A stretch of 64,000 nt of DNA from positions 1 to 64,000 of the forward strand of contig DASYSS010000070.1 of NCBI GenBank assembly GCA_036003045.1. The letters are read 5' to 3'. Every line of letters starts with the position of its first letter. Position 1 is the stretch's first letter. The translations under genes were made by a program, and so were the position numbers. Shown piece by piece: positions 1 to 64,000 of the stretch. The notes beneath the pieces were generated by a model. That model saw only the letters and a program-made list of their open reading frames with translations, ran no database searches and was not told the origin of the DNA. The DNA comes from Gemmatimonadaceae bacterium (lineage in GTDB: Bacteria > Gemmatimonadota > Gemmatimonadetes > Gemmatimonadales > Gemmatimonadaceae).

Positions 1-208
1 TCGCGCCGTCGAGAACAGATGAGAGAAGCGGAGGTGGCGAGAGCACGATGTGCCCGCTCACGGGAACGAGACTGCTGGTCGGCGACTGCCAACTGATGAT
101 CGACTGGGCCGCCGCGTCGTCGGTCGCGAAGAATCGTTGAGACACGACGAGACCGACGACGACGGCCGCCGCCGCGGCGATCCACACTCGGGCGTGAGCT
201 GCAGGACT
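1..208 (-). pseudogene. 3' part of a membrane-anchored protein lacking its own start (left edge, frame-disrupted)
   Basis: Reading leftward from about 204 in the frame shifted by two relative to the sigma ORF, the sequence encodes a plausible membrane anchor (ARVWIAAAAAVVVGLVV) followed by a polar tail beginning SQRFFATDDAAAQ and continuing off the window edge. A TGA at 211-209 closes the frame upstream and there is no ATG or GTG at a sensible place, so the N-terminal part is missing. The position right behind a sigma factor and the single membrane helix suggest the membrane-bound partner or anti-sigma protein that usually follows ECF sigma genes, but this is inference. The protein continues beyond base 1. 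Confidence 0.45.
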
Positions 209-642
209 TCACGTTGTCGCCGTGAAAGGCGAGCGAGCGCACGCGCGAGCGTCACAGTCCGCTCATCGTCCTCGACATGCCTGTCGGCCGGAATCGCCGA
301 ATCCGCCACGTCGCGCGCCGCCTCTGTCCGTTGGTGGCGAGTGCTCCACAACCACGCCCGCCGTCTTTCGGATCGTGCCGTCATTCGTATCACGCCGAAC
401 ACCCAGGTCTTGAAGCTCGATTTTCCGCTGAAGCGCGCCCGTCCCGACACGATTCGGAGGTAGGCCACCTGAAGAACCTCCTCCGCCAAGTCGCGGTCGC
501 GCGCGCAACACGTAAGGGCCCATCCCCAGCTCTCGGCGTGCAGACTCTCCAGGTCGCCTTCCAACGCGCAGCGTTCCACCGCCAATGGCCGAGGCTCGAT
601 CGCTGTCATGCTGGAGATGAGTGCCGGCGAAGCGCTCGTCAT
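58..642 (-). CDS. ECF-type RNA polymerase sigma factor, truncated in region 4
   Basis: The first 149 residues read as a sigma-70 family factor. Region 2 runs at about residues 30-100, with DLAEEVLQVAYLRI and FKTWVFGVIRMTARSERRR. The start of region 4 is at about 128-149, ending RRQREVLQL. At about base 196 the similarity stops in mid-helix, and the remaining 45 residues are an Arg/Ser/Pro-rich shadow of the next gene's frame. The helix-turn-helix that recognises the -35 element is therefore absent. Met12 (base 609) is an alternative start. As it stands the protein should bind core polymerase poorly or not direct transcription. Either a real deletion or an assembly collapse joined this gene to its neighbour. 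Confidence 0.6.
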   Translation of the reverse strand: MTSASPALISSMTAIEPRPLAVERCALEGDLESLHAESWGWALTCCARDRDLAEEVLQVAYLRIVSGRARFSGKSSFKTWVFGVIRMTARSERRRAWLWSTRHQRTEAARDVADSAIPADRHVEDDERTVTLARALARLSRRQREVLQLTPECGSPRRRPSSSVSSCLNDSSRPTTRRPSRSSVGSRRPAVSFP

Positions 643-705
643 ATGACGTCGGCCTTGAACGGACGCCCAGCGTCCTTGACGACGGGCTCCTTGATCGGAA
701 GCCGG

Positions 706-2481
706 CTATCGGGTTGGCGCCGCCTGCGCGACGCCGGCGCTGTACCTGGGCCCGTCCTTCGCCGCGAGCAATTCGATCGCGGTCTGGTAAAGACGCGCGC
801 GAAGCGTGTCGCGCTCCGAAGCCTGCGTGATGTAGCGCGCCACGATCTCGAAGCCGCTCGACGCCGGACGAATGCTGATCGACGGCGCGGCCTCGATCGT
901 TGCGGCGTGCGGCGACCGCCGCGCCTCGCGCCACTCCTCCTGGGCTCGTTGCGCGCTCTCGGTCGTCGCGGCCTCGATCTGCGCCTCGAGGGCCGCGGCG
1001 ATGGCGTGCGGGTCGCGCGCGGACGGGACCTGGATTCGAACTTCGTCCCACATCCAACGGCCGGACGTCGAGAAGTTGAAGTAGTGTCCTTCGATCGCGA
1101 AGCTGTTCGTGAACGTCACGCGGCGGCCCGTCGGGTGTGACTCGGACCACGCGCCGGTCTCGAGCAGCACCGTGTAGAACATGCCAATCTCGACTACTTC
1201 TCCGGTCACGCCGTTGATCTCGACCTGGTCGCCCACGCGGATGCCGTTCTTCCCCATCAGCACGAACCAGCCGAGGAAGCCCACGATAAAGTCCTTGAGT
1301 GCGACGGAGAGTCCGGCGGCGGCAAGCCCGAGGACCGTTCCAACGTCGTTCGGCGGACCGAACACGACCAGCAGGATCAAGAGAACGCCGAGCACTTGGA
1401 GCGTCGCGCGGGCGATCATGTAGATCGTTTGCGCGCGCCGGTGATCCGCCGTGCGTCCGCGCACCAGTCGTTCGAACCAGCGCGCGAGCAGCATTCCCAC
1501 CAGAACGATGGAGAGAATCGTGGCGGCGCCGCGCAACACCTGGTTGAGCATGGCGCGCGCTTGTGACGCGACGACCGCGCTCCAACCGGAGTAGGTCTCG
1601 GACAGCCGGTGCTGATTATCGACGCGCTGGTCGAGCGTCGCGCGGCGCTTTTCGCTCGCGGCCCGGTTGCGCGTGAGCTCGAGGAGCGCCGCCGACGAGT
1701 CGTGCGTCAAATGCGCGTTTGCGCTGTCGACCATTCGCGCGACGCGCGCCTCGATGCTGTCGTGGCGTTGTTGGAAGATCGTGGCGAGAGAATCGGCCGA
1801 GCCCTTCGCGACGTCGAGCTGCCGAACCTTGTCGCGGAGCGTGAACACCGCGTCCGCGGCGCCGAGCATGCCGCGCGGCGGCGCCGCGCGGGTGATGACG
1901 ATTCGCGTGCTATCCGACGCGCGTGAAGCCGCTTCGTGCTCGGCGACGATCGACTGAATTCGTCCCTGTGGGTCGCCGCCGGCGCGCTGCAAGTCTTGGC
2001 GGGCGTCGTCGACTTCGTCTTGGTCGAGCGCCAACTGTGCCTTCGCCAGCTCGAGCCGGTCGGTGAGCGCCTGCACGGTCGAGGGCCCCGCTTTCGCGAC
2101 CGCGGCCGTGAGCTCGGTGACCTGCGCCTGATCGGCGGCGGCGGCGCGAAGGGCTTGATCGAGTTGCTGGGTGAGCTGCGAGACCTCCGGGGACTTGGTC
2201 GGCGCCTGCGTCGAGGCGCGGCGCACGGCTTGAGCAAAGGCGAGATCCATCTCCTGGTCCGCCAGCCGCAGCGCGTCGGAGGCGAACGACCGTTCCTCGG
2301 GGGTCGTCGGCTGTCTCACGAGCTGCTCGGCGGTCACGAGCGAGCTCTGATCGACGTTCAGCGACCGACGCGTGGCGCGCGCCTGAACGACCGTCTTTTG
2401 ATTGGTGCGGAAAATCCCGATCCCCACGGCGACGAGCGCCGCGGCGATGAGGAGGAGGAAAGTGTTCTGTCTGAAACGCAT
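706..2481 (-). CDS. MscS-family mechanosensitive ion channel
   Basis: A 591-residue inner-membrane protein. The N-terminus is a signal or anchor segment (FLLLIAAALVAVGIGIF). A long Ala/Gln/Asp-rich stretch, about residues 60-300, is probably periplasmic coiled coil. Two membrane helices follow at about 315-340 and 355-375. The MscS pore helix and beta domain come next, recognisable from GLAAAGLSVALKDFIVGFLG, then GIRVGDQVEINGVTGEVVEIG at about 390-445. The C-terminal alpha/beta cytoplasmic domain reaches the end. Such channels open under membrane tension and release solutes during hypo-osmotic shock. It is longer than E. coli MscS (about 286 residues) because of the extra N-terminal domain. 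It is co-directional with the upstream ADOP permease (91 bp gap). Confidence 0.88.
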   Translation of the reverse strand: MRFRQNTFLLLIAAALVAVGIGIFRTNQKTVVQARATRRSLNVDQSSLVTAEQLVRQPTTPEERSFASDALRLADQEMDLAFAQAVRRASTQAPTKSPEVSQLTQQLDQALRAAAADQAQVTELTAAVAKAGPSTVQALTDRLELAKAQLALDQDEVDDARQDLQRAGGDPQGRIQSIVAEHEAASRASDSTRIVITRAAPPRGMLGAADAVFTLRDKVRQLDVAKGSADSLATIFQQRHDSIEARVARMVDSANAHLTHDSSAALLELTRNRAASEKRRATLDQRVDNQHRLSETYSGWSAVVASQARAMLNQVLRGAATILSIVLVGMLLARWFERLVRGRTADHRRAQTIYMIARATLQVLGVLLILLVVFGPPNDVGTVLGLAAAGLSVALKDFIVGFLGWFVLMGKNGIRVGDQVEINGVTGEVVEIGMFYTVLLETGAWSESHPTGRRVTFTNSFAIEGHYFNFSTSGRWMWDEVRIQVPSARDPHAIAAALEAQIEAATTESAQRAQEEWREARRSPHAATIEAAPSISIRPASSGFEIVARYITQASERDTLRARLYQTAIELLAAKDGPRYSAGVAQAAPTR

Positions 2482-2571
2482 GCGAGGGAGGAGGCCAGAG
2501 AGCTTGGCTTTTGGAATATCGGGGTTGGCGCAGATGAGGGGGAGCCCAACCCCGATCTCCTCTCCGCGGCG

Positions 2572-5046
2572 TCAGTCCGAGCGGAGAGCCTCGGTCGGGT
2601 CAACCATCGACGCTCGACGCGCCGGAATCCAGCTCGCCAACAAGGCGAACAGCGCGAGGAGTACCGTCGCGGCGGCGATCGTCGTCGGGTCCATCGGCGC
2701 GACCTCGAACAAGAACGACCGCACGAATCGGCCGACGATCGTGAGCAGCACCACACCCGCGACGATCCCGAACGCGCTGAGGGCGAGGCCCTGGCGCGCC
2801 ACCATCACCGCGACGGAGGCCGGCTGCGCGCCGAGCGCGATGCGCACGCCGAGCTCGCGCGTTCGCAACGTCACGATGTACGCGATGACGCCGTAGAGGC
2901 CGACGACGCCAAGCGCGAGGGTCACGCCGGCGGCCACACCGAGCATGATCATCGTAAACGAGAGTCGGGCGAGCGATTCGCTCACCGTCGTCTCCATCGA
3001 CTTGGCGTCGAAGGTCGGCAGAGCGGGGTCGAGCTCGCGAACGAGCTGGCGCAGCGATCGCGTCGTCGCTGCGACGTCACCCGTCGTACGCGCGACGAGC
3101 GCCATCCGCCAGCCCGGACCGTACAGCGTGTCCGGGGACACCGATTCCGGCATGTAAACGGAGGGAGTGGGCGCGCCGAAGAGCGACGTATCGCGCGCCG
3201 AACGCACGACGCCGATGACCGTGTGGTAGAAGCCTTTTGGCAGAACCTGAAATCGCTTGCCAATGGCTGACCTGCCGGTCGAGTCGCCGAAGGCGATCCT
3301 CGCGGTCTCGCTGCTGATGATCGCCTCGTCGCCGCGCTGGTTCTCCATGCGATCGAACATCCGGCCGGAAACGAGCTGCATTCCCATGGCGGTGAAGTAG
3401 CCCGCGTCGGCCACGCCGTACAAATGGAGCGAGCCGAGCTTCTTGGATGGATCCCACTGTCCTTCGACCAGCAACGGGTCCTGGTCCATGCTTCCGTTCT
3501 GCAACGGAAGCCGCGAGGAGAGGCCGAAGGCCGTCACGCCGGGCAAATGCTTCGCGCGCTCCGCGAGGTTGGCGTAGAATCGCACGACCGACGTGTCCGT
3601 CTTGTATCGCGTCTGCGGCAGCGAGACCCACACCGTCGCGACGCCGTCCGGTCTGAAGCCGGGTTGCACAGAGTGCAGTCGTTGAAAGCTTCGCAACAGC
3701 AAGCCGGACGCGACGAGCGCGACGAGGGCGAATGCCATCTGCGCCGCCACGAGGACGCCGCGCGCCCGCTGGCGCGAAGCTCCGGCCGTGCCGCCGCGGC
3801 CGCCGTCGCGAAGACCGGACAGCGCGTCGCCGCGCAAGAAACGAATCGCCGGAATCGCGCTGCACGCCACGGCGACGATCGCAGTGACGACGAGCGTGAA
3901 CACGGCGACTCGCCAGTCCATTCCCACCTCCGAAAGCCTCGGCAGTTGCGCCGGGCCCGCCGCGACGAGCGCCCGCAGCGCGAAGGTGGCGGCGACGAGT
4001 CCGAAACCGGCCGATATCCCCGCGAGAACCGCCGCCTCAGTCAGGAAATGCGCGACGACGCGAGTGCGTCCGGCGCCGAGCGCGGCGCGCACCGAGAGCT
4101 CGCGATGCCGCCCGTCCGCGCGAACGAGAAGAAGATTCGCGACGTTCGCGCACGTCACGAGCAGAACGAGCAACGCGGCCGCGGCGACCATCCAGAGCGT
4201 TTTCGAAGCCTCGCCGACGATGTCGTCGCGCAAGGGATAGAGTCGCGGACGCGGCTTGGCCTGATCCATGAGCAACTGCGTCGTGACTCCCGGCGCGACC
4301 GTCGGAAACATGTCGACCATGCGCGGGAGCACGGACGCGAAGTCTCGCTCGGCGTCGGCCACGGTGACGCCGGGCTTGAGCCGCGCGATCGCCGAGTGAT
4401 TGAAGCCGCCGGGATACGGATCCTTGGGATCGTGCCGCTGCGGCACCCAGATCTTCGTCGTCGCGTTCGGGAACGTGAAGCTCCCCGGCATCACACCGAC
4501 GATTTCCGTCGACTTCTCGAAGATCGAGAGCTTCTTGCCGACGATGTTCGGGTCGCCGCCGAAGCGCGTGCGCCAGAGTCCCTCGCTGATGACGGCCACC
4601 TGCGGGCCGTCCTTCACGTCCTCTGCTTCGGTGAAGGTGCGCCCCACCAGCGGGTTCACTTCGAGGAGTGGAAACAGATTCGCCGTGACCCACGCGACGG
4701 GGAGACGATCGGGTTCCACGCGACCGTCGGGGTCGGACACGTTTGCCGACCCGCTGTTGTAGGTCGCGATCCCGGAGATCGTGCGCGCGAGTCGCTTGTA
4801 CGTGTAGTAGGTGCCCGTCGTCTGCTGGGCCTTCATCAATCCGATCGGCGGCAGGTCGTGCCATGCGCCGATCAGCTGCTCAGGATGGCCGTACGGCAGC
4901 GGTCGCAGCAGCACCGCATCGACGACGGCGAAGATCGCGGCCGCCGATCCGATGCCGATCGTCAGCGTGGCGACGACCGCGAGGCTGAACCCCGGGGCGC
5001 GACGGAGCGAGCGAACGGCGTACGAGATCGGCGACCACGGTTTCAT
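2572..5046 (-). CDS. ADOP-family ABC transporter permease (MacB/FtsX type)
   Basis: An 824-residue protein with the ADOP layout. An N-terminal membrane helix (APGFSLAVVATLTIGIGSAAAIFAV) is followed by a MacB-type periplasmic core domain to about residue 260, and a first FtsX triple-helix block around 285-390 containing LLVTCANVANLLLVRADGR. A second periplasmic domain follows, then a final FtsX block that includes LGVVGLYGVIAYIVTLRTRELGVRIALG. The last residues, ASMVDPTEALRSD, are the usual family ending. These permeases resemble MacB-type mechanotransducers that work with a separate ATPase, and no ATPase gene is visible in the window. There is no N-terminal cytoplasmic prefix domain, unlike the copy at the right edge. 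Confidence 0.92.
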   Translation of the reverse strand: MKPWSPISYAVRSLRRAPGFSLAVVATLTIGIGSAAAIFAVVDAVLLRPLPYGHPEQLIGAWHDLPPIGLMKAQQTTGTYYTYKRLARTISGIATYNSGSANVSDPDGRVEPDRLPVAWVTANLFPLLEVNPLVGRTFTEAEDVKDGPQVAVISEGLWRTRFGGDPNIVGKKLSIFEKSTEIVGVMPGSFTFPNATTKIWVPQRHDPKDPYPGGFNHSAIARLKPGVTVADAERDFASVLPRMVDMFPTVAPGVTTQLLMDQAKPRPRLYPLRDDIVGEASKTLWMVAAAALLVLLVTCANVANLLLVRADGRHRELSVRAALGAGRTRVVAHFLTEAAVLAGISAGFGLVAATFALRALVAAGPAQLPRLSEVGMDWRVAVFTLVVTAIVAVACSAIPAIRFLRGDALSGLRDGGRGGTAGASRQRARGVLVAAQMAFALVALVASGLLLRSFQRLHSVQPGFRPDGVATVWVSLPQTRYKTDTSVVRFYANLAERAKHLPGVTAFGLSSRLPLQNGSMDQDPLLVEGQWDPSKKLGSLHLYGVADAGYFTAMGMQLVSGRMFDRMENQRGDEAIISSETARIAFGDSTGRSAIGKRFQVLPKGFYHTVIGVVRSARDTSLFGAPTPSVYMPESVSPDTLYGPGWRMALVARTTGDVAATTRSLRQLVRELDPALPTFDAKSMETTVSESLARLSFTMIMLGVAAGVTLALGVVGLYGVIAYIVTLRTRELGVRIALGAQPASVAVMVARQGLALSAFGIVAGVVLLTIVGRFVRSFLFEVAPMDPTTIAAATVLLALFALLASWIPARRASMVDPTEALRSD

Positions 5047-5083
5047 GGCACGGCTCGCGGAGGGGTGACGTCTCCCCTACGGG

Positions 5084-5117
5084 GCCGGCGCGCCGAGGTT
5101 TCCGACGGCGCGCCGGC
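5084..5117 (-). terminator. Hairpin after the DinB-like gene
   Basis: GCCGGCGCGCC at 5084-5094 pairs perfectly with GGCGCGCCGGC at 5107-5117 around a 12-nt loop. It lies between the stop of the DinB-like gene (5133) and the start of the ADOP permease (5046), both on the minus strand. No T-run follows, so it may act as a weak intrinsic terminator or as an mRNA 3'-end stabiliser. Confidence 0.5.
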
Positions 5118-5132
5118 GTTCCGGCCGTTCGG

Positions 5133-5687
5133 TCAGGCGGCGCCGCTCGCGGCCGTTGCTCGCTCGCGGGCGCGTTGGCGCTCTTCGCGCTGTCTCGTGA
5201 GGTGCGGCACGACGCCGATCATCCGCTCGATGAGCATGAGCTGACCGCGATGATGCATCTCATGCTCCTTGATCGACATCAGATTCTCGAGGCGCGTCTT
5301 GGGATTCTGGCCCATCGGATCGGTGAACGTCTCGTGGAGGAATTCGGGCGACATCGATTCGAGCCATCCGGCGACGCGCTCTCCTTCTGACTCCAGCAGC
5401 GCGATCGTCGCCGCCTTGTCGAGCGGGGCCCGCTCCTTCGCGGCGGTCTCTCGGCTGACCGCGCCGAAGTCGTAGCCTTGAAGCGTGGTGATGTGACGCT
5501 TGCGGTGAATGTCTTCGTAGAAGTTGGACGCGAAGGCGATGTGGCGAAGCAGCTCACTCACCGATCGCGCGCCGGGCGCCGGCACGAAGTCGTAGCTGCT
5601 CTCCGGAATGTCGTTCGCGATTTGAAGCGTGTTGCGGCGGACCGTTCGATAAGCGTTCGCCAGCTCTGTCGCACCGTAGGCGGTCAT
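5133..5687 (-). CDS. DinB-family putative metal-dependent protein
   Basis: 184 residues beginning MTAYGATELANAYR. The open frame extends much further upstream, but that part overlaps the divergent MFS gene and has the composition of a shadow, so ATG at 5687 is chosen. A four-helix DinB/YfiT-like fold is indicated by two spaced histidine signatures, ELLRHIAFASNFYED near residue 45 and SIKEHEMHHRGQLMLIERM near 140. In the family these provide a His triad for a divalent metal. DinB-like proteins include thiol transferases and stress proteins. The substrate here cannot be told from sequence. No clear Shine-Dalgarno sequence is present. It is divergent from the MFS gene across 123 bp. Confidence 0.8.
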   Translation of the reverse strand: MTAYGATELANAYRTVRRNTLQIANDIPESSYDFVPAPGARSVSELLRHIAFASNFYEDIHRKRHITTLQGYDFGAVSRETAAKERAPLDKAATIALLESEGERVAGWLESMSPEFLHETFTDPMGQNPKTRLENLMSIKEHEMHHRGQLMLIERMIGVVPHLTRQREERQRARERATAASGAA

Positions 5688-5810
5688 CGATCGTTTGTTC
5701 GGGTTGAGGAGATTGGGAATGCGCGGCGAGTTCGTCCGCTCGACGTAAAATGTCGACGAGTCGCGCGATCTGGAATTGCTCGGCCAAGTCCAGGCTGGGT
5801 ACATTCCCAC

Positions 5811-7091
5811 TTGGCCATCACGCTCAAGGTCCCCGTCAAGAACCCGTGGGCAGGCCTGCGCGGCCTGCCTCGCACGGTGTGGATCGTCGCCGCGACCTCG
5901 CTCGTCAACCGCGCGGGGATGATGGCGCTGCCGTTTCTCGTGCTGTATCTGACCGGACACCTCGGCACGTCGGCCTCGCTCGCCGGACTCGCCGTGAGCG
6001 CGTACGGACTCGGCGGAATCGTCACCGGCCCCATCGCGGGCCGCCTCTGCGACCGGCTCGGACCGTTCACCGTGATGCGCGCGTCGCTCGCGCTGACCGG
6101 CGTGATGCTCATGGTGATTCCGCTCGCGCATTCGTTCACGGTGGTCGTGCTGCTCGTGTTCGTCTGGGCGCTCATCGCGGACGCGAACCGCCCGGCGACG
6201 ATGGCGGCGCTCGGCAGCGCGGCCGCTCCCGAACAACGCAAGGCGGCGATCGCGCTCAATCGGCTAGGCGTGAATCTCGGCATGAGCATCGGTCCCGCCG
6301 TCGGCGGATTTCTCGCGCTCGTATCGTTCCCGCTGCTGTTCGTCGTCGACGGCCTGACGTCGCTCGCCGCCGCTGTCGTCCTCTCGCTGTTGTTGCGACC
6401 CGAGGACATTCGCCTCGTAGCGCCCACGCTGCATGCCGCCGGCGATGAGAGCTCCGATGCGGTGTCCGCCCCGCGACCTACCGGGCCGCCGGCCCACCCG
6501 GGCGTTTGGCGCGACCGCAGCGCGCTGACGTTCCTCCTCGCGATGGTTCTCGTCGGGCTCGTGTTCACGCAACACCAGGGCGCGATGTCGGTGTATCTGG
6601 TGCGCGACCTACACTATCGCGAGTCGTTTTTCGGCTCGCTCTTCGCCGTCAACACGCTGATGATCGTCGCGATCGAAGTGCCGCTCAATCTCGCCATGGC
6701 TCACTGGCCGCATCGGCGCGCGCTCATCCTCGGCATGCTGCTGACCGGAATCGGCTTCGGCGCGATGGGAGTCGCGAAGAGCATCGCGCCGCTCATCGTC
6801 ACCGTCGTGATCTGGACGTTCGGCGAGATGATCACGTTCCCCGTGGGCACGGCGTATCTCGCCGACCTCGCTCCGCGCGGCCGCATGGGCGAATACATGG
6901 GAGCGTACTCGAGCACCTTCAGCTTGGCCGTGATCATTGGTCCGTGGGCGGGAACGGCCGCGCTCGATCGGTTCGGCGGCGCCGCGACGTGGGCCGGCGT
7001 GCTCGTCTGCGGTCTCTTCGCCGCCGCTGTGACGGCGTTGACCCATCCGCAACCGGCGGAGGAGTCCGGTCTCGATCTCGTTTCTTCGTAG
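5811..7091 (+). CDS. MFS transporter (probable drug/metabolite exporter)
   Basis: 426 residues with about twelve hydrophobic segments, the size of a standard major facilitator. The MFS loop 2-3 signature appears as GRLCDRLGPFTVMRASLA around residue 75, and the second half starts after a polar central loop at about residues 200-230. The frame is open upstream, but the only start near the first helix is TTG at 5811 (MAITLKVPVKNPW after decoding), since no in-frame ATG or GTG lies close. It is divergent from the DinB-like gene. Export by proton antiport is the usual family role. The substrate is unknown, and nothing nearby identifies one. Confidence 0.85.
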   Translation: MAITLKVPVKNPWAGLRGLPRTVWIVAATSLVNRAGMMALPFLVLYLTGHLGTSASLAGLAVSAYGLGGIVTGPIAGRLCDRLGPFTVMRASLALTGVMLMVIPLAHSFTVVVLLVFVWALIADANRPATMAALGSAAAPEQRKAAIALNRLGVNLGMSIGPAVGGFLALVSFPLLFVVDGLTSLAAAVVLSLLLRPEDIRLVAPTLHAAGDESSDAVSAPRPTGPPAHPGVWRDRSALTFLLAMVLVGLVFTQHQGAMSVYLVRDLHYRESFFGSLFAVNTLMIVAIEVPLNLAMAHWPHRRALILGMLLTGIGFGAMGVAKSIAPLIVTVVIWTFGEMITFPVGTAYLADLAPRGRMGEYMGAYSSTFSLAVIIGPWAGTAALDRFGGAATWAGVLVCGLFAAAVTALTHPQPAEESGLDLVSS

Positions 7092-7307
7092 GCCAACCAG
7101 CCTTGTCGCCAACGAGTTCGTACGCCGTCGGGCAGCCGCGGGCGAAACCGCTCGGCAAGACGCGTTGACCGGAACGACATAAACAGAAAAGAACCTCTTT
7201 TGCGGAGGCCTCGCGGCACGAAATGAGCAAAGTTCAGCTCGGGGCCGCCTGCGATTTCTAGAGAGGCACGGCCGCCCTGGTTCAGCGTAACCGACGAGGC
7301 CGCCACA

Positions 7308-9137
7308 GTGAGTCCAAGCTCCGATCCGCCCCGCGATCCGCAATCGAATTCGCGCGAATCGCCGGATGAATCGCAACCCGATTCTCGAGAAGAGTCTCGT
7401 ACAGAGCCTCGCGCCGAGTCCGGCGACGAAACTCGCGCCGAGTCCGCTGGCGAGTCTCGCGCCGAGCCCGCCGGTGAACCACCCGCGGATTCAGGCGGCG
7501 CGCCTCCCTCCGAACCGAAGATCAAGCCTCGCGGACGGCGAGAATCGGGCGGCGACGCGGAGCTGATCGGATCGCTCGCTGAAAATTTTCGCGTGATCGG
7601 CGAGGTGCGCGGTCCGGACGGCGTACGCCGGTTCGTCGCCGTGCGGGACGACGATCATCAAGAAGTCGTGATCGACGTCATCCAGGTGAGCGGCGCGGTG
7701 GGGAACGACCTCGCTCATCTCGCGTCCGACGTGCAGCTGCGATCGACGATGAGCCACCCGAAGGTGCCGCCGATCATCGAAGGATTGTGGCTCGACGCGA
7801 ACCGCTACGCGTGCATCTCGGAGCGCATCAAGGGCGACACGCTGCAAGAACGTCTCGACCGTGGCGACCGCCCGGGCACTGCTGAAGTCGCGACGATCCT
7901 GAATGACGTGAAGGCTGTCCTCGATTGGGCGCGCGCTGGCGGCGTCGTCCATCGGGGGGTGTCTCCCGATTCGATCATCATCGAGCAGGACACGAATCGG
8001 CTGCTCGTGACACTGACTCCCACACCTATTCCCCTCGCGGGGCTCCCGGGAGAAGTCGCCGACGCGCGCACGCTCGGAGCGATCGCGTGGTCCCTTTTCA
8101 CTGGACGGCGCTTCGTCGACGACGACGCGCGTCCGCCGCTGGGCGAGTTGTGCCCGAATCTCGCGGCACGCGTCGCCGACGCGACCGAGCGGATTCTTCG
8201 AGCACGCCCGAGCGATCGGGCCCCGGATGCGGCGGCGTTCATCGGCATCGTGGCTGTGGGCGACGTGCTCAAACAGGCCGAAGTCGAATTCGCCGCGCTC
8301 GACGAGGAATTCGCGTCGCACTTCACCGGCGATCGATCGAGCGAACCGTCGGGAGGGGAGGCGCCGGAGCGACTGCTCACCGCCAGATCGCCGGGTGCGC
8401 GAGAGTCGATATTCGCGCTCGGCACCATCGCCGCGCTCGTGCTCTTGATCGCGCTCGGCGTGGGTCTCGCCGGCCGGCAGCATCGCGCGGCGGCGCCGAT
8501 CGTCGCGCAGCAGATGCCGACGGTACCAGCGCCGGGCGGCGTCGATTCGGGCGCGCCCCCGATGCGCAACGACAGCATCCTCACGCACTCGGCCGCGGGC
8601 AACGTGGCGGATTCCGCCGTCCGTATCCAGGACAGCATCCTTCGCGAGAATTCGCTCCGCGACAGTCTGATGCGCGATAGCGTGATGCGCGATAGCATCG
8701 TGCGGGACCGCGCGGGCCGCATGCGGCGAATGCGCGACAGCCTCGACCGCGACAGTCTGGATCGCGACAACGCGCGCCGCGACAGTCTCGACGAAGACGC
8801 CTATCGCCGCGACAGCGTCCGCAACGCGTTCCGCGCCGAGGCTCGGCGGGACAGCGTGCGCCGCGACAGCATTCGCCGCGAATTGTCGCGAAGCGACAGC
8901 GCGCGGATCGACAGCCTGCGCAGCCAGGCGTTGCTCCAGGACAGCATTCGCCGCGCGGCGGCGAAGCGCGACAGCATCAAGCGCGACAGCGTCCGGCGAG
9001 ATACACTTCCCCGGCGCCCGCCCGATTCGACCCGTCCGCCTCCCGACAGCATTCTTCGTCCCGACAGCATTCGACGAGACAGCGTTGGCATTCCACCCGC
9101 GCGTCCCCCTCACGATTCGCGAGGCACGACGCGATGA
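7308..9137 (+). CDS. Transmembrane pseudokinase with RDS pentapeptide-repeat tail
   Basis: 609 residues from GTG 7308. Residues 1-75 are a low-complexity acidic/Arg region (RAES, RAEP units). A protein-kinase-like fold follows at about 85-340. It has lost the catalytic residues: the HRD motif reads HRGVSPDS, no DFG is present, and the lysine strand reads VVIDVIQ. One membrane helix lies near 367-389 (IFALGTIAALVLLIALGVGLAG). The outer part, about 420-600, has about twenty Asp-Ser units, many in five-residue register as R-D-S-hydrophobic-X. The layout mirrors bacterial PknB-like receptors, but phosphotransfer is unlikely. A scaffolding or sensing role is inference. Its 3' end overlaps the GNAT gene by 53 nt. 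Confidence 0.75.
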   Translation: MSPSSDPPRDPQSNSRESPDESQPDSREESRTEPRAESGDETRAESAGESRAEPAGEPPADSGGAPPSEPKIKPRGRRESGGDAELIGSLAENFRVIGEVRGPDGVRRFVAVRDDDHQEVVIDVIQVSGAVGNDLAHLASDVQLRSTMSHPKVPPIIEGLWLDANRYACISERIKGDTLQERLDRGDRPGTAEVATILNDVKAVLDWARAGGVVHRGVSPDSIIIEQDTNRLLVTLTPTPIPLAGLPGEVADARTLGAIAWSLFTGRRFVDDDARPPLGELCPNLAARVADATERILRARPSDRAPDAAAFIGIVAVGDVLKQAEVEFAALDEEFASHFTGDRSSEPSGGEAPERLLTARSPGARESIFALGTIAALVLLIALGVGLAGRQHRAAAPIVAQQMPTVPAPGGVDSGAPPMRNDSILTHSAAGNVADSAVRIQDSILRENSLRDSLMRDSVMRDSIVRDRAGRMRRMRDSLDRDSLDRDNARRDSLDEDAYRRDSVRNAFRAEARRDSVRRDSIRRELSRSDSARIDSLRSQALLQDSIRRAAAKRDSIKRDSVRRDTLPRRPPDSTRPPPDSILRPDSIRRDSVGIPPARPPHDSRGTTR

Positions 9138-9609
9138 GCTCCAAGCGGTCCACGAGCTCACGCGCCGCGCGTACGCCGAGTACGCGACGGCCATGGACCC
9201 CACGTCGTGGGAGGCGTTGAGTGGCGCGATCGACGCGGGGCTGGCGAGCGATCAGGAGATGGATCGGATCGTGGCACTCGAGGGCGACACGATCGTCGGG
9301 AGCGCGCTGCTCATGGCGCCGACTGAGGACGCATACACGGGGTTCGGCGTTCGCGTCACCGCCCCCGAGGTAAGGCTCGTCGCCGTCGACCCATCGGCGA
9401 GAGGGCACGGTATCGCGCGCGCGCTGATGGACGAATGTCTTCGCCGTGCGCGCGCGTCGGGAGCGACCGAAATCGGGCTGCACACCTCTCGCAGCATGCA
9501 GGCGGCGATTCGGATGTATGAAGGAATGGGCTTTGAGCGCGCACCGGAGAACGATTTTCAGCCGCCGGGAACCGAGCGGGTGATCGGATACAGGCTGATG
9601 CTGAAGTGA
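9085..9609 (+). CDS. GNAT-family N-acetyltransferase
   Basis: 174 residues. The acetyl-CoA-binding motif A is clear as VRLVAVDPSARGHGIARALM at about residues 96-115, followed by a motif B-like RMYEGMGFERA near 145-155, both standard for GNAT enzymes that move an acetyl group from acetyl-CoA to an amine. The substrate is unknown. The frame opens within the preceding pseudokinase gene. TTG at 9085 gives an N-terminus of normal family length (TIREARRDELQAVHEL starts the fold), so translation is probably coupled to the upstream gene. A convergent hairpin follows directly. Confidence 0.85.
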   Translation: MAFHPRVPLTIREARRDELQAVHELTRRAYAEYATAMDPTSWEALSGAIDAGLASDQEMDRIVALEGDTIVGSALLMAPTEDAYTGFGVRVTAPEVRLVAVDPSARGHGIARALMDECLRRARASGATEIGLHTSRSMQAAIRMYEGMGFERAPENDFQPPGTERVIGYRLMLK

Positions 9610-9616
9610 TCCGTCT

Positions 9617-9643
9617 CCGGTCACCGGGAACATCGGTGACCGG
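9617..9643. terminator. Bidirectional hairpin between convergent genes
   Basis: CCGGTCACC (9617-9625) and GGTGACCGG (9635-9643) form a perfect 9-bp stem with a 9-nt loop. It fills the 40-bp gap between the GNAT gene (plus) and the ADOP permease (minus), so it can serve both transcripts. There is no T-run. Confidence 0.55.
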
Positions 9644-9649
9644 GAACCG

Positions 9650-12145
9650 CTATTCGTATCGCAGCGCTTGCATCGGATCGATCCGGCTCGCCCGCAGCGC
9701 TGGAATGAGCCCGGCGCCCAGCGCGACGACGCTCAGAGCCACGGCCGCGACGACGATGACCATCGGGTCGTGACCCTGCAGTTGGTAGAGTAGCGACTGC
9801 GCCGATTTGCCGATTCCGACCGCGCCCAGAATTCCGATCACTCCGCCGATGAGCGCCATGCGTCCCACTTGCATGAGCACCATCGTGCGGACGCGGACGC
9901 CGTTGGCGCCGAGCGCCATGCGCACGCCGATTTCGCGAGTGCGCTGAGCGACGGAATAGGCGAGCACGCCGTACAGGCCCACGGCGGCGAGCAGCGTCGC
10001 AAGAACCGCGAACGACGCCGACAAGGTCGTGATCATGCGATCCAGGAACACGTTCTCCTCGACCTGCTGAGGCACGAGCTTGAGCTCCTCGATGGGAATG
10101 TTCGGGTCGACCTGCTTCATTGCCGCCGGGATCGCGCGCAGGATCTGCACGGGCGGGAGCGATGACCGAACATAGAAGCTCAGGCTGTTCACGCGCCCGA
10201 CTTGTTTGTACGGACGCACGAAAACCGGCGGAATCGTGTCTTTCACCTCGGAGTACTTGGCGTCTCTCACCAATCCGATGATCGTGATGTCGAGCGAGTC
10301 GTTGTCCATCGACATCTTCTTGCCGACCGCGTTCCGGCCGATTCCGAACTTCTTCGCGAAGGTCTCGTTGACGATCGCCACCTTCATCGAACCCGCCTCG
10401 TCGAACTCGGTGAAATCGCGGCCCGCGAGCAACGGGACGCCGATGACGTGGAAGTAGTTCGCGCTGGCAATGTTGTATCGTGAGCCGTTGTCGGTGTCCG
10501 GCCCTTTCTTGAATCCCTCGACCGCCACGCCCTCGCCCCAGTTGTTTCCGGCGAGCAGTTGGATCGCCGCCGCCGTCACCCCGATCACGCCCGGGATAGA
10601 CGACAGCGCTTCTTCGATTCGCGGGTAGAGCGCCAGCGCCCTCGTCGAGTCGTACCCGCTCCGCGCCGGCGACACCGTGAACGTCACCATGTTGTCGATG
10701 TTTACCCCGAGCTCGACGCGGCTGATGTTGCGAAGGCTCTTCACGAACATGCCGGCCGAAGCCAGCAACGCCATCGACAGCGCGATCTGCGCGGTGACCA
10801 GCCCCGAGCGAAAACGCGCGGCGCCGCGGCTGCCCGAGAGTTTGCCGGAATTGTTGCGCAGTTCAGTCACGAGATCCGGCCGCGTGCTGTGCAGCGCCGG
10901 CACGATTCCGAACAACAGGCCCGTCGCGGCCGAGACGAGCATCGTGAACGCGAGCACTTGCCAGTTGAGCGAAAAGTCGAGCGTCCTGGCAATGTTCGGC
11001 GGCAGCATCGACGTGATGCCGGCGAGCGTCCAGTGCGCGATCGCGATCCCCGCCAAGCCACCCAAGGCGGCGAGGAGGAACGATTCGGTCAGCAGCTGGC
11101 CGATCAGTTGGCGGCGGGTCGCACCCAACGACAACCGCACCGCCATCTCCATGCTTCGATTCGCCGCGCGCGCCAGCAACAGGTTGGCGATGTTGGCGCA
11201 AGCGATCAGCAGGACGATGCCGGTGATCCCGAAGAGCAGCGTAATGGGCGTGCGCGACGACTTGATGATGCTGCTCTGACCGCGGCGCCCGTCGGAGAGC
11301 AGGATCTTCTTGGCGCGGAACTCCTGCTTCGTTCGGTCGCTCATCCCCTTCCGCTGCGGAGCCTCGACGTCGTTGATGATAGAGTGGTAGACGGTATTGA
11401 CCGAACTCGCTGCCTGGTCGAGCGAGGCCCCCGGCTTCAGGCGACCAAACAGATAGACCCAGTAGCTGTCTCGACGCTCGTATCCCGTCCAACCTTGCGT
11501 CAGGACGCCGCGCATGGTGATCGGTACGAAGACATTCGGACGCGAGCCGAGCGTCGTGCCGGTAAACCCCTTCGGCGCGACACCGACGATCGTCATCTGC
11601 TGGCCATTGATCGTGATCTGCTTGCCGATCACGCTCTGGTCGGACCCGAGCTGAGTCTCCCAGTACCCGTAACTCAGGACCGCGAGATAGTTGCCCGCGA
11701 TCGTTTCGTCGTCACGCGACGTGAACAGTCGGCCGAGCGCCGGACGAAGCCCGAGCACGGAGAAATAGTTTCCCGTGACGTACACTCCACGCCCGCTGAT
11801 CGGCGTCTGTCCGGACATCGCGATGCTCACGCCGAACAGGAAGTGGCCCGCGATCCCACTGAACGACGTGTTCGCTTTTTGAAGATCCCGAAGCATCGGG
11901 TAGCTGAACACTTCGTCGCAGCCGCCGGCGTCGTTGCACGAGTTGCTGCCGTACTGGGGGCCGGGGGCCTTGAAGTTGGCGAGCCGCGCCGGGTCGGACA
12001 CAGGCAGCGGCCGAAGCAGTAGCTCCTCGAACAGCGAGAAGATGCCGGCGTTCGCGCCGATGCCCAGCGCCAGTGACAAAATGGCGACGACGGCGACGAA
12101 CGGCGTCTTGAACAGCGTGCGAAAAGCGAGCTTCAGATTCCGCAT
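9650..12145 (-). CDS. ADOP-family ABC transporter permease
   Basis: 831 residues. An N-terminal helix (TPFVAVVAILSLALGIGANAGIF) is followed by a MacB-type periplasmic domain, a first FtsX block near 310-410 (LLFGITGIVLLIACANIANLL), a second periplasmic domain, and a terminal FtsX block with LAAVGLYGVLAYSVAQRTREIG. It ends RASRIDPMQALRYE as in other ADOP permeases. Asn/Cys-rich positions near residue 70 (SNSCNDAGGCDE) are a local peculiarity that could form a disulfide. It lies 81 bp downstream of the BNR-propeller gene and is separated from it by a hairpin, so it may have its own promoter. No ATPase is adjacent. Confidence 0.92.
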   Translation of the reverse strand: MRNLKLAFRTLFKTPFVAVVAILSLALGIGANAGIFSLFEELLLRPLPVSDPARLANFKAPGPQYGSNSCNDAGGCDEVFSYPMLRDLQKANTSFSGIAGHFLFGVSIAMSGQTPISGRGVYVTGNYFSVLGLRPALGRLFTSRDDETIAGNYLAVLSYGYWETQLGSDQSVIGKQITINGQQMTIVGVAPKGFTGTTLGSRPNVFVPITMRGVLTQGWTGYERRDSYWVYLFGRLKPGASLDQAASSVNTVYHSIINDVEAPQRKGMSDRTKQEFRAKKILLSDGRRGQSSIIKSSRTPITLLFGITGIVLLIACANIANLLLARAANRSMEMAVRLSLGATRRQLIGQLLTESFLLAALGGLAGIAIAHWTLAGITSMLPPNIARTLDFSLNWQVLAFTMLVSAATGLLFGIVPALHSTRPDLVTELRNNSGKLSGSRGAARFRSGLVTAQIALSMALLASAGMFVKSLRNISRVELGVNIDNMVTFTVSPARSGYDSTRALALYPRIEEALSSIPGVIGVTAAAIQLLAGNNWGEGVAVEGFKKGPDTDNGSRYNIASANYFHVIGVPLLAGRDFTEFDEAGSMKVAIVNETFAKKFGIGRNAVGKKMSMDNDSLDITIIGLVRDAKYSEVKDTIPPVFVRPYKQVGRVNSLSFYVRSSLPPVQILRAIPAAMKQVDPNIPIEELKLVPQQVEENVFLDRMITTLSASFAVLATLLAAVGLYGVLAYSVAQRTREIGVRMALGANGVRVRTMVLMQVGRMALIGGVIGILGAVGIGKSAQSLLYQLQGHDPMVIVVAAVALSVVALGAGLIPALRASRIDPMQALRYE

Positions 12146-12159
12146 TTACGCGCTCGGGA

Positions 12160-12203
12160 CTCTGGGTTGAGGAGCGGGTACTGAGTACTTCGACAACCCA
12201 GAG
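12160..12203 (-). terminator. Nested hairpin downstream of the BNR-propeller gene
   Basis: CTCTGGGTTG (12160-12169) pairs perfectly with CAACCCAGAG (12194-12203). The loop contains a second small palindrome, GTACTGAGTAC (12178-12188). It sits between the stop of the minus-strand BNR gene at 12227 and the start of the ADOP permease at 12145. Confidence 0.5.
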
Positions 12204-12226
12204 CCCCGAAACGGTTGAGACCTCGG

Positions 12227-15200
12227 CTAGAAAACCACCGACTGCTTGTTGATCACGATCGGGTCGAGCCCCAGCCGCTTGGCTTCCGCGTTGAACGCCG
12301 GCAGATCTGTCTTGAGGATGATCGTGAGCCGGTCGGTTTGCGTCTTCAGCTCACCCTTGAGGTCGTTGAAGATCGGATAGGCGCTGGCGATCGGCTTGGC
12401 GTCTCCACGCGACACGACGCCGAGCAGCGCGGCGAGCCGGTTGTTGACTTTGATCGGGAAGTTGAGCGGATCCTGACCACTCTGATTCCGCACCTGATAG
12501 ATCTCCTCTTCGACGGCGTTCAGGTCCGTCGACAGCTTGTCGCCGGCCGCCTTGAGCTTGTCGTCCTGCGACTTCTTGAGCCGGTCGTCCACCTGCGTCT
12601 TGATGGCGCGCGACTGCACGACGGAGGCGTTCGCTTCGCTGACCTTGTCGCGCAATTGGATCGCCAGCGCGAACTGTGCTTGGAGATCGGCGTCGGTCGC
12701 GTCGTGATTCGGATTGCGCTTGACGATGAGCGGCTGCGTGAGGGTCTTGCCGTCGGCGATGAGCCGAACCGTGTATTTCCCCGGCGGCGCCGACGGGCCA
12801 TTGGTCGATCCGCCCCACAGAATCATTCCCGGGAATGTCGTCGACCCGGCGTACTGAAGGTCCCAGTTGAACGTATTGAGCCCCGCGACGCGTCCGGGGT
12901 TCGCGGCCCCGCCACCGAAGCCGCCGCGTCCACCGCCTCGGCCTCCGCGACCGCCGCCGGCCGCTTCACCGCCCGCGGCCGAATCAGCACCGCCACCCGG
13001 AACGCCTGCGTTGGCCGCGTTGAGCGTCGCGCGTCCACCACCACGGCCACCCCGACCACCGGCGTTCGCGGTATCCGGATAACTGCGGATGACCTGACCC
13101 TTCGCGTCGAGGATCTCGATGCGAACGTTTTGCGCGGGCTGCTTGAGCACGTACTGAATCGTCGCCTGCGTGCCGGATCGATACGCGGCCGCCGGCTTGA
13201 ACAGCACCGGGTCGGCGCCGGCCATCGTCGTCGCGCTGTATTGCCGCAGCGGCTCGATGTTGTCGAGGATCCAGAACCCGCGACCGTGCGACGAGACCGC
13301 GATGTCGCGCTCGGTCACGATGAGGTCCCACATCGGGACGTCGGCAAGATTCAGGTTGAGCGACTCCCAGTGGTCGCCGTCGTCGAACGAGACGTAAACA
13401 CCGTGCTGCGTCGCCGCGTAGAGAAGGCCTTTTCGCGCCGGATCCTCGCGCACCGCGTGCACGAAGTCGTCGCCCCGGATGCCGGTGACGATCTTCGTCC
13501 ACGTCTTGCCCATGTCGTGGGTGCGGTAGATGTACGGCGCCTTGTCGTCGAGGAGGAATCGTTTCACCGCCACGTACGCGGTGGCCGAATCAAAAGCCGA
13601 CGCGTCGATCAGGCTCACTCGGCCGAAATCGGGCATGTCCTTCGGCGTGACGTTGCTCCACGACTTGCCGCCATCTTTCGTGACGCTGACGACGCCGTCG
13701 TCGGACCCGGTCCAGATGACATTCGTCGTGCGCTTGGAGGGCGCGATCGAGAAGATCACCGCGTAGACCTCGGGGCCGTTCATGTCGCGCGTGATCGGAC
13801 CACCCGACGGACCCATCGTCTTCGGGTCGTGACGCGTGAGGTCCGGGCTGATGCGCTCCCAGCTGTCGCCACCGTTGGTGGTCTTCCACAGATGCTGCGA
13901 GCCGGTGTAGAGCGATTTCTTGTCGACCGGCGAGAAGATGATCGGGTACGTCCACTGCCAGCGCTCCTTGATCACGGCGGATTCTTCGCCGGAGAACATG
14001 CGCGGATACGGGCTCACCTCGCGGACCTCGCCCGTTCGTCGATTGAGCTTGGTCAGAAAGCCGCCGCCGTTCGCGTTCGTGCCCGAATAAAAAACGTCGG
14101 GATCGCGCGGATCGGGCGCGATGTAGCCGTCCTCGGAACCGCCGGGACTAAAGTCCGCCGCCCCGCCGCCACGGCCTCCTCCTCCTCCTCGACCGCCGAA
14201 CGTCGGCGCCGTCGGGACGCAGGTTTCGCTCGCGTCTTGCTGCGAACCGCACACGAAGTACGGGACGTGCGACGTCGCGACGACGTGATAGAACTGTCCG
14301 GTCGCAACGGTCTTCGCCGTCCACGTCGGGTTGTCGGCCTGCGCGTTGAAGGTGATGTCGCCGCCCGGATCGGCCGCGTGCAGCACGTGATTGTCGTCGT
14401 CGGGATCGATCCACAGATCGTGCGAGTCGCCGCCGGCGAATTGCTGCTGCGCGAACGTCTTGCCGCCGTCGCGCGAGCGGAACGTGCCGACGTTCTCGAC
14501 GTAGACGAGATCCTTGTTCTTGGTGTCGGCGAAGACGTGCGTGTAGTAGAACGCGCGCTGCCGGAAGCGGCGCTCGTTGTTGACGAGCGACCAGGTCGTG
14601 CCGCCGTCGTCGGTGCGGAACAAGCCGCCGTTCTCGTTTTCGACGAGCGCGAAGACGCGGTTCGGATCGACCGGCGAAATGGAGATGCCGATTTTCCCGT
14701 CGATGCCGGCCGGCAAACCGCTGACGTGCGTGATGTCGGTCCAGGTCTCGCCGCCGTCGGTGGATTTGTACAGAGCGCTTCCCGGGCCGCCGCTCGACAT
14801 CATCCACTCTTTTCGATACGCCTCCCAGAGTGAGGCGTACATGATGTTCGGATTTGTGCGGTCGATCTCCACGTCGGCCGCGCCGACGTTCGGGCCCGTG
14901 AACAACACCTTCTTCCACGTTTGGCCGCCGTCTGTGCTCTTGAAGACGCCGCGCTCCTCGCTCGGCACGCCGTATTTCCCGAAGTCGGCGACGAAGACGA
15001 TGTTCGGATTCGTCGGATGGATGCGGATCCGCGAGATTGCGTCCGAGTTCGAGAAGCCGACGTGCGTCCACGTCTTCCCGGCGTCGGTCGATTTGTAGAC
15101 GCCGTCGCCCGGCTGAACGTCGCCGCGGAGGCACGACTCGCCCATCCCAATGAAGACGACGTTCGGATCCGTCTCAGAGACGGCCACGGCGCCGACGGAC

Positions 15201-15514
15201 GAGCTCTTGATCTGCCCGTCGGTGACGTTGGTCCACCGCTCGCCGCCGTCGGTGGTCTTCCACAGGCCTCCGCCGGTCGCGCCGAAGTAGCCCACTTTGG
15301 GCTGGCCCTTGACGCCGGAGATCGCGATCGACCGGCCGCTGTGCTCCGGTCCAAGGCTCCGCCATCGCAGACTTTTCAGGATCACCGAGTCGGTTGCTGC
15401 GGTGCGAAGCAGGTAGCCCGGACGCTCTGCGCCACGGGTCAATCCAACCGCGGCGGCGACACCGCCGAACGCCAGCATCGCCGACACGCCGGCTCGAACA
15501 AGCCGTCGAATCAT
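12227..15514 (-). CDS. Giant secreted BNR/sortilin-like beta-propeller protein
   Basis: 1095 residues from ATG 15514, with a GGAG 10-13 nt upstream. The longer open frame is rejected because its extra 141 residues have shadow composition. A signal peptide (VSAMLAFGGVAAAVGL) is followed by about nine BNR/Asp-box units of the type S-x-D-x-G-x-T-W, for example KSTDAGKTW, KSTDGGQTW, RTDDGGTTW and VTKDGGKSW, which make a VPS10-like double propeller to about residue 800. A Gly/Arg-rich linker near 880-930 precedes a beta-sandwich segment and a helical C-terminal region. Annotated relatives are called glycosyl hydrolases, but no glycosidase catalytic residues are evident. A binding or scaffold role at the cell surface is the safer reading. 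Confidence 0.85.
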   Translation of the reverse strand: MIRRLVRAGVSAMLAFGGVAAAVGLTRGAERPGYLLRTAATDSVILKSLRWRSLGPEHSGRSIAISGVKGQPKVGYFGATGGGLWKTTDGGERWTNVTDGQIKSSSVGAVAVSETDPNVVFIGMGESCLRGDVQPGDGVYKSTDAGKTWTHVGFSNSDAISRIRIHPTNPNIVFVADFGKYGVPSEERGVFKSTDGGQTWKKVLFTGPNVGAADVEIDRTNPNIMYASLWEAYRKEWMMSSGGPGSALYKSTDGGETWTDITHVSGLPAGIDGKIGISISPVDPNRVFALVENENGGLFRTDDGGTTWSLVNNERRFRQRAFYYTHVFADTKNKDLVYVENVGTFRSRDGGKTFAQQQFAGGDSHDLWIDPDDDNHVLHAADPGGDITFNAQADNPTWTAKTVATGQFYHVVATSHVPYFVCGSQQDASETCVPTAPTFGGRGGGGGRGGGAADFSPGGSEDGYIAPDPRDPDVFYSGTNANGGGFLTKLNRRTGEVREVSPYPRMFSGEESAVIKERWQWTYPIIFSPVDKKSLYTGSQHLWKTTNGGDSWERISPDLTRHDPKTMGPSGGPITRDMNGPEVYAVIFSIAPSKRTTNVIWTGSDDGVVSVTKDGGKSWSNVTPKDMPDFGRVSLIDASAFDSATAYVAVKRFLLDDKAPYIYRTHDMGKTWTKIVTGIRGDDFVHAVREDPARKGLLYAATQHGVYVSFDDGDHWESLNLNLADVPMWDLIVTERDIAVSSHGRGFWILDNIEPLRQYSATTMAGADPVLFKPAAAYRSGTQATIQYVLKQPAQNVRIEILDAKGQVIRSYPDTANAGGRGGRGGGRATLNAANAGVPGGGADSAAGGEAAGGGRGGRGGGRGGFGGGAANPGRVAGLNTFNWDLQYAGSTTFPGMILWGGSTNGPSAPPGKYTVRLIADGKTLTQPLIVKRNPNHDATDADLQAQFALAIQLRDKVSEANASVVQSRAIKTQVDDRLKKSQDDKLKAAGDKLSTDLNAVEEEIYQVRNQSGQDPLNFPIKVNNRLAALLGVVSRGDAKPIASAYPIFNDLKGELKTQTDRLTIILKTDLPAFNAEAKRLGLDPIVINKQSVVF

Positions 15515-15665
15515 GCCAAATGTCTCCAACGAGAAATGGGGGAGGGGACAGGAGAGCGATCGAAGATACCCGCCCGAGAAACTTGCCAAGGAGCGCATGA
15601 CGTCGCCATGCTCTCGGCCGAGTCCGTCAGCAGGCGTTGCCGGCTCCGTCGTCTGCCGTTCGCGT

Positions 15666-15713
15666 CCACCGGCCCACCGGCCCACCCGTCCACCCGTCCA
15701 CCCGTCCACCCGT
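15666..15713. repeat. Octamer tandem repeat in a divergent promoter region
   Basis: Six uninterrupted 8-bp units: two CCACCGGC, then four CCACCCGT. They lie in the gap between the divergently transcribed BNR-propeller and DUF1761 genes, ending 17 bp before the DUF1761 start. A longer array of related octamers lies at 51473-51557, also between divergent genes. Confidence 0.8.
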
Positions 15714-15730
15714 TCTCTCCCGAGCCTCGC

Positions 15731-16123
15731 ATGTCGATCAACTATCTCGCGGTGCTGGTGTCCGCCGTCGTGATCTTCATCCTCGGCGGGTTGTGGTTCT
15801 CGCTGCTCTTCGCGAAGCCTTGGCTGCGCATGATGGGCGTGAGCGATCCGCAGCGCTCGCCTGGCGCCGCGCTGTTCGTGCAGTTCTTCGTCTGCGCGCT
15901 GCTGACGTCGTGGACGATGGCGATGATTCTGAGCCACGCGGGCGCGATGGAAGCGGGTCGCGCGGTCGGGTTTGGGCTCATTTGCTGGCTTGGTTTTGCC
16001 GGTGCGACGAGCTACTCGACCGCGAAAGCGGGCAAGAAGCCTGTTGCATTATGGGCCATCGAGACTGGATACAACCTCGTCTCGTTCGTGCTCGCGGCGG
16101 TCATTCTTTCCGCCTGGCATTGA
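15731..16123 (+). CDS. DUF1761-family small membrane protein
   Basis: 130 residues, mostly hydrophobic, with about four membrane helices (INYLAVLVSAVVIFILGGLWF first, then FVQFFVCALLTSWTMAMIL, AVGFGLICWLGFAGATSY and YNLVSFVLAAVILSAW). The pattern and length match DUF1761, whose function is not known. ATG 15731 is chosen because it starts immediately before the first helix. The upstream open frame overlaps the divergent gene and the octamer repeats. The gene is a single unit, followed by a 143-bp regulatory gap before the sedolisin gene. Confidence 0.75.
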   Translation: MSINYLAVLVSAVVIFILGGLWFSLLFAKPWLRMMGVSDPQRSPGAALFVQFFVCALLTSWTMAMILSHAGAMEAGRAVGFGLICWLGFAGATSYSTAKAGKKPVALWAIETGYNLVSFVLAAVILSAWH

Positions 16124-16178
16124 GGCCGGCGCACAAACCTGCTCGGTTCGCGTTTTCCCACAAACTTTAGCAAGTGGC

Positions 16179-16197
16179 AAATTGCGAATCACAATTT
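16179..16197. promoter_or_regulatory. AT-rich palindrome just upstream of the sedolisin promoter
   Basis: AAATTG (16179-16184) and CAATTT (16192-16197) form a dyad separated by 7 bp and ending 3 bp before the putative -35 element. Its composition stands out in this GC-rich sequence. Binding by a regulator is inference. Confidence 0.4.
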
Positions 16198-16200
16198 CGC

Positions 16201-16229
16201 TTGTACGTGACGTTCGATTTCTATAGAAT
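16201..16229 (+). promoter_or_regulatory. Sigma-70-type promoter of the sedolisin gene
   Basis: TTGTAC (16201-16206), a 17-bp spacer, then TAGAAT (16224-16229). It precedes the ATG at 16267 by about 38 bp, with a strong CGGAGG ribosome site at 16257-16262. Confidence 0.6.
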
Positions 16230-16266
16230 GGTCGACCCCTCTCCCCTCCCTCGACCGGAGGATCGG

Positions 16267-17502
16267 ATGTCCGATTCCAGATTTTCGATGCGTGTCGCCG
16301 CGATGGCTGCTTGCGCGGTGACCTTTGGTTTAGCGGCTTGTTCTGACTCAGTCGTTCCCACCGCGTCTCCATCGGCCAGCGCATCGCGCGACGCCGGCGG
16401 CATTCCGAACGGCGGCAACGGAAATGCGTTCGCCTATGGCCACGTGAAGGTGTGCGCCGCTCCGCCGGTGGGCGAAGCGTCGTGTCACTCGTGGATCACG
16501 ATCGACGACAAAGGCAATCCGCTCGTGACCTCTGGGCCGACGGGCTTCAACCCGGCAGACCTCCAGGCCGCCTACAACCTCACCACGGGCGGAACGTCGG
16601 TGACCGTCGCGATCGTCGACGCGTATGACGATCCGAACGCCGAGTCGGACCTGGGCGTGTACCGAGCCAAGTTCGGACTCCCGGTATGTACGACGCAGAA
16701 CGGCTGCTTTAGAAAGATCAACCAGAACGGCGGGTCGACTCCTCCACGCGCCAACGCCAGCTGGGCGGAGGAGATCTCCCTCGATCTCGACATGGTTAGC
16801 GCGATCTGTCCGAACTGCCACATTCTGCTGGTTGAGGCCTCCTCGAACTCGTTCGCGAATCTGGCCGCGGCGGTCGACCAGGCGGCGGCGCAGGGAGCGA
16901 TCGCCATCTCGAACTCTTACGGTGGCAACGAGTATGCGGGCGAGGTATCGGACGAATCGCACTTCAAGCATCCGGGCGTCGCGGTCACCGTGAGCTCAGG
17001 CGACAATGGGTTCGGCGTCGAGTTTCCGGCGGCGTCGCAGTGGGTCACGGCGGTCGGCGGCACCCACCTCACCCATAGCGGAAGTGTCTGGACGGAGACG
17101 GTCTGGAGCGGCGCGGGCAGTGGATGCAGCGCCTACATCACCAAGCCCTCATGGCAGCATGACGCATGCGCGAAGCGAACGGTCGCCGACGTTTCAGCGG
17201 TCGCGGATCCCAACACCGGGGTTTCGGTCTACGACACGTACGGCCTGAGACCGCGCGGTGGGTGGCTGGTGTTCGGCGGAACGAGTGTTGCCGCCCCAAT
17301 CATCGGTGCGGTCTACGCACTCGCGAAGGATCTGGGCCAGACCAGCTACGGCTCGCTCTCATACGGCGCCGCCGCCGGCTCACTGTTCGACGTCGTGTCG
17401 GGTTCGAACGGGAGCTGCCAGGGATCCTATCTCTGCACGGCCGGCGCGGGATACGACGGGCCCACGGGCAACGGCTCGCCGCGCGGCACAACCGCATTCT
17501 AG
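16267..17502 (+). CDS. Sedolisin-type (S53) serine-carboxyl peptidase, lipoprotein
   Basis: 411 residues. ATG 16267 is preceded by a strong CCGGAGGATCGG ribosome site. The leader ends in a lipobox (FGLAAC-SDS), so the mature protein is probably lipid-anchored outside. The S53 catalytic residues are visible: Glu and Asp in WAEEISLDLD (about 165-172), the oxyanion Asp in VSSGDNGFG (about 244), and the nucleophile in GGTSVAAPI (about 340). An N-terminal stretch of about 80 residues before the core (AAYNLTTGG onward) is short for an S53 prosegment. Sedolisins are endopeptidases, usually active at low pH. The final residues after the catalytic Ser are Gly/Ser-rich. It has its own promoter and terminator. 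Confidence 0.88.
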   Translation: MSDSRFSMRVAAMAACAVTFGLAACSDSVVPTASPSASASRDAGGIPNGGNGNAFAYGHVKVCAAPPVGEASCHSWITIDDKGNPLVTSGPTGFNPADLQAAYNLTTGGTSVTVAIVDAYDDPNAESDLGVYRAKFGLPVCTTQNGCFRKINQNGGSTPPRANASWAEEISLDLDMVSAICPNCHILLVEASSNSFANLAAAVDQAAAQGAIAISNSYGGNEYAGEVSDESHFKHPGVAVTVSSGDNGFGVEFPAASQWVTAVGGTHLTHSGSVWTETVWSGAGSGCSAYITKPSWQHDACAKRTVADVSAVADPNTGVSVYDTYGLRPRGGWLVFGGTSVAAPIIGAVYALAKDLGQTSYGSLSYGAAAGSLFDVVSGSNGSCQGSYLCTAGAGYDGPTGNGSPRGTTAF

Positions 17503-17518
17503 ATCAGAGGCCTCGAAC

Positions 17519-17548
17519 AACGGGCTCGGCGATTCGCCGAGCCCGTTT
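17519..17548 (+). terminator. Intrinsic terminator of the sedolisin gene
   Basis: ACGGGCTCGGCG and CGCCGAGCCCGT form a perfect 12-bp stem around a 3-nt loop, followed by TTCGTTTT. It lies 17 bp after the stop codon. Confidence 0.85.
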
Positions 17549-17613
17549 CGTTTTCGGCTCGAGAATTCGACGGTTTCCACTTTGGAACCCCGATCCCTCC
17601 CGGGCGTGCTCTC

Positions 17614-17642
17614 TTGTCGGCCGCCAGACGCTTCCATACAAT
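17614..17642 (+). promoter_or_regulatory. Sigma-70-type promoter of the EXORDIUM-like gene
   Basis: TTGTCG (17614-17619), a 17-bp spacer, then TACAAT (17637-17642), close to the consensus. The transcript would start about 50 bp before the ATG at 17702, which has GGAGG at the right distance. Confidence 0.6.
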
Positions 17643-17701
17643 TGGTCTCCGCGCCCCGGCGATGGTGCGCTGCTCCGCTTTCCGCCCCCTTCGGAGGCTC
17701 C

Positions 17702-18742
17702 ATGCACCGGTCGTATCACGCCGCACAAATCGTCGCGAGCGTTGCGTGCGCCGCAACGCTCTTTCTCGCCGCATGCTCGGACTCCGCGGTCACTCCACCC
17801 AGTCGAGACGTCGCGTCGGGCGGTCCTAGTCGGACGCAGATTGTCTCCGCGAACGGCCGCCACGAATTCCACACGAAAGACTGGTATCAGACGAACAACG
17901 CCAATGGCAATTCGCACGGCCACGGTGGTGGTGGCGGCGGAGGCTCAACCGGAATTTCGTATCACGGCGGACCGGTCCTGCAGGGCGGTACAAACGTGGT
18001 CGCGATCTATTGGTCCTCGGGGCGGATCTACAACGGCGGCCCCACGGCGCCGAGCACCGGCGCGGGATCCGCGGACAACTCGCTCGTCGGATATTTCCTG
18101 AACCATCTCGGCGGGTCGACTTACTTCAATATCAACACGACATACACCGACGGAAGCGGGCGCGCCATCGTCAATCAAGTCAACTACACGTCCTACTGGG
18201 CGAATGACGTCAACGCGCCGTCAGGGACGCAGTCGGTCAGCGATTCGCAGATGCTGTCGATGCTGGCGAGCGGCTTCAGCTCAGGCGCAATCCAATACAA
18301 TTCCAGCACGCTGTACCTGATTTTCACGGCCGGCGCCGTCAACCTCGGTGGCGGATTCGGCACCCAGTATTGCGCGTACCACGGGTACGGGACGGTCAAC
18401 GGCCAGACCGTCAGATACGCGGCGATGCCGTATGACTACGCATATCCGAGTGCCTGCACCAATGGCACCGCCGCGGCCAACGGAGACCCGGGCGCCGACT
18501 ACGAAGTGAACACGATCGCCCACGAGACGGAGGAAACGACAACCGACGAGCTCTTGAACGCGTGGTACGATGTGCGCGGGAACGAGAACGCCGACAAGTG
18601 TGCTTGGAATTTCGGTTCCACGTATGTGGGTGCCGGCGGCGGAGTGGCCAACATTCACGTTGGCACCAAGGACTTCTTGGTGCAGCAGAATTGGGTGAAT
18701 GCCGGATCGGGCGGCTGCGCACAGGGGTGGCCTTTGCTTTGA
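17702..18742 (+). CDS. EXORDIUM/PHI-1-like secreted lipoprotein
   Basis: 346 residues, ATG 17702 with TTCGGAGGCTCC upstream. The leader ends in a lipobox (ATLFLAAC-SDS) closely resembling that of the sedolisin before it. After a His/Gly-rich linker (about 75-82), the core shows features of the plant phosphate-induced-1/EXORDIUM family: ISYHGGPVLQGGTNVVAIYW at the start, a central domain with FLNHLGGSTYFNI, and NTIAHETEETTTDELLNAWY near residue 270, which in the family reads as an HE-containing segment before NAWY. Plant members act in cell-wall growth signalling. The bacterial role is unknown. The HETEE segment could bind a metal, but a full protease site is not evident. Confidence 0.72.
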   Translation: MHRSYHAAQIVASVACAATLFLAACSDSAVTPPSRDVASGGPSRTQIVSANGRHEFHTKDWYQTNNANGNSHGHGGGGGGGSTGISYHGGPVLQGGTNVVAIYWSSGRIYNGGPTAPSTGAGSADNSLVGYFLNHLGGSTYFNINTTYTDGSGRAIVNQVNYTSYWANDVNAPSGTQSVSDSQMLSMLASGFSSGAIQYNSSTLYLIFTAGAVNLGGGFGTQYCAYHGYGTVNGQTVRYAAMPYDYAYPSACTNGTAAANGDPGADYEVNTIAHETEETTTDELLNAWYDVRGNENADKCAWNFGSTYVGAGGGVANIHVGTKDFLVQQNWVNAGSGGCAQGWPLL

Positions 18743-18771
18743 GCAGTCCGCTCCAAGATCAGCCACGAACG

Positions 18772-18809
18772 CATCGGGTTCGGCACTCGCCGAGCCCGAT
18801 GTTTTTTTT
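18772..18809 (+). terminator. Intrinsic terminator of the EXORDIUM-like gene
   Basis: CATCGGGTTCGGC (18772-18784) pairs with GCCGAGCCCGATG (18789-18801) with one G-T wobble and a 4-nt loop. Eight T residues follow at 18802-18809. It abuts the stop of the convergent amidohydrolase gene. Confidence 0.9.
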
Positions 18810-20270
18810 CTAGAACAACCCGACCTTTCCTTTCACCGACGCGATGAGCTTGGCCGGGTCGTAGCCGATGCCTTGCTTGAACACGAGTGAGACTTTTCGA
18901 ATGTCCTCGATGCGCGCCGACGGGTCGCCGTCGATCACGACGAGATCGGCCTGCTTGCCGGTGGTGATCGAACCGATCTTGTCGGCCCGGCCGAGGTACG
19001 TCGCGCCGTTCAGCGTGCCGACCTTGATCGCCTCGACAGGCGAAAGTCCGCCCTCGGCGAGTAATTCGATCTGTCGTTGGTCCGAGTAGCCGGGAATCAC
19101 GCCGCCGCCGCCGGTCGGATCCGTCCCGGAGATCAGCAGCCCACCCGCTCGAAGGAAGCTGATCTCCATCGCGCGCTCCTTCGGAAAGAGCGCGGCGTAG
19201 TTCGACCGCGCGCTGTTCTGCGCGGCGCGGGTGCGCTGCTGCTGGAATTGGTCGCGGAGCTCCGGCACCAGCACGTCGAGTCCGGGCGGCTCCGGCCGGC
19301 CGGCTGTGAACGTCTCGAAGACCGTCAACGTGGATGTCATTGCGACGTGTCGCTTCACCAGCTCCGCGACGAGCGACCTGAACGGAGCGCCGGCCGTGTC
19401 GAGCGCGGCGATCGACGCTTGCCCGACGCCTTGCCCCGGGCAAATGTCCGGCTTCTTGCCGGCGACGAAGTCCGTGGACGCGAAGAAGCCGTGTTCCAAG
19501 TCGTCGATCCCGAGCTCGGCGGCCTCGCGATAGGTGACCGAGCAGAGATGGCCCGTCGTCTTGATGCCGCGCTTGTGTCCCTCGTCGATCGCCGCCTTGA
19601 GCTCATCGCGCGTGATGTGCATGTACGCCTTGAGCGACGACGCCCCCATGTCCGTCCAGTAGTCGACGAGGCGCCGCGCGTCGGCGGCGTCCGTCAGCTC
19701 GTGCACCTGCGGCAAATTCAGCCCGGGCCCCTCGAGGTACGGCGCGGTCGCGTCGATCCACGGGCCCGCACGTTCACCGCGGTCGATCGCCCGCTTCACC
19801 CCGATTTCGCCGAACCCATTCATGTTCCCGCCGCTGCGCATCGACGTCACGCCGCCGGCGAGGTAGAGGCGAGTGAAGCTCTCGGCGAGATATGCGTAGA
19901 CGCCCGGTCCGGTCGGGTAGAAGAGATGCTCGTGGACCATGACGAGTCCCGGAATCACCGACTTCCCTGAGAGATCCATCACGAGAGCGCTCGCCGGCGC
20001 GCTCGTCGACGCCGACGGTCCGAGCGCGGCGATCCGCCCGTCACGAATCACGACCGTTTGATCCGTGCGAGCCGGCGAGCCGGTGCCGTCGATCACGCGA
20101 ACGTGCGTCAGCGCGACGACGTTCGTGTCGACCTGAACGAATGGTCGCACAGCGGCGGCGATGGTCGGCCGCTGTGCGATCAGGGTTGCGGGCGCCGCCA
20201 AAATGGCGACGACGAGCTGCCGAATGCCGAAGGAGGATGGTGAGCGCATGGCGCTCAGCTTATCGCCCAT
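18810..20270 (-). CDS. Secreted amidohydrolase-family metal-dependent hydrolase
   Basis: 486 residues. A signal peptide (IRQLVVAILAAPATLIAQ) precedes the small beta domain (ALTHVRVIDGTGSPARTDQTVVIRDGRIAALG), typical of the imidazolonepropionase/prolidase branch of the amidohydrolase superfamily. The first metal motif is degenerate: VMVHEHLFYPTG carries His-Glu-His rather than His-x-His in the usual spot. Later markers are SLKAYMHI, IKTTGHLCSV, LEHGFF and GGLLISGTDPTGGG (the metal-proximal Asp). The C-terminus, with GKQADLVVIDGDPSARIEDI, is standard. The start is uncertain: ATG 20270 lies directly against GAGGAGG, and Met8 (20249) gives a cleaner leader. The substrate is unknown and is probably a peptide or cyclic amide. 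Confidence 0.82.
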   Translation of the reverse strand: MGDKLSAMRSPSSFGIRQLVVAILAAPATLIAQRPTIAAAVRPFVQVDTNVVALTHVRVIDGTGSPARTDQTVVIRDGRIAALGPSASTSAPASALVMDLSGKSVIPGLVMVHEHLFYPTGPGVYAYLAESFTRLYLAGGVTSMRSGGNMNGFGEIGVKRAIDRGERAGPWIDATAPYLEGPGLNLPQVHELTDAADARRLVDYWTDMGASSLKAYMHITRDELKAAIDEGHKRGIKTTGHLCSVTYREAAELGIDDLEHGFFASTDFVAGKKPDICPGQGVGQASIAALDTAGAPFRSLVAELVKRHVAMTSTLTVFETFTAGRPEPPGLDVLVPELRDQFQQQRTRAAQNSARSNYAALFPKERAMEISFLRAGGLLISGTDPTGGGGVIPGYSDQRQIELLAEGGLSPVEAIKVGTLNGATYLGRADKIGSITTGKQADLVVIDGDPSARIEDIRKVSLVFKQGIGYDPAKLIASVKGKVGLF

Positions 20271-20310
20271 CCTCCTCGGCGTCGAGGTGCGCTACGCGTT
20301 CGGGGCCACG

Positions 20311-21552
20311 TCATAGCGTCTTGAGATACGCGATGAGCGCGGCTTTCTGGTTCGTTTTGAGACCGGCGAATCGATCGCGCGACCGGGATGCTTCACCGCC
20401 GTGCTGCGCGATCGCGTCCTCGAGCGTCGGCGAACGCGCATCGTGCAAAAAGTGCGTGCGAAATCGAAGACCCATGAGCGGTTCAGTGCGGAACTCCGAG
20501 GCGCCGGCGCCGCCGCGACAAATGTCGGCGAGTCCCGGTCCCATGTCGTGCAGCAGCAAATCGGTGAATGCCTGAACGTTCACGTTGCTGAGCGCCGCGA
20601 TGGACGACGGACCGGTGCGGAGGCTGGGCACGTGACAGGTGGCGCAGCCGATCGACGAAAACAGTTGGCGTCCGTCGTTCGCGTCCGGGCCGCCGTGGAG
20701 CTGGGGCGGCGGCGCCAGGAAGCGCACGAAATCCGTCGCGAGAGCGAGGTCGTCGTCGCTGATCTCCGGCCCGGGAATCGGATCGATGGTTTCGTCGAAC
20801 GGGAACGGGATGCCGGCGAGCCGCTGTTCGGCCGGCGCGATGCTGCTCGTGATGCCCATCTCGTTCTGGAACGCCCCGGCATTGAAGCCCAGGAGCGTGA
20901 CGTCCGTCGCCTTCCGTCCGAAGCGGGCCACTTCGCCGCTCACCATGCTCGGTCGTCCACGCACGCCGTCGCCATTCGCATCGGTCGGGTCGGCGAGAGC
21001 GATGATCGTGCTCGCGGGAATGGCCTCGAGAAGCCCGAAGCCAAACAATGCCGGCGTCGTACGATGCGCGGCGTGACTTCCCGCCTGCGACGGAATCGCC
21101 TCGGCGAGGTAGTCGGGATAATAGGTCTGCAGCATCGCCGTCGTATGATGCTGGATGACCGCGCCGCCGAACGCGGCGAGATCGAGGCACGCTCCATCCG
21201 ATTCGACCGACACGTGCATCTCTACGTCCTCATCCAGATCGTCGCCGAACCCGCCGGTCGACGGCTCCTCGTGGCAACTCGCGCACGCGTTCGAATTGAA
21301 CGACGGCCCGAGGCCCGTCTGGTCCGTGAACACACGGCTGAAGACCGCGCGTCCGCGATTGAACCGATCGAGTTGATCCGGCGTCAGGCCGGGGAGCGGT
21401 TCGTCGAGCTGCTCGTCGTCGCCCGAGACGTCTCTGCTCGATCCTTGCGCGACGACCGCGCTGCGCGGCGCCGATGGCGGTGAGTCGAGCGTGCACGCCG
21501 AGAACACGAGAGCAATCGTTCCGGCGGCGGCGAGGTGGGGTCCGCGTCGCAT
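20311..21552 (-). CDS. Di-heme oxidoreductase-like cytochrome (DHOR/thiol oxidoreductase family)
   Basis: 413 residues, exported, with a lipobox-like ALVFSAC-TLD end of leader. Two c-type heme motifs are visible, CASCH near residue 94 and CATCH near 300. The sequence order fits the DHOR (DUF1111) family: FNRGRAVFSRVFTDQTGLGPSFNSNAC before the first heme, a long middle domain with TTPALFGFGLLEAIP, and the second heme followed by HDMGPGLAD and RTEPLMGLRFRTHFLHDAR. The last segment (LKTNQKAALIAYLKTL) is the usual cytochrome end. Family members sit beside iron-regulated transport genes, but no such neighbour is present here. The 5' leader has a GCGCACC/GGTGCGC hairpin at 21591-21613 and an AT-rich patch at 21621-21650 that may hold its promoter. 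Confidence 0.85.
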   Translation of the reverse strand: MRRGPHLAAAGTIALVFSACTLDSPPSAPRSAVVAQGSSRDVSGDDEQLDEPLPGLTPDQLDRFNRGRAVFSRVFTDQTGLGPSFNSNACASCHEEPSTGGFGDDLDEDVEMHVSVESDGACLDLAAFGGAVIQHHTTAMLQTYYPDYLAEAIPSQAGSHAAHRTTPALFGFGLLEAIPASTIIALADPTDANGDGVRGRPSMVSGEVARFGRKATDVTLLGFNAGAFQNEMGITSSIAPAEQRLAGIPFPFDETIDPIPGPEISDDDLALATDFVRFLAPPPQLHGGPDANDGRQLFSSIGCATCHVPSLRTGPSSIAALSNVNVQAFTDLLLHDMGPGLADICRGGAGASEFRTEPLMGLRFRTHFLHDARSPTLEDAIAQHGGEASRSRDRFAGLKTNQKAALIAYLKTL

Positions 21553-21792
21553 GGGGAGCGCTCCGATGAAAGGCGCGCCATGCTATCGTCGCGCACCGGC
21601 ACCCGCGGTGCGCCGCAGCACAATTTTTATGAAATTCTAAAGACAGTTCTGCTCGCTTGGATGCTCGACGCGTGATCCTTTGCCTTGTTGCGAGCTCAGC
21701 GGCGTCCAGCGTGCTATGGCACCGGCGGCGGGGCTGATAACCGATACGCGAGCACCGTCGCCGCGCTGGAATTCGCCGTGGCTACCGACCGA

Positions 21793-23055
21793 TCACCGCA
21801 TCGCCCAGGCGAGAAACCGTTCGGTGTAATACAGGCTCAATTGAGAGCTCACCCCGTCGAACACCTCGTCGAAACCGTGTTCCGCCCACGGGATCTCGAG
21901 ATACGCCGCCGGCGTTCCCGACTCGTTCAGCTTCTCGGCGAACACCCGCGCGTACTTCGCTTCGACGACGTTGTCTCGCCCGCCGTAGATCAAGAGCGTC
22001 GGCGGCAGCGAACGGCCTCGGTCGGCGGTGGCGTACGACATCGGCGACGCGTCGGCGTACTCTCTGGGGAATTTGCCGGGCCCACCACCGATGTATTCGT
22101 CCATGATCGACTGGACGTTCAGCGGATCCGGACGCGGGGGATCCCGATACGATGTGGGCAGATCGATCGGACCGTAGAAGCTGATCACTCCGCGCACGCC
22201 CGGCCGCTGCTTCGCGTATGCCGCGAGCAGCGCTAGCTGGCCGCCGGCCGACCGCCCGAGCAACACGACCCGCGTCGTGTCGGCCTCGTACTCATTCGAG
22301 TGCGCGTTGATCCACGCGAGTGCGGTGTCGACGTCCGCCAGTTGTCCCGGCCAGCGCGTCTCGGGCGCGCGCCGATAGTCGATCGAGAACACCACATATC
22401 CGGCATTCGTCAGCCACTCGGCGAAATTGGAATGGTCCTCTGGCGCGCCGTTTTGCCACGACCCGCCGTGAATCTGCACGACCACGGGGAATCGTCCCGG
22501 CTTCTGCGGGCGATACACGTCCAACGTCAACGCTCGGCCGTTCCGGGAAACGAACGTCAGGCCGCGATCGACCCGCGCATCGTTCGTCGAGATGCCCCGG
22601 AACAGATCCAGCGCGCTCACGGGGGCCGCGCGAAGCGGCGCGGCCGGCTCGCGGATCATCACTCCGCTCTGACCGTCGAGCTCGTGAATGGTGGCGCTCA
22701 GCCTGAAAAAGATGCTTTCGGCGAGTCCCAACGCGATCAAACCAATCAGCGCGCCAAGCTGCGCGAGACGGGAGCGCGACGCGCTACGGAGCGCGAAGAT
22801 GATGCCGAGGAGCGCGACGACCCCGAGCCACGCGCACAGCTCGGGCGCCGCGACGGCGAGGCGGAGGAAGAAATAGCTGGGCGGCGGAATGAAGATCCAC
22901 ATGGCGCCCAACAGCGCGGCGACCGCGAGCGTGATACCCGTCCAGCCGGTGACGCCCGGGCCCGTGGGCAGCGGCGCCTCACCCGGCTCTTCAATCTCCC
23001 AACGGCTCTGCCATCGAGAGGCGGGGGGGGGAGTCACGTCAGCGGTTTCGTTCAC
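21793..23055 (-). CDS. Membrane-anchored alpha/beta hydrolase (carboxylesterase, BD-FAE type)
   Basis: 420 residues. The first 130 hold about three membrane helices (WTGITLAVAALLGAMWIFIP, AWLGVVALLGIIFAL, LAQLGALIGLIALGLAESIFF). The rest is an alpha/beta hydrolase of the hormone-sensitive-lipase/BD-FAE kind: oxyanion motif VVVQIHGGSWQNG near residue 195, nucleophile GRSAGGQ near 272, acid in LLIYGGRDNVV near 360 and His in WAEHGFDEV near 395. It cleaves carboxylic esters. The substrate is unknown. Its ATG overlaps the preceding amidohydrolase stop by 17 nt, so it is the last gene of the minus-strand operon starting at 28318 and is probably translationally coupled. Confidence 0.85.
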   Translation of the reverse strand: MNETADVTPPPASRWQSRWEIEEPGEAPLPTGPGVTGWTGITLAVAALLGAMWIFIPPPSYFFLRLAVAAPELCAWLGVVALLGIIFALRSASRSRLAQLGALIGLIALGLAESIFFRLSATIHELDGQSGVMIREPAAPLRAAPVSALDLFRGISTNDARVDRGLTFVSRNGRALTLDVYRPQKPGRFPVVVQIHGGSWQNGAPEDHSNFAEWLTNAGYVVFSIDYRRAPETRWPGQLADVDTALAWINAHSNEYEADTTRVVLLGRSAGGQLALLAAYAKQRPGVRGVISFYGPIDLPTSYRDPPRPDPLNVQSIMDEYIGGGPGKFPREYADASPMSYATADRGRSLPPTLLIYGGRDNVVEAKYARVFAEKLNESGTPAAYLEIPWAEHGFDEVFDGVSSQLSLYYTERFLAWAMR

Positions 23056-24580
23056 TCTTGTCGGTTCGGTCTGCCTTCGTTCGGCGGTCCGCGCGAGCCC
23101 TGGCGACGAGCTGCTTCACCTCGGCCATGAGCGTGGGACCGTGATAGGGGATGCCGTCCTTGATCGTCCACTCGACACCGCCGGTGTGCACCGGCTTGCC
23201 GTTCTTGATGTCGTCCACGCCGGTTGGGTAGAGGACCTTCAGGTTCTCGAGCGGATTGCCGTTTACCACGATCAGATCCGCCTTGAATCCCTGACGAACG
23301 CGACCCAATTCGGTTTCTTTGCCGAGGATGCGCGCGTTGTTGAAAGTCGCGTGCTGGACGACCTTGATCGGATTGAAGCCGGCTTCCTGGTGCAGCTCGA
23401 GCTCGCGCAGCAACCCGAAGCCGTACATCTGGTAGATGAACCCGGCGTCGTCTCCCGCGCCGACAAGTCCGCCCTTTCGCTCGAAGTCGCGGACGGCGCT
23501 CATCCAGATTCTATAGTTCTCTTTCCAGAACGTTTCGTCGGTCGACGTCCAGCCGAAGAAGTACGATCCGTGGTTCGCCGGGTCGGGCTTGAAGTACTCC
23601 TCGAGCGTCGGATGGAGGTAGTCGCCGAACCAGGGCTGCGTTTTCGCGCGCTGCAGATCGCGCGACGCCTCATAAATGTCGAACGTCGGCACCCACGCGA
23701 CATGTCGCGCGACCATCGAGTCGAGCACCATCTGCAGCCGCGCCGGGTCGGCCTCGCGCCACAGATGTCCGGCCCATCGGAAACGGTCCGTCTCGTTGTT
23801 GTAGTTGTAGTACGACGGAAAATTCTGGACGCCGTCGACGATCGCCGCGTCGGGGATGCCGTACCAATGCTCGATGCTGGTCGTGCCGAAGTGAATGTCG
23901 TCCCAGGCGTTCGTCTCCTCGACACCGACGTGATGCGCGATGCGCAGTCCTTCCTTGTGCGCTTCGTCCTCCATCACCTGCATGATGTCGCGGTCGATGC
24001 CGAGCAGCTTGATGCCGTCGGCGCCCATTGCCTTGAGTGAACGCACGCGAGCGCGCGCCGAATCGGCGTTGGTCGGCCGGCCGAACTGCGGATAGACGAA
24101 GATGCGCGGCGCCTGGAGCGTGCCCTTGTTGCTCGCATCTCGCCACGCCAGCGCCTTCCTCGTGTCGCTGCCGACGTCGCGCACCGCGGTGATGCCGCAC
24201 GCGAGCCAGATCTTGAACTCGTACTCGATCGGCTGCGCGGTGCCGCCGCGTTCATCTTGCAGGTGCGCGTGCGCGTTGATCAGCCCGGGCAATACGTACT
24301 TGCCGCTCGCGTCGATCTCCGCCGTGTTCGCGTCGGCACGCGGTCGGCGATCTGCGCCGTTGCGCCCGAGCGCAACCGGATCGAGCGCGACCAACTGCGT
24401 GATCATCCCGCCCTGCACGACGATGTCGAACGGGCCCTTTGCGGGGGTGCCGTTTCCGTCGACGACGGTAGCGTTTCTGATGATCAGTCGTGCCGGACGC
24501 GTCCCGCTGACGACCGCCGTCTGCGCGACGGCCGAACCAGCGGTGAGCGCCAATGCCAGCAAAGGAGGGAGGCGCCGCAT
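23039..24580 (-). CDS. Secreted amidohydrolase-family hydrolase
   Basis: 513 residues with a signal peptide (PPLLALALTAGSAVAQ). The amidohydrolase fold is clear: RLIIRNATVVDGNGTPAKGP, then the metal motif LPGLINAHAHLQD (His-x-His) near residue 100, DGIKLLGIDRD, LRIAHHVG, TSIEHWYG and GGLVGAGDDAG (the Asp ligand). The C-terminal beta domain contains GFKADLIVVNGNPLENL. It resembles the 18810-20270 enzyme in plan, but the HxH site is intact. A short basic tail (RARADRRTKADRTDKSERNR) is unusual, and it is the part that overlaps the start of the esterase gene. Hydrolysis of C-N bonds in a small molecule or peptide is expected. The specific substrate is not predictable. Confidence 0.88.
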   Translation of the reverse strand: MRRLPPLLALALTAGSAVAQTAVVSGTRPARLIIRNATVVDGNGTPAKGPFDIVVQGGMITQLVALDPVALGRNGADRRPRADANTAEIDASGKYVLPGLINAHAHLQDERGGTAQPIEYEFKIWLACGITAVRDVGSDTRKALAWRDASNKGTLQAPRIFVYPQFGRPTNADSARARVRSLKAMGADGIKLLGIDRDIMQVMEDEAHKEGLRIAHHVGVEETNAWDDIHFGTTSIEHWYGIPDAAIVDGVQNFPSYYNYNNETDRFRWAGHLWREADPARLQMVLDSMVARHVAWVPTFDIYEASRDLQRAKTQPWFGDYLHPTLEEYFKPDPANHGSYFFGWTSTDETFWKENYRIWMSAVRDFERKGGLVGAGDDAGFIYQMYGFGLLRELELHQEAGFNPIKVVQHATFNNARILGKETELGRVRQGFKADLIVVNGNPLENLKVLYPTGVDDIKNGKPVHTGGVEWTIKDGIPYHGPTLMAEVKQLVARARADRRTKADRTDKSERNR

Positions 24581-24689
24581 CGGATGATCATCATATACCC
24601 GGAGAAGGTCCGCAAGACCGCAGGCCTCGGGCGGCCCGAATCGTTACCCGGGGAATACCACGACCCGATCCACCCTACGGGCGTCGCGG

Positions 24690-25130
24690 CTACCGGGCGG
24701 CTGGAGCATCGCCGTCACCGTTCTTCGCCGCCATCGTATAGCACCATGCCTCGCCTTCGAGCACCGTCTCGCCCGTCTGCCGAGTGACCACGCATCGAAG
24801 CTGCGTAACAGGCTTGGAGGGGTGGACGCTCACGACTTCGGCGTTCGCGGTGATCGTGTCGCCGATGTAGACCGGGGCGGTGAACTTCCAGTTCTGGCTG
24901 AGGAAGACCGACCCCGGTCCCGGCAGATCCATCGCGACCAGCGCGTGGAGCAAACCGGTCGTCAACCCGCCTTGCACGACGAGCGCGCCGAACCGCGTCC
25001 GTTCGGCGAACGCGGTGTCGAAGTGCAGTGGATTGTAGTCGCCAGTGAGCTCGGCGAAAATCTCGACGTGCTTCCCGGAGAGCGTGAGCGAACGGCTCGC
25101 GCGTTGACCGACCGTCGGCGGTCTCGTCAT
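24690..25130 (-). CDS. MaoC-like (R)-specific enoyl-CoA hydratase
   Basis: 146 residues, a single hot-dog domain. The hydratase-2 motif is present as AELTGDYNPLHFD around residues 27-39, with Asp and His as the catalytic pair, followed by the strand FGALVVQGGLTTGLL. Such enzymes add water across trans-2-enoyl-CoA to give the (R)-3-hydroxyacyl form, serving fatty-acid oxidation or polyhydroxyalkanoate supply. It has no signal peptide, unlike its operon neighbours, and lies only 10 bp after the stop of the secreted unknown protein, so it is cytoplasmic but co-transcribed. No thiolase or other fatty-acid gene is nearby to fix the pathway. Confidence 0.85.
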   Translation of the reverse strand: MTRPPTVGQRASRSLTLSGKHVEIFAELTGDYNPLHFDTAFAERTRFGALVVQGGLTTGLLHALVAMDLPGPGSVFLSQNWKFTAPVYIGDTITANAEVVSVHPSKPVTQLRCVVTRQTGETVLEGEAWCYTMAAKNGDGDAPAAR

Positions 25131-25140
25131 CGGATGCCGA

Positions 25141-25755
25141 TTACATCTTCGGCGAAAGCATGATGTGCGCCTTCGGCGTGCCCGGGTACATGATCCACAT
25201 TCCGTTTTCGGACGGCTTTTCCGGAAGACCCGTGGTCGCGCCCGTCGCCCCCGAGATGTAGACGACGATGAGCGGCTGCGCTCCGGTGACCGTGTTCGCC
25301 GCCGGATCGAACTTGCCGCCGAACAGCTGATACATCGACGCCGGTTGCTTGGGCATCTCGAGCTTGCCCGCCTTCACTTCGGCGAACCGTACTGTGTCGA
25401 CCTGCTCGTCCTTCGTGCCGCTCGCGCGCAGCGCTCTGCCGCGTGCCATGAATGGCTCCAGGGCCTGGTGGTAGCAGGCCGCGTGATACCCCCGTTTGCC
25501 GTCCGGTTCGGGAAGGAAACAGGTGAAGACCTTGCCTTCGCGAAGCGTCACGAGGGCGGGGCTGCCGTTGCGATACCCCAGGACTTTGGCGGACGCGCGG
25601 GCTTCCGCCGGCAATGGAAGCACGGCGGCCGCGATTTGTTCGGCTTCGGTCATCGAGACCGGGGGCATCGCGGCCGCGCCGGCCTGCTTGGCCGCGCCCT
25701 GGGCGAACGCGGCGCCGAGTGGGGCGCAGAGGACGATCAACGCTGAGAATCGCAC
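25141..25755 (-). CDS. Secreted protein of unknown function
   Basis: 204 residues from GTG 25755, chosen because AAGGA lies 9-13 nt upstream and it opens a good signal peptide (FSALIVLCAPLGAAFAQ). A longer frame to 25812 overlaps the propeller gene. The mature part begins with an Ala-rich segment and then has VLGYRNGSPALVTLREGKVFTC, two more Cys near GYHAACYHQ, and a C-terminal half reading like a small beta domain ending NGMWIMYPGTPKAHIMLSP. I do not recognise a family. The segment around FTCFLPEPDGKRGYHAACY could form a disulfide. It sits between a propeller gene (41 bp) and MaoC (10 bp) in the minus-strand operon. Confidence 0.6.
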   Translation of the reverse strand: MRFSALIVLCAPLGAAFAQGAAKQAGAAAMPPVSMTEAEQIAAAVLPLPAEARASAKVLGYRNGSPALVTLREGKVFTCFLPEPDGKRGYHAACYHQALEPFMARGRALRASGTKDEQVDTVRFAEVKAGKLEMPKQPASMYQLFGGKFDPAANTVTGAQPLIVVYISGATGATTGLPEKPSENGMWIMYPGTPKAHIMLSPKM

Positions 25756-25796
25756 GATTGGGTTCCTTGAGAGAGTGGGGGGGAAAGAGCTCGCGG

Positions 25797-26990
25797 TCAC
25801 CGCTTGGGCCACACGACGCCCTGGCTCGGGTCGACGGACGCCATGCCCTTATATACGAACTTCTGAATTCGCTTTCCCTCGTACGTCTCGGTCGTGTAGA
25901 TGTTGCCCTTCGAGTCGGTGGCGATGCTGTGCACGGCGAACCACTGGCCGGGTTGGCGGCCGCCGTCGCCGAACTCGGTGATGATGTCCAGCGATTGCCG
26001 GTCCATCACGTACACGCGCTCGTTCTTGCCGTCGGCGAGGAAGATGTACTTCTGCTGCGGATCCTTCGAGAAGGCGATGTCCCACACCGAGCCGTCGCCC
26101 TTCGTCGCGGGTTTGATGATCTTTTCCTTCACGAATTCGCCGCTCTCCTTGAACACCTGAATGCGATCGTTGACGCGGTCGCAGACGTAGAGCAGGCCAT
26201 CGACCGAGGGCTCGGCGCAGTGCACGGGATTTCGGAAACTCGGCTGCGGCTGGCCGGGCTCGTACGGCGGAAGCGCGGAGTCGTATGGGGCCTTTCCGTA
26301 GGCGCCCCAGAAACGCTTGATCCTGCCGTCGTTCATGTCGAGGACGGCCACACGCCTATTGCCGTAGCCGTCGGCGATGAACGCTTCGTTCGCCTTGTAA
26401 TCGAACGAGATCTTCGCGACGCGGCCGAAATGCGACGTGCTGTTGCTGTTCGTCGCCTGACCCGGCTCGCCGATCTGCATCAGGAACTTGCCGTCGTGCG
26501 TGAATTTGAGGATGTGGGAGTCGCTGCCGGCGTCCCCGCGGCCGCCGTTGCCGCCGATCCACACGTTGTTCTTGTTGTCGATCGAGATCCCGTGGTTAGA
26601 CGACGGCCAGACGTACTTCTTGTCTTCGGGCGGACCGCCCCACGCGTTGACGAGATTTCCGGCGGGATCGAACTCGAGCACCGGCGGCGCGGGGACGCAG
26701 CACTCGCTGAGCGGCGGATTTTGCGCCGCGCCGATCTCATTTCGCGCATCGAACGTGTCGTTGCGATGCACGATGAAAACGTGGTCGTTGGCGTCTACGC
26801 CGACGCCGATCACGTTGCCGAGGACCCAGTGGTTGGGGAGCGGCTTGGGCCAGAGCGGATCGACTTCGAAGCGCGGCGCTTGCACCAGCGTCGCGCGCGC
26901 CGACGCGTCGAGCGCGCGTTGACCGATGCCAAGCGAAACAATCGCGCCGGCAAGCGTGGCGGCGAGAACGAGTCTGCGGCGTCCGGTCAC
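25797..26990 (-). CDS. Secreted NHL-type six-bladed beta-propeller protein
   Basis: 397 residues with a signal peptide (LVLAATLAGAIVSLGIG). NHL-like blades of the form GVGVDANDHVFIVHRND, GISIDNKNNVWIGG, DGLLYVCDRVNDRIQVF and SIATDSKGNIYTTETYEGKRIQKF recur about every 45-55 residues and fill residues 40-395, giving a six-bladed propeller. An adjacent cysteine pair (SECCVPAPPVLEF, about residue 95) is shared with the next gene. Its ATG overlaps the stop of the upstream propeller gene by 4 nt (ATGA), showing tight coupling and a tandem duplication. Relatives include peptidyl-hydroxyglycine lyases and many binding proteins. No active site is apparent. Confidence 0.8.
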   Translation of the reverse strand: MTGRRRLVLAATLAGAIVSLGIGQRALDASARATLVQAPRFEVDPLWPKPLPNHWVLGNVIGVGVDANDHVFIVHRNDTFDARNEIGAAQNPPLSECCVPAPPVLEFDPAGNLVNAWGGPPEDKKYVWPSSNHGISIDNKNNVWIGGNGGRGDAGSDSHILKFTHDGKFLMQIGEPGQATNSNSTSHFGRVAKISFDYKANEAFIADGYGNRRVAVLDMNDGRIKRFWGAYGKAPYDSALPPYEPGQPQPSFRNPVHCAEPSVDGLLYVCDRVNDRIQVFKESGEFVKEKIIKPATKGDGSVWDIAFSKDPQQKYIFLADGKNERVYVMDRQSLDIITEFGDGGRQPGQWFAVHSIATDSKGNIYTTETYEGKRIQKFVYKGMASVDPSQGVVWPKR

Positions 26991-28318
26991 TTTTTCGCTC
27001 CCGCGGAAGGCCAGAGCGCGCCCTGACTGGCTTTGGTCACGGCGCCTACGCCCTTGTAGTTGAATTTCTGGAGACGCTTTCCTTCGAACGTCTCGATCGT
27101 GTAGAGGTTGCCTTTGGAGTCAGTGGCGACGCCGTCGACGGCGTAGAACAGACCGGGCTGGCGGCCGCCGTCGCCGAACGCGGTGAGCTCCTGCAAGCTC
27201 GCGCGATCGAGGATGTGGACCTTGTCATTGGCGCCGTCCGCGACATACACGTACTTCTGGCCGGGGTCGCGCGAGAATGCGATGTCCCACACCGACCCGC
27301 TGCCGCGCGTCGAGGGCTCGACGGTCGCTTCCTTCACGAACGAGCCGTCCTTCTTGAAGATCTGGATGCGGTCGTTCGTCGCATCGCAGACGTAGACCAG
27401 CCCGTCGTTGGCGATTCGCACGCAGCGCACCTGGCCGAACTGCTTCGGCGCCGCGCCGCCCGGCTCGTACTTCGCGGTATCGGCGTCGTCCGGCTTCGCG
27501 CCGTACGCGCCCCAGTAGCGCTTGATCGCGCCGGTGTTCATGTCGACCACCGCAACCCGGTGGTTGCGCGAGCCGTCGGCAACGAAGATCTCGTTCGCTT
27601 TGCTGTCGATCGCGAACCCCATCGCGCCGCCGAAGCTTTCCATGCTGTTGCTGTTGGCGGGAAGTGCCGGCGCGCCGCCGCGGCCGCCCCGTCCGCCGCG
27701 GCCACCGCCGCGGCCAGCCGCGCCACGACCCGGCGAGACCCCGGCGTACGCAGTATCACCCCCGCTCCGGCCCGCGGCCGCGACCGGCGGAGGCGCCGCC
27801 GGAGCAGTACCGTACTGCGCGATGAATTTGCCGTCCTTCGAGAACTTGAGAATTCTCGAATCGGCGCCGCCCGCGCCGCCGATCCAGAAGTTGCCCGCGT
27901 CGTCGATCGCGAGACCGGCGTTTTGTTCCGGCCAATTGTAGCCCTCGCCCGGGCCGCCCCAATGGGCGACGAGCGCGCCGCTCGGGTCGAACTCGAGCAC
28001 ATTCGGCGCGGAGGCGCAGCACTCGCCGTACGCGGCGCCGCCAACGGTCAAGCCGATCTCCGTGCGCGGCGTGAAGCTGTCGGTCAGGTGGACGACGAAA
28101 ATGTGGTCGCGCGAGTCGATGGCCACGCCAGTCGTCGATCCGAGAATCCACCGATTGCCCATCGGCTTGGGCCACATCGGGTCGACCTCGAACTTCGGCG
28201 CCTCTTTGGCGGCCGTCCTGGCGCCGGTCTTAGCGGGCGCCTGCGCCGCGCTCGCGCCCACACCCCACCCTCCTGACAGCAACAGCAACGCGCCAACGAG
28301 CGTAATACCTCGGTTCAT
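26987..28318 (-). CDS. Secreted NHL-type six-bladed beta-propeller protein (paralogue)
   Basis: 443 residues from ATG 28318, which has GAGGAGATCGC upstream. The in-frame extension to 28354 lacks a ribosome site. After a signal peptide (LVGALLLLSGGWGVGASAAQ) the mature sequence EVDPMWPKPMGNRWILGS parallels the next gene's EVDPLWPKPLPNHWVLGN. The same blades and the same Cys pair (YGECCASAPNVLEFD) follow. It differs by a roughly 40-residue Gly/Arg/Ala-rich insert at about 190-225 between blades. It is the first gene of the probable operon running down to 21793. The role is unknown: extracytoplasmic binding, or a lyase-like activity, would both be compatible. Confidence 0.8.
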   Translation of the reverse strand: MNRGITLVGALLLLSGGWGVGASAAQAPAKTGARTAAKEAPKFEVDPMWPKPMGNRWILGSTTGVAIDSRDHIFVVHLTDSFTPRTEIGLTVGGAAYGECCASAPNVLEFDPSGALVAHWGGPGEGYNWPEQNAGLAIDDAGNFWIGGAGGADSRILKFSKDGKFIAQYGTAPAAPPPVAAAGRSGGDTAYAGVSPGRGAAGRGGGRGGRGGRGGAPALPANSNSMESFGGAMGFAIDSKANEIFVADGSRNHRVAVVDMNTGAIKRYWGAYGAKPDDADTAKYEPGGAAPKQFGQVRCVRIANDGLVYVCDATNDRIQIFKKDGSFVKEATVEPSTRGSGSVWDIAFSRDPGQKYVYVADGANDKVHILDRASLQELTAFGDGGRQPGLFYAVDGVATDSKGNLYTIETFEGKRLQKFNYKGVGAVTKASQGALWPSAGAKK

Positions 28319-28377
28319 GCGATCTCCTCGACTCGAGTCGGCCCGCACCCACATCCTCCAGCCCCGGTCCGCGGCCG

Positions 28378-28406
28378 TTCCAACCCCCGTGCACGTGCAC
28401 TATACT
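28378..28406 (+). promoter_or_regulatory. Promoter with a 12-bp palindrome abutting the -10 element
   Basis: TTCCAA (28378-28383), 17 bp, then TATACT (28401-28406). The spacer ends in the perfect palindrome GTGCACGTGCAC (28389-28400), directly touching the -10 hexamer. It precedes the HupE-cytochrome-PQQ operon. The palindrome is placed where a bound repressor would block polymerase. Confidence 0.5.
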
Positions 28407-28426
28407 CGTGCGTCGATGGAGGGGGA

Positions 28427-29809
28427 GTGAATGGCGTGATTCTACGCGGTCGGAGTCGGGTCCGTCCAGGTGTCAACGTCGTTGTCGCCGCAGTCGTTGC
28501 GTCGGGGCTCGTGCTCGCGTCGCCGAGCGTGAATTACGCCCACGACATCCCGGCCAGCGTCCGCGTCTTCGTTTTCATCAAGCCGGCCGGCCAGAACCTC
28601 CGCGTGGTCATCCGCGCGCCGCTCGAGGCGATGCGCGACGTCAGTTTTCCGCTCAACGGGCCGGGATACCTCGACATCGCGCGCGCGACGCCGCTGCTGG
28701 GCGACGCGGCGCGGGTCTGGCTGGCCGGCGACCTGCACCTCTACGAGAACGATTCGCCGCTCGGCGACGGCAAGATCGTGGCGACCCGCGTTTCGCTCCC
28801 ATCAGACAGATCGTTCACGACCTTCGACAGCGCCGTCGCGCACGCGACGTCGGCGCCGCTCGACACGGCGACGCAGCTCGTGTGGAATCAGGCGATGCTC
28901 GACGTCGTGCTCGACTACCGCATCGCGTCGGACAGCGCGCGCTTCTCGATCGACCCCGCGCTGGCGCGTCTCGCCGTGCGTACGACGACCGTGCTGCGTT
29001 TTCTCCCGGCTTCCGGCGGCGAGCGCGACTTCGAGTACCTCGGCAACCCGGGCCTCGTGCACCTGGATCCGCGCTGGAGCCAGGCGGCGCTCAGCTTCGT
29101 GAAGCTCGGCTTCGAGCACATCCTGAGCGGCTTCGACCACCTGCTGTTCCTGCTGTGCCTCGTGATTCCGTTCCGTCGCGTTCGCCCGCTGATCGCGATC
29201 GTGACGGCGTTCACGGTTGCGCACTCGATCACGCTCATCGCATCGGCGGCCGGCTTCGCCCCCGACTCGCTCTGGTTTCCGCCGCTGATCGAGGTGCTGA
29301 TCGCCGTGTCGATCGTATACATGGCGCTCGAGAACATCGTGGGTGCGAAGTTGGAACGCCGGTGGCTGGTTGCGTTCGGCTTCGGGTTGGTCCACGGATT
29401 CGGCTTCTCGTTCGCGCTGCGCGAGTCGCTGCAGTTCGCCGGCTCTCACCTGGCGACGTCGCTCGTGTCGTTCAACGTGGGCGTAGAGCTGGGCCAGCTG
29501 GCGGTGCTGGCCTTGACCGTCCCGGCGCTCAACTGGTTCTTCTCGCACGCCGTCAAGGAACGAATGGGGACGATCATCCTCTCGGCATTCGTCGCGCACA
29601 CGGCGTGGCATTGGATGCTCGACCGCGGCGCTGTGCTCGCCAGCTACCACGTCGACGTGCCGGAGCTCACCCCCGCGCTCGTCGCGAGCCTGCTCCGCGG
29701 GCTCATGTTCCTGCTGGTGATCGTCACCGCGGCGTGGGGCGTTTTCGCGGTCTACGGGCGGCTGACGCGCGGTTCGCGCGATCTATCGGCGGGCGCCGAG
29801 GCGAAATGA
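28427..29809 (+). CDS. HupE/UreJ-type membrane protein with a large N-terminal outer domain
   Basis: 460 residues from GTG 28427. The GTG at 28436 is an alternative at a better distance from GGAGG (28419). After a signal segment (VAAVVASGLVLASPS), about 200 residues form an extracytoplasmic beta-rich domain (AHDIPASVRVFVFIKP onward). The C-terminal half has six or seven membrane helices with family markers: GFEHILSGFDHLLFLLCL near residue 225, FTVAHSITLIA, ENIVGA, FGLVHGFGFSFAL and SFNVGVELGQLAVL. These conserved His/Asp positions suit a metal or proton channel. HupE/UreJ relatives are linked to nickel, but the variant with an outer domain is uncharacterised. It is first in a coupled three-gene operon with a cytochrome c and a PQQ dehydrogenase. 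Confidence 0.8.
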   Translation: MNGVILRGRSRVRPGVNVVVAAVVASGLVLASPSVNYAHDIPASVRVFVFIKPAGQNLRVVIRAPLEAMRDVSFPLNGPGYLDIARATPLLGDAARVWLAGDLHLYENDSPLGDGKIVATRVSLPSDRSFTTFDSAVAHATSAPLDTATQLVWNQAMLDVVLDYRIASDSARFSIDPALARLAVRTTTVLRFLPASGGERDFEYLGNPGLVHLDPRWSQAALSFVKLGFEHILSGFDHLLFLLCLVIPFRRVRPLIAIVTAFTVAHSITLIASAAGFAPDSLWFPPLIEVLIAVSIVYMALENIVGAKLERRWLVAFGFGLVHGFGFSFALRESLQFAGSHLATSLVSFNVGVELGQLAVLALTVPALNWFFSHAVKERMGTIILSAFVAHTAWHWMLDRGAVLASYHVDVPELTPALVASLLRGLMFLLVIVTAAWGVFAVYGRLTRGSRDLSAGAEAK

Positions 29810-30303
29810 GGACGAGGTTTTTGGCCTTGACGGGTGCCATGATCGCGCTGTCGTCGTCGGTCGCTGCCGGCCAGACGAAGCAGCCGTCGAGCGGGCACGC
29901 TCCCTTGAAGGCGACGAAGACCGGCGCCGCCGATACGGCGAAGGGTCCCTCGACGCTCGACGGCCTCTATACGGACGAGCAGGCTTCGCGAGGCAAGGAC
30001 GTCTACTTCAACAGCTGCCGGTCCTGCCACACGCCGGCGTCCCATACCGGCGCCACCTTCAATCAGTGGTGGCGCGGGAAGCATCTCTCTGATCTATTTG
30101 CGTTCGTCAGCACGAGGATGCCCAAGAACGATCCGGGAAGCCTGGCGCCGGAAGACGTTGCCGACGTCATGGCGTACCTGCTCAAGATGAACGCGATGCC
30201 GGTCGGACCGAACGAGCTGCCGGCCGATGTCGATTCGCTCAAAAAGTACCGCATCGAAGCCAAGCCGAAGACGACTCCACCACCAAAGAGGAAGAAGCCA
30301 TGA
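29806..30303 (+). CDS. Small secreted cytochrome c
   Basis: 165 residues from ATG 29806, overlapping the HupE-like stop by 4 nt (ATGA). A leader (FLALTGAMIALSSSVAAG) precedes a linker and one c-type heme motif, CRSCH near residue 67, within YTDEQASRGKDVYFNSCRSCHTP. The sixth ligand Met is likely in STRMPKNDPGSL. The segment PEDVADVMAYLLKMNAMPVG is the usual C-terminal helix of class I cytochromes. Its stop overlaps the PQQ dehydrogenase start by 4 nt, so it is probably the electron acceptor of that enzyme. Two further cytochromes of the same plan lie at 34049 and 36787. Confidence 0.88.
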   Translation: MRTRFLALTGAMIALSSSVAAGQTKQPSSGHAPLKATKTGAADTAKGPSTLDGLYTDEQASRGKDVYFNSCRSCHTPASHTGATFNQWWRGKHLSDLFAFVSTRMPKNDPGSLAPEDVADVMAYLLKMNAMPVGPNELPADVDSLKKYRIEAKPKTTPPPKRKKP

Positions 30304-32627
30304 CGCGACGCTGGTTCTCGCGGCGATTCATCGGAACGACCGTTCCGATGACCGTGCTGATTCTTGGCGGCGCCTTCGCCGGCGCGAAGCTGCTCGATGC
30401 CCGCCAAGGGCTGCCGCTCGCGCGCGGCAACAAGCCCGGTGAATGGCGCTACTGGGGCGCCGACGCGTGGAGCACCCGATACTCCGCGCTCGATCAGATC
30501 AATGCCAACAACTTCGACTCGCTCCAGGTGGCGTGGCAGTGGAACGCCGCCGAGTACGGCGAAGACGAGTATTACCGCACGACGCCGCTCTACGCGGACG
30601 GCCGGCTGCTCACCGTCGCGACGAACCGGCGCAAAGCGTTCGCGATCGACCCCGCGACCGGCAAGACGCTCTGGCAGTGGGGCATCGACGAAGGCATCCG
30701 CTGGCAGAAAGCGCCGCGGCAGTTTGCCGGACGCGGTCTCTCGTACTGGACCGACGGCACGAACGAGCGCGTGATCGTCGTGACGCCGGGCTACCACCTC
30801 GCGATCATCGATGCCAAAACGGGCAAGGGCGATCCGAACGTCGGCGACAAGCACGATGGCGTCGTCGATCTCATGACGGGTCTCGGCTATCCACTCGTGC
30901 CCCTCGCCGTGGACGACACGTTCGCGCTCGAGATCAGCGAAGCGTATCCGGCGCGAAAGGCGCGGCCGGGTGAGAAGTGGAACGCCGCGACGAAGACGGG
31001 CGCCGACGGCACGGTCGGCATCGATCCGGCGAACGGCCAGATCGCAAACAGCTCACCGGCGATCGTCATCGGCGACGTGATCGTCGTCGGCAATTCGTCG
31101 ATCCACGGCTACTACCCACTGCACGACCACAACATTCCGGGATTCATCCGCGGGTTCGACGTCCACACCGGAAAGCAGCTCTGGAAGTTCAACCTCGTGC
31201 CGCAGCCGGGAGAGTTCGGCGCCGACACGTGGAAGAACGGTTCCAAGATCGGCATGAAAGGCGTGGGCAAGGTCGACGCGTGGGCCACGTATTCGGGAGA
31301 CCCCGAGCTCGGTCTGGTCTACATCCCGGTCGGGATGCCGATCGCCGACGAGTACGGCGGTCTGCGTCCCGGCAACAACCTGTTCAGCAGCAGCGTCGTC
31401 GCGATCGACACCAAGACCGGCAAACGGAAGTGGCACTACCAGTTCGTGCACCACGACATCTGGGATTACGACACGCCGATGGCGCCCAACGTCCTCGACG
31501 TCACGATCGACGGGCAGCGGAGGAAGATCATCGCCGCGACCACGAAGCAGGGTTTCGTCTATGTCCTGGATCGTGTGACGGGCCAGCCGATCTGGCCGAT
31601 CGCCGAGACGGCGGTCGGGCAAACGGAAGTGCCGGGCGAGGAAACGTCGCCGACGCAGCCGATTCCGTCGAAGCCCGCGCCCTACTCGCAGCAAGGTTTG
31701 CTCGAGTCCGACCTCATCGACTACACGCCGGCGATCAAGGACTCGGCGCTCAAGCTGGCGCAGAAGTGCCGCATGGGTCCGTACTTCATTCCCGGCTCTC
31801 CGCTCGACGGCAAAGGCAAGAGTGGTCCGGCGAAGTACAACTGCTCGTGGTACGCTCCCGGGGCGAGCGGCGGTGTGAACATCGACGGCGGCACCGCGGC
31901 CGATCCAGAAACGGGCATGATTTACGTGGGTGGACAGAGCGGACTGAGCACGATCGCGATCGCACACGATCCGTGCTCGGAGCTTCCCTATACGTCGCCT
32001 CACAACAGCTGCGGCAAGGGTGGCGCGACCAAGCCGCCGCCGGGCTACAAACCGCCCGCTGAGGGAGCCGGTGAGACTGGAGGCCGCGGCGGCGCGTTCT
32101 CACGCATCGCGGCGACGACCACCATCGGCGGCGTGTCGATCCTCAAGCCGAAGGAAATGGGCGGTATCACGGCCTATGATCTCAACACCGGCGACAAGAA
32201 GTGGTGGGTGCCGAACGGCAATCGGTGGCGCGATCAGACGAGCAACGATCCGCTCTTCGCGGGCGTGACGCTGCCGAAGATTCCCGCGATCGGTGGTCAG
32301 CCCGAGGTGATCACGACAAAGACGCTCGTGATTCACGGCACCGGCCGCAGCGGCGGCGCCGGCGGTGGTCGCGGCGGGGCTCGTGGCGGCGGTGGTGGTC
32401 GTGGAGGCGCCGGCGCGGCCGCGGCGACGCCGCAGCTGTACGCGTTCGACAAGGCGACCGGCAAACAGGTCGGCGCCGTGAACGTGCCGAGCGTGAACTC
32501 AGCCGTACCCATGACGTTCTTGCACGACGGCCGGCAGTACATCGTGTTCGCGACCGGAGCCGGCGACAAGATCGCGCTGGTCGCGTTGGCGTTGCCGAAG
32601 AAGCCGATCGATCAGAGCAAGCACTAG
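30300..32627 (+). CDS. PQQ-dependent dehydrogenase (quinoprotein, glucose dehydrogenase-like)
   Basis: 775 residues. A single N-terminal hydrophobic stretch (TTVPMTVLILGGAFAGAKLL) serves as signal or anchor, and the five-helix domain of membrane Gcd is absent. The eight-bladed propeller is shown by PQQ tryptophan-docking blades such as AFAIDPATGKTLWQWGIDEG, RGFDVHTGKQLWKFN and AIDTKTGKRKWHYQFVHHD. HHDIWDYDTPMAP near residue 385 carries the catalytic Asp region of the family. A Gly/Arg-rich tract of about 25 residues lies near 685-705, before the last blade. It oxidises a sugar or alcohol in the periplasm and passes electrons to a cytochrome or quinone. It is the third gene of an ATGA-coupled operon. 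No pqq biosynthesis genes are in the window. Confidence 0.9.
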   Translation: MTRRWFSRRFIGTTVPMTVLILGGAFAGAKLLDARQGLPLARGNKPGEWRYWGADAWSTRYSALDQINANNFDSLQVAWQWNAAEYGEDEYYRTTPLYADGRLLTVATNRRKAFAIDPATGKTLWQWGIDEGIRWQKAPRQFAGRGLSYWTDGTNERVIVVTPGYHLAIIDAKTGKGDPNVGDKHDGVVDLMTGLGYPLVPLAVDDTFALEISEAYPARKARPGEKWNAATKTGADGTVGIDPANGQIANSSPAIVIGDVIVVGNSSIHGYYPLHDHNIPGFIRGFDVHTGKQLWKFNLVPQPGEFGADTWKNGSKIGMKGVGKVDAWATYSGDPELGLVYIPVGMPIADEYGGLRPGNNLFSSSVVAIDTKTGKRKWHYQFVHHDIWDYDTPMAPNVLDVTIDGQRRKIIAATTKQGFVYVLDRVTGQPIWPIAETAVGQTEVPGEETSPTQPIPSKPAPYSQQGLLESDLIDYTPAIKDSALKLAQKCRMGPYFIPGSPLDGKGKSGPAKYNCSWYAPGASGGVNIDGGTAADPETGMIYVGGQSGLSTIAIAHDPCSELPYTSPHNSCGKGGATKPPPGYKPPAEGAGETGGRGGAFSRIAATTTIGGVSILKPKEMGGITAYDLNTGDKKWWVPNGNRWRDQTSNDPLFAGVTLPKIPAIGGQPEVITTKTLVIHGTGRSGGAGGGRGGARGGGGGRGGAGAAAATPQLYAFDKATGKQVGAVNVPSVNSAVPMTFLHDGRQYIVFATGAGDKIALVALALPKKPIDQSKH

Positions 32628-32691
32628 GACGAGGAAGAGCAAACGGCGCTCGGCCATTCGAGGTCGAGCGCCGCGGCGAAGCGTCGATCCG

Positions 32692-32815
32692 CGCGAGAAA
32701 TCGGACGTCTGACGTCACACATCTGACATCAGACCGGCGCTACGCAAAGCGGCTTCGATCCGGCGAGAGCTGGTCTGATGTCAGACGTCGGATTTCAGAC
32801 GTCCGATTTCTCGCG
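32692..32815. repeat. Long imperfect inverted repeat between convergent genes
   Basis: Two 44-bp arms (32692-32735 and 32772-32815) are reverse complements except for a handful of central positions, with a 36-nt loop. The ends match perfectly: CGCGAGAAATCGGACGTCTG outward, and CTGACATCAGACC inward. It fills most of the 254-bp gap between the PQQ dehydrogenase (plus) and an NHL propeller gene (minus). It may be a bidirectional terminator or an intergenic palindromic element. Flanking sequence to either side shows no other feature. Confidence 0.8.
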
Positions 32816-32881
32816 GCAGATCCAGCCCACCCGGTGCGAGACAGCCGCCAGACTGGCCGCGATCCCATCGCGCCGTTTGCT

Positions 32882-34024
32882 CTACGGCTTCGTGTACCTC
32901 TTGAGGTGCGCCGTCTCCCCGTACACCGGCGGCCCCACCTCCGCGCCGTAGATGTGCCCCGCCGCATCCACCGCGACCCCTTCCGCCGAGCTGGTGTTGG
33001 TCGCATTGGTCGTCGGATCGGGGATGAAGTACTTCACCGATCCATCCTTCGCGCTTCCGATGCGGATGCCGCGCTTCCAATCGCCGTGCGCGGGATTTAC
33101 CGAGCCCGATTCGGAATCGGCGACGTACATATTGTCCTGCGCGTCGATGAAGATTCCGCTTGGACGGCTGAACTGGTACCAGGTGTCGAGCAGCTTGCCG
33201 TCCTGGTCGAAGATCTTGATCCGGTTGTTGCCGCGGTCGCCGACGAAGAGGCGGCCCTTGGAGTCCATCGCCAGCGCGTGCGGCTGGTCGAAGTCGTCGG
33301 GGCCTTTGCCGGGCTGACCCCATGCTTTGATCAGCGTTCCGTCCTTTGAGAACTTGTATACGCGCGCTGCGCTGCCGGGGGCTGATGAGTGTCCCTCGGC
33401 GACGAAGATGTCCCCGTTGGGCGCGATGAGAATGGCGTTGGGCTGGAAGAAGTAGTCCGGATCGCGAGCGCCGCCGGGTTTGCCGAGGGTGCGCAGCAGC
33501 TTGCCGTCGGGGCTGAACTGGAAGATCTGATGTCCTTTCGGCGGCGCGGTTGAATCGGCGCGTCCGCCGCCGGCAGCTGGAGGAGCGCCGCCGGCTGTGC
33601 CACCGGCACCCCGTCCACGGCCGCCGCCGGTGCACGCGCAGTCGATCACCCAGATGTTGCCGTCTTTGTCGGCGAGAATGCCGTGCGGGGAGACGAACAG
33701 GCCGCCGCCCCAGTGCGCGACGACGTTGCCGTTCTCGTCGAACTTCATCACGGGATCGAGCGTCGAGTTGCCGCAGCTGTTCGCGGCGCAGCGGTCGGCC
33801 ATCCAGATGCTCTTGCCGTCGCGGTCGATCGCGACCGAGCTCGTCGCGCCCCATACGCGACCCGCGGGCAGCTTGGCCCACGTCGAATCCGTCTTGTACG
33901 GGTTCGGCAGGTCGTTGAGCGGCGCCATCGTCGGCGACGACGCCTGCGCGTGCGCGATCGCGGGCAGGACGGCCAGCGCGACCAGCGGAAGTCGTCGCGC
34001 GAGCGCGCGCGAGTGAATCACCAT
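32882..34024 (-). CDS. Secreted NHL-type beta-propeller protein
   Basis: 380 residues from ATG 34024, with GAGGA 10-14 nt upstream. A TTG five codons earlier is unlikely. A signal peptide (LPLVALAVLPAIAHAQ) is followed by NHL blades such as SVAIDRDGKSIWMADR, HGILADKDGNIWVIDCACTGG, ALAMDSKGRLFVGDRGNNRIKIF, GIFIDAQDNMYVADSESG and GVAVDAAGHIYGAEVG. A Gly/Arg/Ala-rich insert lies near residues 125-155. Cysteines occur as RCAANSCGN and DCACTGG. It is a more distant relative of the two propellers at 25797-28318. It is 24 bp downstream of a cytochrome c gene on the same strand, so the two are probably co-transcribed and may interact in the periplasm. Confidence 0.82.
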   Translation of the reverse strand: MVIHSRALARRLPLVALAVLPAIAHAQASSPTMAPLNDLPNPYKTDSTWAKLPAGRVWGATSSVAIDRDGKSIWMADRCAANSCGNSTLDPVMKFDENGNVVAHWGGGLFVSPHGILADKDGNIWVIDCACTGGGRGRGAGGTAGGAPPAAGGGRADSTAPPKGHQIFQFSPDGKLLRTLGKPGGARDPDYFFQPNAILIAPNGDIFVAEGHSSAPGSAARVYKFSKDGTLIKAWGQPGKGPDDFDQPHALAMDSKGRLFVGDRGNNRIKIFDQDGKLLDTWYQFSRPSGIFIDAQDNMYVADSESGSVNPAHGDWKRGIRIGSAKDGSVKYFIPDPTTNATNTSSAEGVAVDAAGHIYGAEVGPPVYGETAHLKRYTKP

Positions 34025-34048
34025 CGGCGTCGTCCTCAAGAAGCGAAG

Positions 34049-34549
34049 CTACGGATAGTGAACGTCGATCTTATGTGAACGAAGCGCGGTGGTGTCGACG
34101 GCGAGCGAATCCGTTCCCGCCGGTGCGTGATTCGCCTTGAGCAGGTACGCGATCACGTCGAGGTACTCCTGATCCTTCAGGCCGCCCGGGTTGTCGAGCG
34201 GCATCGTGCTACGCACGAGGGCATAAAAATCGTAGACGCGGCGGTCGCTCCACGTCTCGACGAACCCCTGGCCGACGAGCGACCCGGGTTGATGGCACGC
34301 GCCGCACGTGTTGCCGTACACCGATTCGCCGCGGGAAGCCTGCGCGTTCGAGTACGACGCGGCCGGCAGGTTGGCCGCCGTGGACCGGATGACACGCGCG
34401 TTGGGGTCGAATCGGAGGGGAAGCGGTGCGCCCGTGAGTGCGCCGCTGACGAGGTCGGCGCCGAGAGGCGGGCGCACGTTCGGGGCGGCCGACATGCAGC
34501 CGGCAACGAGCATCGTCCAAGCGAGGAATTTCAGACGGCGGTTCCGCAT
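34049..34549 (-). CDS. Small cytochrome c, probable lipoprotein
   Basis: 166 residues. The leader ends in a lipobox (TMLVAGC-MSA). One c-type heme motif, CGACH, sits near residue 82 in SRGESVYGNTCGACHQPGS. The Met ligand is probably in VRSTMPLDNPGGL, and the closing helix reads EYLDVIAYLLKANHAPAG. In plan it matches the cytochromes at 29806 and 36787. It is the first gene of a two-gene minus-strand unit with an NHL propeller, and is divergent from the FAD oxidoreductase across 113 bp. It probably relays electrons from a periplasmic oxidase or dehydrogenase. Confidence 0.88.
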   Translation of the reverse strand: MRNRRLKFLAWTMLVAGCMSAAPNVRPPLGADLVSGALTGAPLPLRFDPNARVIRSTAANLPAASYSNAQASRGESVYGNTCGACHQPGSLVGQGFVETWSDRRVYDFYALVRSTMPLDNPGGLKDQEYLDVIAYLLKANHAPAGTDSLAVDTTALRSHKIDVHYP

Positions 34550-34662
34550 GCGCCCAATAATACCGCGCGCGCAGCGTTTTGCGACCGGTCAGCCGTTTGA
34601 TTTGAGGTGGTCCTCAGGACATCTTCTGCACGCTGTTTCTCCCCCCAAGCCCCACCGCGGAA

Positions 34663-36465
34663 ATGCCGACTGACCCGACGAAGACCTCAGTCTCACCCGA
34701 CGCGAACTCCGCCCCGCCGGAGAGTCCTCTTCTTCCGAACGCTTCAGAGCTGCCGGCCCCCTCCCCCCCGGTCGCGGGCGAGAATCCGGATTTCAGCTAC
34801 AACGCCGCCCCTCCCAGTCGGCGCGACTTCCTGAAAGTCGCCGGCGCGAGCGCCGGCGCGTTGCTGGTCGGCGGGGGGAATCTCCCGAAGCCAAAGGTCG
34901 CGCCCGCGCCGCGCGTGCCGTTCGTGCGCGCTGGGGAGTCGCCCGACATCGTCGTGGTCGGCGCCGGAGCGTGGGGCGGCTGGACGGCGCTCAACCTGCG
35001 CAAGTTGGGCGCGAAGGTGACGATCGTCGACGCGTACGGCCCGGGCAACGCGCGGTCGACGTCGGGCGACGAGACGCGCGGCGTGCGCTCGTCGTACGGC
35101 GACCGCCCCGGCGAGCTGGGCGAAGTCTGGATGCTCTGGGCGCGCGAGGCGATGAAAAAGTGGATTCAGTTCGACGACGAATGGGGGCGCGAGCTGCGGC
35201 TCAACCTCTTCCACGTTACCGGCGATCTGATCATGCGATCGGAGTGGGACAACTTCCAACTCCGCTGCAAGGTCTGGTGGGACAAGAACAAGATCCCGTA
35301 CCAGGTCCTCAATCCCGACGACGTGAGAAAGGCGTTCCCCGTGATGTCGATGGACGACATCACGGCCGTGCTCTACGAACCGGACGCCGGCGTCGTGCGC
35401 GCGCGCCGCGCCGCGCAGGCGGTGTCCGCGGTGTTCGAGCACTTGGGCGGCAAAGTCGTGATCGGGCGCGCGTCGCCCGGCAAGACGGTGAATGGACGTC
35501 TCACGGAGCTCAAGCTCGACACCGGCGCGACGATTCGCGGCGACACGTTCGTCTACGCCGTCGGTCCGTGGCTCGGCAAGACGTTTCCCGAGATCTTCGC
35601 CAAGAAGACGCGCGTGCCGATGGGGTACGTTTGCTACTTCGCGACGCCGATCGGTGATTATCGGTTCACGTACCCGAACATCCCGAGCTACAACTTCCCC
35701 GGCGTGACCGGATGGGCCGCGTTACCCGTCGACAATCGGGGCTTCCGCGTACGTGGCGGTGAGCGCGCGCCGGATCAAGTCGTCGCCGCCGACGGCCGGG
35801 GCGGCGGTCGCGGCACTCCCGCGAATGGCGCCAACGCCGCCGCCGGTTCCGGAATCAGCAATGCGAGCGTCGCCGCTGCCGCGCCCCAGGGCGCCGCATC
35901 CGGCGCGGGCGCGAGCGCGACCAACGCCGATGGCCGCGGCGGCGCCGGCGGGAGGGGTGGGCGAGGCGGTGGTGGCGGTCGGAATGGAAACGCCGCCGGC
36001 GGACAGAGAGGCGGCGGAGGATTCGGCAACCTGCAAGACGTGCCGCCGCAGCAGCAGGACCCCGACACGAGCGATCGCTGGGCGAATCAAAGCCAGATCG
36101 ACGGCCCGCGCCGTTTCGTCGCACACCGTTTTCCGCTGCTCAAAGACGCGCCGATCGCGCAGACGCATTCATGCCACTACGAGTCCACGTCGAGCGGCAA
36201 CTTCATCTTCGACCACCACCCAGGCTGGAACAACGTCTGGATCGCCGCGGGGGGCAACGCCGAAGGATTCAAGATGGGCCCCAAGGTCGGCGACTACATG
36301 TCGAAGCGCGTCCTCGGCTATCAGGATCCGCAGGACAAGCTGTTCACGATTCCTGAAAAAGATTTCGAGCCGCCGCCGACTCCGGCCGATAGCACGAAGA
36401 AGGCCGCTGCTGATTCCGCCGCGAAGCCCGTTCCGCCCGGAGGAAAACCGCCCGGTCTTCGGTAG
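34663..36465 (+). CDS. Tat-exported FAD-dependent oxidoreductase (DAO/sarcosine-oxidase type)
   Basis: 600 residues. A twin-arginine signal (PSRRDFLKVAGASAGALLVGGG) lies at about residues 50-72, after an unusually long polar N-terminus. No start codon is found closer to it. The FAD-binding Rossmann motif follows as DIVVVGAGAWGGWTALNL, then RSTSGDETRGVRSSYGDR, typical of monomeric sarcosine oxidase and related amine oxidases. A Gly/Arg/Asn-rich insert of about 90 residues (roughly 370-465) splits the catalytic part before the final SHCHYEST-like segment and ANGGNAEGFKMGP-like close (here AAGGNAEGFKMGPKVGD). It should oxidise an amine or amino acid outside the membrane. Cytochromes c on both flanks may be acceptors. 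Confidence 0.82.
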   Translation: MPTDPTKTSVSPDANSAPPESPLLPNASELPAPSPPVAGENPDFSYNAAPPSRRDFLKVAGASAGALLVGGGNLPKPKVAPAPRVPFVRAGESPDIVVVGAGAWGGWTALNLRKLGAKVTIVDAYGPGNARSTSGDETRGVRSSYGDRPGELGEVWMLWAREAMKKWIQFDDEWGRELRLNLFHVTGDLIMRSEWDNFQLRCKVWWDKNKIPYQVLNPDDVRKAFPVMSMDDITAVLYEPDAGVVRARRAAQAVSAVFEHLGGKVVIGRASPGKTVNGRLTELKLDTGATIRGDTFVYAVGPWLGKTFPEIFAKKTRVPMGYVCYFATPIGDYRFTYPNIPSYNFPGVTGWAALPVDNRGFRVRGGERAPDQVVAADGRGGGRGTPANGANAAAGSGISNASVAAAAPQGAASGAGASATNADGRGGAGGRGGRGGGGGRNGNAAGGQRGGGGFGNLQDVPPQQQDPDTSDRWANQSQIDGPRRFVAHRFPLLKDAPIAQTHSCHYESTSSGNFIFDHHPGWNNVWIAAGGNAEGFKMGPKVGDYMSKRVLGYQDPQDKLFTIPEKDFEPPPTPADSTKKAAADSAAKPVPPGGKPPGLR

Positions 36466-36786
36466 TCGGCTGTCTTGGTCGGCGGCCTCGGTGCCGGCGG
36501 TTCCGGCGGGTACGTCTCCTTGAACTGCTGGCGGATTTCGCGGAAGACTCGGATTACGCGGAAAAGGCAAAGCTTGAATGAAATACAAAAGCCCCTTCGA
36601 AAGAGGGGACTTGTTCTAGAGAACACAAAGCTTCTGTTTTTAAAACAAAAACCTTCTCCGCGAAATGCGTCCAATCCGCGAAGTCGTTGCAGTATCGTTT
36701 CGTAGATGCTGACCAGTCCATTCGGGTTTAGTCCGCGACATGGAGCCTGACCGAATCAACGGATGCGCCCATTAGACCGACAACTG
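36466..36786. repeat. Gene-free 321 bp with an imperfect inverted repeat and a hairpin
   Basis: This convergent gap contains an AT-richer core. Arms at 36537-36567 and 36652-36682 are reverse complements at 24 of 31 positions and are built from TTCGCGGA/ACGCGGA-like units. Inside, AAG-CCCCT (36589-36596) pairs with AGGGG and CTT (36604-36612, one bulged A), a likely terminator of the FAD oxidoreductase gene, and GTTTTTAAAAC-like AT palindromes lie near 36635. No coding sequence is evident. It may be a mobile palindromic unit or a composite terminator. Confidence 0.6.
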
Positions 36787-37236
36787 CTACGGCCTTGTCG
36801 TCGTGATCTTGATGTCTTTGAGCTGATCGAGGCTGTCGGTGAGGACCTTCGCGCCGGCGGGAAACTGGTTTTGCGCGAGGAGGTATGCGACGAGGTCGGC
36901 GACGTCGCGGGTTGCGATCGACTTCGGGTTGTCGGGCGGCATCGACGAACGGATCTTGTCGAACAATTGGTCGAGCGTGAGATCGCGCCAGTTGCCGAGG
37001 AACGCCGAGCCGACGAGCGGCGAGCCTTCGTCGCCGCCGCTGAGGCTCGCGCCGTGACACTTGACGCACGCGCCCCTGTAGAGCGAGTCGCCGTGCGATG
37101 CTTGCGCCGCGGTGTACACGCTGTCCCACACCGTATGCGTCGGCGCGATGGCCCGAGCCGCGTCGCGGCGCGCGAATGCCGTCAGCGCCGATACGCCGAC
37201 GGCAACCGCGGCGGCCCATAGTGCCCGATTCGTCAT
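36787..37236 (-). CDS. Small secreted cytochrome c
   Basis: 149 residues with a leader (LWAAAVAVGVSALTAFA). The heme motif CVKCH is near residue 57 in SHGDSLYRGACVKCHGASLSGGDEG. The probable Met ligand lies in IRSSMPPDNPKSI, and the closing helix is TRDVADLVAYLLAQNQFPAG. It resembles the cytochromes at 29806 and 34049, and the three look like paralogues that arose within this island. It lies 10 bp downstream of the secreted unknown gene at 37247-38395 on the same strand and is therefore probably its operon partner. Confidence 0.88.
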   Translation of the reverse strand: MTNRALWAAAVAVGVSALTAFARRDAARAIAPTHTVWDSVYTAAQASHGDSLYRGACVKCHGASLSGGDEGSPLVGSAFLGNWRDLTLDQLFDKIRSSMPPDNPKSIATRDVADLVAYLLAQNQFPAGAKVLTDSLDQLKDIKITTTRP

Positions 37237-37246
37237 GCGGGCGAAT

Positions 37247-38395
37247 CTAACGCCGCGAGCGCGGCCCCGTCGCTGACGGCGCCGCCGGCGTGCCGCTCGT
37301 CACATTTCCCGGCGAATCGCCATTCGACGCATCGGGTACCTCGAGCTGCTTCGGATCGACGTCGGCATTCTGGATGTTCGTGATTTGCGTCTGCTGCACG
37401 ATCGTCAGCTTGTCGACCGTCGGGTCGTCCGTGACGAAACTCTGAAAGCCGACGATGTCGCGAATGTTGCCGAGCGTGGTGGTCGTCACGACCTTGATCG
37501 GCGTGCCCTCGATCTGCGCGCGGGCCGAGCGCAGCTTGAGCGCGTACTCGATGAGCGGGCCGTCCGTCGATTGATCGGCGACGATGAGCGGCTCGAACGG
37601 ATTCGGGATGAGCGTCGGCAGCGACGTCGTCCACACGTCGGTCACCGCGTGCGCCGGGAATCCCTGATCGCTCCACACCACTCGATAATCGCTCGTGATG
37701 CGATAATGCTGCGTCGGGCGACCCTCCATCGCCGAGTCGGCGCCGAGCTTCTCGACCTTGAACGAGACGTCGAGCAGCGAGATCTGGCTCAGAAATCCTT
37801 GCCCGACGCTTCCTCGGCCGCGACCACGTCCGCGACCCGCCGCGCCGGGATTGCCACCGCCCCCACCGCCGCCGCCGCGGCCGAATCCACCGCGGCCAGC
37901 GGCGCGTCCGGCGCCACCACCCCCACCGCCGTTGGCGTCACCGTTCGCTCCGCCGCCCGGCGGTCCACCGCGCCCGCCGCGACCACCGCCGAGCACTCGG
38001 CCGAGTGCGACGACCGCTGGTCCGCCGAAGGTGTCGTTGGCCGGCGCGAACGTTTGACTCGCCGAGTGATTGATGAAGACCTTTCCCGAGTCGAGCGAGA
38101 CGAGGTAGTCGTCGGTCGTGACGTTCGACGGAAGCGGCGTGTACGCCAGGAATTCGATGCGCGAATGGTTGTTCACCGCGATGCCGCGACCGCGCATCAC
38201 TTCGTCGTCCTGACCGCGCGGCGTGTCGCCCGGATAGATCCTCACCTGCGAATTCACTCGGAACGAGAGGCCGGGCGCGAAATGGCGGGACGAGGTGAAA
38301 CCCGGCAGCGATGCGAGCAACGCGCCCAAGCCGAGAAGCGCGAGGCCGGCGCGTGACGCGCGACGAGAGAACGAACGATTTATGTCGACGCCCAC
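37247..38395 (-). CDS. Secreted protein of unknown function with a Gly/Arg-rich centre
   Basis: 382 residues from GTG 38395 with TTGGAG at the right distance. A leader (LALLGLGALLASLPGF) precedes a beta-rich domain (SFRVNSQVRIYPGDTP, DDYLVSLDSGKVFINHS). A tract of about 65 residues of Gly with Arg, Asn and Ala spans roughly 135-200. A second beta-rich part follows, containing SFKVEKLGADSAMEGRPTQHYRITSDYRV. The pattern of a repeated binding strand and a phrase about interconversion of a measured quantity recalls DUF4412-like outer-membrane lipoproteins, but I cannot confirm this. It is co-transcribed with the downstream cytochrome c. A TATTAT -10-like hexamer lies at 38425-38430 on the minus strand. 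Confidence 0.65.
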   Translation of the reverse strand: MGVDINRSFSRRASRAGLALLGLGALLASLPGFTSSRHFAPGLSFRVNSQVRIYPGDTPRGQDDEVMRGRGIAVNNHSRIEFLAYTPLPSNVTTDDYLVSLDSGKVFINHSASQTFAPANDTFGGPAVVALGRVLGGGRGGRGGPPGGGANGDANGGGGGGAGRAAGRGGFGRGGGGGGGGNPGAAGRGRGRGRGSVGQGFLSQISLLDVSFKVEKLGADSAMEGRPTQHYRITSDYRVVWSDQGFPAHAVTDVWTTSLPTLIPNPFEPLIVADQSTDGPLIEYALKLRSARAQIEGTPIKVVTTTTLGNIRDIVGFQSFVTDDPTVDKLTIVQQTQITNIQNADVDPKQLEVPDASNGDSPGNVTSGTPAAPSATGPRSRR

Positions 38396-38571
38396 GTGAG
38401 CTCCAATACGATAGATGACTACTGATAATACGCGTCGGCCCGCGCCATCGTTCGTCCGTCGGGCGGGTCCGGTCCTTGTGCGAGACGTCGTATATCCCTT
38501 GCGCCAAGGCGTTGGTCTGGCTCAGCATACTGGCGGCGCCGCCGCCATCGCTCGCCCCTCAAGCCTGCCGG

Positions 38572-40092
38572 ATGGCCACTAAGAAATCAGAAACGCGATT
38601 CGATCCCACCGTCCTCGACCGGACGGTGATCGCGCGCCCGCTGCTCGAGCTGCTGGATCAACAAGGCGACAACGCGTTGTTCGACGTCGTCATCGACGTC
38701 AACATCAACTATGCGGGCGGGCGAGAGCGCGCGCGCGAGCGCGTCGCCGATCTGATCGCCGTGGCGCTCGCCGCCGGCGCCGACGCGCGAGTCGCGAGCA
38801 CCGGCATCGGGGTCGATCATCGCAAGACGGACCTGAGCGACCAATACGTCTTCGCGCGCCTCGACGGACGCGCGATTCGCGCGTTGGTGCGGCTCGACTC
38901 GGAGACGGCAGGCGGTGGTGGAGCGTCGAGCTCTCCGGCGAGAGTAATCTTCCACATCTGGCCGGACTTCGAGGTGCGTGCGCTTCTCACGCACTCGGTC
39001 AGCACCGTGAAAGCCGACGCCGCGTTCACGGCGTTCACGGCGAGCGGCAGCCGCATCGTGTGGGCCGTGCTCGACTCGGGCGTGCAGGGCGACCATCCGC
39101 ATTTTCGAAAACACAAGACGCTGCTGCTCGATGCGCCGCTCGCGCACGCGGATTTCACCGTGCCTCCCGGCGCGCCGGGCGCGCCGCTCGTCGACGCCTT
39201 CGGCCACGGCACGCACGTCGCCGGGATCATCGCGGGCGAGCTGACCCTCGGAGACGTGCCGAGCGGACAGACGATTTCCGCGGTGGCGCGACACCGCGAC
39301 GAGACGGGCGCGGTGACTCGCGAGGTCGTGCCGCTGACGGCGATTCGAGGCATCGCGCCGCAAGCGACGATCGTGAGTCTCAAGGTGCTCGGCGCGGACG
39401 GGCGCGGGCCGGTGAGCAACGTGATCATCGCGCTCGAGTCGATCGACCGCGTGAACGGCTATGGCAAGGACATCAAGATCCACGGCGTGAACCTGAGCGT
39501 CGGCTACGACTTCGACCCGGAATGGTTCGCCTGCGGCCAGAGTCCGCTGTGCAACGTGGTCGACCGTTTGGTGCGATCCGGCGTCGTGGTCGTCGTCGCG
39601 GCGGGGAACACCGGCTACGGCTATGCCGACACGCTGGACCGCGGCTCGGTCGCGGCGGGACTGTCGCTGAGTATCAACGATCCCGGAAACGCCGACCGCG
39701 CGATCACCGTCGGCTCGACACACCGCGACATGCCGCACGTGTACGGCGTGTCGTATTTCTCGTCCAAGGGGCCAACCGGCGATGGCCGGCCGAAGCCGGA
39801 TCTGGTGGCGCCGGGGGAAAAGATCATCTCATGCGGCGCGGGGGCGGCGCTCGACGCCGCTCGCTCGGCCACGCAGAGCGACGCGCTCTACGTCGAGGAC
39901 AGCGGCACGAGCATGGCCGCGCCGCACGTGTCCGGCGCCATCGCCGCGTTCCTCTCCATTCGCCGCGAGTACATCGGCCAGTCGGAGGAGGTGAAGCGGA
40001 TCTTCATGAAGGCCGCGACGGACCTCAATCGTGAACGCTACTTCCAAGGCGCGGGGCTCATCGACCTCATGCGCGCCATTCAATCGGTGTAG
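38572..40092 (+). CDS. Subtilisin-family (S8) serine peptidase, without a signal peptide
   Basis: 506 residues from ATG 38572. The frame upstream to 38476 is non-homologous. The triad is complete: Asp in WAVLDSGVQGDHP (about 166), His in FGHGTHVAGIIAGE (about 211) and Ser in DSGTSMAAPHVSG (about 446), with the oxyanion Asn in VVAAGNTGYG. A 140-residue N-terminal domain lies before the catalytic domain. It has a prodomain-like fold (LFDVVIDVNINYAG, VADLIAVALAAG), but there is no export signal, so the enzyme is predicted to be cytoplasmic. It lies 9 bp before an alpha/beta hydrolase gene on the same strand. The pair is likely to work together on a shared substrate or in a regulated effector system. 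Confidence 0.87.
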   Translation: MATKKSETRFDPTVLDRTVIARPLLELLDQQGDNALFDVVIDVNINYAGGRERARERVADLIAVALAAGADARVASTGIGVDHRKTDLSDQYVFARLDGRAIRALVRLDSETAGGGGASSSPARVIFHIWPDFEVRALLTHSVSTVKADAAFTAFTASGSRIVWAVLDSGVQGDHPHFRKHKTLLLDAPLAHADFTVPPGAPGAPLVDAFGHGTHVAGIIAGELTLGDVPSGQTISAVARHRDETGAVTREVVPLTAIRGIAPQATIVSLKVLGADGRGPVSNVIIALESIDRVNGYGKDIKIHGVNLSVGYDFDPEWFACGQSPLCNVVDRLVRSGVVVVVAAGNTGYGYADTLDRGSVAAGLSLSINDPGNADRAITVGSTHRDMPHVYGVSYFSSKGPTGDGRPKPDLVAPGEKIISCGAGAALDAARSATQSDALYVEDSGTSMAAPHVSGAIAAFLSIRREYIGQSEEVKRIFMKAATDLNRERYFQGAGLIDLMRAIQSV

Positions 40093-40101
40093 GCGACTCG
40101 G

Positions 40102-41439
40102 ATGCCCTCTCCCACGAAGATCGGTCCGTTCCCGTACTTCCCGCTCGAGTTTACGAAGGACGGCGCGGTCAACAAGGACGACCAACTCGCGGCGCTGGTC
40201 GACGCGCTCACCAAGCCGACGGGAAACCAAGTCGTCACCGACCTGCTGGTGATCTCGCACGGCTGGAACGACGACATTCCGGAAGCCGAGGAGCTCTACA
40301 CGACGATCGGCGACCGCATCTCGGCGGTCCTGCCCAAGCAGTCGCCGGCCTGCGCCACCGTGCGCGGCCGGAAAGTGATCGTGTGCGGGATTCTCTGGCC
40401 GTCGAAGAAGTTCGACGACAAGTCGCTGATCCCCGGCGGCGCCGCGTCGATGAGCGCCGGCGGGGCGAGCGTCGCCGACGCGACGGCGGCGGTGGATCTG
40501 CTCGCCTCATTCGTCGACACGCCCGATTCGAAGAAGGCGCTTGCCCGGGCGAAAGCGCTGGTCCCGTCGCTCGCGGATTCGCTCGAGGCGCGCGACGAGT
40601 TCGTGCGGATCGTTCGCGCGTTCATGCCGCACAGCGCGAACGACGAAGAGCCGGTCGTCGCCGACGATTTTTTCACCCTGGGCGGCGACGAGCTGCTGCG
40701 TCGGCTGAGCCGTCCGACGCCGGGCGCCGCGGGCGCGTCCGGGATGGGGGGGGCGGCCGGGCTCGGCGACTGGATCGGCAAGGCGGTCGACGGCGCGAAG
40801 AGTCTCGCGAATCTGGTGACCTATTACCAGATGAAAAACCGCGCGGGCGACATCGGCCAGGGCGGCGTACACGACGTCCTGCAGCGGATTCGCGGCCAGC
40901 GGCCGGCCGACGGCCCACAGGCGCTTCGTATTCATCTCGCCGGGCACAGCTTTGGTTGCCGCCTGGTGACGGCGGCGGCGGCCGGAGCGCCTGGCTCTAC
41001 GCCGCTTCCGGTGAACTCGCTCACCCTGCTCCAGGCGGCGTTCTCGCATTTTGCATTCGCCGTTTCGTACGACGGAATGCACGACGGCTTCTATCGGCGC
41101 GTCGAGACTGATCCCGTTCGTGTTAGAGGTGTGACGGCGATCACTTTCACGGCGAAAGACAAAGCCGTCGGACTCGCGTACCCGCTGGCGTCGCGCATCG
41201 CGCGACAGATCGCGGCCGCGTTGGGCGACGCGAACGACCCGTACGGCGGACTCGGACGGAACGGCGCGCAGAAGACGCCGGGCGCACAGGCCGTCGCGCT
41301 TCAGGGCGTGAGCAGCCCGTACAGCTTCGTGCCTCGCGGGATCTACAATTTGGATTCCAACGCGATCATCGGCGGCCACTCGGATCTCGGCCATGACGAG
41401 GTGGCTTTCGCGTTGATCAGCGTCATCGCCGCCAGCTAG
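40102..41439 (+). CDS. Alpha/beta hydrolase-like protein paired with the subtilisin
   Basis: 445 residues, no signal peptide. An HG-containing strand appears as LLVISHGWNDDIPEAEELY near residue 50, and a nucleophile elbow as HLAGHSFGCRLVT near 280, as in lipases and thioesterases. The region between (about 110-230) is a Ala/Gly-rich insertion with no recognised fold. A plausible catalytic His is in NAIIGGHSDLGHDEVAF near 425. Family placement is uncertain: it resembles uncharacterised lipase-like proteins that accompany peptidases in effector cassettes. It follows the S8 gene by 9 bp and precedes a gap of 143 bp before ilvE, so S8 and hydrolase make a two-gene unit. Confidence 0.6.
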   Translation: MPSPTKIGPFPYFPLEFTKDGAVNKDDQLAALVDALTKPTGNQVVTDLLVISHGWNDDIPEAEELYTTIGDRISAVLPKQSPACATVRGRKVIVCGILWPSKKFDDKSLIPGGAASMSAGGASVADATAAVDLLASFVDTPDSKKALARAKALVPSLADSLEARDEFVRIVRAFMPHSANDEEPVVADDFFTLGGDELLRRLSRPTPGAAGASGMGGAAGLGDWIGKAVDGAKSLANLVTYYQMKNRAGDIGQGGVHDVLQRIRGQRPADGPQALRIHLAGHSFGCRLVTAAAAGAPGSTPLPVNSLTLLQAAFSHFAFAVSYDGMHDGFYRRVETDPVRVRGVTAITFTAKDKAVGLAYPLASRIARQIAAALGDANDPYGGLGRNGAQKTPGAQAVALQGVSSPYSFVPRGIYNLDSNAIIGGHSDLGHDEVAFALISVIAAS

Positions 41440-41582
41440 CCGAGCGCCGCTACTGGCGGACGATGGTGCTTCACGGAACTTTGGTACCGTTGACTGTGGC
41501 GGAACTCGGCGTCGACTAGCGATATTACTGCCGTGTCGGCCTAGCTGGGCCCCCCGCCTCAAAAAATTCCTCGAGGAGTTTC

Positions 41583-42542
41583 GTGGCCAAGCTCACCGAG
41601 ACCGAGTGGATCTGGCACGACGGTGCGTTCATTCGGTGGCAGGACGCGACCATTCACGTCCTGGCGCATTCGCTTCAATTCGGATCCTCGGTGTTCGAAG
41701 GGATCCGCTGCTACGCGACTCCGCGCGGCCCGGCGATCTTCCGCCTCGAAGACCATCTCCAGCGCATGGTCGATTCATGCAAGATCTATCGCATGGATTT
41801 GTCGTACTCGATCGACGAGCTGGTCGCCGCGTGCTGTGAGCTGGTCGAACGCAACAACGTCGACTCGTGCTATCTCCGCCCGATGGTCGTACGCGGCTAC
41901 GGGGCGGCGGGCATGGTGCCGTTCGACAGTCCGGTCGAGGTCTATCTCCCGTGTTGGCCCTGGGGCACGTACCTCGGACACGGCGCGCTCGAGAACGGAG
42001 TCGACGCATGCGTGACGAGCTGGCATCGCGTCGCGCCGAACACGATTCCGGCCATGGCGAAGGTGGCCGGCAACTACCTCGGCAGCCAGCTCGTGAAGAT
42101 GGAGGCGCTGCGCAACGGGTTCGCCGAAGGGATCGCGCTCACGACCGACGGGCTGATCAGCGAAGGCTCGGGGCAGAACGTCTTCCTCGTCCACCGCGGC
42201 GCGCTCTACACGCCGACGATCAACGGCACACTGCTTCACGGCGTAACGCGATACAGCATCATTCAATTGGCGCGCGACATGGGTTTCGAGGTGCGCGAGC
42301 AAGAACTGCCGCGCGAGATGCTCTATACCTCTGACGAGGTCTTCCTTTGCGGTACCGCGTCTGAAGTCACACCGGTGCGCAGCGTGGATCGTATAGAGAT
42401 TGGCAACGGCCGACGCGGGCCGATCACGACGCAAATTCAGCAGCGCTTTCTCGATATCGCGCGCGGGGCAGTCGACGATCCCTACGGTTGGCTGACCTAC
42501 GTCCGCGCCGAGCGAGAAAGCGGACGAGCGGTGGAAACCTGA
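41583..42542 (+). CDS. ilvE: Branched-chain amino acid aminotransferase
   Basis: 319 residues from GTG 41583, with GAGGAG 4-9 nt upstream. It is a fold-type IV PLP enzyme: the substrate-binding N-terminal part has HSLQFGSSVFEGIRCY near residue 38, the PLP Lys lies in MAKVAGNYLGSQ near 160, and EGSGQNVFLVHRGALYTP precedes the phosphate-binding LHGVTRYSIIQLARDMG. All are standard for IlvE. It interconverts leucine, isoleucine and valine with their 2-oxo acids using glutamate, in the cytoplasm. No other branched-chain pathway gene is adjacent. The following pseudokinase gene opens within its 3' end (55 nt), suggesting coupled translation. Confidence 0.92.
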   Translation: MAKLTETEWIWHDGAFIRWQDATIHVLAHSLQFGSSVFEGIRCYATPRGPAIFRLEDHLQRMVDSCKIYRMDLSYSIDELVAACCELVERNNVDSCYLRPMVVRGYGAAGMVPFDSPVEVYLPCWPWGTYLGHGALENGVDACVTSWHRVAPNTIPAMAKVAGNYLGSQLVKMEALRNGFAEGIALTTDGLISEGSGQNVFLVHRGALYTPTINGTLLHGVTRYSIIQLARDMGFEVREQELPREMLYTSDEVFLCGTASEVTPVRSVDRIEIGNGRRGPITTQIQQRFLDIARGAVDDPYGWLTYVRAERESGRAVET

Positions 42543-44158
42543 GCGACGAATCGCAAGGCCCGCGACTCGACTGGCGGCGCTTTCTCGCGTCGCGGGAACC
42601 GCCTGCGCCGCCGACCGAACCGGAGCCGCTCGTTCCGGATCTCTCCGAGCTGGAATCGCGTTACGAGATCATCTCGGAGGTCCGCAGCACGAGCGACTCG
42701 ATTTCGTATCTCGCGCGTCATCGCACGATCAACCGCGAGGTGACGATCGACATCGTGCGCGCGCCGTGGGGGCAGGCCGCCAGCCTGATGATGCAGCTCC
42801 AGGCGGACGCGCGGCGCGAGTCCGCCATGCGACATCCGAACGTCGTGCCGGTGCTCGAGGGACGGCAAATCGCGCGCGACACGTTCGCGACCGTGCGGCC
42901 CCGCGTGCGCGGCGCGACGCTGGAAGAACTGCTCTCCTCGCAGGAGATGGTCGACACGATCTCGCCCGACCGTCTCGCGTCGATCTTCGAGCAGCTGAAC
43001 GCGGCCCTCGACTGGGGCTGGGCGAACGGGATCGTGCATCGCAAGGTCACGCCGGCCGGTCTCGTGTTCCAGCAGGGGAGCGGGCGCGCGTTGTTCACCT
43101 TCGAGCCGCAGCTCGACGCCATCGACGTCCCGACCAACCTCGCCGACGACGCGCGCACGATCGGTCGTCTCGCGTGGACGATGCTCGCCGGTTTCCCGTT
43201 CGGCTCGGCCGGGATGACGCTCCTCGCCGAAGTTCGCCCGGATCTGCCGAGGCGCGTCATCGAAGCCGTGGACGCGCTCTCGCACTACAGCCACGATGAC
43301 GACACTCCGGACATCGACGGCTTCATCGCCGTCCTTCGATCGTTGGCGGGACCGACGACGCCGGTGCGCGCGCGAATCGCGCCCCCGATCGCGCCGGAGC
43401 CGGTGGAGACGGGCGAGACGGACGAGTACATCGTCCTCAAGCAGCCGTCGTTCTTCGGCCGCCGATTCGTCGCGACCGTCGCGGTCGCCGCGGCCGTGGT
43501 GACGGCGGCATTCATCATTCTCCGGCATGGTGGAACCGATCCGACGACGATCGCCGCCGCCCTGGATAGCGCGGGCCTCGCCTCCGGCGATCTCGCGCTC
43601 AAGAAGATCGACAGCGCGGCGGGAGCGGACACGACGGCGGATACTTCGCGGTCGCCCGCGAGCGCGGCGACCGCAAAAACGACATCCGCTTCTCCAGAGC
43701 GTGTGACGCGGCTCGCCGCGAGTCATCCGCTCAACTCGACCGTCACCGACGTCACGAAGACGGGTGGATCGAACGACCTGTGCGGCTCGGCTGATGCCGC
43801 CGACCAGAAGGCCTGTCTGCGGGCCTCCCTGGAGCAGGGTGACAACCAGGTCAACGACACTTACAAGCTCGTGATCGCCGGCCTACGCAAACAGGCGAAG
43901 GTGTCCGACGACGCGCCCGACCCGCCGTCCGTGGAGCGAGTGCGGGACGCCCAGCGCAAATGGCTCCAGACGCGCGACGAGGTGTGCCACAACGTCGGCG
44001 CGAAGGTGCGTTACGCGCGGGACCGCGCGGCATGCTACAACAGCAAGTCGGCGCTTCGGCTTCAGGAGCTACAGTCGATGCTCGACTCGTTGCCGCAAAC
44101 GCATTCAACGCCGCCGGCGGGCGATGAGCGGCAACCGATCACCGCCGCCCGTCGCTGA
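42488..44158 (+). CDS. Transmembrane pseudokinase fused to an LprI-like domain
   Basis: 556 residues if started at TTG 42488. A CTG at 42539 forming a 4-nt CTGA overlap with ilvE is an alternative. A kinase-like fold spans about 58-285, beginning YEIISEVRSTSDSISYLARH. It is catalytically dead: the HRD motif reads HRKVTPAGLVF, no DFG is present, and the lysine strand is VTIDIVR. A membrane helix follows near 318-340 (FVATVAVAAAVVTAAFIIL), then an Asp/Thr/Ala linker. The outer C-terminus, about 430-530, matches LprI/DUF1311 lysozyme-inhibitor-like proteins: CLRASLEQGDNQVNDTY, VRDAQRKWLQTRDEVC and ARDRAACYNSKSALRLQEL, with conserved cysteines. I know of no described pseudokinase-LprI fusion. Confidence 0.75.
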   Translation: MADLRPRRARKRTSGGNLSDESQGPRLDWRRFLASREPPAPPTEPEPLVPDLSELESRYEIISEVRSTSDSISYLARHRTINREVTIDIVRAPWGQAASLMMQLQADARRESAMRHPNVVPVLEGRQIARDTFATVRPRVRGATLEELLSSQEMVDTISPDRLASIFEQLNAALDWGWANGIVHRKVTPAGLVFQQGSGRALFTFEPQLDAIDVPTNLADDARTIGRLAWTMLAGFPFGSAGMTLLAEVRPDLPRRVIEAVDALSHYSHDDDTPDIDGFIAVLRSLAGPTTPVRARIAPPIAPEPVETGETDEYIVLKQPSFFGRRFVATVAVAAAVVTAAFIILRHGGTDPTTIAAALDSAGLASGDLALKKIDSAAGADTTADTSRSPASAATAKTTSASPERVTRLAASHPLNSTVTDVTKTGGSNDLCGSADAADQKACLRASLEQGDNQVNDTYKLVIAGLRKQAKVSDDAPDPPSVERVRDAQRKWLQTRDEVCHNVGAKVRYARDRAACYNSKSALRLQELQSMLDSLPQTHSTPPAGDERQPITAARR

Positions 44159-44165
44159 GCCTCGG

Positions 44166-47100
44166 CTACGGCGTCTTCACCTCGACGCCGGCGTCCTTCA
44201 GCGCCTTGAGCAGAGCAGGCAGCTGATCGGTCGAGACCTTCTTCACACGATCGCCCTGCTTGTCCAAATCCGCCGGCAGCGTCTGCAACAGTCGCTTTTG
44301 CTCCGGGTTCGGATTGAAGGTGGCGTTGAGCAGCTCGGTCGTCGTGCCGAGTCGCGCCTGAATGTTCTCTGGAGCAACGGGTCCGGTCGGGTTCTGATCC
44401 TGGTCGCTCGCCGTGCCGGCGGCTCCCGCGCCCGCAGGAGCCGCGGCTCCGCCCGCGGCCGGCGCATTCGCGGTGCCGGCTTGTTGAGGCGCAGCGCCTC
44501 CGCCGGAGCCACGACCGCCGCCGCGACCACCACGTCCACCACCGCCAGCGCCACCTGCGGCGAGCGCGCCGCCGCCGACCGCTCCGCCTCGACCGGCACC
44601 ACCACGGCCGCCGCCTGCCGCGCCCATCTCGCGCGTGATGTCAGCGAGCTCCTTCTCGACCGCGGCGATTTGCGTCTTCAGCTCGGGCGTCACCTTCGTG
44701 CCCGCCGAATCCGCGGCCCGTTTCGCGGCGGCGAGTGTGCGCTCCGCCGTGTCGAGCTGGGCTTGTCGGTCGCGTAGATCGCGCTGGAGCTTTACGACGC
44801 CAAGGCGGAACGCGTAGAGCTGCTTCAACTCGTTGTCGCTGAGGATCACCATCGGGTCTTTCGTCAGAGCGAACGATTGATCGAGCGTCGTGGGCGCGCC
44901 TTCTGCCGGCACGATCGACAGACGCGCGATGTAGCGGCCCGGCAGAGCGGGGAACGTCCCATCCGCACCGCCGCGCCCTCCGCCGAATCCACCGCCCCCG
45001 CCCCCGCCCCCGCCACCGCGTCCGGTCGAATCCGCGGCAGCGCCGCCGCCCGGACCGCCACGTCCGCCGCGACCGGCGGAATCAGCCGCGCCACCGGCCG
45101 GCGCGCCGCCTCCGCCGCCACCAAAACCTCCGCGGCCGCCGCGGCCACCGCCTGCTGCGCGGCCGCCGTTCGCCAACGCGAGCGTGTCGATCGGGCCCGT
45201 GAGCGGCGGTCCGACTCGCATGTCCCACGAGATGCGATAGAGGCCCGGCTGTTTGTTCACAGGCAACGCGCGCACGGGCGCGCCGCTCTGATCGAGCACC
45301 GTGAGCGAGACCTTCGCGGACGGCGGCACGTTGTTGATCGTGTAGTCGATGTGCGGACCCGGCTCGGGGTTCTGTCCGGTGAAGCCGCGCGAGCCCATGC
45401 CCGAGCTGCGGCTGCCGTTCGGCTGGAAGAGCAGCGCGTCCTGTACCGGGAAGAGATACGCGACGCTCGCTTGCTTGGCCTGCGCGAGATTCTCGAGCGG
45501 CGAGAGGTCGTCGAGGATGAAGATGCCGCGGCCGTGCGTGCCGACGACCAGGTCGTTGGCCCGCGTTTGGATTTGCATGTCGTGAACGGGAACGCCGGGG
45601 ATGCCGCTCTTCAGCTGGGTCCAGCGCGCGCCCCCGTCCACCGTGAAGTACGCGCCGAATTCCGTGCCGACGAACAGCAGATTCGGTTGGCGCGGATGCT
45701 CGCGGATCACTTGAACCGAGCCGCCATCCGGAAGGTTGCTCGTGATCGAGGTCCACGTCGTGCCGTAGTCGGTGCTCTTCACGACGTAGGGCTTGAAGTC
45801 GTTGCTGCGGTGACCGTCGAGCGTGGCGTAGATCGTTCCCTCGGCGGCGCTCGACCACACGACGCGGCTTACGAAGGTCGTCTCGGGGACGTTCGGGAAC
45901 TTGTCCGTCTTCGTCCACGTCTTGCCGCCGTCGCGCGTCACCTGGATCAGGCCGTCGTCGGTGCCGACGGCGAGCAGGTCCTTCTTGAGCGGCGACTGGT
46001 CGATCGTCGAGATGTTGCTGAATTCCGCCGTTCCCTCGTTGCGGCCGAGGGCCGTCGAGTCGGGAACGCCGCCGCGCATCGGGAGCTTGTTGCGGTCGAT
46101 GCCGCGCGTGAGGTCGGGGCTGATCTTCTCCCACGAGTCGCCGCGGTCGGTGCTCCGGAACACGAACTGCGCCGCCATGAACACGCTCTTCACGTCGTGC
46201 TTGCTCGGCAGAATCGGCGCGCTCCAGTTGAAGCGGAAACGCTCGCCCGGCTTCGGCGCGGGACGGATGTTCTTCGTCTGTCCGGTACGCGCGTCGTAGC
46301 GCACGACGCCGCCCTGCTGCGACTCGGCGTACACGAGATCACGGTCGAGCGGATCGGGCACCGCGTAAAAGCCGTCGCCGCCCGCCATACGGAACCAATC
46401 CGCGTTCGTCGGGCCGAAGGTCGTGCGGGTGCGGCTTGGGCCGCCCCACGTCTGATTGTCCTGCAATCCGCCGTAGACGTTGTAGAACGGCTGCGCGTCG
46501 TCCACCGCGATCGCGTAGAACTGTCCGGCGACGATGCTCTCATTGTGATCCCACGTGCGCCCGGCGTCGTACGTCGTGTACATGCCACCGTCGCCGCCGA
46601 GGATCATGTGTTCCGGATCGTCGTCGCTGATCCAGAGGGCGTGATGGTCGCTGTGCACGCCCCCCGCCGCGAACGGCGTGAGCGTCTTGCCCGCGTCCTT
46701 GGATTCACGCGACTGCGCGTTGAGCTGAATGACGTGATCCGGATTCGCCGGATCGCAGCGCACCTGGCTGTAGTACCACGCCGTGCCGTCCTGGTCGTTC
46801 ATCTGCTTCCACGTCGCGCCGCCGTCCTCGCTGCGGTAGAGACCGGCGGCCGGCGGCTTCGCGTGGATCGTGGCGTACAGAGTGCTCGGCTTCGATTTGC
46901 AAACGCTAATCCCGATGCGCCCGATATCGCCGGTGGGAAGACCTTCCTTGAGCTGCGTCCACGTTCGGCCGGCGTCGGTCGTCTTGAAGATTCCCGTCTC
47001 GGGGCCGCCCGGGAGGAATCCGTACTCGCGGCGCTCGCGCTCGAGCGACGCCGCGTAGAGCACGTCGGGGTTCGACGGATCCATCGCGATCTCGGTGAAC

Positions 47101-47777
47101 CCCGTGTACTTGCTGATTTCCTTGAGGTTCGTCCACGTCTTGCCGCCGTCGGTCGTCTTGAACAGACCGCGCTCGCCGCCCGGCGCCCAGAGGGGGCCGA
47201 CCGCGGCGACGTAGACGACGTTCGCGTCGCGCGGGTCGATGACGATCTTGCCGATGTGTTGTGACGTCGGCAGCATCGCGGACGACCAGGTCTTTCCGGC
47301 GTCGGTCGACTTGTAGACGCCGGTGCCCCACGACGAGCTGCGCATGTTGTTCGCTTCGCCGGTGCCGACCCAGACGACGTTCGGATCGCTCGGCGCGACG
47401 GCGATCGCACCGACGGAGCCGGTGCGCACCGAATCGAAGACCGGCGCCCAATTCACGCCCGCGTTGATCGTTTTCCAGACTCCGCCTGTCGCCGCGGCCA
47501 CGTAGATGACGGTGCCGATGCGGGCCCTCGACGCCTTCGGATCGACGACGACGGCGATGTCGGAGATTCGTCCCGACATGACCGCGGGACCGATCGAGCG
47601 AAAAACAAGCGACCGGGCGAGCACCGAATCCGGCGGCAGCGCGGCATCGCTGCGCACGGCGGTCAACGGAACCGCTCGGCCAGGCTGGTTGACGGTCGGG
47701 CGACCCTGGGCGCCGGCGAGTGAAGCGACGGCGGTCAGAAGGCTCGCCGCGCGGAGCGTGGACTGGAGTTGGCGCAT
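44166..47777 (-). CDS. Giant secreted BNR/sortilin-like beta-propeller protein (paralogue)
   Basis: 1203 residues from ATG 47777; the 38 extra codons upstream have shadow composition. A signal peptide (RAASLLTAVASLAGAQ) precedes a double propeller of Asp-box units, for example KTINAGVNW, KSTDAGKTW, KTTDGGKTW, RSEDGGATW, VTRDGGKTW and KSTDYGTTW. LVVGTHGRGIFILDDLSPL, near residue 790, matches AVSSHGRGFWILDNIEPL in the 12227 paralogue. Two long Gly/Ala/Arg-rich tracts (about 915-965 and 1080-1130) surround a beta domain and a coiled-coil helix. It ends in the same kind of helical segment as the paralogue. It is divergent from the Ser/Thr kinase gene, and its stop is 8 bp from the convergent pseudokinase gene. 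An outer-surface or periplasmic binding role is inferred. Confidence 0.85.
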   Translation of the reverse strand: MRQLQSTLRAASLLTAVASLAGAQGRPTVNQPGRAVPLTAVRSDAALPPDSVLARSLVFRSIGPAVMSGRISDIAVVVDPKASRARIGTVIYVAAATGGVWKTINAGVNWAPVFDSVRTGSVGAIAVAPSDPNVVWVGTGEANNMRSSSWGTGVYKSTDAGKTWSSAMLPTSQHIGKIVIDPRDANVVYVAAVGPLWAPGGERGLFKTTDGGKTWTNLKEISKYTGFTEIAMDPSNPDVLYAASLERERREYGFLPGGPETGIFKTTDAGRTWTQLKEGLPTGDIGRIGISVCKSKPSTLYATIHAKPPAAGLYRSEDGGATWKQMNDQDGTAWYYSQVRCDPANPDHVIQLNAQSRESKDAGKTLTPFAAGGVHSDHHALWISDDDPEHMILGGDGGMYTTYDAGRTWDHNESIVAGQFYAIAVDDAQPFYNVYGGLQDNQTWGGPSRTRTTFGPTNADWFRMAGGDGFYAVPDPLDRDLVYAESQQGGVVRYDARTGQTKNIRPAPKPGERFRFNWSAPILPSKHDVKSVFMAAQFVFRSTDRGDSWEKISPDLTRGIDRNKLPMRGGVPDSTALGRNEGTAEFSNISTIDQSPLKKDLLAVGTDDGLIQVTRDGGKTWTKTDKFPNVPETTFVSRVVWSSAAEGTIYATLDGHRSNDFKPYVVKSTDYGTTWTSITSNLPDGGSVQVIREHPRQPNLLFVGTEFGAYFTVDGGARWTQLKSGIPGVPVHDMQIQTRANDLVVGTHGRGIFILDDLSPLENLAQAKQASVAYLFPVQDALLFQPNGSRSSGMGSRGFTGQNPEPGPHIDYTINNVPPSAKVSLTVLDQSGAPVRALPVNKQPGLYRISWDMRVGPPLTGPIDTLALANGGRAAGGGRGGRGGFGGGGGGAPAGGAADSAGRGGRGGPGGGAAADSTGRGGGGGGGGGGFGGGRGGADGTFPALPGRYIARLSIVPAEGAPTTLDQSFALTKDPMVILSDNELKQLYAFRLGVVKLQRDLRDRQAQLDTAERTLAAAKRAADSAGTKVTPELKTQIAAVEKELADITREMGAAGGGRGGAGRGGAVGGGALAAGGAGGGGRGGRGGGRGSGGGAAPQQAGTANAPAAGGAAAPAGAGAAGTASDQDQNPTGPVAPENIQARLGTTTELLNATFNPNPEQKRLLQTLPADLDKQGDRVKKVSTDQLPALLKALKDAGVEVKTP

Positions 47778-47889
47778 CGTCTGTGCGGGGAAGGGAAAAG
47801 GACGCCTAATTCTACGCCCTGGGCCGTTGGCCCGCTGGCGAAGGAGGACCTCGAATCGCCAATCGCGCCCGCGGTTCTTAGTATTGGCC

Positions 47890-49869
47890 ATGCTCTCTCC
47901 CTCGGCGCTGGGCAGCCGATATCGGGTGGATCACGAGCTCGGCCGAGGCGGGATGGCGGCCGTGTACGAGGCGGACGACGTCGCCCATCACCGTCACGTC
48001 GCGATCAAGGTGCTCGACTCGAGCGTCGGCGCGGCGCTCGGCGCCGAGCGGTTCCTGCGCGAGATCCAGGTTGCGGCCGGGCTTCAGCACCCCAACATCC
48101 TCCCGGTCTACGACTCGGGCGAGTCCGAGGCCGGCGGCCTGCTGTACTACGTCATGCCCGTCGTGCGCGGCGCGTCGCTGCGCGCGAAGCTCGAGCGGGA
48201 GCGACAGCTGCCGATCGACGACGCGGTGCGCATCGCGTCGCAAGTCGCCGCGGCGCTCGACTACGCCCACGAACGGGGAATCGTCCACCGCGACATCAAA
48301 CCCGAAAACGTTCTTCTCGACGGCGATCACGCGTTCGTCGCCGACTTTGGTCTCGCGAAGTCGCTCGAAGCGGCGAACGATTCGTTGACCGCGACCGGAA
48401 TCGCGCTTGGAACGCCGGCGTACATGAGTCCCGAGCAGGCGTCGGGCGAGCGCGTCGACGGCCGTACGGACGTCTACGCGCTCGGCTGCCTGCTCTACGA
48501 GATGCTCGCCGGCGAACCGCCGTTCACGGGTTCGTCGGCACAGGCCGTGATCGCGAAGCGGATGGCCGCGCCGGCGCCGAGCGTGCACGTGCTCAGAGAC
48601 AACGTTCCGTCGAACGTCGAAGCGGCGGTCGCGCGGGCGCTGTCCCGGGCCGCGGCGGATCGCTTCGCGACCGCCGGGGAATTCGCCGGCGCCATCCTGG
48701 CGCCGCCGCGCGAGCAGGGCGCGCCCGGGATGTCCGCCCGCGCGAGGCGGCGTGCGACGACGATCGGCGTTGCGGCGGCGCTCGTGCTCGGCGCGACGGC
48801 GTTGTTGTCACGAATGTACTCGACGTTCATCGGACCGACGGCCAAAGCGCAATCGTCGCATCGCTGGCCCGGCACCGACGATTCGCTCGCGTATGATCTG
48901 TTCATGAAGGGCAAGGCGCAGGAGGTGCGCCGCAGCGAGCCCGCGATCGGCCGGTCCATCGATCTCTATCGCGCATCGATCGCGCGTGATTCGAACTTCG
49001 CAGGCGCGTGGGCTGGATTGGCGCGCGCCGTGCAATTCGCCCAGCTCTGGCGTTACCACATCGCGAGCGTACCGGTCGAGAGTCTCGTTCCGGTGATGGT
49101 TCGCTCGAGCGAGCGGGCGGTTGAACTGGATACGACCAGCGCGGAAGTGTGGCTTGCCCGCGCTCTCGCGCTGCGAGGCATCTCGCCGAGTACGCGGCGC
49201 GGGATGCTCGACGCGGTGCAGCGAGCCATCCGGATCGATTCGACCAAAGCAGATGCGTGGGTCGTGCTCGGCACCGTGTGGGCCGACAGTCTCGTGCCGC
49301 GGCGCGCGATCGAGGCGTATCGCCGCGCGATCGCGCTCAATCCGCGACAGACGAATGCCATGGGCTATTTGTCGCTCGTCTATTTATGGAACCACGACGT
49401 CGATTCCGCGCTGGTGTGGGCCGACAGCGGCACGAGGGTCGATCCATCCCAGATTTTCGTGCGCGGGGCGCTCGGCTTGACGCGGCGCGAGCGGCACGAG
49501 TGGGCGCTCGCGGCGACGGAATACGAGGCGATGCTCAACATCGGCACCGGGCCCGATCGTGTCGAGGGTTGGGCGGGCCTCGCCGAGCTTGCGTGGCGGC
49601 GCGGCGACCGGCACGCGGCCGACACACTTCTCACGCGTGCCATCGCCGGTGCCGACACGTTGCATCCGACGGTGCATGATGCCGTGTACCTGGCGTGGGG
49701 TTTTGCGTCGACCGGGCGCCGCGAAGCTGCCATTCGCCTGCTGCGCCGCTTCGATCCGCCCGGGGACTCACACTTCCAACAACACCTGGTGAGTGATCCC
49801 GTGCTCGACAGTCTCCGTTCCGATCCGCGTGTGGTCGCCCTGTTTCGCGAGAAGCCAGGGCGATCGTGA
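47890..49869 (+). CDS. Ser/Thr protein kinase, membrane-anchored, with TPR-like outer domain
   Basis: 659 residues from ATG 47890. A complete Hanks-type kinase fills about residues 8-275: glycine loop LGRGGMAAVYEAD, lysine in HVAIKVLD, HRDIKPENVLL, VADFGLAKS and GTPAYMSPEQASGE. A membrane helix is near 300-320 (ATTIGVAAALVLGATALLS). The outer part is a TPR-like series of about 34-residue helical repeats (ADAWVVLGTVWADSLVPRRAIEAYRRAIALNPRQ and similar) to the end. It should phosphorylate Ser/Thr in the cytoplasm in response to an outer signal. Unlike the pseudokinases at 7308 and 42488 it keeps every catalytic residue. It is divergent from the BNR paralogue (112 bp) and 55 bp before the OsmC gene. 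Confidence 0.92.
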   Translation: MLSPSALGSRYRVDHELGRGGMAAVYEADDVAHHRHVAIKVLDSSVGAALGAERFLREIQVAAGLQHPNILPVYDSGESEAGGLLYYVMPVVRGASLRAKLERERQLPIDDAVRIASQVAAALDYAHERGIVHRDIKPENVLLDGDHAFVADFGLAKSLEAANDSLTATGIALGTPAYMSPEQASGERVDGRTDVYALGCLLYEMLAGEPPFTGSSAQAVIAKRMAAPAPSVHVLRDNVPSNVEAAVARALSRAAADRFATAGEFAGAILAPPREQGAPGMSARARRRATTIGVAAALVLGATALLSRMYSTFIGPTAKAQSSHRWPGTDDSLAYDLFMKGKAQEVRRSEPAIGRSIDLYRASIARDSNFAGAWAGLARAVQFAQLWRYHIASVPVESLVPVMVRSSERAVELDTTSAEVWLARALALRGISPSTRRGMLDAVQRAIRIDSTKADAWVVLGTVWADSLVPRRAIEAYRRAIALNPRQTNAMGYLSLVYLWNHDVDSALVWADSGTRVDPSQIFVRGALGLTRRERHEWALAATEYEAMLNIGTGPDRVEGWAGLAELAWRRGDRHAADTLLTRAIAGADTLHPTVHDAVYLAWGFASTGRREAAIRLLRRFDPPGDSHFQQHLVSDPVLDSLRSDPRVVALFREKPGRS

Positions 49870-49924
49870 CGCGCGTCGCCGCGGCTCGTTTGTCAACGAC
49901 GTCCGACTTCGACATGATTCGACC

Positions 49925-50389
49925 ATGACCGCTCCCGCTTCCACTCTTCGCACGTACGACGTCGGCGCGCGCTCGACCGACGTCTTCGGCCGCGTCCTCG
50001 TCAGCTCGCGCGACCACCATTTCATCGTCGACGGACCGGTGCAGAACGGTTGCCCGGGCGAGGAGATCACGCCCGTGGAGCTGTTTCTCACGGCGGTCGC
50101 GGCATGCGGCGTAGAGCTCGTCCACGTGATCGCGCGCGACACGAACGCCCCGCTCGATCGCGTCGCCGTGCGAATTCACGGCGAAGTCGATCGCACGAAG
50201 CAGGCGCGCACCGACCTCACCACGCTCAACGCCGTTCGCCTCGACTTCACGCTCTGGGGCACCGACGGCGCCAGCGCCGCGGCACTCGTCGAGGGCTTCA
50301 AGCGGCGGTGACCGCTGTACGGCACGGTCGCGGTCGCGACCCCCGACGTTCACGTGTCGTTCGAGCTCGGCGACAAAGCCGCGCGCTAG
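49925..50389 (+). CDS. OsmC-family redox protein with in-frame TGA (candidate selenocysteine, U129)
   Basis: ATG 49925 to TAG 50387-50389 is 154 residues if the TGA at 50309-50311 is read through; otherwise the protein ends at 128. The first family cysteine is in TAVAACGVELVHV (C61). The TGA falls at codon 129, where OsmC relatives have the second Cys in a C-P-[VL]-x-x-T motif. Here the text runs GFKRR-TGA-PLYGTVAVATPDVHV and continues in frame through SFELGDKAAR, the normal family end. The spacing 61/129 matches the spacing of Cys59/Cys125 in E. coli OsmC. Such proteins reduce organic hydroperoxides. The simple alternative is a nonsense mutation of TGC. The stem-loop at 50326-50341 supports recoding. 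Confidence 0.7.
50326..50341 (+). promoter_or_regulatory. Candidate bacterial SECIS stem-loop
   Basis: GGTCGC (50326-50331) pairs perfectly with GCGACC (50336-50341) around the loop GGTC, whose first base lies 20 nt after the TGA. Bacterial SECIS elements are short hairpins in the coding sequence just downstream of UGA with a G among the first loop bases. The fit is good, but the stem is only 6 bp and such hairpins arise by chance in GC-rich DNA. Confidence 0.5.
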
Positions 50390-50411
50390 TCGCCGATCGG
50401 CTGCGATTGTC

Positions 50412-51446
50412 TCAGTTGAGGGGCAGCTCCCATACACGCGGGTCTTCTGTTCCGAGCACCCACACGGAGTATCCGCGCAGCTTGTACTTCCGCACGAGCT
50501 CGAGCTTGGCCGCGAACGCGCGCGCGTCTTCGATCCACACGTGCTCGAACACGCCCGCGTTGCTCCAGAAGGCGTACGACGACTTCTCACGGTCGTCCCA
50601 CGTTGGCGTCAGATGGAACGTTCGGACCAGCGAATCGATCTTGGAGAACTCCGAGTCACCGGCCTTCGAGCGGGCGCCGTTCGCCGAGTCGTACGAGGCG
50701 AACCAATGGTCGGAGTAGGACGGAATGCCGAGCGAGATCTTCGAGGGAGGCACCCCCAGCGAGAGAACGTACTGCAGGCATTCCTCCATCCACGGATACC
50801 CGGCGACCGGGCCCGGCGGCGTGCCGCCAGTGTGCTGCGCGTACGTCATGTACGAGAGGAAGTCGAGCGACTCGGCGAGCGCCTTGTAGTCGTACGCGCC
50901 GCGCCAGTTCTCGAAGATCCATTTGTGATAGGCGCTCGGACCCGGATCTTCGCCGGTGCGCGGCACGACGGCCGCCGAGACCGAGCAGTTCGCCGCGTGG
51001 AGTCGCGCCACGGCGTCGCGGACGAAGCTTGTGAAGGCGTTCTTGTCCACGACGTTCACGTTCTCGATGTCGAACTGAATTCCGTCGAGGTGTTGGTCGC
51101 GGCACAACGCGACCAGGCTCTCGATCGCGCGCCGACGGACGGACGCGACGTTGAGGATTCGGTGAATGAGCGGCTGGTTGAATCCGGGGTTCACGACGAG
51201 CGGAACGAGCTTGACCCCGCGCGCGTGCGCGGTGTCCACCAAGCGCTTGTCGAGGTGCCCGTGGATCGCTCCCTGGTTGTCGAACGAAAACACTTGCGGC
51301 GAGACGATCGAGATGTGGCTCGCGTGGACGAGGAAGCTATCGGTGCTTCGTTCGGCGCCGGTGGAATACCAAAGCGCCTCGAGCTGCTGCGCCGGCAGAC
51401 GGTGCGACGCCGCGAGCATCGCCAGGGAAAGCATGAATTTCTGCAC
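50412..51446 (-). CDS. Secreted GH18-type glycoside hydrolase (YaaH/chitinase-like)
   Basis: 344 residues with a short leader (MLSLAMLAASHRLPAQ). The GH18 catalytic motif DGxxxDxE reads LDGIQFDIENV near residue 126, with Glu128 as the acid. Other barrel markers are LVPLVVNPGFNQP, LSYMTYAQHTGG near 205 (the substrate-assisting Tyr region), YPWMEECLQYVL and SLGIPSYSDHW. There is no chitin-binding or LysM module. Relatives without extra modules (YaaH, CFLE type) act on peptidoglycan or short N-acetylglucosamine chains. The C-terminus (YSVWVLGTEDPRVWELP) is the usual last strand. It is divergent from the toroid-formyltransferase gene, with the octamer array in between, and 22 bp from the convergent OsmC end. 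Confidence 0.82.
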   Translation of the reverse strand: MQKFMLSLAMLAASHRLPAQQLEALWYSTGAERSTDSFLVHASHISIVSPQVFSFDNQGAIHGHLDKRLVDTAHARGVKLVPLVVNPGFNQPLIHRILNVASVRRRAIESLVALCRDQHLDGIQFDIENVNVVDKNAFTSFVRDAVARLHAANCSVSAAVVPRTGEDPGPSAYHKWIFENWRGAYDYKALAESLDFLSYMTYAQHTGGTPPGPVAGYPWMEECLQYVLSLGVPPSKISLGIPSYSDHWFASYDSANGARSKAGDSEFSKIDSLVRTFHLTPTWDDREKSSYAFWSNAGVFEHVWIEDARAFAAKLELVRKYKLRGYSVWVLGTEDPRVWELPLN

Positions 51447-51472
51447 GACTCAGAATACGATCGTCCCCGCCA

Positions 51473-51557
51473 CCGGTCCACCGGTCCACCGGTCCACCGG
51501 TCCATCGGTCCACCGGTCTACCGGTCTACCGGTCTACCGGTCTACCGGTCTACCGGG
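51473..51557. repeat. Ten-unit octamer tandem repeat (CCGGTCCA/CCGGTCTA)
   Basis: Ten 8-bp units run without interruption: four CCGGTCCA, one TCGGTCCA, then five CCGGTCTA, plus a partial CCGGG. Each junction creates ACCGGT, itself palindromic. It lies 27 bp upstream of the GH18 start, between two divergent genes, as does the smaller related array at 15666-15713. Confidence 0.9.
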
Positions 51558-51648
51558 ATTAGTATTCGCGACGGATCCCCTGCGTGCGTCCGCCGCGAGC
51601 GCCCGTCGTGGCGTCGGCGCAATTCTCCTCCACCTCCGTCGGGAATGA

Positions 51649-53790
51649 ATGAGCGGCTTCGATAACGCGCGCACGATCCTCAAGACGTTGCGCGACGCCA
51701 AGGCGTGGAAGCCCGCGTCCTTCGGCGCGCTGAGCGACGGGCTCGTCCACCGAAATCGAAATGCGCTGCTGGGGATATCCGAGCAGGAACATCTCGTCGC
51801 CGCCGCGGAGTGGTTGGCGCGCGCGCAAGACGCGCAGGCGGACGGCGGTGTTTCAGGGAGGTTCCTCGTCGGTCGTGGCTGGTCGTCGTCGTACCCCGAA
51901 ACGACCGGATACATCGTTCCAACTTTTTTGGCGCTCGAGTCGGAAGCGGGAATGCGCGGCTACCGCGGCCGCGCGCAACGCTGCATCGAATTCCTGCTCG
52001 GCGTGCAGCTTCCGAGCGGCGCCTTCCCCGGCCTCGAGATCGCCGAGAATCGCGACAAACCCTCGATCTTCAACTCGGCGCAGATTCTCAACGGGCTCAC
52101 GGGATGGCATCGCGCGACCGGGGATGACACGACGCTCGGCGCCGCGCGCCGTGTGGCCGACTGGCTGATCGACGCCCAAGACGACGACGGCGCGTGGCGA
52201 AAGCACCTCTACGGTTCGGGGAAGACGTACACGTACATGGCGCACGCCGCGTGTTGGATCGCCGAGTTCGGCGAGCATGTCGGCGACGCGCGCTACCTCG
52301 ACGCCGCGCGCCGCCATCTCGAGTGGGTGCTGGCGCACGTCGACGACAGCACGGGTTGGATCGAGGACTGCGGCTTCGAGGGACCGCCGGGCACGCGCGA
52401 CGCCGTCACGCACACGATCGCCTACACGATCTGGGGCGTGCTGTTCATGTCGCGGGTTCTCGGGCACGAGCGCGGAATGTCCGCGGCTCGGCGCGCGGCT
52501 CGCGCCGTCGCGCGCCGGGTCGGCATCTCGAAGTGGCTCCCTGGGCGGCTCGACGCGCAGTGGAAGGGAACGACGACCTACGCCTGCCTTACCGGCAACG
52601 CGCAGATGGCGCTCATCTGGCTCGAGCTTCACCGCCTCGAGAGCGACCCCGCGTTGGTGAGCGCCGCCTTCACCGTGCTCGATTTGGTCAAGCGCGCGCA
52701 GCTCATGCGCTCGAGCGAGCCCGGTCTTCGTGGCGGCGTCGGCGGTTCGGACCCGTTGTGGGGCGGCTACATCCATCTCGCCGTACCGAATTGGGCCGCG
52801 AAGTTCTTCATCGACGCGCTGCTCGCGAAGCGACGCACGCTCGCGGGCATGACGGATCTTCCGGTACGAGGCCACGACACCGCGACCGACGTTCCGACGG
52901 GCCTGCCGCGCGCGTTGCCATCCGCGGTGCACGCCTCCGGCGGCGCTCAACGTCCGCGCGTCGTTCTACTCGCCGACGAGCACGGACACAAAGTCGAGCA
53001 GTTTCTCGATGCGTGGTCGAGTTGGGGATTTCGTCCGGATGGCGTCGTCGTGCGCCGCCTTCCGGAGCCGTCGACGCTCGAGCGCATGCGCACGCACGTG
53101 CGCGATCGCGGTCTAGTGAGCGTCGCCCGCCGCGTGCTCGGGGTCAGAACGAGCGAGCGGTCGAACGGCTCGAGCTCCGCAATGCGGGCGAGCACGGGTC
53201 GCACCGCGGGGACGGTTGGTACCCATTCAGGCACGCCGGTATCGGCCTTTTGCGCGGCGCGGGGCATTCCGACCGTCATCGTGGAATCGCGCGACGACCC
53301 GGCCGACGTCGAGCGCGTTCGATCGCTGCGTCCCGACCTGTTCGTGTACGCGGGCTACGGGATTCTTCGCGCGCGCATGCTGAGCGTCGCGCCCCTCGGA
53401 ACGCTGAACGCGCACATGGGAATCTTGCCGCCAATTCGCGGCATGAACGCGACCGAGTGGAGCGCGTTCACCGGGACGCCCGTCGGCTGCACGATTCATT
53501 TGATCGACACGGGCATCGACACGGGCGACGTCATCCTCGTCGAGCAGGTCGACTCCGCGGGAGCGGACAGCATCGGCGAATTGCGCGACCGCGTTGACTT
53601 GGCGCAGGTCGACGCGCTCGGCCGAGTCGTGCGGTGGGTGCTCGAGCACGGGAAACTCCCGCCAACGTACGCGCAACGCGCGGACGAGGGGCGTCAGTAC
53701 TTCCCGATGCACCCCGAATTGCGCGAGTTGCTCGAGGTCCATCTCGCGGGTCACCGGGTCACCGGGCACCGGGATACGGGAACCGCGTGA
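51649..53790 (+). CDS. Fusion of an alpha/alpha-toroid domain and a formyltransferase
   Basis: 713 residues from ATG 51649. The first 400 are helical-repeat toroid (AEWLARAQ, LEWVLAHVDDSTGWIEDCGFEG, WLIDAQDDDGAWRKH), the shape shared by six-hairpin glycosidases and squalene-cyclase-like proteins. There is no clear catalytic motif. After a polar linker (about 500-540) comes a formyltransferase catalytic domain, with LNAHMGILPPIRGMNATEW near 588 (the Asn and His of the N-H-D site) and IHLIDTGIDTGDVILVEQ near 620 (the Asp). Such domains transfer a formyl group from N10-formyltetrahydrofolate, often to amino sugars. The last 14 residues are encoded by the left arm of the hairpin at 53747. I have not met this domain fusion before. 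Confidence 0.75.
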   Translation: MSGFDNARTILKTLRDAKAWKPASFGALSDGLVHRNRNALLGISEQEHLVAAAEWLARAQDAQADGGVSGRFLVGRGWSSSYPETTGYIVPTFLALESEAGMRGYRGRAQRCIEFLLGVQLPSGAFPGLEIAENRDKPSIFNSAQILNGLTGWHRATGDDTTLGAARRVADWLIDAQDDDGAWRKHLYGSGKTYTYMAHAACWIAEFGEHVGDARYLDAARRHLEWVLAHVDDSTGWIEDCGFEGPPGTRDAVTHTIAYTIWGVLFMSRVLGHERGMSAARRAARAVARRVGISKWLPGRLDAQWKGTTTYACLTGNAQMALIWLELHRLESDPALVSAAFTVLDLVKRAQLMRSSEPGLRGGVGGSDPLWGGYIHLAVPNWAAKFFIDALLAKRRTLAGMTDLPVRGHDTATDVPTGLPRALPSAVHASGGAQRPRVVLLADEHGHKVEQFLDAWSSWGFRPDGVVVRRLPEPSTLERMRTHVRDRGLVSVARRVLGVRTSERSNGSSSAMRASTGRTAGTVGTHSGTPVSAFCAARGIPTVIVESRDDPADVERVRSLRPDLFVYAGYGILRARMLSVAPLGTLNAHMGILPPIRGMNATEWSAFTGTPVGCTIHLIDTGIDTGDVILVEQVDSAGADSIGELRDRVDLAQVDALGRVVRWVLEHGKLPPTYAQRADEGRQYFPMHPELRELLEVHLAGHRVTGHRDTGTA

Positions 53791-53848
53791 CCCGGCGTCC
53801 TAGCGTACGCCGTTCCGGTATCCCGGTGCCCGGTTTTCCGGTCACCCG
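53747..53848. repeat. Long inverted repeat overlapping the ends of two convergent genes
   Basis: Arms at 53747-53783 and 53812-53848 (37 bp each) are reverse complements with about seven mismatches, separated by 28 nt. They are built from GGGTCACC/GGGCACC/GGGATAC units related to the octamers elsewhere. The left arm encodes the C-terminus of the formyltransferase fusion, and the right arm reaches the final codons of the M1 peptidase. Confidence 0.8.
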
Positions 53849-55488
53849 GTCGTCCCATCGAGATTCCGCGTAACGACGTAGAAGTTCGGATCCACGGCGA
53901 GCGTGTCGACGTGCGGCATGGTCTTCCACGCTTCCGTCGGATGAATCAGCACGCCGTTCGCGCGCACCGGCATCGCGAAGCCAGGTACCACTTCCGCCCA
54001 TCGGTACGCGGTGCCCCCCGTCGTCTGCTTGTATTCGAGAACTGGAACCTTGGGCGTCGTCAGGTACTGCTCGAAGACCGGCTTGAGATTCAGGCCCGAT
54101 GCCTGGATCATGTAGTCCTCGATCTGCTGTCCCATCACTGTTTGGTGCCGGAACCGGGACTGGATGCCGCGCAAGATCGAGCGCCACTTCTCGTCGTCGG
54201 CCACGAGCTGGCGAATCGTGTGCAACATGCTTCCACCCTTGTAGTACATGTCGCCCGACCCTTCCGAGTTCACGCCGTAGGTGCCGATGATCGGCCCGTC
54301 GTTCCGGATGTTGCGGCGGCTCCCGATGATGTACTGCGCGCCGGCTTCTTTCCCATCCTTGCATTCGGCGTACAGTCCCTCGGCGTAGTTCGCGAAGCCT
54401 TCGTGGATCCACTCGTCGGCCGCGTCTTTCACCGTGATGCTGTTCCCCCACCACTCGTGCGCGCTCTCGTGCACGATGATGAAGTCCCACGTCAGTCCTT
54501 CACCGGTGCCCGATAGATCGCGTCCGCTGTAGCCGTTCTTGAACTTGTTGCCGTAGGCTACGCCGCTCTGGTGCTCCATGCCCAGATGCGGCGCCTCGAT
54601 CAGCTTGTAGCCGTCCTTGTACCACGGGTACGGGCCGAACCAGTGCTCGAAGCAGGCGAGCATCGACTTCGCCTGCTGGAACTGCACCTTGGCGGTGTCG
54701 GCGTGGTAGGAGAGCGGCCAGAAGTCGAGCGTGAGCGGGCCGCTCTCCCCGTTGAACGTGTCGCTCCAGTGCGCGTACTGACCCGCGTTCACTTCCACGT
54801 CGTAATTGTTGATCGGCTCCGTGACGAACCACTCGTACGTCGTCGTGCCGTCCGGATTGTGCCTCGTCGCCCGCAGACGGCCGTTCGAGACGTCCATCAT
54901 CGAGTCCGGCACCGTGATCGCGATCCGCTGGCTGTCCGGTTCATCGGCCAGGTAATCTTTGTTCGGCCACCACACGCTCGCGCCGAGTCCTTCGTTCGCC
55001 GTCGCGACCCAACGCCGGCCGAGGCTGTCCTGCTGCCAGATGAAGCCGCCGTCCCAGGGCGGACGCATCGCCGCGCGCGGTTTGCCGTGGTAGAAAACCG
55101 TCACTGTGCCCGACGCACCCGCGGGCAGCAATGGAACCGCCGCGAAGAATGCGTTGCCGTCGCGGCGGTACGTGACGCGTTTGCCGCTCTGCACCATGCT
55201 GTCCACCTCGAGCGGCATCTGGAGATCGATCTGCATCTCGGGGGGGCTCGCCGGCTTGAGGACGCGATAGGTGATGGCGTTCCAGCCGCGAATGCTGCTG
55301 TCGGAAGGACTCACGGCGACGTGCAAATCGTAGAACGTCGCATCCCACCAGGCCCGCCCGGGTCCATCGCTCCCACGAAGCGTGTCGGCGTGCGTGAAGG
55401 GGCGCGGCCGACGCTGTGCGGCCGCCCGTCCGGCGAACGCGGTGGAGAGCAGCGTGAGTATGACCAATGAGCGTGCGAGTGATCGCAT
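53842..55488 (-). CDS. Secreted M1-family metallo-aminopeptidase
   Basis: 548 residues with a signal peptide (ARSLVILTLLSTAFAGRAAAQ). A beta-sandwich N-terminal domain (FYDLHVAVSPSDSSIRG onward) leads to the gluzincin site: VHESAHEWWGN near residue 335 gives the HExxH zinc pair, with the third ligand Glu in WIHEGFANYAEG 18-19 residues later. The exopeptidase loop reads APHLGMEHQSGVAYG rather than the common GAMEN, a variant seen in part of the family. The C-terminal helical domain is short. It removes N-terminal residues from peptides in the periplasm or outside. It is convergent with the toroid-formyltransferase gene and divergent from the M13 gene (116 bp). Confidence 0.88.
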   Translation of the reverse strand: MRSLARSLVILTLLSTAFAGRAAAQRRPRPFTHADTLRGSDGPGRAWWDATFYDLHVAVSPSDSSIRGWNAITYRVLKPASPPEMQIDLQMPLEVDSMVQSGKRVTYRRDGNAFFAAVPLLPAGASGTVTVFYHGKPRAAMRPPWDGGFIWQQDSLGRRWVATANEGLGASVWWPNKDYLADEPDSQRIAITVPDSMMDVSNGRLRATRHNPDGTTTYEWFVTEPINNYDVEVNAGQYAHWSDTFNGESGPLTLDFWPLSYHADTAKVQFQQAKSMLACFEHWFGPYPWYKDGYKLIEAPHLGMEHQSGVAYGNKFKNGYSGRDLSGTGEGLTWDFIIVHESAHEWWGNSITVKDAADEWIHEGFANYAEGLYAECKDGKEAGAQYIIGSRRNIRNDGPIIGTYGVNSEGSGDMYYKGGSMLHTIRQLVADDEKWRSILRGIQSRFRHQTVMGQQIEDYMIQASGLNLKPVFEQYLTTPKVPVLEYKQTTGGTAYRWAEVVPGFAMPVRANGVLIHPTEAWKTMPHVDTLAVDPNFYVVTRNLDGTTG

Positions 55489-55604
55489 CTATCGAAAGTA
55501 GAGGTTCAGGTAGGTCGGTTCCGGCGGCTGCCCGTCGCGGCGTTTGACCGCTTTCGAGCCGGGGACTACGTTCGACGAGACCATACCCCAATGCCACCAC
55601 AACG

Positions 55605-57677
55605 ATGAATCCGAATCTTCGCTGGCGCCACGCCGGCTCCACGATCCTGTCGGCGGTGGTCCTGGCGGCCGCGTCGGCATCGGCCTCGGCGCAGAAGGCG
55701 CTTCCGCCGCTCAAGGTCATCGACCCGGCCTACATGAACCGCAACGCGAAGGCCTGCGTCGATTTCTTCGATTTCGCCAACGGCGCGTGGTTCGCTCACG
55801 ACACGATTCCGGCGGCCTACTCGTCGTCGGGCGTCGGCCGAGACATGGGCGACCGGAACGAGCTGGCGGTGCGCTCGGTGCTCGACGACGCGATGTCGAA
55901 GCGTGCCTCACTCCCGGCACAGAACACGACGAAGAAGCTCGGCACGTTCTACGCGACGTGCATGGACTCGGCGGCGGCCGAGCGCGACGGGTTCAATCCC
56001 GTCAAACCGATCCTCGTTTCTATCGACTCGATCAAGACGCGGCCGCAGCTGATCGCGACGATCGGTCACATGCAGATGGGCGGCGCGGACGTCGGGTTCG
56101 CGTACTACGCGCAGGTCGACGTGCACGACGCCTCCCGCTACATCGCCGGCTTCGACGCCGGCGGGCTCGGCTTGCCCGACCGCGATTACTACACGAAGAC
56201 CGACAAGTCGTCCGACTCGACGCGCACGTTCTACGTCGACCATATCACGAAGATGCTGACGCTGGCGGGCGAGGATGCCACGACGGCTCGCGCCGATGCC
56301 CGTAAGATCCTCGCGCTGGAGACGGAGATGGCCAAGGCGTCGCTCACCCGGGTCGAACGGCGCGATCCCGCCGCGACCGACCACGTGATGACGATGGCAA
56401 AATTCCACGACACCGCTCCGAACGTCGATTGGGCGGCGTATCTGAAAGGAGTCGGTGTCACGGTTCCGGTCGGTAAGGTGAACGTGGCCGAGCCCGCGTT
56501 CTTGAAGCGGGTCGACGCCCTCATCACGAACACGCCGCTCGACGACTGGAAGGCGTACCTGCGCTACCACGCGCTTTCGAGCTCGGCGTCGTACCTCAGC
56601 AAACCGTTCGTCGACGAGAACTTCAAGTTCAACGCGCACTTCAGCGGCGCGAAGGAACTGCTGCCGCGCTGGAAGCGTTGCGCCCGCACGACGGATGCTT
56701 TGATCGGCGAGGCGCTGGGACAGGCGTACATCGCGAAAACGTTCTCGCCCCAAGCACGTGCCCGCGCGCGCGCGGTCATCGACGACATCCGCGCGGCGTT
56801 CGGCGAGCGCGTGAAGAAGCTCGATTGGATGTCCGACGCGACCAAGAAGCAAGCGCTCGACAAACTGGCCAAGATGCACGAGAAAGTCGGCTACCCCGAC
56901 AAGTGGCGCGATTACTCCGCGCTCGAGACGACCGACGGGCCGTTCGTCGTCAACGTCGTGCGCGCGAACGCGTTCGAGTGGAAGCGGACGGCGAATCGGC
57001 CGGGCGGCGCGGTGGACACGACGGAATGGGGAATCACCGTTCCGACCGTCAACGCGTTCTACGATCCCACCAAGAACGAGATGGTGTTCCCGGCCGGCGC
57101 GCTCGTGCCGCAGACCTTCGACCCGAACGCCGACGACGCGGCCAACTATGGAGCCTTGGGTGGGAGCTGGGCCGGTCATGAGCTCACGCACGGATTCGAC
57201 GACGAAGGCCGTCACTACGACGCGCAGGGCAACCTGCGCGATTGGTGGACGCCGACCGACTCACTCAAGTTCACGAAGGAAGCGCAGAAAGTGATCGATC
57301 AGTTCAACGGCTACATCCAGATCGACACGATCCACGTGAACGGCAAGCTGACGGAGGGCGAAAACATCGCCGACCTCGGCGGCATCCTCACGGGATACGA
57401 CGCGCTGCAGCGCGCGTTACAGCGAAACGGCCGGCCGAAGCAGCTCATCGACGGATTCACGCCCGAGCAACGGTTCTTCATCGCGTACGCGCAAAGCTGG
57501 CGCACGCACAACCGCCCCGAAACGATGCGCACGCGCGCGGTCGTCGATCCGCACGCCCCGGAGCGTTGGCGCGACAACGGCCCGCTCTCCAACTTCCCCG
57601 CCTTTGCCGCTGCGTTCGGATGCAAGCCGGGTGATCCGATGGTGCGGTCCGCCAACGTCGTCCCACATCTCTGGTAA
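55605..57677 (+). CDS. Secreted M13-family metallo-endopeptidase (neprilysin/PepO type)
   Basis: 690 residues with a signal peptide (STILSAVVLAAASASASAQ). The large M13 helical N-terminal domain begins with DFFDFANGAWFAHDTIPAAYSS. The zinc motif comes late: the last quarter carries GHELTHGFDDEGRHYDAQG, where HELTH supplies two His, and ENIADLGG supplies the Glu. VNAFYDPTKNEMVFPAGAL is the conserved strand before them, and the end CKPGDPMVRSANVVPHLW is nearly canonical. M13 enzymes cut peptides smaller than about 40 residues. It should complement the M1 aminopeptidase next door. It lies 6 bp before the DUF1801/YdeI gene and is therefore probably in one operon with it and the fucosidase. Confidence 0.92.
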   Translation: MNPNLRWRHAGSTILSAVVLAAASASASAQKALPPLKVIDPAYMNRNAKACVDFFDFANGAWFAHDTIPAAYSSSGVGRDMGDRNELAVRSVLDDAMSKRASLPAQNTTKKLGTFYATCMDSAAAERDGFNPVKPILVSIDSIKTRPQLIATIGHMQMGGADVGFAYYAQVDVHDASRYIAGFDAGGLGLPDRDYYTKTDKSSDSTRTFYVDHITKMLTLAGEDATTARADARKILALETEMAKASLTRVERRDPAATDHVMTMAKFHDTAPNVDWAAYLKGVGVTVPVGKVNVAEPAFLKRVDALITNTPLDDWKAYLRYHALSSSASYLSKPFVDENFKFNAHFSGAKELLPRWKRCARTTDALIGEALGQAYIAKTFSPQARARARAVIDDIRAAFGERVKKLDWMSDATKKQALDKLAKMHEKVGYPDKWRDYSALETTDGPFVVNVVRANAFEWKRTANRPGGAVDTTEWGITVPTVNAFYDPTKNEMVFPAGALVPQTFDPNADDAANYGALGGSWAGHELTHGFDDEGRHYDAQGNLRDWWTPTDSLKFTKEAQKVIDQFNGYIQIDTIHVNGKLTEGENIADLGGILTGYDALQRALQRNGRPKQLIDGFTPEQRFFIAYAQSWRTHNRPETMRTRAVVDPHAPERWRDNGPLSNFPAFAAAFGCKPGDPMVRSANVVPHLW

Positions 57678-57683
57678 CAGGCC

Positions 57684-58280
57684 ATGGGCACCAAGGACGC
57701 GCGCGTCGACGCGTACATCGCCAAGGCGCCCGACTACGCCAAACCGATCCTCGAGTATCTGCGAGCGACCGTGCACGAAGTCGTGCCCGACGTGACCGAG
57801 GGCATCAAATGGCAGTCCCCGCACTTCGACTACAAGGGAATGTTCTGCGGGATGTCGGCGTTCAAGAAGTACTGCGTCTTCGGATTCTGGAAGTCGCCGC
57901 TCGTCCTCGGCGATGAGTTCAAGAGTGAACGTCCGACCGATCAGCTCGGACGCATCGCTAGGCTCGCCGACCTGCCGCCGAAGAAGCAGCTCGTCGGCTA
58001 TCTGAAAAAGGCGAAGGAACTCAACGACACGGGGGCGAAGGTCGAGCGCAAACCGCCGAAACGGAAAACACCGCTTCGCACACCGGCCTTCCTCACAGCC
58101 GCGCTGAAGAAGAACCAGAGAGCGGCGGCGGCCTACGACGCCTTTTCTCCGAGCCACAGACGCGAGTACGTCGAATGGCTGACCGAGGCGAAGACCGATG
58201 CGACGCGCAACAAGCGTCTGGCGCAGGCGATCGAATGGATGGCCGAAGGAAAAGCGAGGAACTGGAAGTACATGAGATGA
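57684..58280 (+). CDS. DUF1801/YdeI-like protein
   Basis: 198 residues, cytoplasmic. The N-terminal part (IAKAPDYAKPILEYLRATVHEVVPDVTEGIKW) is the DUF1801/YdhG-like fold, and GMFCGMSAFKKYCVFGFWK is the usual central strand pair. The C-terminal 75 residues are the YdeI part with the closing helices SPSHRREYVEWLTEAKTDATRNKRLAQAIEWMAEG, typical of YdeI/OmpD-associated proteins. The exact function is not known. Relatives have been linked to antimicrobial peptide tolerance and iron-related stress. The gene follows the M13 peptidase by 6 bp, and its stop overlaps the start of the fucosidase (ATGA), making an evident three-gene transcript. Confidence 0.8.
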   Translation: MGTKDARVDAYIAKAPDYAKPILEYLRATVHEVVPDVTEGIKWQSPHFDYKGMFCGMSAFKKYCVFGFWKSPLVLGDEFKSERPTDQLGRIARLADLPPKKQLVGYLKKAKELNDTGAKVERKPPKRKTPLRTPAFLTAALKKNQRAAAAYDAFSPSHRREYVEWLTEAKTDATRNKRLAQAIEWMAEGKARNWKYMR

Positions 58281-59677
58281 GCGGCGCGCGCGAAAGCGGA
58301 GGAGGCCTGTCGCGGCGCGCGTTCGTGAGAGTTGCCGCGACCGCCACCGTCGCCGCGTGCGTGCGGACTCGCGAAGAGGTGGGACCGATGGCCAACAACC
58401 GGCCGCGGCCCACGCCGTCGCAGCTCGACTGGCAGCGCGACGAGCTGTCGATGTTCCTCCACTTCGGCGTCAACACGTTCAGCGATCGCGAATGGGGCGA
58501 CGGCCGCGAGGAACCGCGTTCATTCGCGCCGACGTCGCTCGACGCCAAACAATGGGCACGCGTCGCGCGCGACGCCGGCTTCCGCGCGATGATCCTCACG
58601 GCCAAGCACCACGACGGCTTCTGCCTCTGGCCGACCGCGACGACGAGGCATTCGGTCGCGTCGAGTCCCTTCCGCAACGGCCGCGGCGACGTCGTGCGTG
58701 AATTCGTCGACGCGTGCCGCGCCGAGGAGCTCAAGCCCGGCCTCTATCTCTCGCCGTGGGATCGCAACAACCCGGCGTACGGCGACTCCGCTCGATACAA
58801 CACGCTCTACATCGATCAGCTCACGGAGCTGCTGACGCACTACGGACAGATCGCCGAAGTGTGGTTCGACGGGGCGAACGGCGAGGGGCCGAACGGGAAG
58901 AAGCAGGTCTATGACTGGCGGCGCGTGTGGTCCACCGTACGGCGGCTGCAGCCGAACGCGGTCATGTTCTCCGACGCCGGACCCGACGTGCGCTGGTGCG
59001 GCAACGAGCGTGGTGTGGCCGGCGAGCCCAATTGGTCGACCGTGAATCCTTCAGTCGTCACGTTTCCCGGCGCCGACGGCCCCGGCATCATCGACTCGCT
59101 CCAGCACGGTGATCCACTCGGCACAGTCTGGCGCCCGGCCGAGGTGGACGTTTCGATTCGCCCCGGCTGGTTCCATCACGCGAGCGAGGATTCTCGCGTG
59201 CGCTCCGTCGACGAGCTGATGAACCTTTACTTCACGTCGGTCGGCCGGAACGGAAAACTGCTGCTCAACGTTCCGCCCACGCGCGACGGACTGCTGCATC
59301 CGACCGACGTCGCTCGCCTACGCGAGTTCCGCGAGCAGCGCGACGCACGCTTCGCCGAAGACCTCGCGCGCGCGCGGCGGCACGAGTGGCGTGTGACCGG
59401 CGATCGCACCGCGCGCCTCGAGATCGACCTCGCCGAGCCCGTGACCGTGAGCGTCGCCCGTCTCGCCGAGAACGTCGCCCGCGGCCAACGAGTGGCACGA
59501 TACAATCTCGAGGGCGCGGAGGCGGAGGGCGACGCGTGGCACAACCTGTCGAGCGGCACGACCATTGGCTACACGAAGCTCGACCGCTTTCCCCCGACCC
59601 GCCTGCGCCGCATCCGCCTCACGATCGAAGACGCGGTCGCGACGCCCGAGGCCGTGACGGTCAAGCTATTCGGCTAG
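58277..59677 (+). CDS. Tat-exported GH29 alpha-L-fucosidase
   Basis: 466 residues from ATG 58277. The leader carries a twin-arginine motif (LSRRAFVRVAATATVAAC) ending in a Cys, so it may be a Tat lipoprotein. GH29 markers follow: MFLHFGVNTFSDREWGDG, DAGFRAMILTAKHHDGFCLWP near residue 110, and the nucleophile Asp in IAEVWFDGANGEG near 200. A smaller beta-sandwich domain (SVARLAENVARGQRVARYNLEG) forms the C-terminus. It removes terminal alpha-L-fucose from external glycans. It is the third gene of the M13-DUF1801 operon. Its 3' end overlaps that of the convergent glycosyltransferase by 12 nt. Confidence 0.9.
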   Translation: MSGARESGGGLSRRAFVRVAATATVAACVRTREEVGPMANNRPRPTPSQLDWQRDELSMFLHFGVNTFSDREWGDGREEPRSFAPTSLDAKQWARVARDAGFRAMILTAKHHDGFCLWPTATTRHSVASSPFRNGRGDVVREFVDACRAEELKPGLYLSPWDRNNPAYGDSARYNTLYIDQLTELLTHYGQIAEVWFDGANGEGPNGKKQVYDWRRVWSTVRRLQPNAVMFSDAGPDVRWCGNERGVAGEPNWSTVNPSVVTFPGADGPGIIDSLQHGDPLGTVWRPAEVDVSIRPGWFHHASEDSRVRSVDELMNLYFTSVGRNGKLLLNVPPTRDGLLHPTDVARLREFREQRDARFAEDLARARRHEWRVTGDRTARLEIDLAEPVTVSVARLAENVARGQRVARYNLEGAEAEGDAWHNLSSGTTIGYTKLDRFPPTRLRRIRLTIEDAVATPEAVTVKLFG

Positions 59678-60781
59678 ACGGGTCGGGTCATTGTTGGCGC
59701 TCAGAAAACCAGCCACGGTCTCGACGGCATTCATCGCGATCGCCTCCGCCCGATCGACCCATTCGCGGAAGGTCGCCGTTACTTCGGGACGCACCGGCTC
59801 GAGCAGTCGCGAAAGCGCGAACGTCGTATCGGCCAACCCGATGCCGGTTCGCTCGGCGTCGCAAGCATTGAGGAACTGCTCGAAGTGATTCTCGACCGGG
59901 ATCATGAGCACTTGCTTGCCGAGGTACGCGGCCTCACTCACTGATTCGAAGCCGGCTGTGCAGGCGACGCCGCGCGCTGACGCCATCAGGCGCAAGAACT
60001 GTTCGCCGTGGATCTTGTGGAACGTGAGGTGCGAGTCGACGCGTTCCTCGTCGGGTGCGCCGGGCTTGTCGTAGAAACAGTGCACTGGCACTTCGGGGTG
60101 CTCCTGGTGCCAGTTGACGATGTCGCCCGCGTAGCCGGCGTTGAGCAGGTAGACGAGGAGATGGCCGTCGAACGAGTCCGCGCGCTGCTCGAAGAGCTGG
60201 CGGCGAAGAATCGGGGGGCACACGAACAGTCGTCGATTCGGCAGATCGGGCGCCTTGTAGAACGACAGCGCCAACTTCGCCGACCGCGTCCCGGTCAGCG
60301 CGACGTACGCGCCCATCCCGATGCGATCCAGCGATCGCTTGCGGTCCTGCACGAACGCCGGATGGTCCAGCATGAACTGGTGGCCGACGGCGAGCACCGG
60401 CACGCGATGCCGCCGCGCGGCGTTGTACACGCCGAGCAGCGGCTCGAGAAAATTGACGATCAGGTCGGGCTGAACGCTCGTCACCCTTTCGTGGATCGCG
60501 CGAAGGCTGCGGCGAAAGGTCGGAGCGTTGGCCAGGGCGTTGGTGGCCGTGCGGAGGAGGGAAATGCCGCGACCATTGGGCACGGCGAACCCGGGACTTT
60601 GGATTGCCTGGACGCGGCCCGCAAAGGCTTCCTCAAAGAACGCCGGCAGGCTCCGGTTCGGGTTGGACCCGACGAGGACGGCGGCGACGTGATGGCCGCG
60701 CCGCTGCAGCATCTCCTGCATCGCGATCGCCTGCGTCATGTGGCCGCGACCTTCGCCCTGCACCGTGAACATCACTTTCAT
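59666..60781 (-). CDS. Glycosyltransferase (GT-B fold, MGT/MurG-like)
   Basis: 371 residues without signal peptide. The N-terminus KVMFTVQGEGRGHMTQAIAM is the first strand and Gly-rich loop of GT-B enzymes. The C-terminal donor half shows LLVYLLNAGYAGDIV and ARGVACTAGFESVSEAAYLGKQVLMIPVENHFEQ near residue 275, the usual nucleotide-sugar site with its Glu. The donor and acceptor are unknown. Lipid or surface glycan synthesis is likely, as its upstream neighbour resembles a lipid-A diphosphatase. The ATG at 60781 opens 149 nt inside the frame of that neighbour, an exceptional overlap. Its 3' end overlaps the fucosidase gene end by 12 nt. Confidence 0.82.
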   Translation of the reverse strand: MKVMFTVQGEGRGHMTQAIAMQEMLQRRGHHVAAVLVGSNPNRSLPAFFEEAFAGRVQAIQSPGFAVPNGRGISLLRTATNALANAPTFRRSLRAIHERVTSVQPDLIVNFLEPLLGVYNAARRHRVPVLAVGHQFMLDHPAFVQDRKRSLDRIGMGAYVALTGTRSAKLALSFYKAPDLPNRRLFVCPPILRRQLFEQRADSFDGHLLVYLLNAGYAGDIVNWHQEHPEVPVHCFYDKPGAPDEERVDSHLTFHKIHGEQFLRLMASARGVACTAGFESVSEAAYLGKQVLMIPVENHFEQFLNACDAERTGIGLADTTFALSRLLEPVRPEVTATFREWVDRAEAIAMNAVETVAGFLSANNDPTRLAE

Positions 60782-61502
60782 GGAATCGAATGAGGCTGAT
60801 GTTGCCGTCGAAATCCTCGACCAGCGCCGTGCAGTTCTCGACCCAATCCCCGCAATTCATGTATACCATGTCACCGACCTGTCGGATTTCCGGCCGGTGG
60901 ATGTGCCCGCAAATGACCCCCGCCATTCCACTCTTGCGGCCGAACTGAAGCATGGTGTCTTCGTAGTCGGTCACGTACTTCACCGCGCGCTTCGCCCGCA
61001 GCTTGATATATGAAGCGAACGACCAGTATCCGAAACCGAAGCTCCGGCGAATCCGGTTGATCCAGACGTTCAGGTCGAGAATCTTGTCGTAGAGCACCGT
61101 CCCGACGCGCTCGAGCACGCGGTTGAAGTGGACTAGCCCGTCGAACTGATGGCCGTGGATGACGAGGTACTGCTTTCCGTTCGCGGCGGTGTGCACGGCG
61201 CGCTCGACGAGCCGCACCGTGCCGAACGGGATTCCGAAGAACTTTTCCAGAAACTCGTCGTGATTCCCCGTAATGAACGTGACATGGGTGTGTTTGCGAT
61301 TCTTGCGCAGCAGTTTCTGGATCAGCGTGTTGTGCTCGTCGTTCCAGAACCATTTGCGGCGGAGCTGCCACCCATCAACGAAATCGCCCACGATGTAGAG
61401 GTGGGCGGATTCGGTGTCGCGGAGAAATTCGAGCAGTTTGCCGACCTGGGCGTGTTTCGTGCCCAGGTGAACGTCGGATATCCAAATCGCGCGATAGTTC
61501 AT
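60633..61502 (-). CDS. Metallophosphoesterase (UDP-2,3-diacylglucosamine diphosphatase-like)
   Basis: 289 residues from ATG 61502 (MNYRAIWISDVHLG); the upstream extension is not homologous. Calcineurin-type metal motifs are complete: SDVHLG (Asp, His), GDFVDGW, GNHDE, HGHQFD and CGHIHRPE. WRKWFWNDEHN-like text (here LRRKWFWNDEHN) and the SYIKLRAKRAVKYVTDYE helix match the LpxH-like branch that lacks the typical small size. Homology stops at ISLIRFHES, about residue 240. The remaining residues (DVHGAGRRSRP onward) are Arg/Ala/Pro-rich and coincide with the out-of-frame start of the glycosyltransferase. The original stop may therefore have been lost by frameshift, or the genes overlap. It is probably cytoplasmic and acts in envelope lipid metabolism. 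Confidence 0.82.
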   Translation of the reverse strand: MNYRAIWISDVHLGTKHAQVGKLLEFLRDTESAHLYIVGDFVDGWQLRRKWFWNDEHNTLIQKLLRKNRKHTHVTFITGNHDEFLEKFFGIPFGTVRLVERAVHTAANGKQYLVIHGHQFDGLVHFNRVLERVGTVLYDKILDLNVWINRIRRSFGFGYWSFASYIKLRAKRAVKYVTDYEDTMLQFGRKSGMAGVICGHIHRPEIRQVGDMVYMNCGDWVENCTALVEDFDGNISLIRFHESDVHGAGRRSRPHDAGDRDAGDAAAARPSRRRRPRRVQPEPEPAGVL

Positions 61503-61787
61503 AGACGGTTGTCGCGGGTCGCAGGATGAGCCCCACGATATTATCACAACTGGAATCCCGCCGCGGCACCGACATCGGCCAATCGTCACGCGATCGACGC
61601 AGAACCGTCACAAACGGCGGCTCCGGGCGCTTTCCAGACGCGCCGATTGACGCTGGCCGTCGATACACCGCTCGACGAGCTCGGAGCATCGAGATCGAAG
61701 ACGCCGATGCCTTCCTCGCCGCCAGCGGAGACGCGCCAGGATTTCCCGCGCGGTGATCGATCGACGCCGTCAACGCGCGACGATGCC
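61503..61787. other. Non-coding stretch upstream of the padR promoter
   Basis: Between the metallophosphoesterase start and the padR promoter, nothing recognisable is seen. A short plus-strand ORF at 61526-61756 has no family resemblance and the composition of random GC-rich sequence, so it is not called as a gene. The part next to 61502 should contain the minus-strand promoter, but no convincing hexamers are visible. Confidence 0.4.
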
Positions 61788-61836
61788 TTGACATGACACC
61801 CGTGGCGACCCTAGTTTGCTCTAGGCCTTGAGCAAA
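61788..61836 (+). promoter_or_regulatory. padR promoter with overlapping operator dyad
   Basis: TTGACA (61788-61793), 18 bp, then TAGTTT (61812-61817). The -10 region overlaps a perfect inverted repeat, TTTGCTC (61815-61821) and GAGCAAA (61830-61836), flanked by CTA and TAG. A PadR regulator binding here would repress its own operon. The placement is suggestive, not proven. Confidence 0.55.
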
Positions 61837-61873
61837 TAGGCCAGTCGTCCTCCCTCGAATTGGTTCGTTCGCC

Positions 61874-62215
61874 ATGCCCGACACCGCCGCACGCGATCTC
61901 TTTCCCGGCGCGCTGGAGATGATGGTGCTCCGCTTGCTGAAACAGGAGCCGATGCACGGCTACGCTTTGGTGCAACGCATCCAGCAAGCGTCCCGCAACC
62001 TGCTGCAGGTCGAAGAAGGCTCGCTCTATCCGGCGCTTCAGCGTCTGCTCAAGGACGGTCTGGTGAGCGCCGAGTGGGGGGTGTCGTCCACCAATCGGCG
62101 TGTTCGCATCTACTCGCTCACACGCGCCGGAACGAAGCATCTCGCCAACGAGATCTCGAGTTTCGCCCGCATGTTTCAGGGCATCAATCTCATCCTCGCG
62201 CTGGAGGATCGATGA
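61874..62215 (+). CDS. PadR-family transcriptional regulator
   Basis: 113 residues, a single winged-helix domain. Typical PadR text is present: GALEMMVLRLLKQEPMHGYALVQRIQ near residue 12, VEEGSLYPALQRLLKDGLVSAEW (the recognition helix and wing), and YSLTRAGTKHLANE near the end. PadR proteins repress transport or stress operons until an inducer binds. The gene is the first of a two-gene operon, and its stop overlaps the ADOP permease start (ATGA). The promoter dyad at 61815-61836 is the likely autoregulatory site. PadR followed by a prefix-bearing ADOP permease is a recurrent pair in this kind of genome. Confidence 0.9.
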   Translation: MPDTAARDLFPGALEMMVLRLLKQEPMHGYALVQRIQQASRNLLQVEEGSLYPALQRLLKDGLVSAEWGVSSTNRRVRIYSLTRAGTKHLANEISSFARMFQGINLILALEDR

Positions 62216-64000
62216 GCCTCTTCGACCGACTCTTCCGACGGCGGCAGGTGTACGACGACCTGTCCGATGAGGTTCGCTCGCACCTCGAAGAGCGGATCGA
62301 TGCTCTCATGGCGCAGGGGATGTCGCGCGCGGACGCCGCGTCGGCCGCCCGCCGCGCGTTCGGCAACGTGACGAACGTCGTCGAACAGGGCCGCGACGTG
62401 TGGCAGTGGCCGACCGCCGAGTCGGTCGCGATGGACGCGCGCTACGCGCTCCGCCAACTACGCCGGGCTCCGGTGCTCTCGGCGACGATCGTTCTCACGC
62501 TGGCGATCGGCATCGCGGCGACGACGACCGTCTTCAGCTGGGCGCGGTCGGTGCTCCTCAATCCGCTCCCCGGCGCGAACGACGCCGGCCGCGTCATGGC
62601 GCTCGAGACGACGACGTCGTCGGGCAGTTGGACGCCGACGTCGTGGCTCGACTACCGTGATTTTCGACGCTACCTCAAGTCTTTCGATGGACTGGCTGCC
62701 GCGTATCCGATGGGCGTCGCGCTCGGCGACGGGACGCGTGCCGAGCGGCATCCCGCGGAGCTCGTGTCCGCCAACTTCTTCGATGTGATGGGCGTCGCGC
62801 CGGCGCTCGGTCGGACGTTTCCGCCGGGCGACTACGCCGGCAGCCAGCCGACGATCGTCATCGGCTACAATCTTTGGAAGACGCGCTTCCAAGGCGACTC
62901 GTCGATCCGCGGACGCGTGGTGCAAGTCAACGGATTTCCGTTCTCTATCATCGGCGTCGCGCCACCAGGTTTTCACGGATCCATGCCGGGCGAAGAAGTC
63001 GACCTGTGGGTACCAGCCGGCATGCTCGGTCAGATCGTGCCGACAGGCTCGTGGTGGCTCGACGATCGCGGCACGAGAACTTTTCGGGTGTTCGCTCGCC
63101 TCTCCGACGGTGTGACGTTTGACGCCGCGCGCGCCGAGGTCGAGTCGTTCGCTACGCGCATGGCGAAAGCCAACGGCGACGTCAGCAAGGGCATGGGCGG
63201 ACGCCTGATGCCCGTGTGGCAATCACATTGGGGTCTGCAAGATGCGCTGCGAGCGCCGATCGGCGTGCTGCTCGCGGCATGCGGGCTCGTGATGCTCATC
63301 GTCTGCGCGAACGGCGCCAACCTGCTCCTCGCGCGCGCGACCGGTCGTCGACGGGAGCTCACGTTGCGAATGGCGCTCGGGGCTCCACGCACGCGTTTGT
63401 TGCGCCAATTGTTGACGGAAGCGTCCGTGCTCGCGCTGAGCGGGGCCGCGCTCGGCCTGCTCTGCACGTTTTGGCTGTCACGGTCGCTTCGATTCCTTTT
63501 GCCGTCGTTCTCGTCGCGCGCGGTGCTCGCGCCGCACGTGGACGGTCAGGTCCTCGCGCTCGCCATCGCGCTCGCCGCCGTCGTGACGATACTCGCCGGC
63601 ATCGCGCCGGCGGTGTTGGGGTCGCGTGAGAATGCGGCAGAGGCATTCGCCGAGGGCGGTCGTGGCTCGGTCGGCGGGACACGCACGGCGCGGATGCGCG
63701 CGGCGTTCGTCGTTGCGGAGATGGCGCTCGCGGTGGTCGCGCTGGTCGGCGCCGGCGTCTTCTACGACGCCTTCCGACAAGCGCGCGCGCTGTCGCCCGG
63801 TTTTTCGGCCAAGCAGGTCGCGATGGGTTCGGTGAGCATCACGTTGGCCGGCTACGATTCGGCGCACGGCGACGCATTTCTGCGTGACGTGAGTGAGCGG
63901 CTGGCGCGCGCGCCGGGCGTCACGGCGGCGAGCTACACCGACTACGTGCCGCTCAGCCTCGGCTCCGGATCGTGGGAAGATCTGCGCGTCGAGGGCTACA
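62212..64000 (+). CDS. ADOP-family ABC transporter permease, PadR-coupled (runs off right edge)
   Basis: 596 codons are visible to the window end with no stop. Translation from ATG 62212 starts MSLFDRLFRRRQVYDDLSDE, a cytoplasmic permease prefix domain of about 80 residues (VRSHLEERIDALMAQGMSRADAA) not seen in the two other ADOP copies. A membrane helix follows (LSATIVLTLAIGIAATTTVF), then a MacB-type periplasmic domain, and the first FtsX block with LMLIVCANGANLLLARATGR near residue 365. A second periplasmic domain is under way at the edge. The start overlaps the padR stop by 4 nt, so the regulator controls this permease. The adjacent ATPase, if any, lies beyond the window. Confidence 0.9.
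   Translation, partial: MSLFDRLFRRRQVYDDLSDEVRSHLEERIDALMAQGMSRADAASAARRAFGNVTNVVEQGRDVWQWPTAESVAMDARYALRQLRRAPVLSATIVLTLAIGIAATTTVFSWARSVLLNPLPGANDAGRVMALETTTSSGSWTPTSWLDYRDFRRYLKSFDGLAAAYPMGVALGDGTRAERHPAELVSANFFDVMGVAPALGRTFPPGDYAGSQPTIVIGYNLWKTRFQGDSSIRGRVVQVNGFPFSIIGVAPPGFHGSMPGEEVDLWVPAGMLGQIVPTGSWWLDDRGTRTFRVFARLSDGVTFDAARAEVESFATRMAKANGDVSKGMGGRLMPVWQSHWGLQDALRAPIGVLLAACGLVMLIVCANGANLLLARATGRRRELTLRMALGAPRTRLLRQLLTEASVLALSGAALGLLCTFWLSRSLRFLLPSFSSRAVLAPHVDGQVLALAIALAAVVTILAGIAPAVLGSRENAAEAFAEGGRGSVGGTRTARMRAAFVVAEMALAVVALVGAGVFYDAFRQARALSPGFSAKQVAMGSVSITLAGYDSAHGDAFLRDVSERLARAPGVTAASYTDYVPLSLGSGSWEDLRVEGY

Follow-up and report, generated by a model that had tools for sequence, protein, structure and literature searches.

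A highly probable OsmC-family selenoprotein of Gemmatimonadaceae with selenocysteine in place of the second catalytic cysteine

OsmC-like selenoproteins have been known since 2005, when three sequences were described from the Sargasso Sea survey (PMC1088965), and five sequences are contained in the GOS survey (PMC2398784). The 2026 inventory of 119 selenoprotein families and subfamilies features an OsmC-like selenoprotein with the single motif UxxT (PMC13188914). The original prediction for the gene described here had stated that such proteins are already reported, which is correct. In the Ohr/OsmC enzymes, the first Cys is the attacking residue; an intramolecular disulfide is formed after peroxide reduction and is recycled by lipoyl-dependent systems (PMC8945050). 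The bacterial SECIS element, in turn, is a hairpin located shortly after the UGA that carries a G in a small apical loop (PMC1088965).

The gene lies on the forward strand of a 64,000-nucleotide stretch of a Gemmatimonadaceae contig (this whole stretch is hereafter called the window) and features the following elements:

49925 to 50389, plus strand: coding sequence of the putative OsmC-family selenoprotein, 154 residues including Sec129, with the TAG stop at 50387 to 50389
50051 to 50053, plus strand: codon of Cys43 in the motif NGCPGE, invariant across 10 aligned members
50105 to 50107, plus strand: TGC codon of Cys61, matching the first of the two catalytic Cys in Ohr/OsmC
50309 to 50311, plus strand: in-frame TGA, codon 129, in all probability read as selenocysteine; matching the second of the two catalytic Cys in Ohr/OsmC
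50326 to 50341, plus strand: candidate bacterial SECIS-type hairpin GGTCGC-GGTC-GCGACC, with a 6 bp stem and a GGUC loop

Re-reading of the sequence reproduced the positions initially assigned to the ATG (49925), the Cys61 codon, the TGA, and the TAG. The open reading frame contains a single in-frame TGA, and its translation reads MTAP...VAAC61GVEL...FKRRU129PLYGTVAVATPDVHV...KAAR*. Translated with Cys substituted for the TGA, the protein matches the Pfam OsmC model (PF02566) with 38.6 bits at a cut-off of 27.5 bits, which places it in the OsmC superfamily; the match extends over residues 45–136 and, hence, spans the TGA position. Upstream of the gene lies a protein kinase with TPR repeats and downstream, on the opposite strand, a GH18 glycosidase. 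The gene has no conserved operon around it. In one relative's genome (G042), a gene for methionine sulfoxide reductase A (MsrA; L103 5900–6612, minus strand; Pfam PMSR, 227.9 bits) directly follows the selenoprotein gene, and another relative (L108) shows a sequence with the same start. The MsrA gene of G042 is the sole hint from gene context.

The AlphaFold2 model of the protein has a pLDDT of 81.8 and a pTM of 0.79 and is weak at residues 38–44. Cys43, a third invariant cysteine, sits in this low-confidence loop. The top structural matches are OsmC/Ohr proteins: 3cje with a Z score of 13.0 (rmsd 2.5, 121 aligned residues), 6mjn with 12.0, and E. coli OsmC (1nye) with 10.1. Sequence similarity to Ohr proteins of known structure is weak (E 3e-5); in the profile alignment, residues 61 and 129 coincide with the catalytic cysteine pair of Ohr (9jx6). 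The initial assignment of the TGA to the second catalytic Cys, with the first Cys intact, is borne out by this pairing, and Cys61 is invariant in the aligned members.

Relatives of the gene were collected in several searches. Within the order, a search of 201 genomes revealed eight close relatives of 52–75% identity, seven of which carry TGA at the matching codon and one of which does not. Across the 179 genomes available for the taxonomic family, a profile search yielded 13 genes: 11 with the TGA, the window gene counted, and two without. One further Cys form from another family came from a sample of the phylum, and scanning genome contigs brought up one more TGA form, located on a contig with a Betaproteobacteria bin assignment. 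Across these 15 subfamily members, codon 129 is TGA in 12 and TGC in three, and the motif that follows is always P-L-[YF]-G-[TS]. The codon that relatives carry at the TGA site, named at the outset as a check, is TGA or TGC, with conservation continuing downstream. The TGA forms span 12 genomes of at least eight genera; the reading frames are intact, and purifying constraint is seen throughout. The host assembly, a draft in 106 contigs, lends some ground to the idea of a sequencing error at the TGA or of a decaying pseudogene; the recurrence of the TGA in 12 genomes with intact, constrained frames makes this a practically negligible reading. Sequencing error in particular is ruled out because such a recurrence could not have arisen independently 12 times.

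Two of the three TGC forms (L106, L110, and L111) share their locus with TGA forms: in genus g10, TGA forms (G114 and G188) and TGC forms (G030 and G268) occur behind one common upstream gene. The TGC forms of g10 group with each other in the tree, next to the TGA pair—a pattern that fits a single exchange between Sec and Cys, with several forks being weakly supported. The TGA form from the Betaproteobacteria MAG (L050 5001–5414) sits on a 13 kb contig and is nested in the tree of the window gene's family. Its neighbor genes look proteobacterial; horizontal transfer is possible, misbinning being the alternative. The plasmid collection yielded no homologue.

The stretch behind the TGA bears the marks of a translated sequence. 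Among the 12 TGA forms, the valines at positions +13 and +15 are invariant, whereas codon identity at these positions is just 0.21 and 0.38. Synonymous codon sharing—the mean frequency of a common codon where two sequences have the identical amino acid—is 0.36 from +12 onward in the same forms. Invariant valines with varying codons therefore indicate that the tail is translated and under protein-level selection. The gene combines an in-frame UGA aligned to Cys in homologues with conserved residues downstream, a mark of bacterial selenoproteins in general. If the UGA were an ordinary stop, the working protein would have 128 residues and the resemblance downstream would be a relic or chance. UGA does serve as a normal stop elsewhere, including in some relatives of the gene (L101, L104, and L105). 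However, the amino acids past the TGA are conserved while their codons vary, three relatives with TGC at codon 129 read through, and TGA, rather than TAA or TAG, has been retained in 12 genomes; a stop would moreover deprive the protein of its second catalytic position, along with the final strand of its fold. Termination at codon 129 is accordingly a very improbable reading.

The hairpin was found where it had been claimed, at 50326–50341, with 14 nt from the TGA to the stem and 20 nt to the G that opens the loop. All 72 pair cells of the 12 TGA forms are standard pairs, that is, the stem is 100% paired. Two-sided changes occur in three of the six pairs: G-C to C-G (L050), G-C to A-U (L109), and C-G to U-A (L104); the compensation in L109 coincides with an amino acid change from VAVAT to IAVAV. 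None of 500 shuffles scored as high, and slid controls were 25–67% paired. Codons +5 to +10, which make up the hairpin, have a synonymous codon sharing of 0.85 in the TGA forms, the first of 71 windows of codons, as compared with 0.52 upstream of the TGA. Two of the three Cys forms keep only two of the six pairs, and the third (L111) keeps five. With its 6 bp stem, its GGUC loop, and complete pairing plus compensatory changes across 12 sequences, the hairpin matches the description of a bacterial SECIS. Folding of the mRNA, which had been proposed as a check, gave a fold energy for the single sequence that is no better than that of shuffles (z = -0.21), and single-sequence folding was dropped as evidence. 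When TVAVAT is encoded at random with the local codon usage, approximately 21% of the synonymous versions are expected to form such a hairpin. It is thus unremarkable in one sequence and gains significance because it is conserved in 12 of 12 TGA forms. An Rfam search of the hairpin region returned chance matches only. The hairpin of L111 (near 7131, G376:C213), a Cys form in whose genome no tRNA-Sec was detected, is possibly a SECIS fossil or a chance product of coding VAVA; the fossil is mentioned as a remark only, since a hairpin of this kind is fairly likely to result from the coding of VAVA by itself.

The host genome, a 5.37 Mb draft with a completeness of 98.5%, encodes a complete selenocysteine system. 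It carries one strong tRNA-Sec (70.1 bits at a gathering score of 47), called by ARAGORN as tRNA-SeC with anticodon tca, in addition to SelA (550 bits), SelB (324 bits, main part of the protein), and SelD (377 bits), the gene of the latter lying directly upstream of tRNA-Sec. All four components whose absence would have spoken against a selenoprotein are, hence, present. Within the taxonomic family, tRNA-Sec occurs in 10 of the 11 genomes with TGA forms. It was not found in the remaining one (G242), which is 72% complete, nor in the 1.7 Mb MAG carrying L050; incompleteness may account for both. Both g10 genomes with TGC forms possess tRNA-Sec; in G376, a distant genome with a TGC form (93% complete), none was found. 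Decoding of the UGA as another amino acid, through an altered code or a suppressor tRNA, is conceivable in principle, with no observation in its favor. Against this stand the complete Sec system of the host, the relatives with Cys and never any other residue at codon 129, the use of UGA to terminate other genes of the family, and the hairpin conserved at SECIS spacing—so that decoding as anything but selenocysteine is exceedingly unlikely.

As judged by these sequence comparisons, the open reading frame 49925–50389 almost certainly encodes a selenoprotein in which UGA129 is read as selenocysteine. The original prediction of a Sec-containing OsmC-family protein is strongly supported by tRNA-Sec, SelA, SelB, and SelD, by the TGA and TGC relatives, and by the conserved hairpin. 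The ribosome would reach UGA129, where the hairpin 14 nt downstream would recruit SelB with Sec-tRNA(Sec); selenocysteine would be inserted, and translation would continue for 25 codons to the UAG. The product is predicted to adopt the OsmC/Ohr subunit fold, with Cys61 in a long helix (residues 50–72) and Sec129 between two C-terminal helices. The protein is very probably an OsmC-type redox enzyme that works through the Cys61/Sec129 pair, and a recoded OsmC/Ohr selenoprotein with this redox pair is, with comparably high confidence, the best explanation as a whole. Its likely role would be the thiol- or selenol-dependent reduction of a peroxide-type oxidant, a substrate suggested, like the peroxidase activity itself, by family resemblance at low identity. 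The expected intermediate would be a Cys61–Sec129 selenenylsulfide, presumably recycled by a dithiol donor.

Which residue of the pair attacks is less firmly assigned, also in view of the third invariant Cys, Cys43. By analogy with Ohr, Cys61 would attack and Sec129 resolve, an order that is slightly favored. The chances that recoding holds and the chemistry is reversed, with Sec129 attacking and Cys61 resolving, are a little short of even. Most redox selenoproteins attack with their Sec, which counts for the reversal. In addition, Sec has been retained at position 129 and is never seen at 61 among the 15 members, and the position of the Glu that neighbors the first Cys in Ohr (NPEQ) is taken by a variable residue in the alignment, the invariant Glu being located one place later (E52). 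Opposed to this, Cys61 is conserved without exception, and it is the first Cys that attacks in Ohr/OsmC (PMC8945050).

A second group of OsmC proteins, which belongs to a sister family within the order, carries TGA at the first catalytic Cys (L112–L121, L034, and L037; motifs GAUTSMT, GAUMSMT, and GSUMSMT). The genomes of this group are G043, G059, G121, G075, G061, G045, G081, G133, G002, G185, G175, and G014, and tRNA-Sec is present in all 12. A conserved hairpin, TCGCGC-TGTAT-GCGCGA, follows downstream—with a C in the loop in two—and Cys forms exist (L036, L042, and L043). The group resembles the window protein in belonging to the OsmC superfamily, in having TGA for a catalytic Cys, and in residing in genomes with tRNA-Sec, but differs in its intact second Cys (CPVHRT) and shares with it only approximately 22–29% identity over the stretch that matches. 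Its members reach at most 54 bits on the NCBIfam model NF041052 (cut-off 95) and may represent a further OsmC selenoprotein type. A broader picture, in which the window gene stands for a distinct subfamily with Sec129 attacking and the Ohr/OsmC roles reversed, while a sister lineage of the order independently acquired Sec at the first Cys, is a tentative one, with odds clearly below even. Sec and Cys orthologues at one locus in one genus, together with Sec at either Cys in sister families, form a natural experiment on how a single enzyme fold benefits from selenium in the attacking as opposed to the resolving position.

With the catalogued OsmC-like selenoprotein (PF02566/COG1765, UxxT), the window protein shares the OsmC superfamily, Sec at a catalytic Cys position, and a bacterial SECIS. 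In contrast, its motif is U-P-L-Y-G-T, with Tyr at +3 (Phe in L109) in place of the Thr of UxxT. On NF041052 (OsmC_like_Se), a model of OsmC-related (seleno)proteins, it scores 30.4 bits and, hence, stays below the cut-off of 95. The only member found above this cut-off in the phylum, L069, has C-Y-M-T at the first cysteine; in the family of G442, Cys forms only and no Sec form of NF041052 were found. From the Cys form L069, UxxT most likely marks Sec at the first Cys, and on that account the window gene is assigned to a subfamily of its own, in which Sec takes the place of the second Cys. A literature search on OsmC with selenocysteine, Gemmatimonadetes selenoproteins, and NF041052 yielded nothing on a second-Cys type, and this placement seems to be absent from the catalogued OsmC selenoproteins. 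The gene would add a selenoprotein subfamily whose motif is not listed among the 119 families and subfamilies of the 2026 inventory (PMC13188914) and which standard annotation would end at the UGA. Its Cys orthologues L106, L110, and L111 belong to the same subfamily, with TGC replacing TGA and the hairpin lost in two of the three. With Ohr (TIGR03561) and OsmC, the protein has in common the fold, the two catalytic positions, and the Pro after the second Cys, which Ohr has in its VCPY motif. In contrast to them, it has Sec instead of the second Cys, Cys43 as an additional invariant cysteine, and a Glu shifted by one place, and its score on TIGR03561 is 20.5 bits at a cut-off of 88.85, which sets it apart from the Ohr family proper.
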